Source: Lachnospiraceae bacterium (GTDB lineage Bacteria; Bacillota; Clostridia; Lachnospirales; Lachnospiraceae). Taken from it: a DNA stretch of 48,244 nucleotides. The translations under genes were made by a program, and so were the position numbers. The DNA lies in NCBI GenBank assembly GCA_011959805.1, contig BLMC01000016.1, forward strand, positions 1-48,244, read 5' to 3'. The notes beneath the pieces were generated by a model. That model was not told where the DNA came from. It saw nothing but the letters and a program-made list of their open reading frames with translations, and did not search any database. This document shows, in pieces, positions 1 to 48,244 of the stretch; position 1 is the stretch's first letter; every line of letters starts with the position of its first letter.

Positions 1-921
1 GTCGTCGTTGTGTAGGATATCGTTACATCAAAGACGACAGAGGTTGAAGGCGGAGAACTTGAATCGGCAAGTTCCTATACGATTGCAGGAGTGAAGAATA
101 ACTATATGACAATAAGCAACCTTTCAATGATAACAGGAGAATTTTTGACCAATGAAAATGATGAAAACAAGGAAAAATATTGTGTGCTTGGCTATTCCAT
201 AGCAAAGGAGATTTTTGGAAGTGTCTATGCTGCATATGATGACGTGGTTTATATTGATGCAAGACCATATGTAGTGACTGGTGTGCTTAAGGAAATGGGA
301 AGTGTGTCATCTGGTATCAGCCCAGATATGACTATTTTTATTCCATATGAGACAGGCGTAAAGTATATTACAGGACAGAATATCAATCCGACTATCACCG
401 TGATTTCTGCGGATATCAATCGTGTTGATATGGTGATTGAAAATATCAAAACTGTTCTTGCCGACAGCTATGCAAACGCGGAATTTACTATTTCTGATGC
501 GGGAACTAAGATGGAAGCGGCGTCAAAATCCAATGATACATTACAGCTTTTGCTTATTGCGATGGCAGTAATTGTGTTTATTGTAGGTGGAATTGGTATT
601 ATGAATGTGCTTTTTGTGTCTGTGAAGGAGCGAACAAATGAAATTGGCATTCTAAAAGCGCTCGGCTGCTCCAAACGTGATATTCTTTTGGAATTTTTAT
701 TTGAGGCATGTTTTATGAGTTTTATAGGTTCGATTCTCGGTGTACTTGTCGCATTTGGCATTACGCCTGTGATAGAAAGTTTTTCTGTCAGAGTAGAATT
801 ATCTACACAAGGTGCGCTGTTGTCGCTTGCATTTGGAGTGATAACAGGTACAATTTTTGGATTTTATCCCGCATATAAAGCATCGTCGCTCATACCTGTT
901 GTGGCACTGAATCAAGAGTAG
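1..921 (+). CDS. MacB/FtsX-type ABC transporter permease, 5' part missing
   Basis: C-terminal part of a MacB-family permease. The frame is open from base 16, and the part from the first ATG (91) is 276 residues; full family members are about 400. The first ~130 residues from that ATG are the extracytoplasmic domain. Then comes a membrane segment around LLIAMAVIVFIVGGIGIMNV, the cytoplasmic motif VKERTNEIGILKALGCSKRD that is typical of FtsX/MacB permeases, two more hydrophobic segments, and the usual end FYPAYKASSLIPVVALN. The N-terminal helix and part of the periplasmic-type domain lie before the window or are lost. In this frame codon 5 (bases 13-15) is TAG, so the gene may be interrupted, or the first bases may be contig-end error. 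A secreted protein and the matching ATPase follow. The substrate cannot be told; family members export peptides, antibiotics or lipoproteins. Family call is firm; completeness is not. Confidence 0.85.
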
Positions 922-941
922 GAAATAAAAAAGGAGAAAAA

Positions 942-1673
942 ATGAAGAAGTGTGTAAACAAAAAAGGTTTAATTATTATTTTATTAATTCTACTTGTAAT
1001 GGTAGGTGCTTGTTATCTATACTTGCCACAGGCTTATGCGGCTGATGAAAAAAATCAGGAACTTGTATTGGAAGAAGGGCAAGAGTATACATTTGCAGAA
1101 ATCACTTCTCTGTCAGGCAATGAAATGGAGTATATTATCCTTGATGCGCAGGTGATAGATTCCAATGATTTGCAAAAAAAAGACAGTGGGCGAAAAGAGC
1201 GTGGTGCCAATGAAAATGTTAGAGGTGAAAGGCGAGGCGTGGCACAAGACCAGCAAATGCAAACAACGAATGAAATAGCATATAATGTAGAAAGTATGCC
1301 AACAATTAGCGAAAATCCTAAAATAAGCAGTATGCCAATGACAGGGGAAAGACCAGATATAGGGGAAATGCCAGACATGGGAAGTATGTCAGATGTAAAT
1401 CGAATACCCAATATGGGAAATATACAGACAACCGATGTACAAAAAACTTCTACGAAAGATAAAGCAAATCGTGTTCAAGAAGGTACCATCATAAATTATG
1501 CAAAAACAGATGAGACAGGCCAAATGCAAATTCCCGTGGGTACAGAAGTAGAGACAAAACTTGGTACGATCACAACATTTTCGCGCCTGTCGAACGGAGA
1601 TATTATAAAAATGCTTCTACAAAAAGATGATACTGGCAACAAGGTATTGATGAAAATATGGATTGTGGAATAG
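942..1673 (+). CDS. secreted or membrane-anchored protein with Met/Pro-rich low-complexity stretch
   Basis: 243 residues, preceded by a strong AAGGAG site 20 bases after the permease stop. The N-terminus is basic (MKKCVNKKG), then a hydrophobic helix, then YAADE, which could be a signal-peptidase site; the protein is therefore exported or anchored. Residues ~80-150 are hydrophilic and low in complexity, with repeated short units such as SMPMTGERPDIGEMPDMGSM. The last ~70 residues (INYAKTDETGQMQIPVGTEV and onward) resemble the beta-strand regions of membrane-fusion or adaptor proteins, but I recognise no named domain. It lies between the ABC permease and ATPase genes, so it is probably an extracytoplasmic partner of that exporter. 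This is inferred from position only. Confidence 0.75.
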   Translation: MKKCVNKKGLIIILLILLVMVGACYLYLPQAYAADEKNQELVLEEGQEYTFAEITSLSGNEMEYIILDAQVIDSNDLQKKDSGRKERGANENVRGERRGVAQDQQMQTTNEIAYNVESMPTISENPKISSMPMTGERPDIGEMPDMGSMSDVNRIPNMGNIQTTDVQKTSTKDKANRVQEGTIINYAKTDETGQMQIPVGTEVETKLGTITTFSRLSNGDIIKMLLQKDDTGNKVLMKIWIVE

Positions 1674-1684
1674 GGGCGTATGTT

Positions 1685-2371
1685 ATGGAAGAAAAGATTA
1701 TAGATATAAAGGATGTGAATAAAGGCTATAGACTTGGCGACGATATGGTTCCTGTTCTAAAGGATATTAATTTTACAGTTAAAAAGGGAGATTTTGTGGC
1801 AATTCTTGGTCCATCTGGTTCAGGCAAGACGACGCTCATGAACATTATTGGTTGTATGGATGTGTTAGATTCCGGTGAATATTATCTCAATGGAAGAGCA
1901 ATACACAATACTAAGGAAAGCGAGATGACAGAAGTGCGCAACAAAGAGATTGGATTTGTTTTTCAGAATTATCAGTTAATTCCAACTTATAATGTAATGC
2001 AAAATATCATGATGCCTTTGCTGATACGCGGTATGAGACATAGAGAGGCAAAAAGGCAATGCAGTGAGATTGTAAAACTTTTGGGCATTGCGCATAGACT
2101 TGACCACAGACCAAATGAGCTTTCCGGTGGTCAGAAACAGCGTGTCTCTATTGCAAGAGCTTTAGCTAGTGAACCAGCGATTCTTCTTGCTGATGAGCCA
2201 ACAGGAGCACTTGACAGTGCAAGTGGTCAGGAAGTATTAAAGCTTTTTGGCAATCTGAACCAACTGGGAAATACGATTGTTATGATTACACATGATTTGG
2301 AAGTAGCAAAAGCGGCGCAACGCATTGTGCGTATTGTAGATGGGTGTCTCTCAGAATATGAGGAAACATAG
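1685..2371 (+). CDS. MacB/LolD-type ABC transporter ATP-binding protein
   Basis: 228 residues from ATG 1685, the start that gives the usual MacB/LolD N-terminus (MEEKIIDIKDVNKGY). An in-frame ATG at 1658 would add nine residues and overlap the previous gene. It shows a Walker A GPSGSGKTT, a Q-loop in FVFQNYQLIP, the signature LSGGQKQR, a Walker B ILLADEP, a D-loop GALDSASG and the switch histidine in MITHDLE. It hydrolyses ATP to drive the permease encoded just upstream. The order permease, secreted protein, ATPase is the reverse of the common order for MacAB-like systems. A spacer of about 620 bases follows, with a terminator at 2608. Confidence 0.95.
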   Translation: MEEKIIDIKDVNKGYRLGDDMVPVLKDINFTVKKGDFVAILGPSGSGKTTLMNIIGCMDVLDSGEYYLNGRAIHNTKESEMTEVRNKEIGFVFQNYQLIPTYNVMQNIMMPLLIRGMRHREAKRQCSEIVKLLGIAHRLDHRPNELSGGQKQRVSIARALASEPAILLADEPTGALDSASGQEVLKLFGNLNQLGNTIVMITHDLEVAKAAQRIVRIVDGCLSEYEET

Positions 2372-2607
2372 ATAGATTTGATAATATTCGTCGTTAGCCA
2401 TAATTAGATTTTTTGTGTAGTTAGGTGAAGAGTATAATAAGGTAGTATGTGTTATCTTAAAGGTTATAAAACAAAGATAATTTTTTATAGCGCTATTATA
2501 GCCTTTTTACCATAAATACAATGTTAATTGCAGTTGGTACATTCATAAGATTCTTGCCAGAGAATTTGGATATAAATTTTATATAACAATTACTAAGAAT
2601 AAGATAC
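2372..2607. other. intergenic stretch, no supported gene
   Basis: AT-rich spacer after the ABC operon. At 2461-2505 bases GGTTATAA and TTATAGCC can pair across a 26-base loop and are followed by five T, a possible weak terminator. A 21-codon reading frame begins at ATG 2521 (MLIAVGTFIRFLPENLDINF) without a ribosome site. It may be a gene remnant, but I do not call it. Confidence 0.4.
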
Positions 2608-2652
2608 AGAGCCGACAAACTTATGAAGAATCACAGTTTATCGGCTCTTTTT
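2608..2652 (+). terminator. rho-independent terminator
   Basis: AGAGCCGA pairs with TCGGCTCT, extended inside by AAAC/GTTT after a one-base mismatch. The stem is followed by a run of T. It is the first structure of the terminator-linked repeat at 2653. Confidence 0.85.
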
Positions 2653-2726
2653 ACGCGCAGACCCATGCAGCAGAAATAAGCCACTAAAGCGGCACATGGG
2701 TCGCGCACAAGTAGGAAAATCGTTTA
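2653..2726 (+). repeat. terminator-linked structured repeat, copy F
   Basis: Member of a dispersed family that starts at the T-tract of a terminator. This copy has an outer stem GCGC-A-GACCCATG pairing with CATGGGTC-GCGC (one bulged A). It encloses a small hairpin at 2680-2693, in which GCC and GGC pair around a TAAA loop. After it comes GCGCACAAGTAGG, shared with copy E at 33700. Other copies are at 4172, 5752, 27226, 30200 and 33648. Confidence 0.65.
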
Positions 2727-2762
2727 TAAAAAAATAATAGTAAATTAGAGGTATTTGTGTTA

Positions 2763-2781
2763 TGCTAAAGTATACTTAGCA
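2763..2781. promoter_or_regulatory. palindromic operator candidate upstream of the ROK gene
   Basis: TGCTAAAGTATACTTAGCA is a dyad: TGCT/AGCA outside, AAGTA/TACTT inside, with one unpaired A. It lies about 215 bases before the ROK start in otherwise AT-rich DNA. ROK repressors bind such dyads and often control their own gene, so autoregulation is plausible. It is not repeated in front of the dehydrogenase or transporter gene. Confidence 0.4.
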
Positions 2782-2807
2782 AAATACTTTTACAAAGTGT
2801 AGGATTC

Positions 2808-2880
2808 GTGTGAAGTCAAAGATTTTACAATCCTGATTTAAGCGTTTGCTAAAGCGACGAATTGAGAGTTCGTATGAAGC
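2808..2880 (+). repeat. GTGTGAAA/TTTCACAC palindromic element, copy 1 (degenerate)
   Basis: GTGTGAA at 2808, TTTTACAATCCTGATTT at 2823, a small hairpin with a TAAA loop near 2848-2860, and GAGAGTTCGTATGAA at the end. The order matches the copies at 12727 and 48111, but the inner stem is weak and the outer arms have diverged. Confidence 0.55.
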
Positions 2881-2996
2881 TTAAGTTATCTGAATTAGGC
2901 AAAATATGATTTAAGATGTAGGAAGTTTCGCTCACAAAAACAAAGAACAGCATTTTATCATTACTTGAGTTGTTGATAGTGCCATGGAGGGTTGCA

Positions 2997-4115
2997 ATGG
3001 AAAAGAAAAAGATAACAAATATAGAAGTGAAGAGAAAAAACCGGAATGATGTGTTTCGGTACATATGTAAAAATAATATGGTGTCAAACCCAGATATCGC
3101 TTACGCTTTGAAGATGAGCCTTCCAACAGCAACTCAGATTACGAAGGAACTGATAGAGGAAGGGCTAGTAGAAGAAAGGGGCGCGTTGGAATCCACAGGA
3201 GGAAGAAGAGCAAAAGCGTTGGCTGTATCTGAAAATGTAGGCAACGCCGTAGGATTGGACATTACAAAAAACCATATCAGTTTGGTTTTTACGAATTTGA
3301 CTGGTGAGATTTTAAAATACGAGCGTATTTTTTTGCCATATGTGGCAGAAGATGCTTATTATCGTGAAGTAAATGATAAGTTGGAAGCTTTTCTGGATGA
3401 AAATGGATGCAGTGCACAAAAGATTTTGGGGATTGGGATTTCTTTTCCAGGAATTATTGATCTTGACAAAGAATTGATTACGGATTCTCGTGTATTGGAT
3501 GTGAAGTTTCTGCCATTTGTTTCTATAAGTAGTTTTTTTGATTATCCCTGTTATTTTTTGAATGATGCAAATGCGGGTGCTTATGCGGAGGGGATACAAT
3601 CAGAAAGTATGGAGCGCTTTTTCTATCTGTCGCTGAGCAATACGGTGGGAGGTGCCGTATATAGTAACCACAGACTGGAACAGGGGAAAAACTTTCGTTG
3701 TGGGGAAGTAGGGCATATGACCATTGTACCAGATGGAGAAAACTGTTACTGTGGGAAACAGGGGTGCTTAGATGCGTACTGTTGTGCAAAGTGTCTCTCA
3801 GATGGGAAACTTGAGGATTTTTTTGACCGACTAGAAAAAGGAGAACAGGAAGCAGTCCAATTGTGGGACAGATACACAACTTACCTTGCAATTGCCGTCA
3901 ATAATATTCATATGGTTCTCGACTGTGATATTGTTCTTGGAGGGTATGTAGGTAGTTACATGGGAGAACATATACAGGATATACGAGATAAGGTATCGGG
4001 AAGAAATACATTTGCAGAGGGAGGTTCTTTTGTAAAGCCCTGTCGCCATAAGACGGGAGCCGCTGCTTTGGGAGCCGCTCTGAAAATAATAGAGTTGTTT
4101 ATGGAACAAGTTTAA
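2997..4115 (+). CDS. ROK-family transcriptional repressor (XylR/NagC type)
   Basis: 372 residues from ATG 2997, which has GGAGG six bases upstream; the longer frame from TTG 2970 has no such site. Residues ~8-70 form a winged helix-turn-helix (DVFRYICKNNMVSNPDIAYALKMS), with the wing ending at TGGRRAKAL. The ROK sugar-kinase fold follows: phosphate-binding GLDITKNHISLVFTNLTGEI, GIGISFPGIID, NDANAGAYAE, a glycine-rich LSNTVGGAVY, and the zinc motif GHM...CYCGKQGCLDAYC. Such proteins repress sugar-catabolic genes and release DNA when sugar is bound. The genes downstream, a polyol dehydrogenase and a GPH transporter, are the likely targets. The inducer cannot be told from sequence. It has its own terminator at 4147. 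Confidence 0.92.
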   Translation: MEKKKITNIEVKRKNRNDVFRYICKNNMVSNPDIAYALKMSLPTATQITKELIEEGLVEERGALESTGGRRAKALAVSENVGNAVGLDITKNHISLVFTNLTGEILKYERIFLPYVAEDAYYREVNDKLEAFLDENGCSAQKILGIGISFPGIIDLDKELITDSRVLDVKFLPFVSISSFFDYPCYFLNDANAGAYAEGIQSESMERFFYLSLSNTVGGAVYSNHRLEQGKNFRCGEVGHMTIVPDGENCYCGKQGCLDAYCCAKCLSDGKLEDFFDRLEKGEQEAVQLWDRYTTYLAIAVNNIHMVLDCDIVLGGYVGSYMGEHIQDIRDKVSGRNTFAEGGSFVKPCRHKTGAAALGAALKIIELFMEQV

Positions 4116-4146
4116 TATTTTTGCTTCTATATAGTTTTAACGTTTG

Positions 4147-4174
4147 GAGATTCCAGCAATGGAGTCTCTTTTTT
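4147..4174 (+). terminator. rho-independent terminator (twin of the one at 5726)
   Basis: GAGATTCCA, a GCAA tetraloop and TGGAGTCTC (one G-T pair), followed by T6. Stem and loop are identical to those at 5726-5747. Confidence 0.92.
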
Positions 4175-4275
4175 ATGCACACGGGCATCCAAGTGAAATT
4201 TGTCAACAAAAGCTGACGATGCTCGGCGCGCGTAAAAAAAGAATCCCCTACTCGACTGCACACAGATACCAAAGA
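4172..4275 (+). repeat. terminator-linked structured repeat, copy A
   Basis: Begins TTTATGCACACGGGC at the terminator T-tract. A hairpin at 4202-4217 pairs GTCA with TGAC (plus an inner C-G) around AAAA. GCTCGGCGCG follows, then a decayed second hairpin (GTAAAA...CCCTAC), then CTCGACTGCACAC and ATACCAAAG. Same order as copies B and C. Confidence 0.7.
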
Positions 4276-4362
4276 GCTTTAAATTTAATTGTATATTATG
4301 TATATAAATAGAATAAGAGTTTTAGAGGAAAATAACAAAAAATTTGATTTTAGAATAAAGTG

Positions 4363-4391
4363 TTGACAAATTTATCAAGTGAATATAAAAT
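4363..4391 (+). promoter_or_regulatory. promoter for the dehydrogenase transcript
   Basis: TTGACA at 4363-4368, a 17-base spacer and TAAAAT at 4386-4391. The homologous cassette B has the same arrangement at 5998-6026. Confidence 0.75.
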
Positions 4392-4456
4392 TAAATACAT
4401 AATAAAAATATTTAACAAAGTAATAAATAAAGAGCAAAATATAATAAGCGCAAACA

Positions 4457-4522
4457 ATGAAAACAAAAACGATGGATGCAATGACTGCACAGAATAAGAT
4501 TAATAATGTAGATGTGTTATAG
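4457..4522 (+). pseudogene. 21-codon leader ORF, remnant of a small gene
   Basis: MKTKTMDAMTAQNKINNVDV plus L, then TAG. It aligns codon by codon with the start of the frame at 6091: 13 of 21 residues are identical. The ribosome site that copy B has (AAGGAGG) is altered to TAAG here, and the frame stops where copy B continues with RIKEL. I read it as a truncated copy of the same small gene. It could also be a short leader peptide. Confidence 0.45.
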
Positions 4523-4621
4523 AGGTGCGAAAGTCTTTGCGGCAAGAAATATTGATAAAGAAACATTAATAAACAAACTCTTTATAACAACTATTTTTCA
4601 TGAAAAAAGGAGGATATTATC

Positions 4622-5671
4622 ATGGAAGGAAAAATGAAAACAGCAGTTATGCTAGGAATTGGAAAAATGGGATTTGAGGAAAGGGATATCCCCAAAGCAA
4701 AGGACAATGAAGTGCTTGTGAAGTTGGAGTATGTGGGTATCTGCGGAAGTGACCTACATTATTATGAGACAGGAGCAATCGGGGATTATGTGGTAAAACC
4801 GCCCTTCGTGCTTGGACATGAGCCAGGAGGAACTGTTGTGGAGGTTGGAAAGGATGTAAAGCATCTGAAAGTCGGTGACAGGGTTGCATTGGAACCTGGA
4901 AAGACCTGTGGACACTGTGAGTTCTGTAAGACAGGAAATTACAATCTCTGTCCAGATGTTATTTTTTTCGCAACGCCGCCTGTAGATGGGGTATTTCAGG
5001 AATATGTGGCACATGAGGCAGACCTTTGCTTTAAGTTGCCAGATAATGTGAGCACGATGGAAGGCGCTTTAATTGAGCCTTTAGCAGTGGGTTTCCATGC
5101 AGCGATGCAGGGCGGCGCAAGAGCAGGACAGACAGCGGTGGTCATGGGAGCAGGCTGTATTGGTTTGGTGACAATGATGGCGTTAAAAGCAATGGGGGTG
5201 TCAAAGGTGTACGTGGTGGATATCATGGAAAAGCGCCTTCAAAAAGCGCTAGATTTGGGAGCAGACGGTGTAATTAATGCAAGTGAAACCGATGCAGTGG
5301 AAGAAGTAAGAAAATTGACAGATGGCAAGGGTTGTGACCTTGCAGTGGAGACCGCGGGTACACAGGTTACTACCGTCCAGACAATCCACATGACAAAGAA
5401 AGGCGCGACAATTGTGTTGGTAGGTTACAGTAAGAGTGGGGAAATGACACTGCCTATGAGCCTTGCACTGGATAAAGAGCTGACATTCAAGACTATATTC
5501 CGCTATCGCCATATTTATCCGATGGCAATCGAGGCAGTTGCAGCAGGAAAAGTGAATCTGAAAGGCATTGTGACAAATGTGTTTAGTCTTGATGAAGCAC
5601 AGAAGGCTATGGATTACAGTATAAATAACAAGGCGGATATTGTAAAAGCAGTGATACGTATTGCAGAGTAA
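4622..5671 (+). CDS. zinc-dependent polyol dehydrogenase (sorbitol/xylitol dehydrogenase type)
   Basis: 349 residues, the normal length of medium-chain zinc alcohol dehydrogenases; AGGAGG lies eight bases before the ATG. The catalytic zinc site is seen as [18 protein letters not shown] and [12 protein letters not shown]. The structural zinc site is the four-cysteine run [15 protein letters not shown]. The NAD fold begins near residue 170 with [20 protein letters not shown], followed by an acidic residue in [10 protein letters not shown], which favours NAD over NADP. It oxidises a polyol such as sorbitol or xylitol to the ketose in the cytoplasm. The ROK repressor upstream and the GPH transporter downstream support sugar or polyol use. 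The exact substrate is uncertain. A promoter at 4363 and a terminator at 5726 make it a single-gene transcript. Confidence 0.93.
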
Positions 5672-5725
5672 AAACTGTACAGTTTGGGGTAAACTGTAAA
5701 GGTATAATTCATAGTTTAATATTTA

Positions 5726-5754
5726 GAGATTCCAGCAATGGAGTCTCTTTTTTT
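5726..5754 (+). terminator. rho-independent terminator (twin of the one at 4147)
   Basis: GAGATTCCA-GCAA-TGGAGTCTC followed by T7. Same stem and loop as at 4147. Confidence 0.92.
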
Positions 5755-5905
5755 ATACGTACAGATATAAAAAAGAACTATGCAGTGAAAGCTGTCCACG
5801 TCCGGCGCGAGTAGGGAAAGGAAACTTTCCTACTCGATTGCACACGTCGATACAAAGGAAAATGCTATTAGTAATGCATCGGTGGCGTGGTAAGTATGAG
5901 AGAAG
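5752..5905 (+). repeat. terminator-linked structured repeat, copy B
   Basis: One of the two best preserved copies. Hairpin 1 at 5783-5794 is CAGT-GAAA-GCTG, followed by ACGTCCGGCGCGA. Hairpin 2 at 5811-5833 is GTAGGGAAAG, GAAA loop, CTTTCCTAC (one bulged G). Then CTCGATTGCACACG, then a third possible stem in which CGAT near 5847 pairs with ATCG near 5878. Copy C has all three parts with different stem bases. Confidence 0.72.
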
Positions 5906-5997
5906 GACATTCTCTTATTTGATTGTGTATTTTATATATAATTGCAATAAGAGTTTTGGATAAAATAACAAAAATATTCCTTTTTTAGAAAAAATCA

Positions 5998-6026
5998 TTG
6001 ACAAATATGACAAATAAATATAAAAT
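5998..6026 (+). promoter_or_regulatory. promoter for the transporter transcript
   Basis: TTGACA at 5998-6003, a 17-base spacer and TAAAAT at 6021-6026, homologous to the promoter at 4363. About 55 bases before it, the text AATAAGAGTTTT followed by AAAATAACAAAAA is also shared by both cassettes. Confidence 0.75.
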
Positions 6027-6090
6027 GAAATACATAATAAAACTATTTAACAAAGTAATAATTAAAGTATAAATATAAGGAGGGCAGACA

Positions 6091-6369
6091 ATTAAAAGGA
6101 AAACAGTAAAAGCAACGGCTGCGCAGAATAAGGTTGACAATGTGGATGTGTTACGCATAAAAGAATTGGTGAGGGACACAGGAAATCTTTATAACCTATA
6201 TGCAGGAGCAATTACAGGGCTACAGCATATGGGGATTTCTACAAATAATTTGGATGCAATATACGTTGAATGTAGAAATTTTGTTTTTTCTGTTTGGAAA
6301 AAACAATGTAAGATTTTTATGATTGTAGGATTGAATAAAGAGAAAATAAAATTTAGTTCATATCTATAG
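6091..6369 (+). pseudogene. small ORF with ATT in place of ATG; relic or leader protein
   Basis: An AAGGAGG site (6077-6083) stands at the right distance from 6091, but the codon there is ATT where the twin at 4457 has ATG. The frame then runs 92 codons to TAG 6369: KRKTVKATAAQNKVDNVDVL, then RIKELVRDTGNLYNLYAGAI and onward. The end (SVWKKQCKIFMIVGL) looks unrelated to the rest and may lie past a frameshift. Either translation starts at a rare ATT codon, or at GTG 6142, or the gene is dead. Codon-level agreement with the twin suggests it once coded for protein. Family not recognised. It ends 14 bases before the transporter gene. Confidence 0.4.
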
Positions 6370-6383
6370 TAAGGAGGATCGCA

Positions 6384-7754
6384 ATGGAACAAAAAAATAC
6401 GAATGTCAAAGTACCACTCATTAGCAAGATTGCCTATGGCATGGGGGATGTGGGATGTAATTTTAGTTGGATGTTTGTTGGGAATTTCCTAATGATATTT
6501 TATACTGATGTTTTTGGAATCGGAATGAGCGCGGTTGCAGGTCTGATGTTGTTTTCGCGGTTTTGGGATGCGATTAATGATCCGGTAATCGGAGGGCTAA
6601 GTGATAAAACACATACAAGATGGGGGAGATACCGCCCTTGGCTTTTAGTTGCGGCTCCTTTGACCGCGCTTGTGCTGATGCTGACTTTTTGGGCGCATCC
6701 TGATTGGTCGCCTACAGCAAAAATTATCTATATGGCAGTGACTTATTGTATTTTGGTGTTGGGTTATACCTGTGTCAATATCCCTTATGGAACACTGTGC
6801 GGCGCAATGACACAGAATATAGAAGAACGAGCAAAAATCAACACTTTTCGCTCAGTCAGTGCAATGATTGCTATTGGAATTATCAATATTATCACTGTCC
6901 CATTAATCGCAGCACTTGGCAAAGGAAATGATAGAAGAGGTTATCTTTTGATTGCTATTATATATGGATGTATTTTTGCAGCCTGTCACATCTTTTGCTT
7001 TGCAAAAACAAAGGAAGTTGTGGAAGTGCCTGAGAAAGAAAAAACATCGTTGAAGATACAACTGACATCTGTTGCCAAAAACAGACCTTATATGATTGCA
7101 GTGGCTGGACAATTTCTATTTGGAATAACACTTTATGGAAGGAATGCAGATGCGTTGTACTACTTTACTTATGTAGAAGGAAATCAGGCATTATTCAGTA
7201 CATATTCGCTTTTTATTATTGTTCCCTCGATTATTGGCGCTGCCTGCTTTCCAGTAGTATTTCGGCTGACAAACAATAAAGGACGTTCCGCCTCTATTTT
7301 TGCACTGCTGACGGGAATCAGTATGCTTTGTATGTACTTTTTTACAGCCGGAAAGTCGCCAATTCCTTTTTATCTGTTTTCGTGTCTGGCACAGTTCTTT
7401 TTCTCAGGATTTAACACAGCGATTTATGCAATTGTGCCGGATTGTGTGGAATATGGGGAATGGAAAACAGGTCTGCGCAATGACGGTTTTCAGTATGCTT
7501 TTATCTCATTGGGCAATAAAATCGGAATGGCGATTGGAACTTCTGTTTTGGCAGGTGTCTTAGGCAGTCTCGGATATGTCGCAAACCAGCAGCAGAACCC
7601 AGCTGTGTTGTCGGTGATTAAGCATTCATTTACGACGGTTCCTGGTGTGTTGTGGATTGTAACAGCGGCAGTTTTATATTTTTATCGCCTGAATAAAAAA
7701 GCGTACAACAAGATTGTGCAGGAAATTCAAGAAAGAAAAGGGCCAAAACAGTAA
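6384..7754 (+). CDS. GPH-family sugar:cation symporter (MFS)
   Basis: 456 residues with about twelve hydrophobic helices; AAGGAGG stands nine bases before ATG 6384. Family marks of the glycoside-pentoside-hexuronide group are visible: KIAYGMGDVGCNFSWMFVG near the start, AINDPVIGGLSDKTHTRWGRYRPWLL at the loop after helix 2, and DCVEYGEWKTGLRNDGFQYA in the second half. It imports a sugar, glycoside or polyol with Na+ or H+. Next to the polyol dehydrogenase and ROK repressor, it probably supplies that pathway. Substrate not determined. Confidence 0.92.
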   Translation: MEQKNTNVKVPLISKIAYGMGDVGCNFSWMFVGNFLMIFYTDVFGIGMSAVAGLMLFSRFWDAINDPVIGGLSDKTHTRWGRYRPWLLVAAPLTALVLMLTFWAHPDWSPTAKIIYMAVTYCILVLGYTCVNIPYGTLCGAMTQNIEERAKINTFRSVSAMIAIGIINIITVPLIAALGKGNDRRGYLLIAIIYGCIFAACHIFCFAKTKEVVEVPEKEKTSLKIQLTSVAKNRPYMIAVAGQFLFGITLYGRNADALYYFTYVEGNQALFSTYSLFIIVPSIIGAACFPVVFRLTNNKGRSASIFALLTGISMLCMYFFTAGKSPIPFYLFSCLAQFFFSGFNTAIYAIVPDCVEYGEWKTGLRNDGFQYAFISLGNKIGMAIGTSVLAGVLGSLGYVANQQQNPAVLSVIKHSFTTVPGVLWIVTAAVLYFYRLNKKAYNKIVQEIQERKGPKQ

Positions 7755-8048
7755 TAGTGCAAATAACAATCGGATATTTGAGATAAATCTGGATGAAGTG
7801 ATATACTGGCAATGCTTGTATACATAGGCTATCGGACTGCTTTTATCAAAAAAGTATAAGAGAACTACTATATATAAAGTAATATTTTGAAATACATTCT
7901 GGAGAAGATAAAAGAGGAGCTTGAAAGATAATCAAAAAATTGTTAGAATATTGATGAGTAAAAACGGGCAGACGGTTTTCTTTGCCTGTTTTTCAGTATG
8001 TCATAGAGAAATTAAATGGGATAAAGTACAGAAAGATGAGGTTAATAT
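7755..8048. other. spacer before mutS, no gene seen
   Basis: 294 AT-rich bases. I see no reading frame with a ribosome site and no repeat of the families above. The only clear structure is the terminator at 7962. Confidence 0.6.
7962..7993 (+). terminator. rho-independent terminator upstream of mutS
   Basis: AAACGGGCA pairs with TGCCTGTTT (one G-T pair) around a 12-base loop; the U-tract is TTTTT. It lies 208 bases after the transporter stop and 55 bases before mutS, so it separates the two units. Confidence 0.75.
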
Positions 8049-10694
8049 ATGGCTGGAATGACACCGATGATGCAACAGTATATGGAAACAAAGAAACAGT
8101 ATAAAGATTGTATTCTATTTTACAGACTCGGTGATTTTTATGAAATGTTTTTTGAGGATGCAAAGCTTGTCTCAAAGGAACTAGAACTAACCCTAACTGG
8201 AAAGGATTGTGGGATGGAGGAGCGTGCACCTATGTGCGGCGTTCCTTATCATGCGGTTGATGGATACCTTAGCCGGCTTGTATCGAAAGGATACAAGGTC
8301 GCTATCTGTGAGCAGGTAGAAGACCCAAAGCTTGCGAAGGGACTGGTAAAGCGTGAAGTGATTCGCATTGTTACTCCCGGAACCAATTTGAATGCACAAT
8401 CACTTGAAGAATCCAAAAATAATTATATTATGTGTATTGCACAGTTTCCAAATAAAATAGGAATCTCTGTGGCGGATGTGACAACAGGCGATTTTTATAT
8501 GACTGAGGTTGAAGGACTTTCTAAGCTCACAGATGAACTTTATAAATATATGCCAACAGAAATTATTTGCAATGATGCGTTGATGATGAGTGGAATTGAT
8601 GTAGATGATTTAAAAACTCGCCTTAAGATTGCAGTCTATCCGCTGGAACCGTGGTTTTTTGATGAGGATGGCTGCCGAAAATGTCTGATGGAACATTTTA
8701 AAGTGAATACGCTCACAGGACTTGGACTAGAAGATTTTCCATCGGGAGTGATTGCCTGTGGGGTATTGATGCAATATTTGTTAGAAACACAAAAAACGCA
8801 ACTTACACATATTACACATATTACTCCTTATTTAGCAAGTCGCTTTATGCTGCTTGACAGTTCTACAAGACGCAATTTAGAGCTGACAGAAACGCTTCGA
8901 GAAAAACAGAAACGAGGCTCTCTTTTATGGGTGCTTGATAAGACAAAAACAGCGATGGGCGCAAGACAGCTACGCGCCGATATAGAACAGCCACTTGTCA
9001 ATATGGAAAACATTAATGATAGGCTTGATACAATTGAACAGCTTTGCAAAAATACAGTATCGCGAGATGAGATTCGAGAGTATTTGAACCCAATTTACGA
9101 CATGGAGCGTTTGCTTGGCCGTGTGAGTTATAAATCAGCAAATCCAAGGGATTTAATATCATTTGCAAATTCTATGGAAATGCTTCCACATATCAAAACC
9201 GTTTTAAAAGACTTTGATGCAAAACTTTTAAAGGAAATTGATGAACAGATTGACGGTCTTGAAGATTTGTATAATCTCATTAAAAAGTCCATTTGTGAGG
9301 AACCTCCTATATTAATTCGAGAAGGAGGTATTATTCGAGAAGGTTTTGACACAGATATCGATCATTTGCGAAAAGCCAAGACAGATGGGAAAAACTGGCT
9401 TGCACAACTTGAAGAAGAAGATCGAGAGCGGACAGGAATTAAAAATCTTCGGATAAAATATAATAAAGTATTTGGTTATTATTTTGAGGTAAGTAATTCC
9501 TATAAGAATCAAGTGCCTAGCGATTATGTGCGCAAACAGACACTTGTCAATGCGGAACGCTATACAACAGCAAAGTTAAAAGAGCTTGAGGATACAATTT
9601 TAAATGCAGAGGACAAGCTTAATGTACTAGAGTATGATATGTTCTGTAAAATACGAGATGATCTTGCAATACATTTGGAGCGCATTCAAAAGACAGCAAA
9701 AGCGGTGGCAAGATTGGATGTGTTTACAGCACTTTCCGTTGTTGCAGAACAGAATCATTATGTCAGACCAACTCTAAATAATAAGGGACTAATTGATATT
9801 AAAGAAGGCAGACATCCCGTTGTGGAAAAAATGATTGACCACGATATGTTTGTTTCAAACGATACCTTTCTTGACAACAACAATCATTGTATCGCGGTGA
9901 TTACGGGACCAAATATGGCTGGAAAATCTACTTATATGCGCCAGTCGGCATTAATTGTGTTAATGGCACAACTCGGCAGTTTTGTCCCTGCAAAGAGTGC
10001 AAATATTGGCATTGTTGACAGAATTTTTACAAGAGTGGGTGCGTCGGACGACCTTGCGAGTGGACAGAGCACCTTTATGGTGGAAATGAATGAAGTTGCA
10101 AATATCTTACGCAATGCCACTCCTAAAAGTTTATTGGTGCTTGATGAGATAGGACGCGGCACTTCTACATTTGATGGATTGAGTATCGCATGGGCAGTGA
10201 TTGAGCATATCAGCAATAAAAAGATTCTTGGCGCTAAGACATTGTTTGCAACACACTATCATGAACTTACAGAGTTGGAAGGAAAAATGAATAATGTTAT
10301 CAACTATTGTATTGCAGTGAAAGAAAAAGGGGATGACATTATCTTTTTAAGGAAGATTGTCAAAGGAGGAGCAGACAGAAGTTATGGTATTCAAGTAGCA
10401 AAACTTGCTGGGGTGCCAGATATGGTAATTGATCGTGCAAAGGAGATTGCAGAGCAATTAAGTGACAATGATATCACAGAAAAAGTGCAATGTATTACAG
10501 TGGATACGAAAGGGGAAAAGAAGCGGTCTAAGCGTTATGATGATGTGGATTTGGGACAGATGTCTTTGCTTGACACGGTTAAGGACGAGGACATTTTGAA
10601 TGAATTGAAGGAGATTGACATCTCTAATCTGACACCGCTTGATGCGCTAAATACATTATACCGACTGCAAAATAAACTGAAAAATCGATGGTAG
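8049..10694 (+). CDS. mutS: DNA mismatch repair protein MutS
   Basis: 881 residues, full length. The mismatch-reading N-terminal domain shows PMMQQYMETKKQYKDCILFYRLGDFYEMF with the conserved F-Y-E stack (GDFYEMFFEDA), then connector, lever and clamp regions. The ATPase has Walker A GPNMAGKST at ~620-628, VGASDDLASGQSTFMVEM, Walker B LLVLDEIGRGTSTFDG at ~698-710 and the ATHYHEL histidine. The C-terminal tail carries the dimerisation region (SNLTPLDALNTLYRLQ). It binds mismatched bases and recruits MutL, whose gene starts 31 bases after the stop. GAGG stands about six bases before the ATG. Confidence 0.98.
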   Translation: MAGMTPMMQQYMETKKQYKDCILFYRLGDFYEMFFEDAKLVSKELELTLTGKDCGMEERAPMCGVPYHAVDGYLSRLVSKGYKVAICEQVEDPKLAKGLVKREVIRIVTPGTNLNAQSLEESKNNYIMCIAQFPNKIGISVADVTTGDFYMTEVEGLSKLTDELYKYMPTEIICNDALMMSGIDVDDLKTRLKIAVYPLEPWFFDEDGCRKCLMEHFKVNTLTGLGLEDFPSGVIACGVLMQYLLETQKTQLTHITHITPYLASRFMLLDSSTRRNLELTETLREKQKRGSLLWVLDKTKTAMGARQLRADIEQPLVNMENINDRLDTIEQLCKNTVSRDEIREYLNPIYDMERLLGRVSYKSANPRDLISFANSMEMLPHIKTVLKDFDAKLLKEIDEQIDGLEDLYNLIKKSICEEPPILIREGGIIREGFDTDIDHLRKAKTDGKNWLAQLEEEDRERTGIKNLRIKYNKVFGYYFEVSNSYKNQVPSDYVRKQTLVNAERYTTAKLKELEDTILNAEDKLNVLEYDMFCKIRDDLAIHLERIQKTAKAVARLDVFTALSVVAEQNHYVRPTLNNKGLIDIKEGRHPVVEKMIDHDMFVSNDTFLDNNNHCIAVITGPNMAGKSTYMRQSALIVLMAQLGSFVPAKSANIGIVDRIFTRVGASDDLASGQSTFMVEMNEVANILRNATPKSLLVLDEIGRGTSTFDGLSIAWAVIEHISNKKILGAKTLFATHYHELTELEGKMNNVINYCIAVKEKGDDIIFLRKIVKGGADRSYGIQVAKLAGVPDMVIDRAKEIAEQLSDNDITEKVQCITVDTKGEKKRSKRYDDVDLGQMSLLDTVKDEDILNELKEIDISNLTPLDALNTLYRLQNKLKNRW

Positions 10695-10725
10695 AAATTT
10701 ATACACAGGAAAGGAACAAGCAAAT

Positions 10726-12732
10726 ATGGCAGAAATACATGTGTTGGATGATGCAACGATAGATAAGATTGCGGCAGGTGAGGTTGTAGAGCGACCTGCC
10801 AGTGTAGTCAAAGAGCTGGTGGAAAACGCTATGGATGCAGGAGCAAATGCGATAACAGTTGAAATTAAGGATGGGGGAATTGAGTTTATTCGTGTGACGG
10901 ATAACGGTTCAGGTATTGAACATAACCAACTGCGGAATGCTTTTTTGCGCCATGCCACAAGTAAAATTAGTTCAGTTGTCGATTTAATGCGTCTGCACAG
11001 TATGGGTTTTCGTGGAGAAGCACTCTCAAGTATTGCTGCTGTGGCGAAAGTTGAGATTGTTACAAAGACAAAAGAGAATATGACAGGAACACGATTGTGT
11101 CTCGAAGGTGCAAAAGAGATATCTTTTGAGGAGGTTGGTGCTCCAGATGGAACAACTTTCATTGTGCGCAATTTGTTTTTCAATACTCCTGTTCGCCGCA
11201 AATTTCTAAAGACAGCAATGACCGAAGCAAGCTATGTTACGGATTTGCTTGAACATATGGCACTGTCAAGACCAGAGATATCTTTTAAATATGTCATCAA
11301 TAATCAAACAAAATTTTATACGAATGGTGATGGGGATTTAAAAGCTATTATTTATCGCATTTTTGGCAGGGATATTGCCAATGAGATGGTGGAATTTCAG
11401 GCGGTCGATGAGAATATTGTTCTGGAAGGTTTTCTTGGCAAACCGACGTTAAACCGCGCAAACAGAAACTTTGAAAATTATTTTGTCAATAGACGATATA
11501 TTAAAAGTAAAGTCATTTCTAAAGCAATTGAGGAAGGGTATCAGTCTTATATGATGCAACATAGATATCCATTTTGTGTAGTGCATATTACTGTTCCACC
11601 AGAAAGTGTGGATGTCAATGTCCATCCAACAAAAATGGAAGTGCGTTTTTCTGACCAAAATAGTCTTTACAAATTGATTGCTGAAAATGTCGCTGATTTT
11701 TTATCACAACAAGAAATGATTCCAGATGCGATTCTTGAACCAGAAAAAAAGGAAAAAAAGAATAAGAAAACTGCCAAAATAGAGGCACCAGAGCCATTTG
11801 AGCGGAAACGCCGTACTGCGGAGCAGACATCTGGCGCGTTTTTGGACGACTTCTCTCATATGATAAAGGAAGAGAGTGGATATCATTCGTTGTGCGAGAG
11901 CAACTATAATCATAATGAAACGCAGAAGGATTCTCAAATTTCTGATGAGGATAGTTTTTTTGTAGACAACAGAGAAAAGGATGCAGGAATTGGACAGTTG
12001 AAGCAAAATAGGATGGTGGGTAAGATATTGGGAGGACCACCAAAAGAAGCTTCTGCCAAAAATCTTGGTGTTATTAAGAATAAGGACCATATTATTGTAG
12101 AGAAACCAGAACAACTAAATTTTTTTGATGAAAAAATTTTGACAAGAGAAGCAAGACAGGAGTACCGAATTGTTGGGCAGGTATTTGATACATACTGGAT
12201 TATAGAATACCGCGATAAAATGTTGATGATTGACCAACATGCAGCACATGAGAAGGTCAAGTATGAACAGATATTGACTAAGGTAGAACATAATGAGATT
12301 TATACACAGACTTTGACTCCGCCAGTCGTTATCAGTATCACACCCAAAGAAGTAGCATTAATCAATCAATATGCACAATATTTTAAGGAACTTGGTTTTG
12401 AGATTGAGGATTTTGGAATGAATGCATTTGCAATTAGAGGAGTGCCGATTGACTTGTTTGGCTATAATATCAAAGAACTTTTTGAGGAGATATTGGTTCA
12501 AATGTCCGAAAGTCCAGTGCGCGGGGTGCCTCAAATTATACGGGAGAAAATTGCTTCTATGGCATGTAAGGCTGCTGTGAAGGGCAATAATTCATTGACC
12601 TATGAGGAAGCTGACAAATTGATTGAACAGCTACTGGAACTGGAAAATCCCTATAATTGTCCTCATGGTAGACCGACAATTATATCCATGTCAAAACACG
12701 AGATAGAAAAAAAATTTAAAAGAATAGTGTAA
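10726..12732 (+). CDS. mutL: DNA mismatch repair endonuclease MutL
   Basis: 668 residues. The GHKL ATPase domain has the catalytic Glu in ELVENAMDAGANAI, DNGSGI and GFRGEALSSIAAV. A hydrophilic linker occupies ~345-470. The C-terminal domain holds the nicking-endonuclease motif DQHAAHEKVKYE near residue 503, plus ACKAAVKGN and CPHGRP, which are metal-site marks of non-methyl-directed MutL. It nicks the new strand after MutS binds a mismatch. Translation starts at ATG 10726 behind GGAAAGGAA. The stop codon lies inside the palindrome GTGTAAAATTTTACAC that begins the repeat at 12727. Confidence 0.98.
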   Translation: MAEIHVLDDATIDKIAAGEVVERPASVVKELVENAMDAGANAITVEIKDGGIEFIRVTDNGSGIEHNQLRNAFLRHATSKISSVVDLMRLHSMGFRGEALSSIAAVAKVEIVTKTKENMTGTRLCLEGAKEISFEEVGAPDGTTFIVRNLFFNTPVRRKFLKTAMTEASYVTDLLEHMALSRPEISFKYVINNQTKFYTNGDGDLKAIIYRIFGRDIANEMVEFQAVDENIVLEGFLGKPTLNRANRNFENYFVNRRYIKSKVISKAIEEGYQSYMMQHRYPFCVVHITVPPESVDVNVHPTKMEVRFSDQNSLYKLIAENVADFLSQQEMIPDAILEPEKKEKKNKKTAKIEAPEPFERKRRTAEQTSGAFLDDFSHMIKEESGYHSLCESNYNHNETQKDSQISDEDSFFVDNREKDAGIGQLKQNRMVGKILGGPPKEASAKNLGVIKNKDHIIVEKPEQLNFFDEKILTREARQEYRIVGQVFDTYWIIEYRDKMLMIDQHAAHEKVKYEQILTKVEHNEIYTQTLTPPVVISITPKEVALINQYAQYFKELGFEIEDFGMNAFAIRGVPIDLFGYNIKELFEEILVQMSESPVRGVPQIIREKIASMACKAAVKGNNSLTYEEADKLIEQLLELENPYNCPHGRPTIISMSKHEIEKKFKRIV

Positions 12733-12790
12733 AATTTTACACATCCTGATTTGTAGGCCCGCCAAAGCGGCGAAAGGAAGTTAGTATGAG
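12727..12790 (+). repeat. GTGTGAAA/TTTCACAC palindromic element, copy 2
   Basis: Starts with the perfect 16-base palindrome GTGTAAAATTTTACAC, which overlaps the mutL stop. ATCCTGATTTGTAGG follows, then the hairpin CCGC-CAAA-GCGG (12759-12770), then GAAAGGAAGTTAGTATGAG. The last bases supply both the ribosome site and the start codon of the next gene. Compare 2808 and 48111. Confidence 0.7.
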
Positions 12791-13571
12791 TGTGATGAAA
12801 ATAAAAAAGTCTCCTGTTGAAAAGGAGTTAGAGCGAATTGCGCGCGAGGAAAAAAGGCTAAAGAAACAGGCGACGGAATATCATGCTGCAAAGTGGAAAG
12901 AGACATTAGAACAAAAGATTCCATCCAGAATACATACAAATTTACAAAAAGCTTTTTGCATGGCATTTGAGTTGATATTTGAGAGAGGAACAAATCTGAT
13001 TGAGAAGACATACTCTAAAGATACGATAGAAAAAGAGTTTCAAATACATGATTTTGCGGTCAATTTAAAAGGTGGGAAGAAAGAGTTGCGCCATTTAAAA
13101 GCGGATGTAAATCGTGGAAACCTAGTGAATATGGCGGTCAGCACTATAGAGGGTGTTGGTTTGGGTATTTTAGGGATTGGATTACCAGATATTGTACTGT
13201 TTTTGTCAATGATTCTGAAAGGAACTTATGAGACAGCATTACAATATGGATTTTCCTACGATACCCCGAAGGAGCGCATGTATATTCTAAAGCTTTTAGA
13301 GACAGCTATGTCTAAAGGAGAACAATGGATAGCATGTAATACCACGGTTGATAATTACTTTTGTGCTGTATCTTTTCGGGAGATAAAGCTTGCAGAGCAA
13401 ATTAAAAATACAGCCGATGCGTTTGCTGTGGATATGTTACTTGCCAAGTTTATACAGGGACTTCCTGTCGCAGGAATTTTGGGAGGCATTAGTAATCCTA
13501 TTTACTATAGGCAAATTATACATTATGTACAGTTGAAATATCATAAACGTTATCTGCTCTCAAAAAGATAA
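12786..13571 (+). CDS. EcsC-family protein
   Basis: 261 residues. The N-terminal ~45 residues are charged and helical (KELERIAREEKRLKKQATEY). The middle shows the EcsC-family pattern: a Gly-rich hydrophobic stretch NMAVSTIEGVGLGILGIGLP, DIVLFLSMILKGTYETALQYGFSYD, then ERMYILKLLETAMSKGEQW. A second Gly-rich hydrophobic stretch lies near the end (LPVAGILGGISNPIYYRQI). The biochemical role of the family is not established; the name comes from a gene beside an ABC transporter in Bacillus. Its start codon and AAGGAAG site lie inside the palindromic repeat, so that hairpin may influence its translation. It sits between mutL and miaA without evident functional link. Confidence 0.8.
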   Translation: MSVMKIKKSPVEKELERIAREEKRLKKQATEYHAAKWKETLEQKIPSRIHTNLQKAFCMAFELIFERGTNLIEKTYSKDTIEKEFQIHDFAVNLKGGKKELRHLKADVNRGNLVNMAVSTIEGVGLGILGIGLPDIVLFLSMILKGTYETALQYGFSYDTPKERMYILKLLETAMSKGEQWIACNTTVDNYFCAVSFREIKLAEQIKNTADAFAVDMLLAKFIQGLPVAGILGGISNPIYYRQIIHYVQLKYHKRYLLSKR

Positions 13572-13623
13572 TATTTTTTAAAATTGTCTTCTAAATAATA
13601 AAAGTAGAAGGGAGTGCTGTGGC

Positions 13624-14547
13624 ATGAAGCCACTAATTATATTGACAGGTCCTACGGCGGCTGGAAAAACAAAGCTTTCCATAGCACTTGCAAAGGACAT
13701 AAACGGTGAGATTATTTCTGCTGATTCCATGCAGGTATATAGACATATGGATATTGGTTCTGCCAAGATACGGCAGGAAGAAATGCAAGGGATCAAGCAC
13801 TATCTAGTTGATATCTTAGAACCAACAGAAGAATTTCATATTGTTCTTTTTCAAAAATATGCAAAGCAGGCGATTGCCGAAATTTATGCAAAGGAAAAGA
13901 TTCCAATCATTGTTGGTGGCACTGGATTCTATATTCAATCCGTATTGTATGACATTAATTTTCAGGAGGGAGAAGAAGACACAGCACTTCGAGAAAGTTT
14001 GGAACGAATTGCGCAGGAAAAAGGTGTACAATTCCTCCATAGTATATTAAAGGAATGTGATCCTAAGGCAGCGCAGGAAATTCATGCAAACAATATTAAG
14101 CGTGTGATTCGTGCTATTGAGTTTTATCGGCAGACAGGCAAGAAAATTTCTGAGCATAATGATGCTGAGCGGGAGAAAAAGTCTGTGTATGATTCACGTT
14201 ATTTTGTGCTTACCGATCAACGGGAAAAACTTTATAATGCAATTGATAAACGTGTCGATCAGATGATTGTAGAAGGACTTGTGGATGAGGTAAAACAATT
14301 GATGGACATGGGGTGTAAGCGGGATTCGACAGCGATGCAAGGACTGGGATACAAAGAAATTATTTCCTATCTGATGGGAGAAATTAGCTTAGATGAGGCG
14401 GTCTATATCATTAAACGGGACACGCGGCATTTTGCGAAGCGCCAACTTACATGGTTTCGCCGAGAGCGTGATGTTATTTGGATAGAAAAGGATAAATTTG
14501 CATATGATGAGGAAAAAATGTTACACTATATAAAAACGAAATTATAA
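13624..14547 (+). CDS. miaA: tRNA dimethylallyltransferase
   Basis: 307 residues. The N-terminus has the P-loop GPTAAGKTKLS, then the substrate region ISADSMQVYRHMDIGSAKI, HYLVDILEP and VGGTGFYIQSVLYDI. The tRNA-binding half has the conserved AMQGLGYKEI and DTRHFAKRQLTWFRRE. It transfers a dimethylallyl group to A37 of tRNAs that read UNN codons. The clustering of mutS, mutL and miaA is common in bacteria. A GGGAG site stands nine bases before ATG 13624. Confidence 0.97.
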   Translation: MKPLIILTGPTAAGKTKLSIALAKDINGEIISADSMQVYRHMDIGSAKIRQEEMQGIKHYLVDILEPTEEFHIVLFQKYAKQAIAEIYAKEKIPIIVGGTGFYIQSVLYDINFQEGEEDTALRESLERIAQEKGVQFLHSILKECDPKAAQEIHANNIKRVIRAIEFYRQTGKKISEHNDAEREKKSVYDSRYFVLTDQREKLYNAIDKRVDQMIVEGLVDEVKQLMDMGCKRDSTAMQGLGYKEIISYLMGEISLDEAVYIIKRDTRHFAKRQLTWFRRERDVIWIEKDKFAYDEEKMLHYIKTKL

Positions 14548-14571
14548 GATTATGGAAGGAAACTAGAGAAA

Positions 14572-15879
14572 ATGATAGAACCAACAAATGAGAAGAATGC
14601 GACCGTACAAAATATATACAGACAACTGGGTATTTCTGATCAGGTCTACCTTTTTGGTCAAGAGATTTTAGCACAATTGAGACTGCGTTTTGATGAGATT
14701 GACCAAACTGCGGAGTACAATCAGCTAAAAGTGTTAAAAGCAATGCAGGATAATAAGGTCAGCGAAGCTTGTCTACTGGGAACAACAGGATATGGATATA
14801 ATGATCTTGGCAGAGATACACTAGAAGCTGTATATGCATCTATTTTTCATGCGGAAGATGCGTTGGTTAGACCACAGATTACATGTGGAACACATGCATT
14901 GGCGCTGGCATTAATGAGTAATCTGCGCCCGGGTGATGAGCTGCTATCTCCCGTTGGAAAACCTTATGATACACTAGAAGAAGTAATTGGCATCCGCCCA
15001 TCAAAAGGTTCGCTTGCAGAGTATGGCATTTCTTATCGACAAGTAGACTTGCTTGCGGATGGTAGTTTTGACTATGATGGTATTCGAGCGGCTCTTAGTG
15101 CAAAAACACGACTTGTCACAATACAGCGCTCCAAAGGTTATCAAACGCGACCAACGCTTTCTGTAAAAAAGATAGGGGAATTGATTTCCTTTATAAAAGA
15201 AATTAATCCAAATACGATTTGTATGGTCGACAATTGTTATGGTGAGTTTGTAGAGTGTATTGAACCTTCAGATGTAGGGGCGGATATGGTGGTTGGTTCT
15301 CTCATTAAGAATCCTGGCGGTGGATTGGCGCCGATTGGCGGATATATTGTAGGAAAAAAAGAATGTGTGGAAAATGCAGCTTATCGACTTACATCACCTG
15401 GTCTTGGCAAGGAGGTGGGGGCTTCTCTGGGCATTCTGCGCGATTTTTATCATGGTTTGTTTCTTGCGCCGACAGTGACAGCCGGAGCGTTAAAGGGAGC
15501 AATTTTTGCGGCAAATATCTATGAGAAACTAGGATTTAAGGTGGTTCCAAACAGCACAGAGCCAAGACATGATATTATACAAGCTGTTACGTTTGGAACA
15601 GCAGAGGGGGTGATTGCTTTCTGCAAAGGGATTCAGGCAGCAGCGCCGGTTGACAGTTTTGTCACACCAGAACCTTGGGATATGCCTGGATACGATGCAC
15701 AAGTAATTATGGCTGCGGGAGCTTTTGTCTCGGGTTCCTCGATTGAACTGAGTGCAGACGGGCCAATCAAACCGCCTTTTGCTGTGTATTTTCAGGGAGG
15801 ACTTACTTTTGCACATGCCCAGTTTGGCATAATGAAAACATTGCAGAGTGTAGTTGATGCAGGAATTGTTCATATTTAA
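14572..15879 (+). CDS. PLP-dependent lyase-like protein (aluminium-resistance / YnbB family)
   Basis: 435 residues of the Cys/Met-metabolism PLP fold. Visible marks are GTTGYGYNDLGRDTLEAVYA, the cofactor-stacking region QITCGTHALALALMSNLRPGD, VDNCYGEF with the conserved Asp, and the likely Schiff-base lysine in SLIKNPGGGLAPIGGYI. The family is annotated as methionine gamma-lyase-like or aluminium-resistance protein and often follows miaA in Firmicutes, as here (24 bases). The true substrate is not known to me; the lyase label is by homology only. It may share a transcript with miaA. Confidence 0.88.
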   Translation: MIEPTNEKNATVQNIYRQLGISDQVYLFGQEILAQLRLRFDEIDQTAEYNQLKVLKAMQDNKVSEACLLGTTGYGYNDLGRDTLEAVYASIFHAEDALVRPQITCGTHALALALMSNLRPGDELLSPVGKPYDTLEEVIGIRPSKGSLAEYGISYRQVDLLADGSFDYDGIRAALSAKTRLVTIQRSKGYQTRPTLSVKKIGELISFIKEINPNTICMVDNCYGEFVECIEPSDVGADMVVGSLIKNPGGGLAPIGGYIVGKKECVENAAYRLTSPGLGKEVGASLGILRDFYHGLFLAPTVTAGALKGAIFAANIYEKLGFKVVPNSTEPRHDIIQAVTFGTAEGVIAFCKGIQAAAPVDSFVTPEPWDMPGYDAQVIMAAGAFVSGSSIELSADGPIKPPFAVYFQGGLTFAHAQFGIMKTLQSVVDAGIVHI

Positions 15880-15982
15880 AAAAAGTATAAAAAATTTCAT
15901 AAAACTTTACAAAATAGGAAATATGTCGAAAAAAAACTAATCTTTTTTATGTACAGACGCAACATGGTGTGGTAAGATAACT

Positions 15983-16072
15983 AAGAAAGCTGGAAAGGAT
16001 GGCTATGTGTCATAGAAAACCGTAAAGTAGTAGTTGTCCAATACGCTTAGATGGAGAGCAAGGCGTAAATAC
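15983..16072 (+). promoter_or_regulatory. leader of radC with hairpin over the ribosome site
   Basis: TACGCTT at 16042-16048 can pair with AAGGCGTA at 16061-16068 (one bulged G) across an 11-12 base loop. The AAGGCG involved is the only ribosome site for ATG 16073. A weak promoter with an extended -10 (TGGTAAGAT near 15970-15978) lies before it. Both are predictions by eye. Confidence 0.35.
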
Positions 16073-16762
16073 ATGAGTCTTTTTAAAGAATTATATGCTA
16101 AGGATGAGTTGCCTTATGACAAATTTATGAGGCTTGGACCGGAATATCTTTCGGATGCCGAGCTTCTTGCTATCATGCTCAGAACTGGAACAAGAGAAAA
16201 AACTCCTATTGAAGTAGGCAGGGAGATCTTAAGATTGGCAGGTGAAGGAATGGGGCTTTTGGGGCTGTATCATTTTGGGATTAAAGATTTGATACAGGTT
16301 CCAGGAATCGGAGAGGTGAAGGCGGTTCAATTGCTATGCATTGCCGAGATTGCCAAGCGGACGGCTAACATGCAGGCACGTCCCGATCTCACTTTTGACA
16401 AACCTGAGACAGTAGCAGCTTATTATATGGAACAGATGCGACACAGAGATACAGAGCAGCTTTTGCTTGTACTTCTCGATGCTAAACGGCATATTGTGGA
16501 CGAGTCTGTATTGTCGACAGGTACATTTAATTCAACGCTGATTTCACCGAGAGAAATCTGTATTAGGGCCATGCGCAATGAAGCATCCTATATCGTGATT
16601 TTGCACAATCACCCCAGTGGTGATCCGACGCCTAGCAGGCAAGATGTGCTGGTGACACAGAAGATAAAGGAAGTATCCGATTTAGTTGAAATTCCATTGC
16701 TGGATCATATCATTATCGGGGATAACAGATATACCAGTTTTATTCAAAAAGGACTTTTATGA
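16073..16762 (+). CDS. radC: RadC family JAMM-domain protein
   Basis: 229 residues from ATG 16073; the longer frame from TTG 16034 has no ribosome site. The N-terminal helical part has PYDKFMRLGPEYLSDAELLAIMLRTGTREK and the helix-hairpin-helix-like LIQVPGIGEVKAVQLL. The C-terminal MPN domain carries the metal motif HNHPSGDPTPSRQD and LLDHIIIGDNRYTSF. The family was named for DNA repair, but its enzymatic role is unsettled. It lies directly before mreB, an order widespread in Gram-positive bacteria and elsewhere. Confidence 0.95.
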   Translation: MSLFKELYAKDELPYDKFMRLGPEYLSDAELLAIMLRTGTREKTPIEVGREILRLAGEGMGLLGLYHFGIKDLIQVPGIGEVKAVQLLCIAEIAKRTANMQARPDLTFDKPETVAAYYMEQMRHRDTEQLLLVLLDAKRHIVDESVLSTGTFNSTLISPREICIRAMRNEASYIVILHNHPSGDPTPSRQDVLVTQKIKEVSDLVEIPLLDHIIIGDNRYTSFIQKGLL

Positions 16763-16776
16763 GGAAAGGAGTTGTT

Positions 16777-17787
16777 ATGTTGGCTAACAACGCATTTGGT
16801 ATTGATTTGGGTACCAGAACTATTAAGATTTACAACGCTCACAGTGACAATGTTATTGTTGAGAAAAATATGATCGCGATTGAGGATAAGAAAAATTTGT
16901 TTGCATATGGTGACTCTGCATTTGAGATGTTTGAGAAGGCACCATCTAGTATTGAAATATCCTATCCGCTCTGCAATGGTGTTATTGCGGATATTAAAAA
17001 TATGCAGTTGATTCTCAAGAATTTTATTTTGGATTGTAATAAGGGCATTGTAAAGCCCGCAGAATTTTATATCGCAGTTCCTTCTGATATTACTGAGGTG
17101 GAAAAGCGAGCATTTTCGGATTTGGTAAAGGATGCCAATATCAAGGCAAGAAAAATTTTACGTGTAGAGAAAGCAGTGGCAGATGGGCTTGGACTTGACA
17201 TTGATGTCAAAAATGCACAAGGAATTCTTGTCGTCAACGTTGGATTTCATACAACAGAAATTTCTATTTTGTCGTTGGGTGGCATCGTACTTAGTCGCTT
17301 AATTAAAGTGGGAGGACAGAAATTTGATGAGTCAATTAAGAATGCCATTCGCAAAGAGTTTAGTCTGATTGTCGGCAGTAAAACTGCGGAGAATGTCAAG
17401 ATAGATCTTCGAGAACTTGAGGAGGATAAGCGAAAAGCAGTTGTGTATGGCAGGGATATTGTGACAGGACTTCCCATGGAGAAGGAAATACCGACAGATT
17501 TGGTAAGCGAGAGTATGCTTGAGAATTTTAATGTGATTATTGACAATATCAGAGTGATACTTGAGAGGACTCCGCCTGAGCTTTCTGCAGATATTTTCCG
17601 CAGAGGAATTTATCTGACAGGAGGTGCATCGCAAGTTGTACATTTGGCAGAATTAATTGCAAAAGGAACAGGTTTGAAGGTAAATGTAAGTGAGAATCCA
17701 GTATCTGGTGTTGCCCTCGGACTTGCCAAGATAATTAAAGATGATAACTATAAATCTGTTGCATATTTAGAAGGAATGGGGCGCTAG
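16777..17787 (+). CDS. mreB: rod-shape-determining protein MreB
   Basis: 336 residues from ATG 16777, which has AAAGGAG six bases upstream. The actin-like fold is recognised from phosphate-1 FGIDLGTRTIKIYN, VPSDITEVEKRAF, RVEKAVADGLGLD, phosphate-2 GILVVNVGFHTTEISILSLGGIV, and the adenosine site YLTGGASQVVHLAELI. It polymerises under the membrane and steers lateral wall synthesis with MreC, MreD, PBP2 and RodA, all encoded next. Sequence is divergent from typical MreB: DLGTRTIKIYN replaces DLGTANTLVY, and GFHTTEIS replaces the usual GGGTTEVA. Confidence 0.93.
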   Translation: MLANNAFGIDLGTRTIKIYNAHSDNVIVEKNMIAIEDKKNLFAYGDSAFEMFEKAPSSIEISYPLCNGVIADIKNMQLILKNFILDCNKGIVKPAEFYIAVPSDITEVEKRAFSDLVKDANIKARKILRVEKAVADGLGLDIDVKNAQGILVVNVGFHTTEISILSLGGIVLSRLIKVGGQKFDESIKNAIRKEFSLIVGSKTAENVKIDLRELEEDKRKAVVYGRDIVTGLPMEKEIPTDLVSESMLENFNVIIDNIRVILERTPPELSADIFRRGIYLTGGASQVVHLAELIAKGTGLKVNVSENPVSGVALGLAKIIKDDNYKSVAYLEGMGR

Positions 17788-17792
17788 TATTC

Positions 17793-18665
17793 ATGAGTCC
17801 GGTGGCAAAGAGAAAAAAAGGCAAATTCTCTATTCCAGGCAAATACTTGCTGTTAATTTTGACTTGTGTCTGTGTAGTGTTGATGGCAGTGACTTTTTTT
17901 ACAGATTACTCTGCATCGCCACTCAATAAGCTAGTAGGTTATGTTGTGGTTCCATTTCAAGATGGCGTTAGCCGTATTGGCACATGGTTGTCTGTTCGAG
18001 TAGATGAGCTGGGCGAATTGAGAATCGTGCTTCAAGAAAATCAAGAACTCAAACAACAGATTGATGAGCTGACTGTTCAGAATACTCAGCTTCAACAGGA
18101 TAAATATGAATTGAACAATCTGCGAGAATTGTATAAACTTGATGAACAGTATAGTGGGTATGAGAAAGTCGGGGCTAGAATTATTGCGCGGGACAGTGGA
18201 AACTGGTTTCATGCATTTATTATCAATAAGGGATCAGAAGATGGACTTTCCATAGATATGAATGTAATTGCTGGTGGAGGGCTTGTTGGAAGGATTATTG
18301 ATATTGGACCAAATTGGGCGAAGGTGAATGCAATCATCAATGATGATTCTAATGTGAGTGGCATGGTACTTGCAAGCTCAGATATTTTGATGGTTAGCGG
18401 TTCCCTTCAACTTATGGGAGAAGGCGTGATTGGTTTTGGTCAGCTCATTGACTCACAAAATACTGTGAAAGTTGGTGACAAGGTGGTCACATCAAATATC
18501 AGTGATAAATATTTGCCAAGTATTTTAATCGGATATATTAGTGAGCTAAATCAAGATTCCAATAATATTACGAAGTCGGGAAAGATTACGCCGGCTGTTG
18601 ACTTTGAACATCTTGAGGAGGTACTTGTTATTATAAAGACAAAACAGCAGATAGAGGATAAGTAG
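17793..18665 (+). CDS. mreC: rod-shape-determining protein MreC
   Basis: 290 residues, starting five bases after mreB. One N-terminal membrane helix (LLLILTCVCVVLMAVTFF) follows a basic head. A coiled coil at ~70-115 (ENQELKQQIDELTVQNTQLQ) leads into two beta domains with ARIIARDSGNWFHAFIINKG and GGLVGRIIDIGPNWAKVNAI. It sits outside the membrane and links MreB to the PBP2-RodA machinery. Confidence 0.95.
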   Translation: MSPVAKRKKGKFSIPGKYLLLILTCVCVVLMAVTFFTDYSASPLNKLVGYVVVPFQDGVSRIGTWLSVRVDELGELRIVLQENQELKQQIDELTVQNTQLQQDKYELNNLRELYKLDEQYSGYEKVGARIIARDSGNWFHAFIINKGSEDGLSIDMNVIAGGGLVGRIIDIGPNWAKVNAIINDDSNVSGMVLASSDILMVSGSLQLMGEGVIGFGQLIDSQNTVKVGDKVVTSNISDKYLPSILIGYISELNQDSNNITKSGKITPAVDFEHLEEVLVIIKTKQQIEDK

Positions 18666-18669
18666 GCGC

Positions 18670-19185
18670 ATGAAGAGAAATATTATATTATTTTTGATAA
18701 TGTTATGCGGATTTGTCTTTCAGACAACATTATTTCAATCGTTGAGTTTTGGCGGGATATCTCCTAATATATTGATTATCATTACTGTGACTTATGGATT
18801 TATGTATGGTGGAAAATATGGCATGGTGGTCGGTTTCCTATGCGGACTATTGATGGATATCTTTTATGGAAGTGTTCTTGGTTTCTATGCTTTGGTCTAT
18901 TTGTACATAGGAGCTGCAAATGGTGTGTTTCACAGCATTTTTTATCAGGATGATATCAAATTACCGTTGGTGTTGATTTTTGTAAGTGATTTTGTCTATA
19001 CGTTTATCTGTTATGTACTACTATATCTTTTAAGAGGGCGATTTGATTTTTTATATTATCTTAAATATATTATGATTCCTGAGGTTGTGTACACAATATT
19101 TGTTACAGTAGTTATATATCCTATTATTTTGTTCTTGAATAGGACGATAGACGATGGCGAAAGAGGTGACAATAAGGTTGTTTAG
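18670..19185 (+). CDS. mreD: rod-shape-determining protein MreD
   Basis: 171 residues with five or six hydrophobic helices. The family pattern is seen in QTTLFQSLSFGGISPNILIII, GGKYGMVVGFLCGLLMDIFYGSVLGFYALVYLYIG. It starts four bases after mreC. Its last 32 bases overlap the beginning of the PBP2 gene in another frame. Membrane partner of MreC. Confidence 0.93.
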   Translation: MKRNIILFLIMLCGFVFQTTLFQSLSFGGISPNILIIITVTYGFMYGGKYGMVVGFLCGLLMDIFYGSVLGFYALVYLYIGAANGVFHSIFYQDDIKLPLVLIFVSDFVYTFICYVLLYLLRGRFDFLYYLKYIMIPEVVYTIFVTVVIYPIILFLNRTIDDGERGDNKVV

Positions 19186-22048
19186 AAGGATTGGGGAAAG
19201 CCTATATAATCTGCTAACATCCAGACTGCTGTTGCTGTTTATTGTGTTTGTTGGAATGGCGGTTATTTTGATTTACAGGCTATTTGACCTGCAGATTGTA
19301 AAGGGTGAATCCTATTTGGATAATTTTCGATTGATGATACAAAAAGAAAAAGTCATCGAGGGAACACGCGGGAATATTTATGACAGAAATGGTAATTTGC
19401 TCGCATACAATGAACTTGCATATTCTGTTACGATAGAGGATGTATATGAATCTGGTTCGGGTAGAGAGAGATTAAATACTACACTTTATAAGCTGATTCA
19501 TATGATTGAAGAAAATGGCGATAATATCATCAGTGATTTTAATATTATATTAAATGATAATGGAGATTATGAATTTACTGTTGAGGGCACAAAACTACTT
19601 CGCTTTAAAGCAGATGTATATGGATGTGCCAAGATTGATGGACCAAATTTTAAATATTATATGAAAAATGCTTCCGCGCAAGAAATTATAGATTATCTTG
19701 TCAATCGGTTTAAAATTGGAGCTTATCGCGAAAATGATAGTGGTAAGAGAGAGTTTGTCCCAACAGAAGGGTATACCAAAAAGGAAGTATTGCAGCTTGT
19801 AACACTCCGATATCAGATGAATTTGTACAGCTATCAAAAATATATTCCAACGACAGTTGCCACAGATGTCTCACTAAAGACAGTGGCAGTAATTATGGAA
19901 AATGCAGAGGAATTAGAGGGTGTTGCCATTGAGGAGGATATGATACGAAAGTATAACTACCCGTTTTATTTTTCTCATATCCTTGGATATACCGGAAAAA
20001 TTTCTTCTGAAGAACTTGTAACACTCTCAGAACAAGATGATAGTTATACTATGAATGACACTGTTGGGAAGGGTGGCATTGAGCAGGTGATGGAGCTAAA
20101 GCTCCAAGGTAAAAAAGGTTCTGAAACCATTTATGTCGATAATATGGGAAAGGTAGTCAATACGACAGATCATGTTGAGGCACAAGCTGGAAACGATGTT
20201 TATCTTACTTTGGACAAGGATTTGCAAGTTGCCATTTACAATATTGTGGAAGAAAAAATAGCTGGAATTCTTGTAAATAAAATTAGAAATATTTATAACT
20301 ATGATCCGCTTTCCTCATCGTCACGGCAGAATATTATTATTCCTATCGATGATGTCTACTTTGCCTTAATTAATAATAATGTAATTGATATTGGTCACTT
20401 TACAGATGAAAATGCTTATGATACTGAGAGAGAGGTTTATCAGATTTTTCTTGAGAAGCAGCAAGAGGTTCTTACATCCCTAACAGAAGAGCTATCGACA
20501 ACAAAGACTCCATATAATAAACTTACAAAGGAATATAAAAATTATCAGAGTTATATTGTTTCTATGTTGGTGGACAAGGGAGTTTTGATTAATTCTGCGA
20601 TTAACAAGGAAGATCCAACTTATATTGCATGGACTACCGATGAAGTCATAAGTTTGAATGAATATTTAACATATGCAATTTCTCAAAATTGGATCGATAT
20701 TACAAAACTTTCTGTGAAATCTCAATATTCAGATTCCACAGAAGTGCTAAGCAGCGTGATTCAATATATTATTGATAATCTTACAGAAAACACACGTTTT
20801 TCTAAAAAAATTTATAAGTATATGATTAGTGACCAGACAATTACTGGCAGGCAGATTTGTATGTTACTCTGGGAGCAAGATTTGATTACAGTTGAGGAGA
20901 ACAAGATTACAGCACTCAAAACCGGATCAACTAGTGCTTACAGTTTTATATTGGAGATGATTCGGACATTGCAGATTACGCCAGCGCAGTTAGCACTCGA
21001 CCCTTATACTGGTTCCTGTGTTGTAACAGATGTCAATACAGGGGAGGTGTTAGCGCTTGTATCTTATCCAGGATACGATATTAATAAACTGGCAAATGGA
21101 GTGGATGCAGAGTATTTTGCAAAATTGCAAGCGGACTTGTCCGTACCACAGTGGAGTGCTGCCACACAACAGCAGACTGCGCCTGGTTCTACGTTTAAAA
21201 TGGTTTCAGCGGTTGCTGCGATGGAGGAGGGAGTGATTTCCTCTTTGAGTGAAACGGTTCATTGCAATGGTATTTTTGATAAACTTGCAGCGACAACACA
21301 TCGGTGTTGGTCTTCAGTAGGACATGGTTCAATGAATCTTTCCAATGCGATTGCAAACTCGTGTAATGTATATTTCTATGAGGTTGGTTATCGGCTTGCA
21401 CAGGACAGTACGGGTTACAATAGTGAATATGGGTTGGATCGATTGGAAAAATATGCAGATATGTTTGGTCTTACAGAAAAGTCAGGAGTAGAAGTGACGG
21501 AATCTGAACCAAAGTTTACAGATGAGTATCCTGTTCCTTCTGCGATTGGTCAGGGAACAAACAACTATACTACTGTAGGACTTGCAAGATATCTAACGGC
21601 AGTAGCAAATAGCGGTACTGTATATCAGTTGAGTATTTTGGATAAGCTTACAGATTCCCAAGGAAAATTGATTGAAGATTATACCCCCGCAATTAGAAAT
21701 ACAATTGAAATTGACCAAAGCATATGGAATGCCATTCATGCCGGAATGCGTTCCGTGGTAGAAAAGAAGGCATATTATAAGGAACTACCAGTCAATGTTG
21801 CCGGAAAGACTGGTACGGCGCAAGAGGGGCGTAATCGCACCAACCACGCACTTTTTCTAAGTTATGCACCCTATGAAAATCCTGAGATATCAGTAACAGT
21901 GCGTATTGCATACGGATATAGCTCAGATTATGCAGCACAGACTGCAAGGGATGTATATAAATATTACTATGGTCTGGTAGAGGAAGATGAGCTTCTGACA
22001 GGTACAGCAGCAACTCTTGACGCTGTCAGTGGAACACAGCAGGATTAA
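19154..22048 (+). CDS. mrdA: penicillin-binding protein 2 (elongation transpeptidase), long form
   Basis: 964 residues, far longer than the usual ~630-700. One N-terminal membrane helix (LLLLFIVFVGMAVILIYRLFDLQIV), then the class B dimerisation domain (TRGNIYDRNGNLLAYNELAYSVTI). The transpeptidase has the serine motif STFK near residue 679, SCN in ANSCNVYFYEVGY, and KTG in VAGKTGTAQEG near 885. It cross-links peptidoglycan during elongation with RodA. The extra length is an insert at ~372-613, between LDKDLQVAIYNIVEEKIAGI and LALDPYTGSCVVTDVNTGEV. The insert is hydrophilic and helical and I recognise no domain in it. The start at 19154 overlaps mreD by 32 bases; GTG 19166 is an alternative. 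Confidence 0.93.
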   Translation: MAKEVTIRLFRRIGESLYNLLTSRLLLLFIVFVGMAVILIYRLFDLQIVKGESYLDNFRLMIQKEKVIEGTRGNIYDRNGNLLAYNELAYSVTIEDVYESGSGRERLNTTLYKLIHMIEENGDNIISDFNIILNDNGDYEFTVEGTKLLRFKADVYGCAKIDGPNFKYYMKNASAQEIIDYLVNRFKIGAYRENDSGKREFVPTEGYTKKEVLQLVTLRYQMNLYSYQKYIPTTVATDVSLKTVAVIMENAEELEGVAIEEDMIRKYNYPFYFSHILGYTGKISSEELVTLSEQDDSYTMNDTVGKGGIEQVMELKLQGKKGSETIYVDNMGKVVNTTDHVEAQAGNDVYLTLDKDLQVAIYNIVEEKIAGILVNKIRNIYNYDPLSSSSRQNIIIPIDDVYFALINNNVIDIGHFTDENAYDTEREVYQIFLEKQQEVLTSLTEELSTTKTPYNKLTKEYKNYQSYIVSMLVDKGVLINSAINKEDPTYIAWTTDEVISLNEYLTYAISQNWIDITKLSVKSQYSDSTEVLSSVIQYIIDNLTENTRFSKKIYKYMISDQTITGRQICMLLWEQDLITVEENKITALKTGSTSAYSFILEMIRTLQITPAQLALDPYTGSCVVTDVNTGEVLALVSYPGYDINKLANGVDAEYFAKLQADLSVPQWSAATQQQTAPGSTFKMVSAVAAMEEGVISSLSETVHCNGIFDKLAATTHRCWSSVGHGSMNLSNAIANSCNVYFYEVGYRLAQDSTGYNSEYGLDRLEKYADMFGLTEKSGVEVTESEPKFTDEYPVPSAIGQGTNNYTTVGLARYLTAVANSGTVYQLSILDKLTDSQGKLIEDYTPAIRNTIEIDQSIWNAIHAGMRSVVEKKAYYKELPVNVAGKTGTAQEGRNRTNHALFLSYAPYENPEISVTVRIAYGYSSDYAAQTARDVYKYYYGLVEEDELLTGTAATLDAVSGTQQD

Positions 22049-22059
22049 AAGGAGCAGAT

Positions 22060-22740
22060 GTGAAAAATTCAGTAATTTTAAAAAGTTTTTCTAATGGCAT
22101 ATCAGTTATTTTGGACAGTGTGATTCCATTTGAGGAACTGTTGACTGATATCGCAGTCAAATTCCGGGATGCGGACGGATTTTTTAAGGACGCATCCGTG
22201 GCGGTTTCTCTGCAAGGGAGAGAATTGACTGAAGTGCAGGAATGTCAGATTTTGGACACAATCACGCAGAACTCCCGATTAAAAATACTTTGCCTTATCG
22301 AAAAAGATGAAGAGAAAAATTTAAGATTTCTTGAAGCACAGAGTAGATTGAACTTTCATAATGATGAGAACAGCGGACAGTTTTACAGAGGAACGCTTCG
22401 GGAAGGAGCAAACATAGAGACGGAACACAGCATTATTATTCTCGGTGATGTCTGTGAAGGAAGTTGTGTGTATTCCAGTAAAGATATTGTCGTACTTGGG
22501 ACATTGACAGGTGATGTATATGCAGGGGCAGGAGGGAACAATAGTCATTTTGTTGTGGCTCTCGATATGAATCCCGGCGTTCTTCAGATTGGAGACCTTG
22601 TGTACAGCGGTCAGTTGCAGAAAACATCGAGATGGGGATTTCGTAAACCTCAGGCAGTACCAAAGATTGCGTATACACATAATGGTGAAGTGCAGATTAA
22701 ATCTATTACGAAAGAATTGCTGGACAGTTTTACCCTATAA
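22060..22740 (+). CDS. minC: septum site-determining protein MinC
   Basis: 226 residues from GTG 22060, with AAGGAG seven bases upstream. The N-terminal domain (~1-105) is the FtsZ-acting part. The C-terminal beta-helix shows YRGTLREGANIETEHSIIILGDVCEGSCV, DIVVLGTLTGDVYAGAGGN and NPGVLQIGDLV, the MinD-binding domain. It blocks FtsZ ring assembly away from mid-cell. It starts 11 bases after PBP2, which joins division control to the elongation operon. A 152-base hairpin-rich spacer follows. Confidence 0.93.
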   Translation: MKNSVILKSFSNGISVILDSVIPFEELLTDIAVKFRDADGFFKDASVAVSLQGRELTEVQECQILDTITQNSRLKILCLIEKDEEKNLRFLEAQSRLNFHNDENSGQFYRGTLREGANIETEHSIIILGDVCEGSCVYSSKDIVVLGTLTGDVYAGAGGNNSHFVVALDMNPGVLQIGDLVYSGQLQKTSRWGFRKPQAVPKIAYTHNGEVQIKSITKELLDSFTL

Positions 22741-22746
22741 TATAAC

Positions 22747-22892
22747 TTATCAGAGTGACTTTTACTTCTGATAAAAGGCGCTGTTCTTTGCGCCGTAAAT
22801 CCGACTATAAGAAGCTGTCCTTGCTACTTATAGTATGTCTGAAACCATATAAATGTCCAGAGAACCATTATTAGTAATGGAGGATTTTTCCT
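22747..22892 (+). promoter_or_regulatory. hairpin-rich leader between minC and minD
   Basis: Consecutive hairpins by eye: TTATCAGA/TCTGATAA (22747-22774), GGCGC/GCGCC (22777-22794), ACTATAAG/CTTATAGT (22804-22834) and CCATTA-TTAG-TAATGG (22865-22880). AGGA-TTTT-TCCT (22881-22892) then covers most of the GGAGGA ribosome site of minD. None has a terminal U-tract, so they are not ordinary terminators. They may process the mRNA or control minD translation. Confidence 0.45.
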
Positions 22893-23702
22893 ATGAGTGA
22901 AGTGATTGTTGTTACATCAGGGAAAGGCGGTGTGGGCAAAACTACCACATCTGCAAACGTAGGAACAGGTTTGGCTGAGATGGGGAAAAGTGTTGTTTTA
23001 ATCGATGCAGATATTGGACTTAGAAATTTAGATGTAGTGATGGGGTTAGAAAACCGCATTGTCTATAATCTTGTCGATGTAATTGAAGGAAACTGCAGAC
23101 TGAAACAAGCACTGATAAAGGACAAAAGACACACTGGTTTATTTCTTATGCCAGCAGCGCAGACACGAGATAAGAATTGTGTTACACCTGGTCAGATGGT
23201 GAAACTTATCGACAGCTTAAGAGAACAGTTTGACTACATAATTCTGGATTGTCCGGCAGGAATTGAACAAGGATTTCAAAATGCTATCGCTGGTGCCGAC
23301 CATGCGATTGTTGTGACAACACCGGAAGTTTCGGCAATTCGAGATGCAGACAGAATTATTGGACTTCTTGAGGCAAATGAGATTAGGAAAGTTGATCTTG
23401 TGTTAAATCGCCTGCGTCAGGATTTGATTCGGCGGGGGGAAATGATGACAGTTGATGATGTGATTGATATATTAGGACTTCCGCTTCTAGGTTTGGTGCC
23501 AGATGATGAGAATGTTGTGATTGCTACAAATCAGGGAGAACCGTTGGTTGGTAAAAACACGGAGGCGGGACAAGCATTTTATAATATTTGTAAACGCCTT
23601 GAGGGAAAAGAGGTTCCATTTCGGGATTTTGGCAAGAATATTACAATATGGACAAGATTTTCAGCATTTTTCAAAAAAAATCTACAGGAGGAGCGGGCAT
23701 GA
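22893..23702 (+). CDS. minD: septum site-determining ATPase MinD
   Basis: 269 residues. The deviant Walker A is GKGGVGKTTT; switch regions are DADIGLRNLDVVMGLENR and DYIILDCPAGIEQGF. The C-terminus (ITIWTRFSAFFKKNLQ) is an amphipathic membrane-targeting helix. It binds the membrane with ATP, recruits MinC and is released by MinE. The stop overlaps the minE start (ATGA), so the two are probably translationally coupled. Confidence 0.97.
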   Translation: MSEVIVVTSGKGGVGKTTTSANVGTGLAEMGKSVVLIDADIGLRNLDVVMGLENRIVYNLVDVIEGNCRLKQALIKDKRHTGLFLMPAAQTRDKNCVTPGQMVKLIDSLREQFDYIILDCPAGIEQGFQNAIAGADHAIVVTTPEVSAIRDADRIIGLLEANEIRKVDLVLNRLRQDLIRRGEMMTVDDVIDILGLPLLGLVPDDENVVIATNQGEPLVGKNTEAGQAFYNICKRLEGKEVPFRDFGKNITIWTRFSAFFKKNLQEERA

Positions 23703-23968
23703 GTTTATTTTCTATTTTTAAACGAAAAACGTCGAGTCAGATTGCAAGAGACAGGCTTAAAATCCTGCTGATATCAGACAGAGTCAACTGTTCTCCTGAG
23801 ATGATGGAGCTGATTAAGAATGACATCGCACAGGTGATATCAAAATATATGCAGATTGATGCATCTAGTATGGAGGTTCAGATTGCCAAGACTGGAAATG
23901 CGGCAAGAAATGGTAAAAAAATGCCTGTATTATACGCAAATATACCAATTTTGGATTTGCGTAGCTAA
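23699..23968 (+). CDS. minE: cell division topological specificity factor MinE
   Basis: 89 residues from ATG 23699, which overlaps the minD stop and has GGAGGAGCGGGC before it. A longer in-frame start at 23648 lies inside minD without need. The N-terminal amphipathic segment is MSLFSIFKRKTSSQIARDRL; the rest has LKILLISDRVNCSPEMMELIKNDI, the MinD-stimulating helix and dimer fold typical of MinE. It triggers MinD ATP hydrolysis and so sets the division-site pattern. Confidence 0.95.
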   Translation: MSLFSIFKRKTSSQIARDRLKILLISDRVNCSPEMMELIKNDIAQVISKYMQIDASSMEVQIAKTGNAARNGKKMPVLYANIPILDLRS

Positions 23969-23994
23969 AATGGGATTGTATAAAGGACAGGATA

Positions 23995-25107
23995 ATGCTT
24001 AGAAGATACAGAGTGAGAGATTATGATTATATTTTAATAATTTTGTTGGCAATAGTTACAGTAATTGGGATATTGTCTATTGGAAGTGCAAAGGCGGAAG
24101 TTCAGAATAAGCAGATATTAGGATTTGTTATGGGATTTTTTATTATGATTGTACTTTCCTTTTTTGATTACTCCTTTTTTCTGCGTTTTTATTGGATAAT
24201 ATACGCATTGAATATTGCTTTTCTATTGATGGTGGTATGTTTTGGAACAGTGGTGAACAACGCAAAACGATGGCTGGAACTTGGAGGAATACGGTTTCAG
24301 CCGTCGGAGCTTACAAAGATTATGCTAATCTTATTTTATTCTCAATATATTATGAAACATTGGGAAAAGTTAAATTCTCTAAAAAATATAGCAGTGATGT
24401 TGTTGCTACTTTTACCGCCACTATATTTAATATACGATCAGCCAGATATGTCTACTAGTATTGTAATCGCTGTGATTTTTTGTGTTGTATGGTATGTTGG
24501 TGGGCTAAGCTACAAGTTAATCTTTGGGGTACTTGCAGTAGCAATTCCCGCGGCAATTATATTTTTTGTCATGGTTTTACAGCCGGACCAGACCCTTATC
24601 AATGAGTATCAACAGGAGCGTATTCTTGCATGGTTAGAACCAGAAAAGTATGCGCAGACAACAGCATATCAGCAGACAAATGCTGTTATGGCGATTGGTT
24701 CTGGTCAGCTGTGGGGCAAAGGGTTGAACAATACCATGATTTCTGTGAAGAATGGAAATTTTGTATCAGAACCAGAAACGGACTTTATCTTTACTGTAGT
24801 GGGAGAAGAGCTTGGATTTGCGGGAGCTTGTCTTGTTGTGGTTTTGCTGTTTCTTATCACATTGGAATGTCTCAATGTTGCAAGAAAGGCGAAAGATCTT
24901 GCTGGTACTTGCATTGCTTCTGGAATGGCAGCACTAATTGGATTTCAAAGTTTTGTCAATATGGCAGTTGCCACTGGTATTTTTCCTAATACAGGTGTTC
25001 CGCTACCATTTGTTAGTTACGGTCTTACTTCACTGGTAAGTCTTTATATTGGAATGGGTATTGTGCTAAATGTACGATTACAATGTATTAGAAAATACAA
25101 TAATTAG
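23995..25107 (+). CDS. rodA: SEDS-family glycosyltransferase RodA (FtsW/RodA/SpoVE)
   Basis: 370 residues with about ten membrane helices. SEDS marks are NAKRWLELGGIRFQPSELTKI, YDQPDMSTSIVI with the catalytic Asp, AIGSGQLWGKGLNNT, EPETDFIFTVVGEELGF, and the ending GIFPNTGVPLPFVSYGLTSL. It polymerises lipid II into glycan strands in partnership with PBP2. Its place at the end of the mre-PBP2-min cluster argues for RodA over FtsW. Confidence 0.93.
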   Translation: MLRRYRVRDYDYILIILLAIVTVIGILSIGSAKAEVQNKQILGFVMGFFIMIVLSFFDYSFFLRFYWIIYALNIAFLLMVVCFGTVVNNAKRWLELGGIRFQPSELTKIMLILFYSQYIMKHWEKLNSLKNIAVMLLLLLPPLYLIYDQPDMSTSIVIAVIFCVVWYVGGLSYKLIFGVLAVAIPAAIIFFVMVLQPDQTLINEYQQERILAWLEPEKYAQTTAYQQTNAVMAIGSGQLWGKGLNNTMISVKNGNFVSEPETDFIFTVVGEELGFAGACLVVVLLFLITLECLNVARKAKDLAGTCIASGMAALIGFQSFVNMAVATGIFPNTGVPLPFVSYGLTSLVSLYIGMGIVLNVRLQCIRKYNN

Positions 25108-25201
25108 ATGGAAGATAGTCATGTTGCACAAAGCTAGTAAAAATTGTTAAATTTTTTTGAATTAAATGATAAAAATATAGATTTTTAAAGGTAGAAGGGT
25201 T

Positions 25202-25227
25202 AAAATATTCTTAGAAAATATTCTTAG
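25202..25227. repeat. perfect tandem 13-mer upstream of the methylglyoxal synthase gene
   Basis: AAAATATTCTTAG occurs twice in direct succession, ending 32 bases before the start codon. Each junction also forms a short dyad (ATATT/AATAT). It could be a regulator site or simply AT-rich slippage. Confidence 0.45.
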
Positions 25228-25259
25228 ATAAAAAATTGACAAAGGAAGGTGCATAGACT

Positions 25260-25655
25260 ATGAATATTGCGTTGATCGCACATGACGGAAAGAAAAAGCT
25301 GATGCAGAATTTTTGTATTGCTTACAGAGGGATACTAAGCAAAAATGAACTGTATGCTACCGGAACTACGGGCAGGCTAATTGAGGAGGTTACTAATCTT
25401 AATATTCATAAGTATCTGGCGGGACATCTAGGAGGAGAGCAGCAGATTTGTGCGCAGATTGAGCATAATCAGATTGATCTTGTTATTTTTTTGAGGGATC
25501 CGCTAAACTCAAAATCCCATGAGCCTGATGTAAACAATGCGGTCAAGCTTTGCGATATGCACAATATACCATTGGCGACAAATCTTGCATCTGCAGAGCT
25601 TTTAATCAAGTCACTTGACAGAGGAGATTTGGATTGGCGTGAAATGTACAAATAA
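25260..25655 (+). CDS. mgsA: methylglyoxal synthase
   Basis: 131 residues, close to the usual length. Motifs: IALIAHDGKK at the N-terminus, the phosphate-binding YATGTTGRLI, HLGGEQQI, and the catalytic Asp in LVIFLRDPLNSKSHEPDV, then IPLATNLASAELLI. It converts dihydroxyacetone phosphate to methylglyoxal and phosphate, a relief route when sugar phosphates accumulate. A GGAAGG site stands before ATG 25260. The next gene starts within its 3' end. Confidence 0.95.
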   Translation: MNIALIAHDGKKKLMQNFCIAYRGILSKNELYATGTTGRLIEEVTNLNIHKYLAGHLGGEQQICAQIEHNQIDLVIFLRDPLNSKSHEPDVNNAVKLCDMHNIPLATNLASAELLIKSLDRGDLDWREMYK

Positions 25656-26628
25656 ATTTGGTAGAATATTATGTGTCATAATGACGGGGATTCTATTAAC
25701 AGTAAGTTTAACTGGTTGTGGAGCGAAAGAGTATACGTTTGTATATGATAGAAATCGCAATAATTCCAGCTTTTCAGTTGCGTCGCATGCGCAAGGAAAG
25801 ACGATGGATGCATTTGCATCAAACTTGTGTGTTGCAGCCGGAGATGTTTCTAAAGGAACAGATGTGGATATGTCGGAGGTTGCTTCTGCTGGTCTGTTTG
25901 ATATTGCATCTAGTAAAGTAGTCTATGCAAAGAATGTGCATGCGAAGTTAAATCCTGCAAGTCTTACCAAAATATTGACTGCGTTATGTGCTCTGAAATA
26001 TGGAAATCTTGACGATATGCTCACCGCGTCGGAAAATGTGTATATCAAGGAATCAGGCGCGGTAAAATTAGGGATTGAAGCGGGAGATACGATGACAATG
26101 GACCAGGCACTTCATGCACTTTTGTTAAAATCTTCCAATGATGTTGCAATAATGATTGCAGAACATGTGAGTGGTAGTGTTGAGGAGTTTTGTAAATTAA
26201 TGAATGATACAGCAAATAACCTCGGTGCAACAAATAGCCATTTTACTAATCCGCATGGACTTACGGACCCAGATCATTATACGACTGCATATGATCTTTA
26301 TTTGATATCCAATGAAGCTTTGAAATATGATAAGTTTTTGGAATTGATTCATACTTCTAATTATATTTCCACGTATCATGATAAAAATAATAATGAAAAG
26401 AGTATTGATATTCAAAATTCAAATGCGTATATTAAGGGAGAAGCGTTTGCACCAGATAATGTCACAGTGATTGGCGGAAAAACAGGAACGACCAGTGCAG
26501 CAGGAAATTGTTTGGTTCTTTATTCCAGAGATAAATCCGGGAATCCTTATATATCTATTGTTATGCAGTCCAAAGACCGGACAACAATGTATACGGAAAT
26601 GACAGATTTATTAAGTGAGATTTCGTAA
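25639..26628 (+). CDS. D-alanyl-D-alanine carboxypeptidase (peptidase S11), lipoprotein
   Basis: 329 residues from GTG 25639; TTG 25615 would extend it and ATG 25681 shorten it. The N-terminus is a lipoprotein signal: hydrophobic ILCVIMTGILLTVSLTGCG with lipobox LTGC. S11 motifs are SLTK in NPASLTKILTALCALKYG, SSN in LLKSSNDVAIMIAEHVSG, and KTG in VIGGKTGTTSAAG. It trims the terminal D-Ala from peptidoglycan stem peptides at the outer face of the membrane. It overlaps mgsA by 17 bases. Lipid anchoring replaces the C-terminal helix found in DacA-type enzymes, and the C-terminal domain is absent. Confidence 0.9.
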   Translation: MKCTNKFGRILCVIMTGILLTVSLTGCGAKEYTFVYDRNRNNSSFSVASHAQGKTMDAFASNLCVAAGDVSKGTDVDMSEVASAGLFDIASSKVVYAKNVHAKLNPASLTKILTALCALKYGNLDDMLTASENVYIKESGAVKLGIEAGDTMTMDQALHALLLKSSNDVAIMIAEHVSGSVEEFCKLMNDTANNLGATNSHFTNPHGLTDPDHYTTAYDLYLISNEALKYDKFLELIHTSNYISTYHDKNNNEKSIDIQNSNAYIKGEAFAPDNVTVIGGKTGTTSAAGNCLVLYSRDKSGNPYISIVMQSKDRTTMYTEMTDLLSEIS

Positions 26629-26655
26629 ATTTTTTATCAATATTGTAAGTTAGAG

Positions 26656-26684
26656 TTGTATTTTTTTGAGGATTCAACTATAAT
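26656..26684 (+). promoter_or_regulatory. promoter upstream of the small P-loop gene
   Basis: TTGTAT at 26656-26661, a 17-base spacer and TATAAT at 26679-26684, placed 58 bases before the start codon. Confidence 0.65.
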
Positions 26685-26742
26685 TAATATAGTGCATTTA
26701 ATTAAATTACATTAAAGATATAATTTTTAGGAGGTATTGCTT

Positions 26743-27165
26743 ATGGTGCAGCTTATTGTTGGAAAAAAGGGAAAAGGCAAGACAAAAATTATTCTGGAGA
26801 TGGTCAATAAAGAAGTATCGGTCGCATCCGGGAATATTGTATACCTTGACAAAGGCAATGATCATATGTATGAATTGAATAATAAGGTAAGACTTATCAA
26901 CGTGAAAGATTATGGGGTTGCCAATGCAGACGAATTTGTTGGCTTCATTCGTGGCATCATTTCTCAGGATCATGATTTGCAGCAGATTTATTTTGATGGA
27001 TTTTTAAGCATTTCGTGTATTGATGGTTCTGAGAAGGCAGAAGAAGTATTAAATAAGCTGGATTCCATTAGTGATACATATGGATTTAAGATTATAGCAA
27101 GTATTTCAATCGATGAGGCAGATTTGCCAGAGAGCTTAAAGTCAAAGGTGATTGTAGCTTTATAA
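26743..27165 (+). CDS. small P-loop protein of unknown function
   Basis: 140 residues from ATG 26743, with TAGGAGG eight bases upstream. The start is a Walker A loop (LIVGKKGKGKTKIILEMVN). A Walker-B-like hydrophobic strand ending in Asp follows (LQQIYFDGFLSI), then a third beta strand (FKIIASISIDEADLP). It looks like a stripped nucleotide-binding domain with no partner domain. I cannot assign a function. It has its own promoter and a strong terminator at 27197, so it is a monocistronic unit between the carboxypeptidase and the HlyD-like gene. Confidence 0.8.
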   Translation: MVQLIVGKKGKGKTKIILEMVNKEVSVASGNIVYLDKGNDHMYELNNKVRLINVKDYGVANADEFVGFIRGIISQDHDLQQIYFDGFLSISCIDGSEKAEEVLNKLDSISDTYGFKIIASISIDEADLPESLKSKVIVAL

Positions 27166-27196
27166 TAGATTGAAACACAGATTATATAAAAATAAG

Positions 27197-27228
27197 AAGC
27201 CTCGGAAGGAAATGACCGGGGCTTTTTT
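27197..27228 (+). terminator. rho-independent terminator
   Basis: AAGCCTCGG pairs with CCGGGGCTT (one G-T pair) around a 10-base loop, followed by T6 in total. It is the 5' end of repeat copy C. Confidence 0.92.
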
Positions 27229-27365
27229 ATGCACATGGGCGCGGAAAGGAATTATGCAGCGAAAGCTGTCTGCGTTCAGTGCGGAAGTAGGGGAAGTAAA
27301 CTTCTCTACTCGATTGCACGCGAGCACCAAAGGAAATATACTAGTTAATGACGAGTGGTGCAACT
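27226..27365 (+). repeat. terminator-linked structured repeat, copy C
   Basis: TTTATGCACATGGGCGCGG, then hairpin 1 CAGC-GAAA-GCTG (27257-27268), TGCGTTCAGTGCGG, hairpin 2 GTAGGGGAAG-TAAA-CTTCTCTAC (27287-27309, one bulge), CTCGATTGCACGCG, then stem 3 GCACCA (27324-27329) with TGGTGC (27356-27361). Stem bases differ from copy B while pairing is kept. The element ends about 50 bases before the next start codon. Confidence 0.75.
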
Positions 27366-27414
27366 TCAATTTTTGACTAGATGGAGTATATTGAAGACTT
27401 TTTATGAATGGAGA

Positions 27415-28824
27415 ATGTCCGTGGCTTCTAGGAATCGTCAGGCACATCGAAAACAATTAAATAGATCTGGAAAAACAATGAATCGGATTGAGTTTGCAAT
27501 ATTTGGTTCAATGCTTGTTTATATTGTTGCGGTTCTGGTGATGTATTTAAAATCAGAGCCAATCCAGGGATATGAGGTTCAGTTGGGATCCCTTTCTGTT
27601 TCAAAAACATATACTGGGATTGCAATTCGGCAGGAAGAGGTTTTGAAATCTTCCTATACAGGTTATATCAACTATTATATTAGGGAAGGGGAACGTGTAT
27701 CATCGAGGGACACCGTATATTCTATTGATGAGACTGGAAAACTTGCTTCTCTTTTAAATGCAAATCATCAGGAGGATTCCAATTATACAGATGCTGAACT
27801 TGGAGAATTTCGGTCGGAAGTTGTACATTATGACAGCATTTTTGACAGTAAAGAATTCAGCAGTGTGTATGATTTTAAATATGATTTAGAGGGTTCTGTG
27901 ATGAAACTGGTAAATACGAATATGTATAAAAGCATGGAGACATTGAATCAATCGAATTTGGGGGGAATGGTTTCTTTATGCACAGTTGGGAAGACGGGGT
28001 ATGTTGTCTACAGCACAGATGGATATGAGACATTGACTCCGGAACAAATTACACCAGAAATGTTTGACCAGACAAATTATGAGAAAACTCGAATCAACAA
28101 TAATGATTTGATTGAAAAAAATGCGACAGTTGGAAAATTAGTCACGGATGAAAATTGGTCTTTAATGATACCAGTAGAAAAAGAGCGGGCAGCTGAACTG
28201 GAAGAGGAAGGATATGTTGAAGTTAAATTTATTAAAACGCAGGAAGTCTCTTGGGCGCAGGTAGTAGTCCATCATCTTTCTGGCGGAGATTATGTACAGC
28301 TCAAATTCAATAATTCTTGCACCACTTTTTGCACAGACCGATACATTGATGTTGAGCTTTCTATAAATAATAAGCAGGGACTAAAAATACCTAATTCTGC
28401 GATTGCAGTGAAGGAATTTTTCATTATTCCAGAGGAATATATGAGTAAAGGTGGAGCCAATGGAAATTATGGAGTTTCTATGGAGAAACCAGATGAAAAT
28501 GGAAATTTGGTCTACGAGTTTGTTGAGACTACTGTCTACAATTCCGATAAAAATGGATTTTATGTAGATAACAGTAATCTTCATGTTGGAGATTATATCT
28601 GTAAACCAAATTCGACAGATAAAATGGCGATTAGTAAGTCAGGAACATTAAAGGGAGTGTATAATATGAATAAAGGTTATGCGGATTTTAAACAGATTAC
28701 AATATTAGCGGAGAATGATGAATATGCGATTGTTAGTTCCAACACCCAGTATGGCTTGACAGTGTATGATCGAATTGTACTTGATGCAGCAAGTGTTGAC
28801 AATGATACATTTGTCTATCAATAA
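27415..28824 (+). CDS. HlyD-like membrane-anchored envelope protein
   Basis: 469 residues from ATG 27415. TTG 27391 has a better spaced GGAG and would add eight residues; ATG 27478 is a shorter option. A basic head is followed by one membrane helix (FAIFGSMLVYIVAVLVMYL). Then comes a biotinyl/HlyD-like half (GIAIRQEEVLKSSYTGYINYYIREGERVSSRDTVYSIDETG), a middle part, and a second half with GLKIPNSAIAVKEFFIIPEEY and YDRIVLDAASVDNDTFV, as in RND/ABC adaptor proteins. No transporter gene is adjacent. Instead ylmE and sepF follow, so it may serve cell division or envelope assembly. Function inferred from position only. Confidence 0.75.
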   Translation: MSVASRNRQAHRKQLNRSGKTMNRIEFAIFGSMLVYIVAVLVMYLKSEPIQGYEVQLGSLSVSKTYTGIAIRQEEVLKSSYTGYINYYIREGERVSSRDTVYSIDETGKLASLLNANHQEDSNYTDAELGEFRSEVVHYDSIFDSKEFSSVYDFKYDLEGSVMKLVNTNMYKSMETLNQSNLGGMVSLCTVGKTGYVVYSTDGYETLTPEQITPEMFDQTNYEKTRINNNDLIEKNATVGKLVTDENWSLMIPVEKERAAELEEEGYVEVKFIKTQEVSWAQVVVHHLSGGDYVQLKFNNSCTTFCTDRYIDVELSINNKQGLKIPNSAIAVKEFFIIPEEYMSKGGANGNYGVSMEKPDENGNLVYEFVETTVYNSDKNGFYVDNSNLHVGDYICKPNSTDKMAISKSGTLKGVYNMNKGYADFKQITILAENDEYAIVSSNTQYGLTVYDRIVLDAASVDNDTFVYQ

Positions 28825-28889
28825 GGATTTGTTTAGGTTTGTTATAAAAGAATTATTTTTAGTACCGATGGGCGAAAGGAAAGAAATGT

Positions 28890-29594
28890 ATGAACGATAT
28901 GACAATTAGGGAAAATATAAAGGTAGTGGAAAAAGTAATTGCTTCGGCTTGCAAAGAAGCTGGACGAGATACACAAGAGGTAACTTTAATAGCGGTGAGT
29001 AAGACAAAGCCAATAGAGATGCTCCAAGAAGCATATGAATATGGATGTAGAGATTTTGGTGAAAATAAAGTACAAGAGTTGCTTGACAAATATGAAATAT
29101 TGCCAAAAGATATTCGATGGCATATGATTGGGCATCTTCAAAGAAATAAGGTAAAATATATTGTGGATAAAGTTTATCTAATTCACAGTGTGGATTCTCT
29201 GCGTTTAGCAGAGGAGATTAGCAAGGAAGCAGGTAAAAAAAATGTGTGTGTTAGAATCCTAGTAGAAGTGAATGTCGCAAATGAGGAAACAAAATTTGGA
29301 ACGACCTGTGAGGAAGTGAAACAGCTTGTGCAAGATATTGCAAAATTACCTAATATTCGAGTAAAAGGACTGATGACGATTGCGCCTTTTGTAGAAAATG
29401 CTGAAGAAAACAGACCAATTTTTAGTAAATTGAGGAAAATATCGGTTGACATTATGAAAGAAAACATTGATAATATAGATATGGAAATTTTATCTATGGG
29501 TATGACAGGCGACTATGGGGTAGCCATATTAGAAGGAGCAACCTATGTCAGAGTCGGGACCGGTATCTTCGGAGTAAGGCAGTATATGCCGTAG
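28890..29594 (+). CDS. ylmE: YggS/YlmE family PLP-binding protein
   Basis: 234 residues. Family marks: VTLIAVSKTKPIEMLQEAYEYG with the PLP lysine in SKTK, RDFGENKVQELLDKYE, WHMIGHLQRNKVKYI, and the C-terminal LSMGMTGDYGVAILEGATYVRVGTGIFG. The family keeps PLP available and affects amino-acid balance; no enzyme reaction is firmly known. Its place just before sepF matches the ylmE-sepF order of Bacillus. Confidence 0.95.
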   Translation: MNDMTIRENIKVVEKVIASACKEAGRDTQEVTLIAVSKTKPIEMLQEAYEYGCRDFGENKVQELLDKYEILPKDIRWHMIGHLQRNKVKYIVDKVYLIHSVDSLRLAEEISKEAGKKNVCVRILVEVNVANEETKFGTTCEEVKQLVQDIAKLPNIRVKGLMTIAPFVENAEENRPIFSKLRKISVDIMKENIDNIDMEILSMGMTGDYGVAILEGATYVRVGTGIFGVRQYMP

Positions 29595-29610
29595 AGAAAG
29601 GAAAATGACT

Positions 29611-30126
29611 ATGGGAGTAATGGACAAGTTTTTAGACGCATTACATTTGAACAGCGAAGAGGAAGACTACGATGACGATGATTTTTATGATGAGGGAGAG
29701 ATCATCGACAATACAGTCAGAAAACCGATGAAGATAGTCCGCAATGAGGAAGATTATGAGGAACCTATAGAGAAAGTTAAAAAGTCATCACAGAAAGTAA
29801 CCCCGATTCGATCAGTAAAACGAGCACCTGGAAATGGTATGGAAGTATGTGTGATTAAGCCTACCAGTGTCGAGGATGCCAGAGAGATTACAGAGACACT
29901 TTTAGCAAATCGTACAGTTGTGTTAAATTTAGAGGGGCTAGAGGTTGAGATTGCACAGAGAATTATTGATTTTTCTTCAGGGTCTACATATGCGATAAGT
30001 GGAAATCTTCAGAAAATTTCTAATTACATATTTATCATCACACCAGCATGTGTTGATATTTCAGGAGATTTTCAGGAAATTTTTTCAGGAACGTTTGACG
30101 TTCCAGTTTCGCGCGGTGTAATTTAA
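29611..30126 (+). CDS. sepF: cell division protein SepF
   Basis: 171 residues from ATG 29611 (MGVMDKFLDALHLN), the usual SepF beginning and a membrane-binding amphipathic helix; ATG 29605 would add two residues. An acidic linker (EEEDYDDDDFYDEGE) follows. The C-terminal domain has VCVIKPTSVEDAREITETLLANRTVVLNLEGL, IIDFSSGSTYAISGNLQKIS and IFIITPACVDISG. It bundles FtsZ filaments and anchors them to the membrane. A terminator follows at 30169. Confidence 0.95.
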   Translation: MGVMDKFLDALHLNSEEEDYDDDDFYDEGEIIDNTVRKPMKIVRNEEDYEEPIEKVKKSSQKVTPIRSVKRAPGNGMEVCVIKPTSVEDAREITETLLANRTVVLNLEGLEVEIAQRIIDFSSGSTYAISGNLQKISNYIFIITPACVDISGDFQEIFSGTFDVPVSRGVI

Positions 30127-30168
30127 CAATAGAATTTGACTAGGAGCTTTGGGATAACAAAGGGTAGG

Positions 30169-30201
30169 CTTCCCGCTTGTGTTGAGAGTGGGGAGTTTTT
30201 T
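30169..30201 (+). terminator. rho-independent terminator after sepF
   Basis: CTTCCCGCT and AGTGGGGAG pair (nine base pairs including two G-T) around TGTGTTGAG, followed by T6. Confidence 0.88.
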
Positions 30202-30275
30202 ATGCATACGGTAAAGAAACAAGCAGTTAAAGCTGACGAATGTTTGGCATGAGTGTGATGCGTATTTCTTATTTA
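30200..30275 (+). repeat. terminator-linked structured repeat, copy D (shortened)
   Basis: TTATGCATACGG at the terminator T-tract, hairpin 1 CAGT-TAAA-GCTG (30224-30235), ACGAATGTTTGGCATGAG in the place of CGTTCGGCGCGAG, and only a faint trace of hairpin 2. It lies 42 bases before aroB. Confidence 0.55.
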
Positions 30276-30316
30276 GTTGGATATAAATATACAGAGGATA
30301 TATTAGGGGGATTGAC

Positions 30317-31426
30317 ATGTCACAGAGATTAACAATCAATATGAATAATAAACCAATCTATGATATTGTATATGAACAGGACTTTAACAGTCTGGCAAAA
30401 GAGCTGGAACCGTTTGAAATACAGGAGAAAAAACTATGTATTATCACTGACTCTACAGTGAAAGGTATTTATGCAGATGCAGTTTGTGAGTGTTTAAGGG
30501 ATTACTGTAAGGAGATTTTTATCTACGATTTTCCAAGCGGAGAACAGAGCAAAAATCTGGATACAGTCAAGAATATTTATGCGTATTTGATACAAAATAA
30601 GTTTGGACGAAAGGATATGTTACTGGCACTTGGTGGTGGTGTGGTTGGAGATACAACAGGTTTTGTGGCAGCCACTTATCTAAGAGGGATTGATTTTATG
30701 CAGATTCCCACGACTTTGTTAGCGCAGGTTGACAGCAGTATTGGTGGAAAGACAGGTGTGGATTTTGACCAATATAAAAATATGGTGGGAGCTTTTTATA
30801 TGCCAAAGCTGGTATATATGAATGTATCGACACTGAAAACGCTTGATGACCGACAATACTATTCAGGAATGGGAGAAGTTTTAAAACATGGATTGATTAA
30901 GAGTGCAAAGTTTTATGAGTGGATTATTGATAACATGTATGAGATTCATGAGAGAAATCTTGATATACTGGAAAATATGGTATATAAAAGCTGTACTTGT
31001 AAGAAATTAGTAGTTGAGAAAGACCCGACAGAGAAAGGGGAGCGAGCACTGCTAAATTTTGGACATACAATTGGCCATGCAATAGAGAAAGCTAAGAATT
31101 TTGAGTTGATGCATGGAGAGTGTGTTGCACTTGGCTGTGTTGCAGCAGCATTTATTTCTTGGAAGCGAGAATTGTTGTCGAAGGATGAATATTATGAAAT
31201 TCGGGATATGTTTGTGCCATTTAATCTTCCAATTTCCATAGAAGGGATTGACCCAGAGGAAATCTACAAACTGACGACTTCTGATAAAAAGATGGAGGGC
31301 AATCAGATTAAATTTATCCTTTTGAAGAAAGTAGGAAAGGCTATGATTGACACGGCTGTCACTAGGGAAGAAATCTTAGCTGGTATTAATGAAATTTATT
31401 TCACGGACGAGGATTGGGATTTATAA
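30317..31426 (+). CDS. aroB: 3-dehydroquinate synthase
   Basis: 369 residues. NAD site: LLALGGGVVGDTTGFVAATYLRGIDF. Substrate and metal regions: IPTTLLAQVDSSIGGKTGVD, GMGEVLKHGLIKS, and the zinc ligands in LLNFGHTIGHAIEKA and LMHGECVALG. It cyclises DAHP to 3-dehydroquinate, step two of the shikimate pathway. AGGGGG stands seven bases before the ATG. It starts a run with lspA and rluD spaced by 6 and 25 bases, probably one operon. Confidence 0.97.
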   Translation: MSQRLTINMNNKPIYDIVYEQDFNSLAKELEPFEIQEKKLCIITDSTVKGIYADAVCECLRDYCKEIFIYDFPSGEQSKNLDTVKNIYAYLIQNKFGRKDMLLALGGGVVGDTTGFVAATYLRGIDFMQIPTTLLAQVDSSIGGKTGVDFDQYKNMVGAFYMPKLVYMNVSTLKTLDDRQYYSGMGEVLKHGLIKSAKFYEWIIDNMYEIHERNLDILENMVYKSCTCKKLVVEKDPTEKGERALLNFGHTIGHAIEKAKNFELMHGECVALGCVAAAFISWKRELLSKDEYYEIRDMFVPFNLPISIEGIDPEEIYKLTTSDKKMEGNQIKFILLKKVGKAMIDTAVTREEILAGINEIYFTDEDWDL

Positions 31427-31432
31427 AAAGAA

Positions 31433-31948
31433 ATGATTGGAAACAAGACGAAATTATTGATAGTTGATTTATTGCTAATGTTTTTGTTAATTGCGGCAGA
31501 TCAGATTACAAAGTTTTTGGCAGTGGTCAATTTAAGAAATCAGGAACCGTTTGTGCTGTGGGAAGGGGTATTTGAATTACAATATCTCGAAAACAGTGGT
31601 GCTGCATTTGGAATGTTGCAGGGGAAAAAAAGTTTTTTTGTGCTAACTTCAATTATTTTTCTTATTGTGATTGTGTATGTGTTGGTGCGTGTTCCAAATC
31701 AAAAGAAGTACACAAAACTGCATATTACCCTTGCGTTTATTGCAAGCGGAGCAATAGGAAATTTGATTGACCGGATACGATATGACTATGTTATAGACTT
31801 CCTATATTTTAGTTTGATTAATTTTCCAATATTTAATGTGGCAGATATCTATGTGACCTTATCATCGATTGTTCTGGCTGCTTTATTGTTGTTTGTATAC
31901 ACAGAATCCGATTTGGAATTTTTGTTTATTCGGTCAGAAAAGTCTTAG
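31433..31948 (+). CDS. lspA: lipoprotein signal peptidase II
   Basis: 171 residues with four hydrophobic helices. Signature parts: DQITKFLAVVNL, LENSGAAFGML, and the two catalytic Asp residues in GNLIDRIRYDYVIDFL and FNVADIYVT. It cleaves the signal peptide from lipidated precursors, such as the S11 carboxypeptidase encoded at 25639. It begins six bases after aroB. Confidence 0.96.
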   Translation: MIGNKTKLLIVDLLLMFLLIAADQITKFLAVVNLRNQEPFVLWEGVFELQYLENSGAAFGMLQGKKSFFVLTSIIFLIVIVYVLVRVPNQKKYTKLHITLAFIASGAIGNLIDRIRYDYVIDFLYFSLINFPIFNVADIYVTLSSIVLAALLLFVYTESDLEFLFIRSEKS

Positions 31949-31973
31949 AAGTTTAAATAATAATTGGTGTGGT

Positions 31974-32891
31974 ATGAATAAAATTGTATTTGATATACTG
32001 CCAGAGATGGAAAATGAGCGCATTGATAAATGTATTAGTTGTTATTTGGCGGATTTATCAAGAAGCTATATCCAGAAAATGATCAAAGAGGGCAATGTAT
32101 CTGTAAATAATATTGTGGTGAAGGCAAACTATAGAGTTAAGGTTGAGGACAAGGTGGTATGTTGTATTCCCGACTCCGTGGAACCAAATATTCCAGCACA
32201 GAATATTCCTCTTGACATTTTGTATGAAGATGATGACTTGCTTGTTGTAAATAAGCCTAAAAATATGGTGGTGCATCCTGCTCCAGGACATTATGAGGGA
32301 ACGCTTGTCAACGCTGTGCTATATCATTGCAAAGGAACATTGTCTGGGATTAATGGGGTTTTACGACCTGGAATTGTACACAGAATAGACAAAGATACAA
32401 CAGGATCGATTATTGTCTGCAAAAATGATGATGCACATAATGCTATTGCTGCGCTGTTAAAAACACATGATATCACCAGAAAGTATAGAGCAATTGTATT
32501 TGGGAGCATAAAGGAAGAACAAGGAACAATCAATGCACCAGTTGGACGCCATCCGAATGACAGAAAGAAGATGGCAATCAATGAGAAAAATGGAAAACAT
32601 GCTGTCACTCACTTTAGAGTATTAGAACGATTTGCGCAATATACTTATATTGAGTGTGAATTGGAGACCGGAAGAACACATCAGATTAGAGTTCACATGG
32701 CAAGTGTTGGACATCCTCTGTTGGGGGATATAGTTTACACAAACCAAAAATCACCGTTTCATTTGCAAGGACAGGTATTACATGCTATGACAATTGGGTT
32801 TATCCATCCAAGGAGCGGCTGTTATATTGAGCTTGAAGCTCCTTTGCCAGACTATTTTGAGCAGATTTTATCTGCACTTCGGAATAGATAA
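31974..32891 (+). CDS. RluD-type 23S rRNA pseudouridine synthase
   Basis: 305 residues from ATG 31974; the frame extends upstream into lspA but without reason. An N-terminal S4 RNA-binding domain (RIDKCISCYLADLSRSYIQKMIKEGNVSVN) is followed by the RluA-family catalytic domain: LLVVNKPKNMVVHPAPGH, the catalytic Asp in GIVHRIDKDTTGSI, and ELETGRTHQIRVHMASVGHPLLGD. The lspA-rluD pairing is standard in Firmicutes and supports the RluD/YlyB assignment. Confidence 0.93.
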   Translation: MNKIVFDILPEMENERIDKCISCYLADLSRSYIQKMIKEGNVSVNNIVVKANYRVKVEDKVVCCIPDSVEPNIPAQNIPLDILYEDDDLLVVNKPKNMVVHPAPGHYEGTLVNAVLYHCKGTLSGINGVLRPGIVHRIDKDTTGSIIVCKNDDAHNAIAALLKTHDITRKYRAIVFGSIKEEQGTINAPVGRHPNDRKKMAINEKNGKHAVTHFRVLERFAQYTYIECELETGRTHQIRVHMASVGHPLLGDIVYTNQKSPFHLQGQVLHAMTIGFIHPRSGCYIELEAPLPDYFEQILSALRNR

Positions 32892-32909
32892 AAGACAATA
32901 AAGTTTAAT

Positions 32910-32938
32910 TTGAAATTTTTGCTTAATCAGTATATAAT
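32910..32938 (+). promoter_or_regulatory. promoter upstream of the cytidylate-kinase-like gene
   Basis: TTGAAA at 32910-32915, a 17-base spacer and TATAAT at 32933-32938, 42 bases before the start codon. Confidence 0.75.
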
Positions 32939-32980
32939 AAAATTAAGTTCTATAAATGTCTGTCAGAAAGGGTGGTATAT

Positions 32981-33607
32981 ATGAAGACTATAATAACAAT
33001 TGGACGTCAGTTTGGATCTGGAGGACATGAAATCGGAGAAAAGCTTGCTAATCATTACAAAATAAAGTGTTTTGATAAAGAATTGCTATCGCGCGCAGCA
33101 AAAGAGAGCGGATTCTGTGAGGAAATGCTTCGCAATCACGATGAGAGACCGACAAACTCATTTCTTTATAATTTGGTTATGGATACCTATACTTTTGGCT
33201 ACAATTCTTCCTCATTTGTGGATATGCCAATCAGTCACAAGGTTTTTATGGCTCAGTTTGATACGATTAAGAAAATTGCAGAGGAAGAGGCATGTGTGAT
33301 TGTTGGTCGCTGTGCAGATTATGCACTTCAAGAATACAAAAATTGTCTGCATATTTTTATTCATGCAAATGAAGATGCCAAAGTAGAGCGAATTATGCGT
33401 AAATATGAGGTTGATGCGGATAAGGCACGCGAAATGATGATAAAAAAAGACCGGCAGCGGCAAAGTTACTATAATTATTATTCTACAAAAAAGTGGGGAC
33501 GTTCCGATAGTTATGATTTGTCGATCAACAGTAGTATTCTTGGAGTAGATGGAACAGTGAAACTACTTATTCAATACATAGAAGATTTTGAAACAAAGAA
33601 CCAATAA
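32981..33607 (+). CDS. cytidylate kinase-like protein
   Basis: 208 residues from ATG 32981, with AAAGGGTGG before it. The N-terminus ITIGRQFGSGGHEIGEKLA is the modified P-loop of the cytidylate-kinase-like family; CVIVGRCADYAL and the lid-like region KKDRQRQSYYNYYSTKKWG follow. True Cmk has GPAGSGKST, so nucleotide kinase activity on CMP is not certain. Such genes are common as extra copies in Clostridia. Monocistronic, with its own promoter and a strong terminator. Confidence 0.85.
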   Translation: MKTIITIGRQFGSGGHEIGEKLANHYKIKCFDKELLSRAAKESGFCEEMLRNHDERPTNSFLYNLVMDTYTFGYNSSSFVDMPISHKVFMAQFDTIKKIAEEEACVIVGRCADYALQEYKNCLHIFIHANEDAKVERIMRKYEVDADKAREMMIKKDRQRQSYYNYYSTKKWGRSDSYDLSINSSILGVDGTVKLLIQYIEDFETKNQ

Positions 33608-33616
33608 TGAAACTGC

Positions 33617-33649
33617 AAAAAGCATCTTAAAATAAATAAGATGCTTTTT
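33617..33649 (+). terminator. rho-independent terminator, 13-bp stem
   Basis: AAAAAGCATCTTA and TAAGATGCTTTTT pair perfectly around AAATAAA. The symmetric A and T tracts make it a possible bidirectional terminator. Confidence 0.92.
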
Positions 33650-33740
33650 ATAATGCACATAGGGATTCAAATGAAATATGTCGGTAAGCTGATGTACGTT
33701 CGGCGCACAAGTAGCGAAAGAAAGCTTTCTTGTTAGACTT
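33648..33740 (+). repeat. terminator-linked structured repeat, copy E
   Basis: TATAATGCACATAGGG, hairpin 1 at 33681-33692 (TCGG-TAAG-CTGA), GTACGTTCGGCGCACAAGTAG, then a degenerate hairpin 2 (CGAAAG...CTTTC). Same order as the other copies, placed directly after the terminator at 33617. Confidence 0.68.
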
Positions 33741-33838
33741 AGCATTTGATAATACAGAATAAAATTGAAAGTTCTTGCCATAAATTTTGATGCGTATTAT
33801 ACAAATTTTTACGGCGTATTAAAATTGCAAATAAAAAT

Positions 33839-33867
33839 ATGACAAGTAACAAAAAAAGTGCTATAAT
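33839..33867 (+). promoter_or_regulatory. promoter for ftsK
   Basis: ATGACA at 33839-33844, a 17-base spacer and TATAAT at 33862-33867, 33 bases before the ftsK start codon. Confidence 0.7.
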
Positions 33868-33900
33868 ATCATGTAAAACTCATTTAGGGGGAGAATTATC

Positions 33901-36879
33901 ATGGCATCGGCATCAGGAAATAGTACATCAAGAAGTAGAAAAAAAGCAAGAAGAGGTGCACCGAATAGTATAAGAAGAACAAGTGCTAGAACAGGGAGTA
34001 GAAAAAAACATTCTACAAGAAAAAATGTTGATATTGCTGTCAAAAATGAGGTAATGCTGATTGTAATCTTTGCGGTGGCAATTTTTATATTTTTATGCGT
34101 TACTGGATTGATTGGGGGTTCTATGTGTACAGGAATTCGTAATGTAATGTTTGGTATTTTTGGATTGCTTGCATATTTGGTACCTATTCTTATTTTTCTT
34201 GGATTTGCGTTTGGAATTTCCAACCAAGGAAATACTGTTGCGATTATAAAAATGGTCAGTGCAATTATATTATTGTTTCTTCTAGGAATTTTGTCATTTT
34301 TATTTATGAAACAAGAAAAGTTGCTGGTTGGAGACTCTTTAATTCAAGAATTGTATCAGACTTCTGCAAAACATCATGCGGGCGGCGGTGTGCTTTTTGG
34401 TGTTTTCGCGCATGGAATGTATACACTTATGGGGATTGGCGGAACCATATTTGTTGTGATTGTTCTTGGAATTATAAGTATTGTATTTATTACAGAAAAA
34501 AGTTTTTTGTCCAGTGTGAAAAAAGGTAGCTCTTATATTTTTGAATCTGCAAGAGAAGATGCTGCAAGGATGAGAGAATATAGGGAAAGCTTGCGAGATG
34601 ATGGATATGAAGACTATGATGATTATGAGAAGGAATCAGAATACGAGGAAAAGGTGCGTTCAAAGCGAACAAAGAAGGAAAAAGAAGAGATGAAAGTGGT
34701 TCCTCAGGAACGAGTGCGTAGAATGGATAAACGGGCCAGAGGCGTGGTGTCAAGTTCTTCTGTGACACTCAAGGCAGGAAAAACGGAGGAACCAGCAGTG
34801 CGGCAGGATATCCATGAAATCGTTATTTTAGAGGATGGGATGGACACAGGGGATATCTATGAGAATATTAAAGTTCGGCCGTATAATGAGGCTACCTATA
34901 ATGAAGAGCCTTATGATGACACATCATATAATGAAGTGGTATATCAAGAGGAATCCTATCGTGAACCATCTTGTGATGAAATGCCATTACAAGAGGAATC
35001 CTATCAGGAAACACTTTATGAGGAATCTTACAATGAAGTAACTTGCGATGAGATGCCTTACAATGAGGTCTCAGAGACAGAGATTCTTTATCAAAAGGAA
35101 TCAGATGAAAATGAGACAGATTTGGAGACAATAGATTATTTTACAGATAATCCTGGCGTAACAGTTCAAAGTTCGTTTTTGGATGCGTTTGAATCAGATA
35201 CAGATATACAAAAAAATTCAAGTGGATTGGTACATAACGGTGATTTTTTGGAGTTGTATGATGCAGAGGCAGATACAATGCCTGAACCAATAACTGAAGA
35301 TACCATTTGGCCACAGCCAGTGGAAACGGAATTGGCCATTTTGCCAAATGAATCTGAAATGCATCAAGAGTATATTGCAAGTGTACAGGAAGAACCATTA
35401 AAACAATATATGTTTCCTCCAATTGAACTATTAAAGAAAGGTGATGGAAAAAAAGGAGATTCTATAAGTCAACTGCGAGAAACAGCTTTGCATCTACAAC
35501 AGACATTACAGACTTTTGGAGTCCGAGTGACCATAACTGATATTAGTCAGGGACCTTCTGTTACACGCTATGAAATGCAGCCAGAGCAGGGGGTAAAAGT
35601 TAGTAAGATTGTGGGATTGACAGATGATATTAAATTAAACCTTGCGGCGACTGATATACGAATTGAGGCACCAATCCCTGGAAAAGCAGCGGTTGGTATT
35701 GAAGTTCCTAATAAGGAGACAAGTGCTGTTGCGTTTCGCGATTTGCTTGAGTCAGAAACATTTCAGAATTTTTCTTCCAATCTTGCATTTGCTGTGGGAA
35801 AAGATATTGCAGGACAAGTAATTGTCACAGATATTGCAAAAATGCCACATGTATTAATAGCAGGAGCTACTGGCTCTGGTAAATCGGTGTGTATTAATAC
35901 AATTATTATGAGTATTTTATATAAAGCAAATCCAGAAGATGTAAAACTGATTATGATTGATCCTAAAGTAGTGGAATTAAGTGTATATAATGGTATTCCG
36001 CATTTGATGATACCAGTAGTGACTGATCCCAAAAAGGCTTCAGCAGCATTAAATTGGGGTGTGACAGAAATGAACGACCGTTATAAAAAGTTTGCTGATT
36101 TGAATGTGCGTGATCTAAAAGGATTTAATAAGGCTGCGGAGATGGGAAAGACAACCCCAGATGGAGAACCATTGCAAAAATTGCCTCAAATTGTAATTAT
36201 TGTGGATGAGTTAGCTGATTTAATGATGGTGGCTTCCGGGGAAGTCGAGGAAAGCATTTGTCGTTTGGCGCAGTTGGCGAGAGCTTGCGGAATTCATTTG
36301 GTAATTGCAACACAGCGTCCATCAGTTGATGTCATTACAGGGTTAATTAAGGCAAATATGCCAAGTCGAATCGCATTTAGTGTATCTAGTGGTGTAGATT
36401 CTCGTACAATATTGGACATGAACGGTGCAGAAAAACTTTTAGGAAAGGGAGATATGCTTTTTTATCCACAAGGTTATACCAAACCTGCTCGCGTGCAGGG
36501 GGCATTTGTGTCGGATTCAGAAGTATCTGATGTGGTAGATTTTCTAAAAAATCAAAAGTTGGGCAATGTTTCTTATAACACTGATATAGAAGAGAAGATT
36601 AAAACGATGCAGTCTTCTTCAAGTATCTCTGGCGGTGGTGCATCTGGCGGCAGTGATATGGATGCTTATTTTGCGGAGGCCGGAAAGTTTGTCATTGAGA
36701 AAGAAAAGGCATCGATTGGTATGCTTCAGCGTGTGTTTAAGATTGGATTTAATCGCGCGGCACGTATTGTAGATCAACTCGAGGAAGCTGGTGTTGTTGG
36801 CGCAGAGGAAGGAACAAAGCCACGTCGGATTTTGATGAGTTTAGAACAGTTCCAAAATTATCTGGAAGAAAATATGTAA
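33901..36879 (+). CDS. ftsK: DNA translocase FtsK/SpoIIIE
   Basis: 992 residues. A basic head (SRSRKKARRGAPNSIRR) precedes four hydrophobic helices in ~45-200. Then comes an acidic, low-complexity linker (~220-510). Its part at ~319-403 is built of repeated short units such as YNEEPYDD, YNEVVYQEESY and CDEMPYNEV. The motor follows: Walker A GATGSGKSVC near residue 656, Walker B IVIIVDELADLMM, and RACGIHLVIATQRPSVDVITG. The C-terminal gamma winged helix (SIGMLQRVFKIGFNRAARIVDQLEEAGVVG) reads chromosome polarity sequences. It pumps DNA through the closing septum. The linker length is notable among Firmicutes homologues, which are often about 800 residues. Confidence 0.95.
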   Translation: MASASGNSTSRSRKKARRGAPNSIRRTSARTGSRKKHSTRKNVDIAVKNEVMLIVIFAVAIFIFLCVTGLIGGSMCTGIRNVMFGIFGLLAYLVPILIFLGFAFGISNQGNTVAIIKMVSAIILLFLLGILSFLFMKQEKLLVGDSLIQELYQTSAKHHAGGGVLFGVFAHGMYTLMGIGGTIFVVIVLGIISIVFITEKSFLSSVKKGSSYIFESAREDAARMREYRESLRDDGYEDYDDYEKESEYEEKVRSKRTKKEKEEMKVVPQERVRRMDKRARGVVSSSSVTLKAGKTEEPAVRQDIHEIVILEDGMDTGDIYENIKVRPYNEATYNEEPYDDTSYNEVVYQEESYREPSCDEMPLQEESYQETLYEESYNEVTCDEMPYNEVSETEILYQKESDENETDLETIDYFTDNPGVTVQSSFLDAFESDTDIQKNSSGLVHNGDFLELYDAEADTMPEPITEDTIWPQPVETELAILPNESEMHQEYIASVQEEPLKQYMFPPIELLKKGDGKKGDSISQLRETALHLQQTLQTFGVRVTITDISQGPSVTRYEMQPEQGVKVSKIVGLTDDIKLNLAATDIRIEAPIPGKAAVGIEVPNKETSAVAFRDLLESETFQNFSSNLAFAVGKDIAGQVIVTDIAKMPHVLIAGATGSGKSVCINTIIMSILYKANPEDVKLIMIDPKVVELSVYNGIPHLMIPVVTDPKKASAALNWGVTEMNDRYKKFADLNVRDLKGFNKAAEMGKTTPDGEPLQKLPQIVIIVDELADLMMVASGEVEESICRLAQLARACGIHLVIATQRPSVDVITGLIKANMPSRIAFSVSSGVDSRTILDMNGAEKLLGKGDMLFYPQGYTKPARVQGAFVSDSEVSDVVDFLKNQKLGNVSYNTDIEEKIKTMQSSSSISGGGASGGSDMDAYFAEAGKFVIEKEKASIGMLQRVFKIGFNRAARIVDQLEEAGVVGAEEGTKPRRILMSLEQFQNYLEENM

Positions 36880-36998
36880 TTTAATAGACAGAGACTTGGA
36901 TAAATGGTATTCTAATAAAATAAGTAAAATAGAAGTATTATTGCAGGAGTAAAAAAGAATTATTGTTGTAAATCTGGCATCAAAGGAGGAGCAAAACG

Positions 36999-38669
36999 AT
37001 GAAATCTGATATTGAAATAGCACAGGAAGCGGAATTATTTCCAATTGCTGAGATTGCGAAGAGTCTTGATATGACGATAGAGGATCTTGAACTGTACGGG
37101 AAGTATAAGGCTAAGCTCTCAGAGGAATATTTGAAAAAAATAGAAAACAATAAAAATGGAAAGTTGATTTTGGTGACAGCGATTAATCCGACACCTGCCG
37201 GAGAAGGAAAGACTACCACAAGCGTTGGTCTTGGACAGGCTCTTGGTAAGTTGGGAAAAAGAGCTGTGATTGCACTTAGGGAACCTTCACTTGGCCCTTG
37301 TTTTGGCATTAAGGGCGGTGCCGCAGGTGGTGGAATGGCACAGGTAGTTCCGATGGAAGAGTTAAATTTACATTTTACAGGAGACTTTCATGCAATTACG
37401 GCGGCAAATAATCTGTGTGCTGCTTTACTAGACAACCATATTCAACAGGGGAATGAGCTAGGGATTGATACTAGACAGATTGTGTGGAAGCGATGTTTGG
37501 ATATGAATGATAGGGTGCTTAGAAATGTGGTTGTCGGTATGGGCAATAAGATGGATGGATTTGTTCGGGAGGATCACTTTGTCATTACAGTGGCATCAGA
37601 GATTATGGCTGTACTATGTCTTGCAGAAGATATGGAAGATTTAAAGAAACGTTTGGATAGAATGGTGGTGGCGTACAATTATGCTGGGGAACCTGTTTGC
37701 GCAGGACAGATTCACGCCACAGGTGCGATGGCAGCACTATTAAAAGATGCGATTAAACCAAATTTGATTCAAACTTTGGAACACACGCCAGCGATTGTTC
37801 ACGGTGGTCCGTTTGCCAATATTGCGCATGGATGTAATAGTGTGCGCGCTACGAAAGCCGCTTTAAAAATGGCGGATTATGTTGTGACAGAGGCTGGTTT
37901 TGGTGCAGATCTTGGCGCAGAGAAGTTTTTTGATATCAAGTGTCGTCAGGCGGGGCTTGCGCCAGATGCGGTTGTGCTAGTGGCGACAATACGTGCGTTG
38001 AAATATAATGGCGGCGTGGCAAAAAATAATCTAAATGCAGAAAATTTGGAAGCACTTGCAAAGGGAATTGCAAATTTGGAAAAACATATTGAGAATTTAC
38101 AGAAATATAAAGTACCTGTAGTGGTCACTTTAAATACATTTGTTTCAGATACATCGGCAGAGATCGCGTTTGTAAAAAAATTCTGCGAGGAAAAAAATTG
38201 TGATTTTGCACTTTCGGAAGTGTGGGAAAAGGGAGGAGAAGGAGGAATAGCGCTTGCAACAGCGGTTCTAAACACCTTGGAAACAAAACAAAGTGACTTT
38301 GTTCCACTTTATCAGGATGCACTTAAAATTAGCGAGAAAATTCGATGTGTCGCAAAGGAAATCTATGGAGCTTCGGAGGTATTGTTTGCTTCTGCTGCGC
38401 TAAAACAAATTGAAAAGTTAGAAGCTCTTGGTTTTGGCCGTTTGCCTGTATGTATGGCAAAGACACAGTATTCGCTTTCTGATGACCCAGAATTGCTGGG
38501 CAGACCAGAAGGTTTTACTTTGAATGTTAGAGAAGTCTATGTATCTGCTGGAGCTGGTTTTATTGTGGTGCTTACAGGGGCGATTATGACAATGCCTGGA
38601 CTTCCTAAAAATCCTGCTGCCTATCACATTGATGTGACAGAGAATGGCGTGATAACAGGATTATTTTAA
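36999..38669 (+). CDS. fhs: formate-tetrahydrofolate ligase
   Basis: 556 residues, full length. P-loop [19 protein letters not shown] at ~64, [54 protein letters not shown] and the C-terminal [15 protein letters not shown]. It makes 10-formyl-tetrahydrofolate from formate, THF and ATP, feeding purine synthesis or, in acetogens, the methyl branch of the Wood-Ljungdahl route. No other gene of that route is in the window. GGAGG stands before ATG 36999. Confidence 0.98.
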
Positions 38670-38692
38670 GCTTAGTAAGGAGTCAATAGAGC

Positions 38693-40177
38693 ATGAAGTG
38701 TCCAAATTGTGGAAATGAGTTGGAGGAGGGGAAACTGCTTTGCGAACATTGTGGTGAAGAAGTTAAGATTGTACCCGACTTTGATATAGAGCTTGAAGAC
38801 AAGCTGAAAGAATCCATAAATGATATGCTTCAAGATATGGCAGCGGAGGAGCTGCTCCTGAACGATTCCCATCAGGACCCTGAAAATAAGTCTGCAAATG
38901 ATGTCACAAATGATCCAAGTGCATATTTTCCGACAGAATCAAGCAGTGTCCGAAAGTTGCGAATTCTGATTATTGCTTTGATGCTTGTTGTTCTAGCAGT
39001 AGTTATTGCGATATTTACAATGCATTCTATCAATGAGCAAAGATACCATTCTTTTGATTATCAGTATCAAAAGGCAATTACGTGTGCTGCTGAAAATGAT
39101 TATTTGAATGCAATCAATTATATGGAAAGAGCACTTGCGATTCGCCCAGCAGATTTAGAGGTTCGGTTATTACTTGCAGAATATAGTGAAAAAAGTGGAC
39201 AACAGGAAAAAACAGTTGCATTGTTGGAAGAAATTTTGGACATGGGCACAGAATATCCCAAAAGAGAAATGGTTTATGACAAATTACTAAAAATTTATGA
39301 GTCTGAGAAAAAGTATATAAAAATGGATAGTCTGTTGAAACAGTGTGATATACCACATATTGTTTTTCGATATAATCAATATATGGCACTTAAACCAGAG
39401 TTTAATAAACAAGGTGGTGTATATAATGAGACACTCTCTATAACAATAAAGGGAAATGCACTTGGAACAGTGTATTATACTCTCGATAGAACAGTGCCTA
39501 CAATAGATTCGACAGTGTATGAGACTCCTATATTGCTTGAGTCGGGAGATTATGTAATTAAGGCTATATTTGTAAATGCATATGGGATAGAGAGTGAAGC
39601 AGTCACACAACATTATGTTATAAATCGATCTGCGCCTGATGGTCCTGTAGTAAAACCAGAGAGTGGAACTTATGCAGAACCAGTGTTGATAACAGCACTT
39701 TATGATGCAGAAACGAGTGTATATTATACTACAGATGGTTCTACCCCAGATAGAAGTAGCATTCGTTATAGAGATCCAATAGAGATGCCCTATGGTGTCA
39801 GTAATTTTGCTTTTATTACCTATGATGCGTCAGGACTTTGTAGTAAGGTTGTCAATCGTTCTTATCAGCTTGGGGTACAAGCAAATTTTGATGCAGAACT
39901 TGCATTGCAAGTATTAAGAAATAGTTTATGGGCAAGTGGAAAACTATTGGATGCAGATGGAAATCTACCCAATAAGCCAGGGAGCAATCAGTATAAGATA
40001 AAAACGCTCTACCAAACGGAGAAAACAATATACTATATTGTGTATGAAGAATGTTTTGATGCTGCTGGAAATGTGTATGAGACAAATGAGATTTATGCAA
40101 TCGATGTAAATACAGCGGATTTATTTAAGGCATACAAAGCAGACGAAGGAGTATATCATTTGCAATCCTTGGAATAG
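38693..40177 (+). CDS. zinc-ribbon, TPR and chitobiase-C-like repeat membrane protein
   Basis: 494 residues. The first 30 carry a zinc ribbon (CPNCGNELEEGKLLCEHCGEE). A cytoplasmic acidic segment leads to one membrane helix at ~88-108 (RILIIALMLVVLAVVIAIFTM). Outside are two TPR-like helix pairs (YQKAITCAAENDYLNAINYMERALAIRPADLEVRLLLAEYSEKSG). Two beta repeats of the chitobiase/beta-hexosaminidase C-terminal type follow, seen as GTVYYTLDRTVPTIDSTVYE and TSVYYTTDGSTPDRSSIRYR. The last ~100 residues are a further domain that I do not recognise. It is probably a scaffold joining an inner zinc ribbon to surface binding; no catalytic site is visible. Confidence 0.82.
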   Translation: MKCPNCGNELEEGKLLCEHCGEEVKIVPDFDIELEDKLKESINDMLQDMAAEELLLNDSHQDPENKSANDVTNDPSAYFPTESSSVRKLRILIIALMLVVLAVVIAIFTMHSINEQRYHSFDYQYQKAITCAAENDYLNAINYMERALAIRPADLEVRLLLAEYSEKSGQQEKTVALLEEILDMGTEYPKREMVYDKLLKIYESEKKYIKMDSLLKQCDIPHIVFRYNQYMALKPEFNKQGGVYNETLSITIKGNALGTVYYTLDRTVPTIDSTVYETPILLESGDYVIKAIFVNAYGIESEAVTQHYVINRSAPDGPVVKPESGTYAEPVLITALYDAETSVYYTTDGSTPDRSSIRYRDPIEMPYGVSNFAFITYDASGLCSKVVNRSYQLGVQANFDAELALQVLRNSLWASGKLLDADGNLPNKPGSNQYKIKTLYQTEKTIYYIVYEECFDAAGNVYETNEIYAIDVNTADLFKAYKADEGVYHLQSLE

Positions 40178-40205
40178 TTAAACATAGAGAAGAATGAGAA
40201 AAAAG

Positions 40206-40234
40206 TTGAAATTATCTGTTTTTTCAGATACAAT
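40206..40234 (+). promoter_or_regulatory. promoter for the NfnAB-type operon, with a dyad in the spacer
   Basis: TTGAAA at 40206-40211, a 17-base spacer and TACAAT at 40229-40234. The spacer contains TATCTG-TTTTTT-CAGATA (40213-40230), a dyad overlapping the -10, which would be a natural place for a repressor. Confidence 0.55.
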
Positions 40235-40295
40235 GAAAAAGATGCGAATGTACGCTTTTAGGAGTGTTAATGAGAAAGGTATGGTGAAGTAGTTA

Positions 40296-41183
40296 ATGTA
40301 CAAAATATTAGAGGCAAAAGAACTCACTACCAATATCTATTTAATGGTAGTAGAGGCGCCGCGTGTGGCAAAGAATTGTCAACCAGGACAGTTTGTAATT
40401 GTTAGGATGGATAAGGACGGAGAGAGAATACCGCTCACAATCTGCGATTATGATAGAGAAAAGGGAACAATAACTATTGTATTTCAGACAGTGGGTGCTG
40501 AAACTACAAGGATGGTAGCGTTAAAGGCAGGTGATTCTTTCCGCGACTTTGTGGGGCCGTTGGGTTGCGCATCAGAAATGGTCAGCGAGGACAAAGGAGA
40601 ACTTGCAAAAAAGAAGATTCTCTTTGTGGCGGGTGGTGTTGGCACAGCACCAGTTTATCCGCAAGTAAAATGGTTACATAACAATGGTGTTGCAGCAGAT
40701 GTTATTGTCGGTGCAAAGAATCATGATTTGTTGATTTTAGAGAAAGAGATGGAGGCAGTGGCTGGTAATCTATATGTCACAACAGATGATGGCTCTTATG
40801 GGCGCAAAGGCATGGTTACACAGACAATTCAAGAGCTTGTAGATGAAGGCAAAAAATATGATTTGTGTATTGCAATAGGACCTATGATTATGATGAAATT
40901 TGTATGTAAGCTCACAAAAGAGCTTGGAATTCCTACAATTGTCAGCTTAAATCCAATTATGGTAGATGGTACAGGTATGTGTGGTGCCTGCCGTGTCACG
41001 GTTGGTGACAAAGTAAAATTTGCCTGTGTGGATGGCCCTGAATTTGATGGACATCTGGTAAATTTTGACGAGGCGATGAAACGTCAGCAGATTTATAAGA
41101 CAGCAGAAGGAAGATTGATGTTGAAATTGCAGGAAGGTGATACGCATCATGGCGGATGTGGTCAGTGCGGAGGTGAAAATTAA
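40296..41183 (+). CDS. NfnA-type FAD/NAD(P)-binding and [2Fe-2S] subunit
   Basis: 295 residues of the ferredoxin-NADP reductase fold. The FAD part shows QPGQFVIVRMDKDGERIPLTI; the nucleotide part shows FVAGGVGTAPVYPQ and CIAIGPMIMMKFVC. A C-terminal [2Fe-2S] motif lies in MCGACRVTVGDKVKFACVDG. The end HHGGCGQCGGEN is Cys-rich. Together with the next gene it matches the two subunits of the ferredoxin-dependent NADH:NADP+ oxidoreductase Nfn, which bifurcates electrons between ferredoxin and NAD(H). Databases also call it sulfide dehydrogenase or dihydroorotate-dehydrogenase-like. Its TAA shares one base with the next ATG. Confidence 0.9.
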   Translation: MYKILEAKELTTNIYLMVVEAPRVAKNCQPGQFVIVRMDKDGERIPLTICDYDREKGTITIVFQTVGAETTRMVALKAGDSFRDFVGPLGCASEMVSEDKGELAKKKILFVAGGVGTAPVYPQVKWLHNNGVAADVIVGAKNHDLLILEKEMEAVAGNLYVTTDDGSYGRKGMVTQTIQELVDEGKKYDLCIAIGPMIMMKFVCKLTKELGIPTIVSLNPIMVDGTGMCGACRVTVGDKVKFACVDGPEFDGHLVNFDEAMKRQQIYKTAEGRLMLKLQEGDTHHGGCGQCGGEN

Positions 41184-42568
41184 TGGACGTGTTAACGAAA
41201 GTACCAGTACGAGAGCAAAAGGCAACTGTCAGAGCGAAAAACTTTGATGAAGTTTGTCTTGGATATAATAAAGAGGAAGCAATGGAGGAAGCAACTCGCT
41301 GCATTAATTGTAAAAATGCCCAATGTATTAAAGGTTGTCCTGTGGCGATTGATATTCCAGCATTTATCGAGCAAGTGAAACTTGGAAATATTGCAGAGGC
41401 GTATCAAATTATTAGTCAATCTTCAGCATTGCCCGCTGTTTGTGGACGTGTATGTCCGCAGGAGAGCCAATGCGAGGGGAAATGCATTCGGGGTATTAAA
41501 GGAGACCCGGTTTCTATTGGTAAGTTAGAGCGTTTTGTGGCAGATTGGGCAAGAGAGAATAATATCAAACCAGAACCTGCGAAGGAAAAAAATGGTAAAA
41601 AAGTAGCAGTGATTGGTTCTGGTCCTGCAGGGCTTACTTGCGCGGGAGACCTTGCAAGGCTTGGATATGATGTCACAATTTTTGAGGCGCTTCATGAGGC
41701 TGGTGGTGTGCTTGTTTATGGGATTCCAGAGTTTAGACTTCCAAAGGAGGAGGTGGTGGCAAAAGAAATTGCCAACGTGGAGTCTTTAGGTGTTAAAATA
41801 GAAAAAAATGTAATTATTGGCAAGTCTATTACTATTGATGAATTAATTGAAGAAGAAGGGTATGAAGCTGTATTTATTGGCTCTGGTGCAGGACTGCCTA
41901 AGTTTATGGGGATTCCAGGCGAAAATGCAAACGGTGTATTTTCTGCAAATGAGTATTTGACCAGAAGCAATCTTATGAAAGCGTTTAATGAAAATGCTAA
42001 CACCCCAATTATGCGTGGCAAAAAGGTTGCTGTTGTAGGTGGCGGTAATGTTGCGATGGATGCGGCGAGAACAGCATTACGTCTGGGTGCGGAGGTGCAT
42101 ATTGTGTACAGACGCAGCGAGGAGGAACTTCCTGCGAGAGTAGAAGAAGTGCATCATGCAAAGGAAGAAGGCATTATTTTTGACTTACTCACCAATCCAA
42201 CAGAGATTTTGGAAGATGAAAATAACTGGGTAAGAGGAATGAAATGTATTAAAATGGAACTTGGCGAGCCAGATGCGTCAGGAAGACGCAGACCTGTTGA
42301 GATTCCTAACAGTGAATTTGAGATGGAACTTGACACAGTAATTATGTCTCTTGGAACGTCTCCAAATCCACTCATTTCTTCCACAACAGAAGGATTAGAG
42401 ACAAATAAATGGAAGTGTATTGTCGCTGATGAGGAGTTTGGTAGAACATCAAAAGAAGGTGTATTTGCTGGTGGTGATGCGGTGACTGGTGCGGCAACTG
42501 TAATCCTTGCGATGGGGGCAGGAAAGGCAGCAGCTAAGGGCATTCACAATTATTTGTCTGGAAAATAA
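41183..42568 (+). CDS. gltA: NfnB / GltA-type NADPH-dependent flavoprotein subunit
   Basis: 461 residues. The N-terminal iron-sulfur part has CINCKNAQCIKGCP and CGRVCPQESQCEGKCIRG, the ligands for two [4Fe-4S] clusters. FAD site: VIGSGPAGLTCAGDLARLG. NADPH site: VAVVGGGNVAMDAARTALRLG. The end GGDAVTGAATVILAMGAGK is typical of glutamate synthase small-subunit relatives. Such proteins are often named GltA. With the NfnA partner translated just before, and no large glutamate synthase gene nearby, an Nfn role in NADPH supply is more likely. Confidence 0.9.
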   Translation: MDVLTKVPVREQKATVRAKNFDEVCLGYNKEEAMEEATRCINCKNAQCIKGCPVAIDIPAFIEQVKLGNIAEAYQIISQSSALPAVCGRVCPQESQCEGKCIRGIKGDPVSIGKLERFVADWARENNIKPEPAKEKNGKKVAVIGSGPAGLTCAGDLARLGYDVTIFEALHEAGGVLVYGIPEFRLPKEEVVAKEIANVESLGVKIEKNVIIGKSITIDELIEEEGYEAVFIGSGAGLPKFMGIPGENANGVFSANEYLTRSNLMKAFNENANTPIMRGKKVAVVGGGNVAMDAARTALRLGAEVHIVYRRSEEELPARVEEVHHAKEEGIIFDLLTNPTEILEDENNWVRGMKCIKMELGEPDASGRRRPVEIPNSEFEMELDTVIMSLGTSPNPLISSTTEGLETNKWKCIVADEEFGRTSKEGVFAGGDAVTGAATVILAMGAGKAAAKGIHNYLSGK

Positions 42569-42610
42569 ACAGACTTACGAAAATAGATATATAAAAAGAA
42601 TGCAATGATA

Positions 42611-42643
42611 AATAACCTGCGCAAATTGTGCAGGTTATTTTTG
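42611..42643 (+). terminator. rho-independent terminator after the NfnAB pair
   Basis: AATAACCTGCGC pairs with GTGCAGGTTATT (12 pairs, one G-T) around AAATT, followed by T5. Confidence 0.93.
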
Positions 42644-42686
42644 TAATTTGTGAGACTATGTTTATTAAAAATAGGAGGATTGGTAC

Positions 42687-43184
42687 ATGTCAGACAGAAA
42701 TGATGATATAAAGGTTTATCAGGACAAAAAAGCAAAGGCAGAGGACTATAAAAGTTCTGCTTATACGCTTTTGTTGATAGGTGTGTTAGGAATTGTTGTA
42801 TTTATCTTGATGGAAGCGGGGGTGCTTCCGTTCCAGATTGCAGGTTCTGGAAAATATATGACTTACGGTGTGATGGGGGCAATGTTTGTCATATTTATTG
42901 TGATGGGCGTTTTGTCGTTAAGGTCCTCGAAGAAATATACAGAGGAAGCTGCTGTGGAAAAGGATTTAACAGAAAAAATTAAGATATGGGCAAAAGAACA
43001 TATCACAGCAGAGTCGATTAGAGAGGGTGTGTGGTTTGAGGAAGGCACTCCTGATGAAATGAAATATTTTAAGTATTTTGAGGGTATCAAAACTACTGTG
43101 ACACAGGAGTTTGGCAGTCTAAATGCGTCTTATCTTGATGCCTTGTGCGAGGAGCTGTATGCTGAGATTTTCGAGGAGAACTGA
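42687..43184 (+). CDS. small membrane protein of unknown function
   Basis: 165 residues with AGGAGG before ATG 42687. A hydrophilic head (DDIKVYQDKKAKAEDYKSS) precedes two membrane helices (AYTLLLIGVLGIVVFILMEAG and YGVMGAMFVIFIVMGVLSL). The C-terminal ~75 residues are charged and soluble (EKDLTEKIKIWAKEHITAES). Both soluble parts would face the cytoplasm. I recognise no family. It lies between NfnAB and rlmH. Confidence 0.8.
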   Translation: MSDRNDDIKVYQDKKAKAEDYKSSAYTLLLIGVLGIVVFILMEAGVLPFQIAGSGKYMTYGVMGAMFVIFIVMGVLSLRSSKKYTEEAAVEKDLTEKIKIWAKEHITAESIREGVWFEEGTPDEMKYFKYFEGIKTTVTQEFGSLNASYLDALCEELYAEIFEEN

Positions 43185-43271
43185 TTAGAAGTTATAGAGA
43201 AATCATCTGTATAAATTATTTTGAAGTATTATGAAAGGAAAATAAGCAAAAGTTTATTAATATAGGATACA

Positions 43272-43751
43272 ATGAATATAACACTTATTACAGTTGGAAA
43301 AATTAAGGAAAAATATTTTCGAGATGCGATTATTGAATATCAGAAAAGGCTTTCAAAATACTGTAAGTTAGAGATTGTGGAGGTGGCAGACGAAAAGACT
43401 CCAGATAAGGCATCAGAGACAGAGGAGACGCAGATTAAACAAAAAGAAGCGACACGCATTCTAAAGGCAATCAATGACAATACTTATTGTATTGCACTGA
43501 CAATTGATGGAAAAAAGCGAGATTCTGTTCATTTGGCAAAGCACATAGAACAATTGGGAATTAGTGGAAAGAGCAGTCTTGCGTTTGTGATTGGTGGCTC
43601 TTTGGGCTTGCATGATAGCGTGATGCAGCGTGCTGAGGAAACACTCAGTTTTTCAGATATGACATTCCCACATCAGTTAATGCGGGTCATTTTAATGGAA
43701 CAGATTTATCGATGTTTTCGGATTATTAATAAAGAGCCATATCATAAGTAA
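43272..43751 (+). CDS. rlmH: 23S rRNA (pseudouridine1915-N3)-methyltransferase RlmH
   Basis: 159 residues, the normal length. SPOUT-fold marks: MNITLITVGKIKEKYF, LTIDGKKRDSVHLAKHIE, SAM-binding FVIGGSLGLHDSVM and the knot with SDMTFPHQLMRVILMEQIYR, ending RIINKEPYHK. It methylates pseudouridine 1915 in helix 69 of 23S rRNA. The last 16 bases (43736-43751), coding for the final residues and the stop, are repeated at 45657. This 3' end is the attachment site used by SCC elements in staphylococci. The gene is intact. Confidence 0.97.
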   Translation: MNITLITVGKIKEKYFRDAIIEYQKRLSKYCKLEIVEVADEKTPDKASETEETQIKQKEATRILKAINDNTYCIALTIDGKKRDSVHLAKHIEQLGISGKSSLAFVIGGSLGLHDSVMQRAEETLSFSDMTFPHQLMRVILMEQIYRCFRIINKEPYHK

Positions 43752-43767
43752 AGGTGAAATTTTATAG
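43736..43767 (+). repeat. left attachment repeat and terminal inverted repeat
   Basis: Direct-repeat core GCCATATCATAAGTAA (43736-43751) at the rlmH end, running on into AGGTGAAATTTTATAG. The core and this extension match, in inverted orientation, the right end at 45621-45653. Confidence 0.75.
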
Positions 43768-43968
43768 AAATTCAGGAAATGCATCAAAAGTAAGATTAAC
43801 AGTTAGAAGGAATAGCTTCCTTGTGTCAGTGATTTCATTTTGTTTCTATAATATATATTTCAGTGGCATTCATTGGCTTAAATAACCAAGTTGATAAACA
43901 GGACTGATGGTGGTATAAAGAAAATATATGGCGAGCATTTGGTATTTTTAAAAGGTAGGTCGAAAAGT
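43752..43968. other. non-coding left end of the cassette
   Basis: 217 bases with no supported gene. AAGGAA-TAGC-TTCCTT forms a small hairpin near 43817. TATAAT at 43847-43852 may be the -10 of the methyltransferase promoter, but no good -35 stands 16-18 bases before it. Confidence 0.4.
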
Positions 43969-44763
43969 ATGAAAGTTGATGTTAAAAAAGTAAAAAAACA
44001 CTGGAATAGTGTATCGGATTCCGATTGGTATATGTCATTGAGAACAGATGAAAGAATCTTGAAAATACAAGAAAATCCCGCTTTAGCATTTCATCCTGCG
44101 GTATTTGAACTTATTAAAAAATATATGGGCGAGGTAAGCGGAAAGTATATCCTATTGCCATCTAGCAGGGATAATCATGCAGCTTTTGCTTTTGCGATTA
44201 TGGGTGCTAAAGTAACTTCGGCGGATATCAGTGAAAGACAGTTGGAAAATGCAAAAACAATTTCAGACAGGATAGGTCTGGATATAGAGTTTGTATGTGA
44301 TAATACAATGGAGTTGGAGCATATAAAAGATAATGTCTTTGATTTGGTGTACACTTCAAACGGAACACTCTCTTGGATAGATGATGTGACTGGAATGTAT
44401 AAGAACATTCACAGAGTTTTGAAAAATTCGGGATATTCTTTTATGTATGATGTACATCCGTTTAATAGACCTTTCTCTGGAGAGGCTTGGAGTGAACCTA
44501 AAATCATAAAATCTTATCATGATGTAATGCCGGATATTCATTGGCGTGTACAGGATATCATAAACGCAAACATTATGGCAGGTTTATCTATAAATGAACT
44601 TGCAGAATTACCGGCGGTTGATGCGTCATTTTGGTTTAGACATGATGAACTTATAAGAAAAAGTCAGGATGAGTTGGTAAGCATAAATGATTGGACTAAG
44701 AATCCAATGTCAGCGCTCCCGGCATGGATGGTATTGGTGTCAAAGAAAGTAAGTGTGGAATAA
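43969..44763 (+). CDS. class I SAM-dependent methyltransferase
   Basis: 264 residues from ATG 43969; the frame extends upstream to 43891 but the added residues look non-coding. The SAM fold shows KYILLPSSRDNHAAFAFAIMGAKVTSADISERQLENAKTI, with Asp in the ribose-binding strand, then DNTMELEHIKDNVFDLVYTSN and the post-core strand HRVLKNSGYSFMYDVHPF. The glycine-rich motif I is unusual: LLPSSRDNHAAF in place of the common DxGxGxG. The acceptor is unknown. It is the only intact gene of the rlmH cassette, so it is accessory. Confidence 0.85.
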   Translation: MKVDVKKVKKHWNSVSDSDWYMSLRTDERILKIQENPALAFHPAVFELIKKYMGEVSGKYILLPSSRDNHAAFAFAIMGAKVTSADISERQLENAKTISDRIGLDIEFVCDNTMELEHIKDNVFDLVYTSNGTLSWIDDVTGMYKNIHRVLKNSGYSFMYDVHPFNRPFSGEAWSEPKIIKSYHDVMPDIHWRVQDIINANIMAGLSINELAELPAVDASFWFRHDELIRKSQDELVSINDWTKNPMSALPAWMVLVSKKVSVE

Positions 44764-44791
44764 CAATGCCAAGCGACAGGTTCTCCGCTTA

Positions 44792-44820
44792 TTGTAATTT
44801 GCCGGAAGTCTGTGTATAAT
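44792..44820 (+). promoter_or_regulatory. promoter upstream of the Rpn-family pseudogene
   Basis: TTGTAA at 44792-44797, a 17-base spacer and TATAAT at 44815-44820, 78 bases before the start codon at 44898. Confidence 0.6.
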
Positions 44821-44897
44821 AGAAATAGATAATAGGGATTTTGAAAAATACAGAGTTTTCTGGAAGTGATTAGTTGAAAAGAAAGCAGGTGGATAAA

Positions 44898-45578
44898 ATG
44901 GAAAACATGGAAACAAAGCAGACAAAATGGGAAGAATTAAGCATATCCAATGATTTCCTGTTTGGCAAGGTCATGCAGAATCCAGAACTGTGCAAAGAGT
45001 TATTGTAGAGGATTCTCCCGGATTTGAACATTGAACGCATTGAATATCCAGAATTACAGAAAAGTATCCATGTAGATATGGACGCCCATAGCGTCAGACT
45101 GGATGTGTATGTAAAGGACGACAGAGAGACGGTTTACGACACAGAAATGCAGGTCAGTGATACAAAGGAACTGCCAAAGAGAAGCAGATATTATCAGGGA
45201 ATGATTGACCTGCAGCTTGTGGATGCAGGTCAGCATTATAAAAAGCTGAACAAAAGCTATATCATATTTATCTGTCCCTTTGATTTATTAAAACTGTTGA
45301 ATGTGCTTCTGTCCACGGAGACAGGTTCACAGGATAAGTGCCAGATATTAGAGGAAGATTTTCATATCAGAATGACTCAGACATTGGAAAGTGAGGTGTC
45401 GCTTATGTGCAATTTAAGTAAGGGTGTGGAACAAAAAGGAATTGAAAAGGGAAGACAAGAAGGAATAATAGCTATGGTATCAGCATTAAAGGATTTACAA
45501 ATTGCAGACAGCATTATTTTGAAGAAAATTCAGGAAAAGTTTCATTTGGCGGAAGATACAGCTAAAATGTATTTGTAA
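44898..45578 (+). pseudogene. Rpn-family recombination-promoting nuclease / PD-(D/E)XK transposase-like gene with amber stop
   Basis: The frame starts at ATG 44898 behind AGGTGG and reads KWEELSISNDFLFGKVMQNP, a typical family beginning. Codon 37 (45006-45008) is TAG; then RILPDLNIERIEYPELQKS continues in the same frame to TAA 45578. A single base change from a Gln or Glu codon would explain the stop. The nuclease core remains: VRLDVYVKDDRETVYDTEMQV, in which Asp, Glu and Gln match the PD-(D/E)XK pattern, then KRSRYYQGMIDLQLVDAGQHY and KSYIIFICPFD. About 227 codons in all, shorter than the usual ~300 residues. The family is linked to RecA-independent recombination. Reinitiation could still give a C-terminal fragment with most of the core. 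Confidence 0.85.
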
Positions 45579-45579
45579 G

Positions 45580-45617
45580 TATAACAGGCAGAGCATTTCC
45601 GTGTTCTGCCTGTTATA
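45580..45617. terminator. 13-bp inverted repeat after the Rpn-family pseudogene
   Basis: TATAACAGGCAGA and TCTGCCTGTTATA pair perfectly around a 12-base loop. No T-tract follows, so termination would be atypical. The structure may equally belong to the cassette end. Confidence 0.5.
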
Positions 45618-45620
45618 ATA

Positions 45621-45679
45621 CTATGAGATTTTTCGCCCTTATTTATGATATGGAGTGCCATATCATAAGTAAGGGCAAA
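45621..45679. repeat. right terminal inverted repeat and right attachment repeat
   Basis: 45621-45653 is the inverted copy of the rlmH end; 45657-45672 is the direct copy GCCATATCATAAGTAA. Back to back, they form a 19-base-pair dyad around AGTG: GCCCTTATTTATGATATGG against CCATATCATAAGTAAGGGC, with one G-T. Confidence 0.78.
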
Positions 45680-45765
45680 GCTTTGAGGAAGGACAGGGAG
45701 TGTTAAGTGCTATAATATGTATATGGCGCAGAAATAAATAATGCCAAAGCAATAGGAGAAAAAGT

Positions 45766-45849
45766 ATGAAAACTTTAACAGGAAACGGAAAAGACAGCAT
45801 TTTTCCTATCTATTTGAGCCGCCAAAGGCGGCATGGGGGATTAAAATGA
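45766..45849 (+). CDS. 27-residue leader ORF overlapping the acetyltransferase start
   Basis: MKTLTGNGKDSIFPIYLSRQ plus RRHGGLK. AGGAG stands seven bases before ATG 45766, and an extended -10 (TGCTATAAT, near 45710) lies upstream. The TGA shares bases with the next start (ATGA), which suggests translational coupling. A GC-rich hairpin (GCCGCC-AAA-GGCGGC, ~45818-45832) lies inside the ORF, just before the GGGGG ribosome site of the next gene. A translating ribosome would open it. Confidence 0.5.
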   Translation: MKTLTGNGKDSIFPIYLSRQRRHGGLK

Positions 45850-46286
45850 TTATTCAAAAAATGGAAAAAGACGATATAGCTGTATGTGCAGATATTATGT
45901 GTAGTGTATACAATAATGAAATATGGCAGTGCTGTTGGACAAGAAAAATGGCAATAGAATATCTTACTGATTTTTTTGAAATGAAAAAATTTGTGGGATA
46001 TGTTTTAGTGGATGAAAAAGAAATTATTGCTGGCATATTTGCACACGAAAAAGTATGGTGGAATAATAGTGAAATTTTTGTGGACGAAATGTTTGTCAAA
46101 CCAGAGCGGCAACGTATGGGCTGCGGTTCAATGCTGATAAGACAAATTGAGATATATGTAAGGGAAAAAAGATTTGCAGGAATAACTTTGTCTACTAATA
46201 GATACGCACCTGCGCATATCTTTTACCAAAAAAATAGTTTTGAAGATTGTAGTCATGTTTTGTTTATGGCAAAAGAAATAATTTAA
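45846..46286 (+). CDS. GNAT-family N-acetyltransferase
   Basis: 146 residues. The GNAT fold shows MIIQKMEKDDIAVCADIMCS at the start, GYVLVDEKEIIAGIFAHEKVW, the acetyl-CoA site in VDEMFVKPERQRMGCGSMLI (pattern R-x-x-G-x-G/C), and FAGITLSTNRYAPAHIFYQKNSF at the end. It transfers an acetyl group from acetyl-CoA to an unknown amine. It is the first gene outside the right end of the cassette, so it is probably ancestral next to rlmH or part of an older insertion. Confidence 0.88.
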   Translation: MIIQKMEKDDIAVCADIMCSVYNNEIWQCCWTRKMAIEYLTDFFEMKKFVGYVLVDEKEIIAGIFAHEKVWWNNSEIFVDEMFVKPERQRMGCGSMLIRQIEIYVREKRFAGITLSTNRYAPAHIFYQKNSFEDCSHVLFMAKEII

Positions 46287-46662
46287 AATATTGATATTGC
46301 TGTCATAAATGAAGGAGAAAGAACAGAAATTTACAGGATTTAGAAAAAAATGTAATTTCGTAGGATTCAATGATATTTATTATAGGTGCAAATGAATTTG
46401 TCGGTCAGAGTCAGCAGGTCTTGTTTTGGGAAACAAGGGCCAGAATAAACAGTCAGAAAAGCTTAGATTTTAAGGAAAACTATAGATTGGGGAAAGATAC
46501 TAGGCTGTCGAGAATGTTTCAGGTTATGGGGAGATTCCAGCTAAATAGGCTGTCTGAATCCAGCGCACTTAGGGTTATGGTAAAGAATCTTATCACAAGT
46601 AAGAGCGAGATAAAATCTGCTAGGTCGTGAATGGCAACAAGGATTATAAAAGGGGCATAAGG
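46287..46662. other. 376-base gap before the antiporter; possibly structured leader RNA
   Basis: No supported gene. An 86-codon frame at 46370 has no ribosome site and no family likeness. Structure is visible: a hairpin at about 46421-46440 pairs CTTGTTT with AAACAAG around TGGG. Two diverged direct units begin TAGGCTGTC (near 46502 and 46547), each followed by GAAT and AGG(G)TTATGG. A small stem TCTTA/TAAGA lies near 46590. Such a length before a transporter gene could be a cis-acting RNA, but I cannot match it to a known class. Confidence 0.4.
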
Positions 46663-48024
46663 ATGGAACAGGAAATAAAAAGAATAGAATTTCGTTTTGG
46701 AAGGTTTGGGAAACTCATACCACTTATCGTTGCGGTTGCTATGATTTTGTGGGCGGCGTCCAGCCAGTCTAATGTAAATGGATATGTGCTGGCTTTTTTT
46801 GTGGCGTTGGTGACAGGGATTCTTTTTGCAAAGGATGAAAAGGCGTATGGGGAGGCATTGGTTTATGGTCTAAGCAAGCCTATGTTTGGCGTGATTGTGA
46901 TGGCGGTTATACTTGCGGCCATTTCAGGAAAGTTAATCTCATCAAGTGGGGTTGTACAGACAATTGCAGTGTATGTGGTGGCGGCAGGTTTTACTGGAAA
47001 ACTTTTTGTGACTGCTTCCTTTCTTATAACCTGTTTGTTAGCGTTTGCAACAGGAACTTCAGTGGGAACTTATTTTGTTGTAATTCCAATTTTGTTTCCG
47101 GTGGGTGTGATGGCAGGAGTAGCGCCAGAATTTATGATTGGTGCCATTGTGTCAGGAGCAGCATTCGGTGACAATCTGGGTCCTATTTCGGATACCACCA
47201 TTGCTTCTTCTGCGACACAACATGCAGATTTAGGAACTGTGGTAAAGACTAGGATGCGTTACAGCTTGCCAGCAGCAGTGGGGGCTATGGTTTTATTTCT
47301 GCTATTCTCTAAGACTACTGAGGTAGGTGTGGTAAATGAGAAAGTAACAGGTACTGCAAACCCTGCAAGTCTGGTGATGTTAATCGTGCCAGCAGTAATT
47401 ATTATTTTATGCGTGATGAGAATGCATTTGATTACAGCTTTGTCATGGGGAATTTTAGTAGGGGTTTTCGTCGGATTGATTTTTGGCATATACACAATGG
47501 ACGGACTAATTTCCTTTCCCGGTGGGTTTTCTGTATCAGGGGCAATTATAGAAGCGATTATGGGGACAGCAGGTACAATGGCAATGCTGATTGCAGTGTT
47601 TGCTCTGCTTGGAGTAGTGGAACGCAGTGGTCTATTTGAGGATGTGGGAATGTTTTTGGCCCGTTTTGCAAAAAGTGAACGCAGTACAGAGATTGCCATT
47701 GTGTTTTCGGCTGGCATATTGAGTATGGTCACAGGAGTTATCTCCGTAGCAATTGTGGCACTAGGTGATTTAGTGAATGAGATTGGTGAAAAAGCGGGTA
47801 TCAATCGATATCGCCGCGCAAACCTATTGGATTGTACAGGCTGTGTGTTTTGTTTTCTGTCGCCTTGGACAGTACATTGCGTAATCCCAGCACAACAGTC
47901 TGCCCAGTTTGGAAAGGACTTTGCAGTGGCGCCAGCGTCAATCCCTTTTGTAAATTTTTATTCTCTTTGTATGATGGTGATACTGATAGTGGCGGTGACA
48001 ACTGGATATGGAAGAAAACATTAA
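46663..48024 (+). CDS. NhaC-family Na+/H+ antiporter
   Basis: 453 residues from ATG 46663, with AGGGG about eight bases upstream; an upstream ATG at 46630 lacks that site. About twelve hydrophobic helices. Family marks are LLAFATGTSVGTYFVVIPILFPVG, GAIVSGAAFGDNLGPISDTTIASSATQHAD with conserved acidic residues in the transport core, and VSVAIVALGDLVNEIGEKAG. It exchanges Na+ (or an organic anion pair in relatives such as MleN) for H+ across the membrane. The exact ion is not determined. The last gene of the window. Confidence 0.88.
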   Translation: MEQEIKRIEFRFGRFGKLIPLIVAVAMILWAASSQSNVNGYVLAFFVALVTGILFAKDEKAYGEALVYGLSKPMFGVIVMAVILAAISGKLISSSGVVQTIAVYVVAAGFTGKLFVTASFLITCLLAFATGTSVGTYFVVIPILFPVGVMAGVAPEFMIGAIVSGAAFGDNLGPISDTTIASSATQHADLGTVVKTRMRYSLPAAVGAMVLFLLFSKTTEVGVVNEKVTGTANPASLVMLIVPAVIIILCVMRMHLITALSWGILVGVFVGLIFGIYTMDGLISFPGGFSVSGAIIEAIMGTAGTMAMLIAVFALLGVVERSGLFEDVGMFLARFAKSERSTEIAIVFSAGILSMVTGVISVAIVALGDLVNEIGEKAGINRYRRANLLDCTGCVFCFLSPWTVHCVIPAQQSAQFGKDFAVAPASIPFVNFYSLCMMVILIVAVTTGYGRKH

Positions 48025-48110
48025 TGTTTCCCAAAAATAAAGAAGATATATAGGAAGATCGTAGCATTATCAAGAAGGTGAGTGAAACATAATGTTATTT
48101 GGAGCGAATA

Positions 48111-48182
48111 GTGTGAAATTAAAATTTCACACCTCCTGATTTGTACACCCGCAAAAGCGGGCAGATGGGAGTTAGTGTGAAA
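48111..48182 (+). repeat. GTGTGAAA/TTTCACAC palindromic element, copy 3 (best preserved)
   Basis: GTGTGAAATT and AATTTCACAC (48111-48132) form a dyad with two bases between. CTCCTGATTTGTACA, the hairpin CCCGC-AAAA-GCGGG (48148-48161) and GATGGGAGTTAGTGTGAA follow. TTTCACAC at 48125-48132 can pair instead with GTGTGAAA at 48175-48182, with CTCC/GGAG inside. Confidence 0.75.
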
Positions 48183-48237
48183 CTTAATCGTTCTAAGGCA
48201 GCAAAAGACACTGCCTAAGAACGATTAAGTTTCACAC
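48175..48237. repeat. 27-base inverted repeat with 9-base loop
   Basis: Left arm 48175-48201 and right arm 48211-48237 are complementary except at one position; the loop is CAAAAGACA. The outer eight bases (GTGTGAAA/TTTCACAC) are those of the neighbouring palindromic element. No T-tract follows, so it is not a standard terminator. Confidence 0.85.
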
Positions 48238-48244
48238 AGGAAAA

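Follow-up and report, generated by a model that had tools for sequence, protein, structure and literature searches.

In the 48,244-nt stretch of Lachnospiraceae DNA analysed here (the window), the 3' end of rlmH is followed by two tandem SCC-like cassettes that very probably have an SCC-like origin through a recombinase of the CcrB/CcrC kind. This assessment concerns the SCC-like origin by such a recombinase and overlaps with the view that the cassettes are remnants, which differs solely in how their small size arose. SCC elements are known chiefly as methicillin-resistance carriers in staphylococci. The best reading of the cassettes of the window is that they belong to an SCC-like family as passengers without a recombinase and have partly decayed.

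The host gene rlmH (43272–43751, plus strand; Pfam SPOUT_MTase, 203.9 bits) preserves its frame and stop codon, and its 3' end is the insertion site. The final 16 bases of the gene including the stop, GCCATATCATAAGTAA (43736–43751), recur as an identical copy at 45657–45672, the exact repetition 1.9 kb downstream that a preliminary description had reported. The left attachment site (43736–43759, plus strand), AGGTGAAA, comprises these 16 nt and the 8 nt past the stop, the family form being GGGCGAAA, while the second attachment core (45657–45679, plus strand) holds the direct repeat and is both the right site of cassette 1 and the left end of cassette 2. The right-end inverted arm of cassette 1 (45631–45653, minus strand) takes part in two pairings, one with 43737–43759 (23 nt, 87% complementary) and one between 45632–45653 and 45658–45679 (22 nt, 91% complementary, spacing of 4 nt). 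Inverted copies had been described at the interior ends and are present there, but the length of 31–33 bases given for them was not reproduced, the arms found being of 22–23 nt. Insertion at the rlmH 3' end with a restored stop, and direct repeats of the rlmH end combined with terminal inverted repeats, are SCC features displayed by the cassettes of the window; an SCC's own ccr gene is lacking, as no recombinase ORF lies within 43736–46602. A decayed third junction (46564–46602, plus strand), consisting of the right end of cassette 2 and the core TTATCACAAGTAA with 9/39 mismatches, reveals a second, tandem cassette carrying a GNAT gene. Neither this second cassette and its junction nor the CcrB/CcrC likeness of the recombinase of relatives had been part of the preliminary description.

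Chance was assessed by simulation. The 16-mer was present in 0/200 simulated 3-kb stretches, and the right-end pattern (39 positions, up to 9 mismatches) in 0/200 first-order Markov sequences of 48 kb, both strands searched. The window itself matches this pattern at 45634 (plus strand, 4 mismatches), 46564 (plus strand, 9) and 45677 (minus strand, 7), the last because the site is a palindrome. The window has three further places at which 16 nt or more are repeated exactly within 3 kb, so that the 16-mer repeat by itself is weak evidence; the case for a putative cassette rests on the position of the repeat at the rlmH end and on the recurrence of the ends among relatives.

Cassette 1 (43752–45656, plus strand; ~1.9 kb) contains a methyltransferase gene and a broken rpn gene. 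The former is a class I SAM-dependent methyltransferase-like ORF of 264 aa (43969–44763, plus strand), for which a Pfam scan covering 43891–44760 gave Methyltransf_11 (48.9 bits) as well as Methyltransf_25, _31, _12 and Ubie_methyltran above the cut-offs. It was matched in 5/397 genomes of the family, its own counted, and in the other four no such ends occurred within the fetched stretches, one of which begins at a contig end. The rpn gene (44898–45578, plus strand; Rpn family, PD-(D/E)XK) is interrupted by a TAG at 45006–45008, and its halves resemble different relatives, with the switch at about 45282–45288. These contents, with no ccr ORF inside, agree with those noted before. The rpn region is 98.4% identical over 372 nt to contig C55 of genome G319, which belongs to another genus and has an rlmH protein 62% identical to that of the window, and this match is probably a recent transfer. 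A terminator-like hairpin (45580–45617) follows, and similar sequence lies directly ahead of the right end in other cassettes; the 1.9-kb stretch gave no match in a plasmid collection. Cassette 2 (45673–46587, plus strand; ~0.9 kb) holds a GNAT acetyltransferase-like ORF of 146 aa (45846–46286, plus strand; Pfam Acetyltransf_7, 39.6 bits) and an element-gene relic, namely that of a SymE-like gene (46396–46553, plus strand; blastn 71–74% over 153–160 nt to L157, L177, L179 and L180), whose intact counterpart sits after the recombinase in large elements. The chromosomal flank beyond the array is an ORF (46663–48024, plus strand) that we take to be an nhaC-type antiporter gene. In two other loci (L014 and L018) nhaC is likewise downstream of rlmH, and the genes intervening there are different ones, so the 1.9 kb of the window is not fixed at this position; its fixation in all relatives would have spoken against a cassette.

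The ends define a family. Its members have on the left the rlmH core, CCATATCAYAAGTAA, briefly extended, and on the right an inverted form, TTTTTCGCACTTAGGTATGTTATGG, with the core repeated anew behind it. With up to 8/39 mismatches, the right-end pattern gave seven matches in 6/80 Lachnospiraceae rlmH loci (1.27 Mb), all downstream of rlmH and on its strand, with none downstream on the opposite strand, none upstream and none in reversed sequence. The left-end motif, for which a reversed control gave 17 matches versus 37 real ones, was present in 23/397 genomes of the family, with one match at rlmH itself in 21 of them and at a cassette right end in the other two. A repeat of the locus's own 16-mer (up to 2 mismatches) was seen in only 3/80 rlmH loci, and many contigs stop shortly past rlmH. 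Within the genus, where rlmH matches were found in 35/38 genomes, 11 of the 15 right-end matches lie on contigs lacking rlmH; the six of these that were examined are all at most 2.1 kb from a contig end and point off the contig, which fits broken arrays without proving them. Sister cassettes with the same ends, anticipated in the preliminary description, were found both within the genus and beyond it, in several other genera. They measure 0.1–2.1 kb, the smallest being of 96–141 bp, and small cassettes with both ends occur in ten other rlmH loci; gene-less ones of 141 bp, alike over their entire length, are present in three genera. Inverted arms, non-coding extensions and hairpins are common to several genera.

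Genomes of the same genus show an occupied versus a near-empty site for this family. The flank that lies about 25 bases past rlmH in G025 is also present in two other genomes: in G002 (84.5% over 407 nt) it begins 46 bases beyond the array's final core, and in G031 (85.9% over 418 nt) 0.66 kb beyond the final core recognised. The empty site sought after the preliminary description was therefore found in near-empty form within the genus, but no strict empty site was present for the window's own nhaC flank among the loci fetched.

In other genomes, ends of the same type bound elements that encode a large serine recombinase and measure 8–10 kb where one contig spans them; the preliminary description had made such a recombinase in relatives one of its checks. 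Each full element has one large serine recombinase, CcrB/CcrC-like, together with a SymE-like gene, a large protein with a putative P-loop and, in many cases, rpn. One contig holds both ends of a recombinase element in G319, G029 (two) and G213, the last with rlmH, the element and its right end on one contig within 9.2 kb, and G194 and G002 have the right end alone on the contig. The best NCBIfam matches of the G194 and G002 copies were the CcrB model, at 353.9 and 371.9 bits, and the CcrC model, at 332.5 and 341.6 bits, on which S. aureus CcrB scores 271; three ordinary recombinases encoded in the same genome as the window reached 132.7, 50.6 and 112.7 bits on the CcrB model. The element recombinases thus appear closest to staphylococcal CcrB/CcrC, and their scores are far under the NCBIfam cut-offs for staphylococcal Ccr (900/900/700). 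In a 21-row tree, the recombinases of five elements cluster (100/99) and are joined by that of G336 (98/99); the group is placed tentatively near CcrB, at a fork with 83/86, and a deeper fork is weak (73/91). The G336 recombinase (45–46% identical) has neither recognised ends nor rlmH in the 36 kb fetched and was included in the tree and excluded from the analysis of ends. The recombinase is rare, with 2/38 genomes in the genus and at least 4/397 in the family, G336 among them; the latter count is a lower bound with three candidates scored per genome, and it missed at least G378 (a partial, 46% copy). Some copies are broken, that of G319 by an internal TGA and the first of G029 by fusion to the preceding gene. 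A known phage integrase was considered as its identity and set aside, the best 8 of 1202 phage-collection matches being ~31% identical to the element recombinase.

A Cch-type replicative helicase was not recognised in the large elements, and a distant helicase is possible. The 837-aa and 487-aa element proteins gave no match in NCBIfam, Cch1 included (S. aureus Cch1 scores 984.8), and in Pfam the 837-aa protein gave none at E ≤ 10 and the 487-aa protein matched AAA_22 at E 0.029. Comparison with solved structures, in which one of the proteins matched ABC ATPases weakly and the other matched nothing, did not yield a helicase identity. The large element protein is accordingly described by a putative P-loop, recognised by eye, and our claim goes no further.

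From these sequence comparisons we infer that ends of this kind are substrates of the element recombinase, that small cassettes are mobile in trans and that the copies in the window once moved in this way. The recombinase would join the site of a circular element to the rlmH end, and in doing so it would restore the rlmH end and create a further copy of the site beyond the inserted element. With the end restored and a new far-side site present, more cassettes could enter at rlmH, and arrays would therefore grow. A full element that at some time shared a cell with small cassettes bearing these ends would move them in trans. The proposal of the preliminary description, a ccr-less SCC-like cassette at rlmH, is supported by the shared ends, the sister cassettes and the recombinase-bearing relatives.

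The passenger and remnant alternatives raised earlier are compatible: the preserved ends and small size speak for a passenger, and the broken rpn and worn third junction suggest that the array is now partly decayed. That both cassettes are dead remnants, larger recombinase elements minus a deleted middle, is a possibility that we hold at roughly one chance in three. The two-halved broken rpn, the SymE-like relic and the worn third junction favour it, as do the recombinase fragments retained by the small cassette of L162. No CcrB/CcrC-kind recombinase was found in the window's own genome (86.5% complete, 431 contigs) at E ≤ 1e-60, at which none of its 15 PF07508 matches was of this kind (three were scored on NCBIfam and eight put in the tree), which also favours a remnant. 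However, the right end of cassette 1 is well kept and its direct repeat exact, both-ended small cassettes recur in the ten other loci, and the whole-length likeness of the 141-bp cassettes in three genera could hardly have come from separate deletions. It is far less probable that the spread was driven by Rpn, with the mobile unit being rpn, its 3' hairpin and a palindrome, and with the likeness to rlmH secondary. Many cassettes do contain rpn genes, and the family is labelled nuclease/transposase in Pfam, but like ends surround six cassettes without an rpn match (L013, L016, L064, L080, L088 and L160), the right-end pattern in the 80 loci lies solely downstream of rlmH in one orientation, and the two other rpn-like matches in the window's genome are on contigs without an end-motif match. 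The least credible explanation does without a mobile element and has the rlmH end repeated by chance or duplicated locally. The three other repeats of the window and L087, where the rlmH end is directly followed by a second copy, could be cited for it, but the simulations, the features of the ends common across genera, and the occupied versus near-empty site speak against it.

Several known systems are close to these cassettes. SCC elements, including pseudo-SCC and composite SCC, are alike in using the rlmH/orfX 3' end, in the TATCATAA core, in terminal repeats with an inverted part, and in having tandem composites and ccr-less members. They differ in that the host here is Lachnospiraceae, with a single CcrB/C-like recombinase that scores well under the staphylococcal cut-offs, a large element protein without an NCBIfam match (and in its 837-aa form without a Pfam match), and cassettes down to 96–141 bp. 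Some of these SCC features are described in PMC6222049 and PMC10061031. The ccr-less members are known as pseudo-SCC. In the part of PMC6222049 used, ECC (Enterococcus cassette chromosome) shares the rlmH 3' end, TATCATAA, inverted repeats in attR and ccr genes, and left a remnant in one recipient strain; it has two recombinases, ccrAB, and measures 32 kb in the example, in contrast to one recombinase per full element here and none in the window. The SCC-like islands of other Bacillota described in the sections used of PMC10061031 likewise combine a large serine recombinase, a helicase, a mostly rlmH site, tandem composites and repeats matching the rlmH end, but small gene cassettes are not described in those sections, and the hosts of Table 1 are Bacilli, Clostridium/Clostridioides (at ssrA) and Turicibacter, with no Lachnospiraceae. 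Islands at rlmH are already known in other Bacillota, and none was found described for Lachnospiraceae among the papers listed in literature searches that covered few subscription papers and no preprints.

Integrons collect small gene cassettes one behind another at a single site, most of them facing the same way. The present arrays are alike in all these respects and differ in having a serine rather than a tyrosine recombinase and a host gene end as site. We tentatively suggest, as a conjecture with odds somewhat against it, that Lachnospiraceae have in the rlmH end a landing pad of the integron type, operated by a serine recombinase, at which rare CcrB/C-bearing elements capture, stack and trade 0.1–2-kb cassettes (of one to three genes, or even gene-less) in trans across genera, the region behind rlmH being a shared array. 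Such arrays may explain the frequent assembly breaks soon past rlmH, and the both-ended 141-bp cassettes are very small substrates for asking what a Ccr-type recombinase requires. A related system in these bacteria, with a distinct group of recombinases and one- or two-gene cassettes, would bring a major gut family into the SCC kind and would point to a route of gene exchange among these Clostridia.

The window's rlmH, whose closest matches are from Lachnospiraceae, ends at position 43751, and an exact second copy of its final 16 bases is found at 45657-45672, as noted in the preliminary description. Immediately 5' of this repeat, the sequence occurs inverted (45631-45653), and the two inverted pairs at cassette 1, the unit with the methyltransferase gene and the broken rpn gene, span 23 nt (87% complementary) and 22 nt (91%), shorter than the 31-33 bases first described. 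A third junction at 46564-46602 resembles the right-end pattern, an inverted arm followed by a fresh core copy of the rlmH end, with 9 mismatches in 39 positions; in 200 simulations matched to the window in length and dinucleotide composition, no sequence contained a match with 9 mismatches or fewer on either strand. The intervening stretch includes a GNAT gene (within 45673-46587) and a relic, at 46396-46553, of the gene located 3' of the recombinase in the large elements of relatives, and the nhaC-type gene directly follows the third junction. The window therefore carries two tandem cassettes. Repeats also lie elsewhere in the window. An exact 28-nt direct repeat (GAGATTCCAGCAATGGAGTCTC...) at 4147-4174 and 5726-5753 brackets, by eye, an alcohol/sorbitol-dehydrogenase-like gene, and similar stretches continue past each copy, as duplication of a leader region would produce; long inverted repeats (GTGTGAAACTTAATCGTTCT...) at 48110-48244 close the window and may form a pair of terminators or the margin of a further repeat.

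The distribution of the end motifs was surveyed at the best 80 of 489 rlmH matches in genome_contigs. Of these 80 loci, 21 had the left-end motif (core plus extension, up to 4 mismatches) at the end of rlmH; L064 has a second site as well, and L080 has the motif solely at a second site. Because most of this motif is rlmH coding sequence, a match at rlmH is informative only in the extension, and a more telling test is the right-end pattern. The latter gave 7 matches in 6 of the 80 loci, every one downstream of rlmH and on the same strand, with none upstream, on the other strand or in reversed sequence. When 397 family genomes were scanned, the left-end motif occurred 37 times, in 23 genomes (17 times in the reversed control), with a match at rlmH itself in 21 of them and at a cassette right end in G213 and G378. 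At L159:214 (G319 C37) the sequence before the motif departs from an intact rlmH end, which may indicate a secondary site or a chimeric junction. Among the 38 genomes of the window's genus, the right-end pattern (up to 3 mismatches) had 15 matches in 7 genomes and none in the control; the window's own genome (4.25 Mb, 431 contigs, 86.5% complete) had none at this threshold. Four of the 15 share a contig with rlmH (two in G001, one each in G027 and G029 C99). Six of the 11 on other contigs were inspected (G036 C17:76143 and 77205, G014 C14:1377, G021 C59:7436, G029 C149:259 and C135:1446), and in all six a contig end is no more than 2.1 kb away, and the rlmH side faces off it. This fits broken arrays, although some may mark a site away from rlmH. 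An rpn gene adjoins the matches in G036, G014 and G029 C135.

Complete elements were found in relatives. On a single contig of G213, rlmH (C1:395184-395660) is followed in order by genes for DUF1643, a large P-loop protein, the recombinase (C1:387620-389269), a SymE-like protein and Rpn, and the right end lies around C1:386000, at 9.2 kb from the rlmH end; a DUF1643 gene is likewise present in the S. aureus SCC taken for comparison. Core-to-core spans are 10.3 kb in G319 and 9.4 and 8.1 kb in G029, where a 22-kb contig without rlmH has three junctions and a tandem pair of recombinase genes. The large protein, P-loop by eye (L152:804-2264, L157:4596-7106, L177:11087-13597), had no Pfam or NCBIfam match in its 837-aa form and may represent an undescribed family of replication proteins. 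The rlmH contig of G002 stops 2.8 kb past a left end, and the contig with the recombinase opens with element genes and reaches a right end for the first time at 17.3 kb; we infer that the two join, since the near-rlmH flank of G025 is found behind the G002 array.

In G319, G029 (two) and G213 the large serine recombinase lies in elements whose two ends share a contig; in G194 and G002 only the right end is on the contig. The G194 and G002 proteins scored 353.9 and 371.9 bits on NCBIfam CcrB and 332.5 and 341.6 on CcrC, against CcrB scores of 132.7, 50.6 and 112.7 for three other recombinases, from the window's own genome. On the CcrC model S. aureus CcrB obtains 271, and the staphylococcal cut-off of 900 was reached by none of the scored element recombinases. 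BLAST identity to S. aureus CcrB was 33-40%. In a tree of 21 sequences, five element recombinases form one group (support 100/99), joined by the G336 recombinase (98/99), and sit with CcrB, a Vagococcus protein and a Paenibacillus plasmid protein in a cluster left open (83/86). The fork setting this part of the tree apart from the window genome's other recombinases has weak support (73/91), and the CcrA branch is long. Several full elements have decayed too, because the G319 recombinase is interrupted by TGA and the first G029 copy is fused with the gene upstream. PF07508 recombinases are very numerous in single genomes (33 matches in G319, 25 in G309), some in runs of at least three.

Small cassettes were seen as well, with core-to-core spans at other rlmH loci of 96 bp (L016), 707 (L080), 1360 (L168), 1424 (L064), 1510 (L088), 1668 (L161), 1813 (L013), 2107 (L160), 1158 and 1366 (L213), and 986 bp in L170, whose right end matches only the shorter right-end pattern. 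Among the cargo genes are those for a metallophosphoesterase (L013), a HAD hydrolase (L177) and DUF3990 (L064), besides rpn, and a 141-bp cassette without genes aligns over its full length among three genera (G002, G319, G144). Window 44917-45288 is 98.4% identical to G319 C55, against 62% for the two rlmH proteins, a disparity that, from the sequences compared, points to recent transfer. The methyltransferase matched 5 of 397 family genomes, the window's own included, with 86% identity in G053, of another genus. In Lachnospiraceae bacterium A4, spans of 101 and 740 bp (L010) lie behind an rlmH-proximal 5.0-kb cassette with SCC-like ends (L010:10577-15505, also L183), apparently with three consecutive tyrosine-recombinase genes by eye, a possible Tn554-type trio.

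Occupied sites were compared with near-empty ones. Within the window's genus, the flank beginning about 25 bases past the rlmH stop in G025 begins 46 bases past the last array core in G002 (84.5% over 407 nt) and, in G031, 0.66 kb past the final core recognised (85.9% over 418 nt), so that G025 offers a near-empty site, but no strict empty form of the window's own rlmH-nhaC flank was seen among the loci compared. In L018 and L014 the nhaC-type gene lies 2.1-2.3 kb past rlmH with unrelated genes in between, and the interval is therefore variable. In A4, sequence past the third core after rlmH corresponds to G021 sequence 57 bases past rlmH (92.4%, 840 nt), as though the cassettes had entered adjoining rlmH.

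According to two reports, CcrAB and CcrC join the rlmH-end site with a site on the circular element (PMC6222049, PMC7581432), and the layout of the Lachnospiraceae elements fits such joining by analogy. The element recombinase would join the rlmH-end site to that of its circular element, and the small cassettes, lacking a recombinase, would move in trans, since their ends are common to cassettes and elements. The window's array is probably inactive at present unless a helper comes in. Other Bacillota are already known to carry SCC-like islands at rlmH, some of them tandem (PMC10061031), and enterococci to carry ECC there (PMC6222049); none of the literature matches listed concerned SCC-like elements in Lachnospiraceae.
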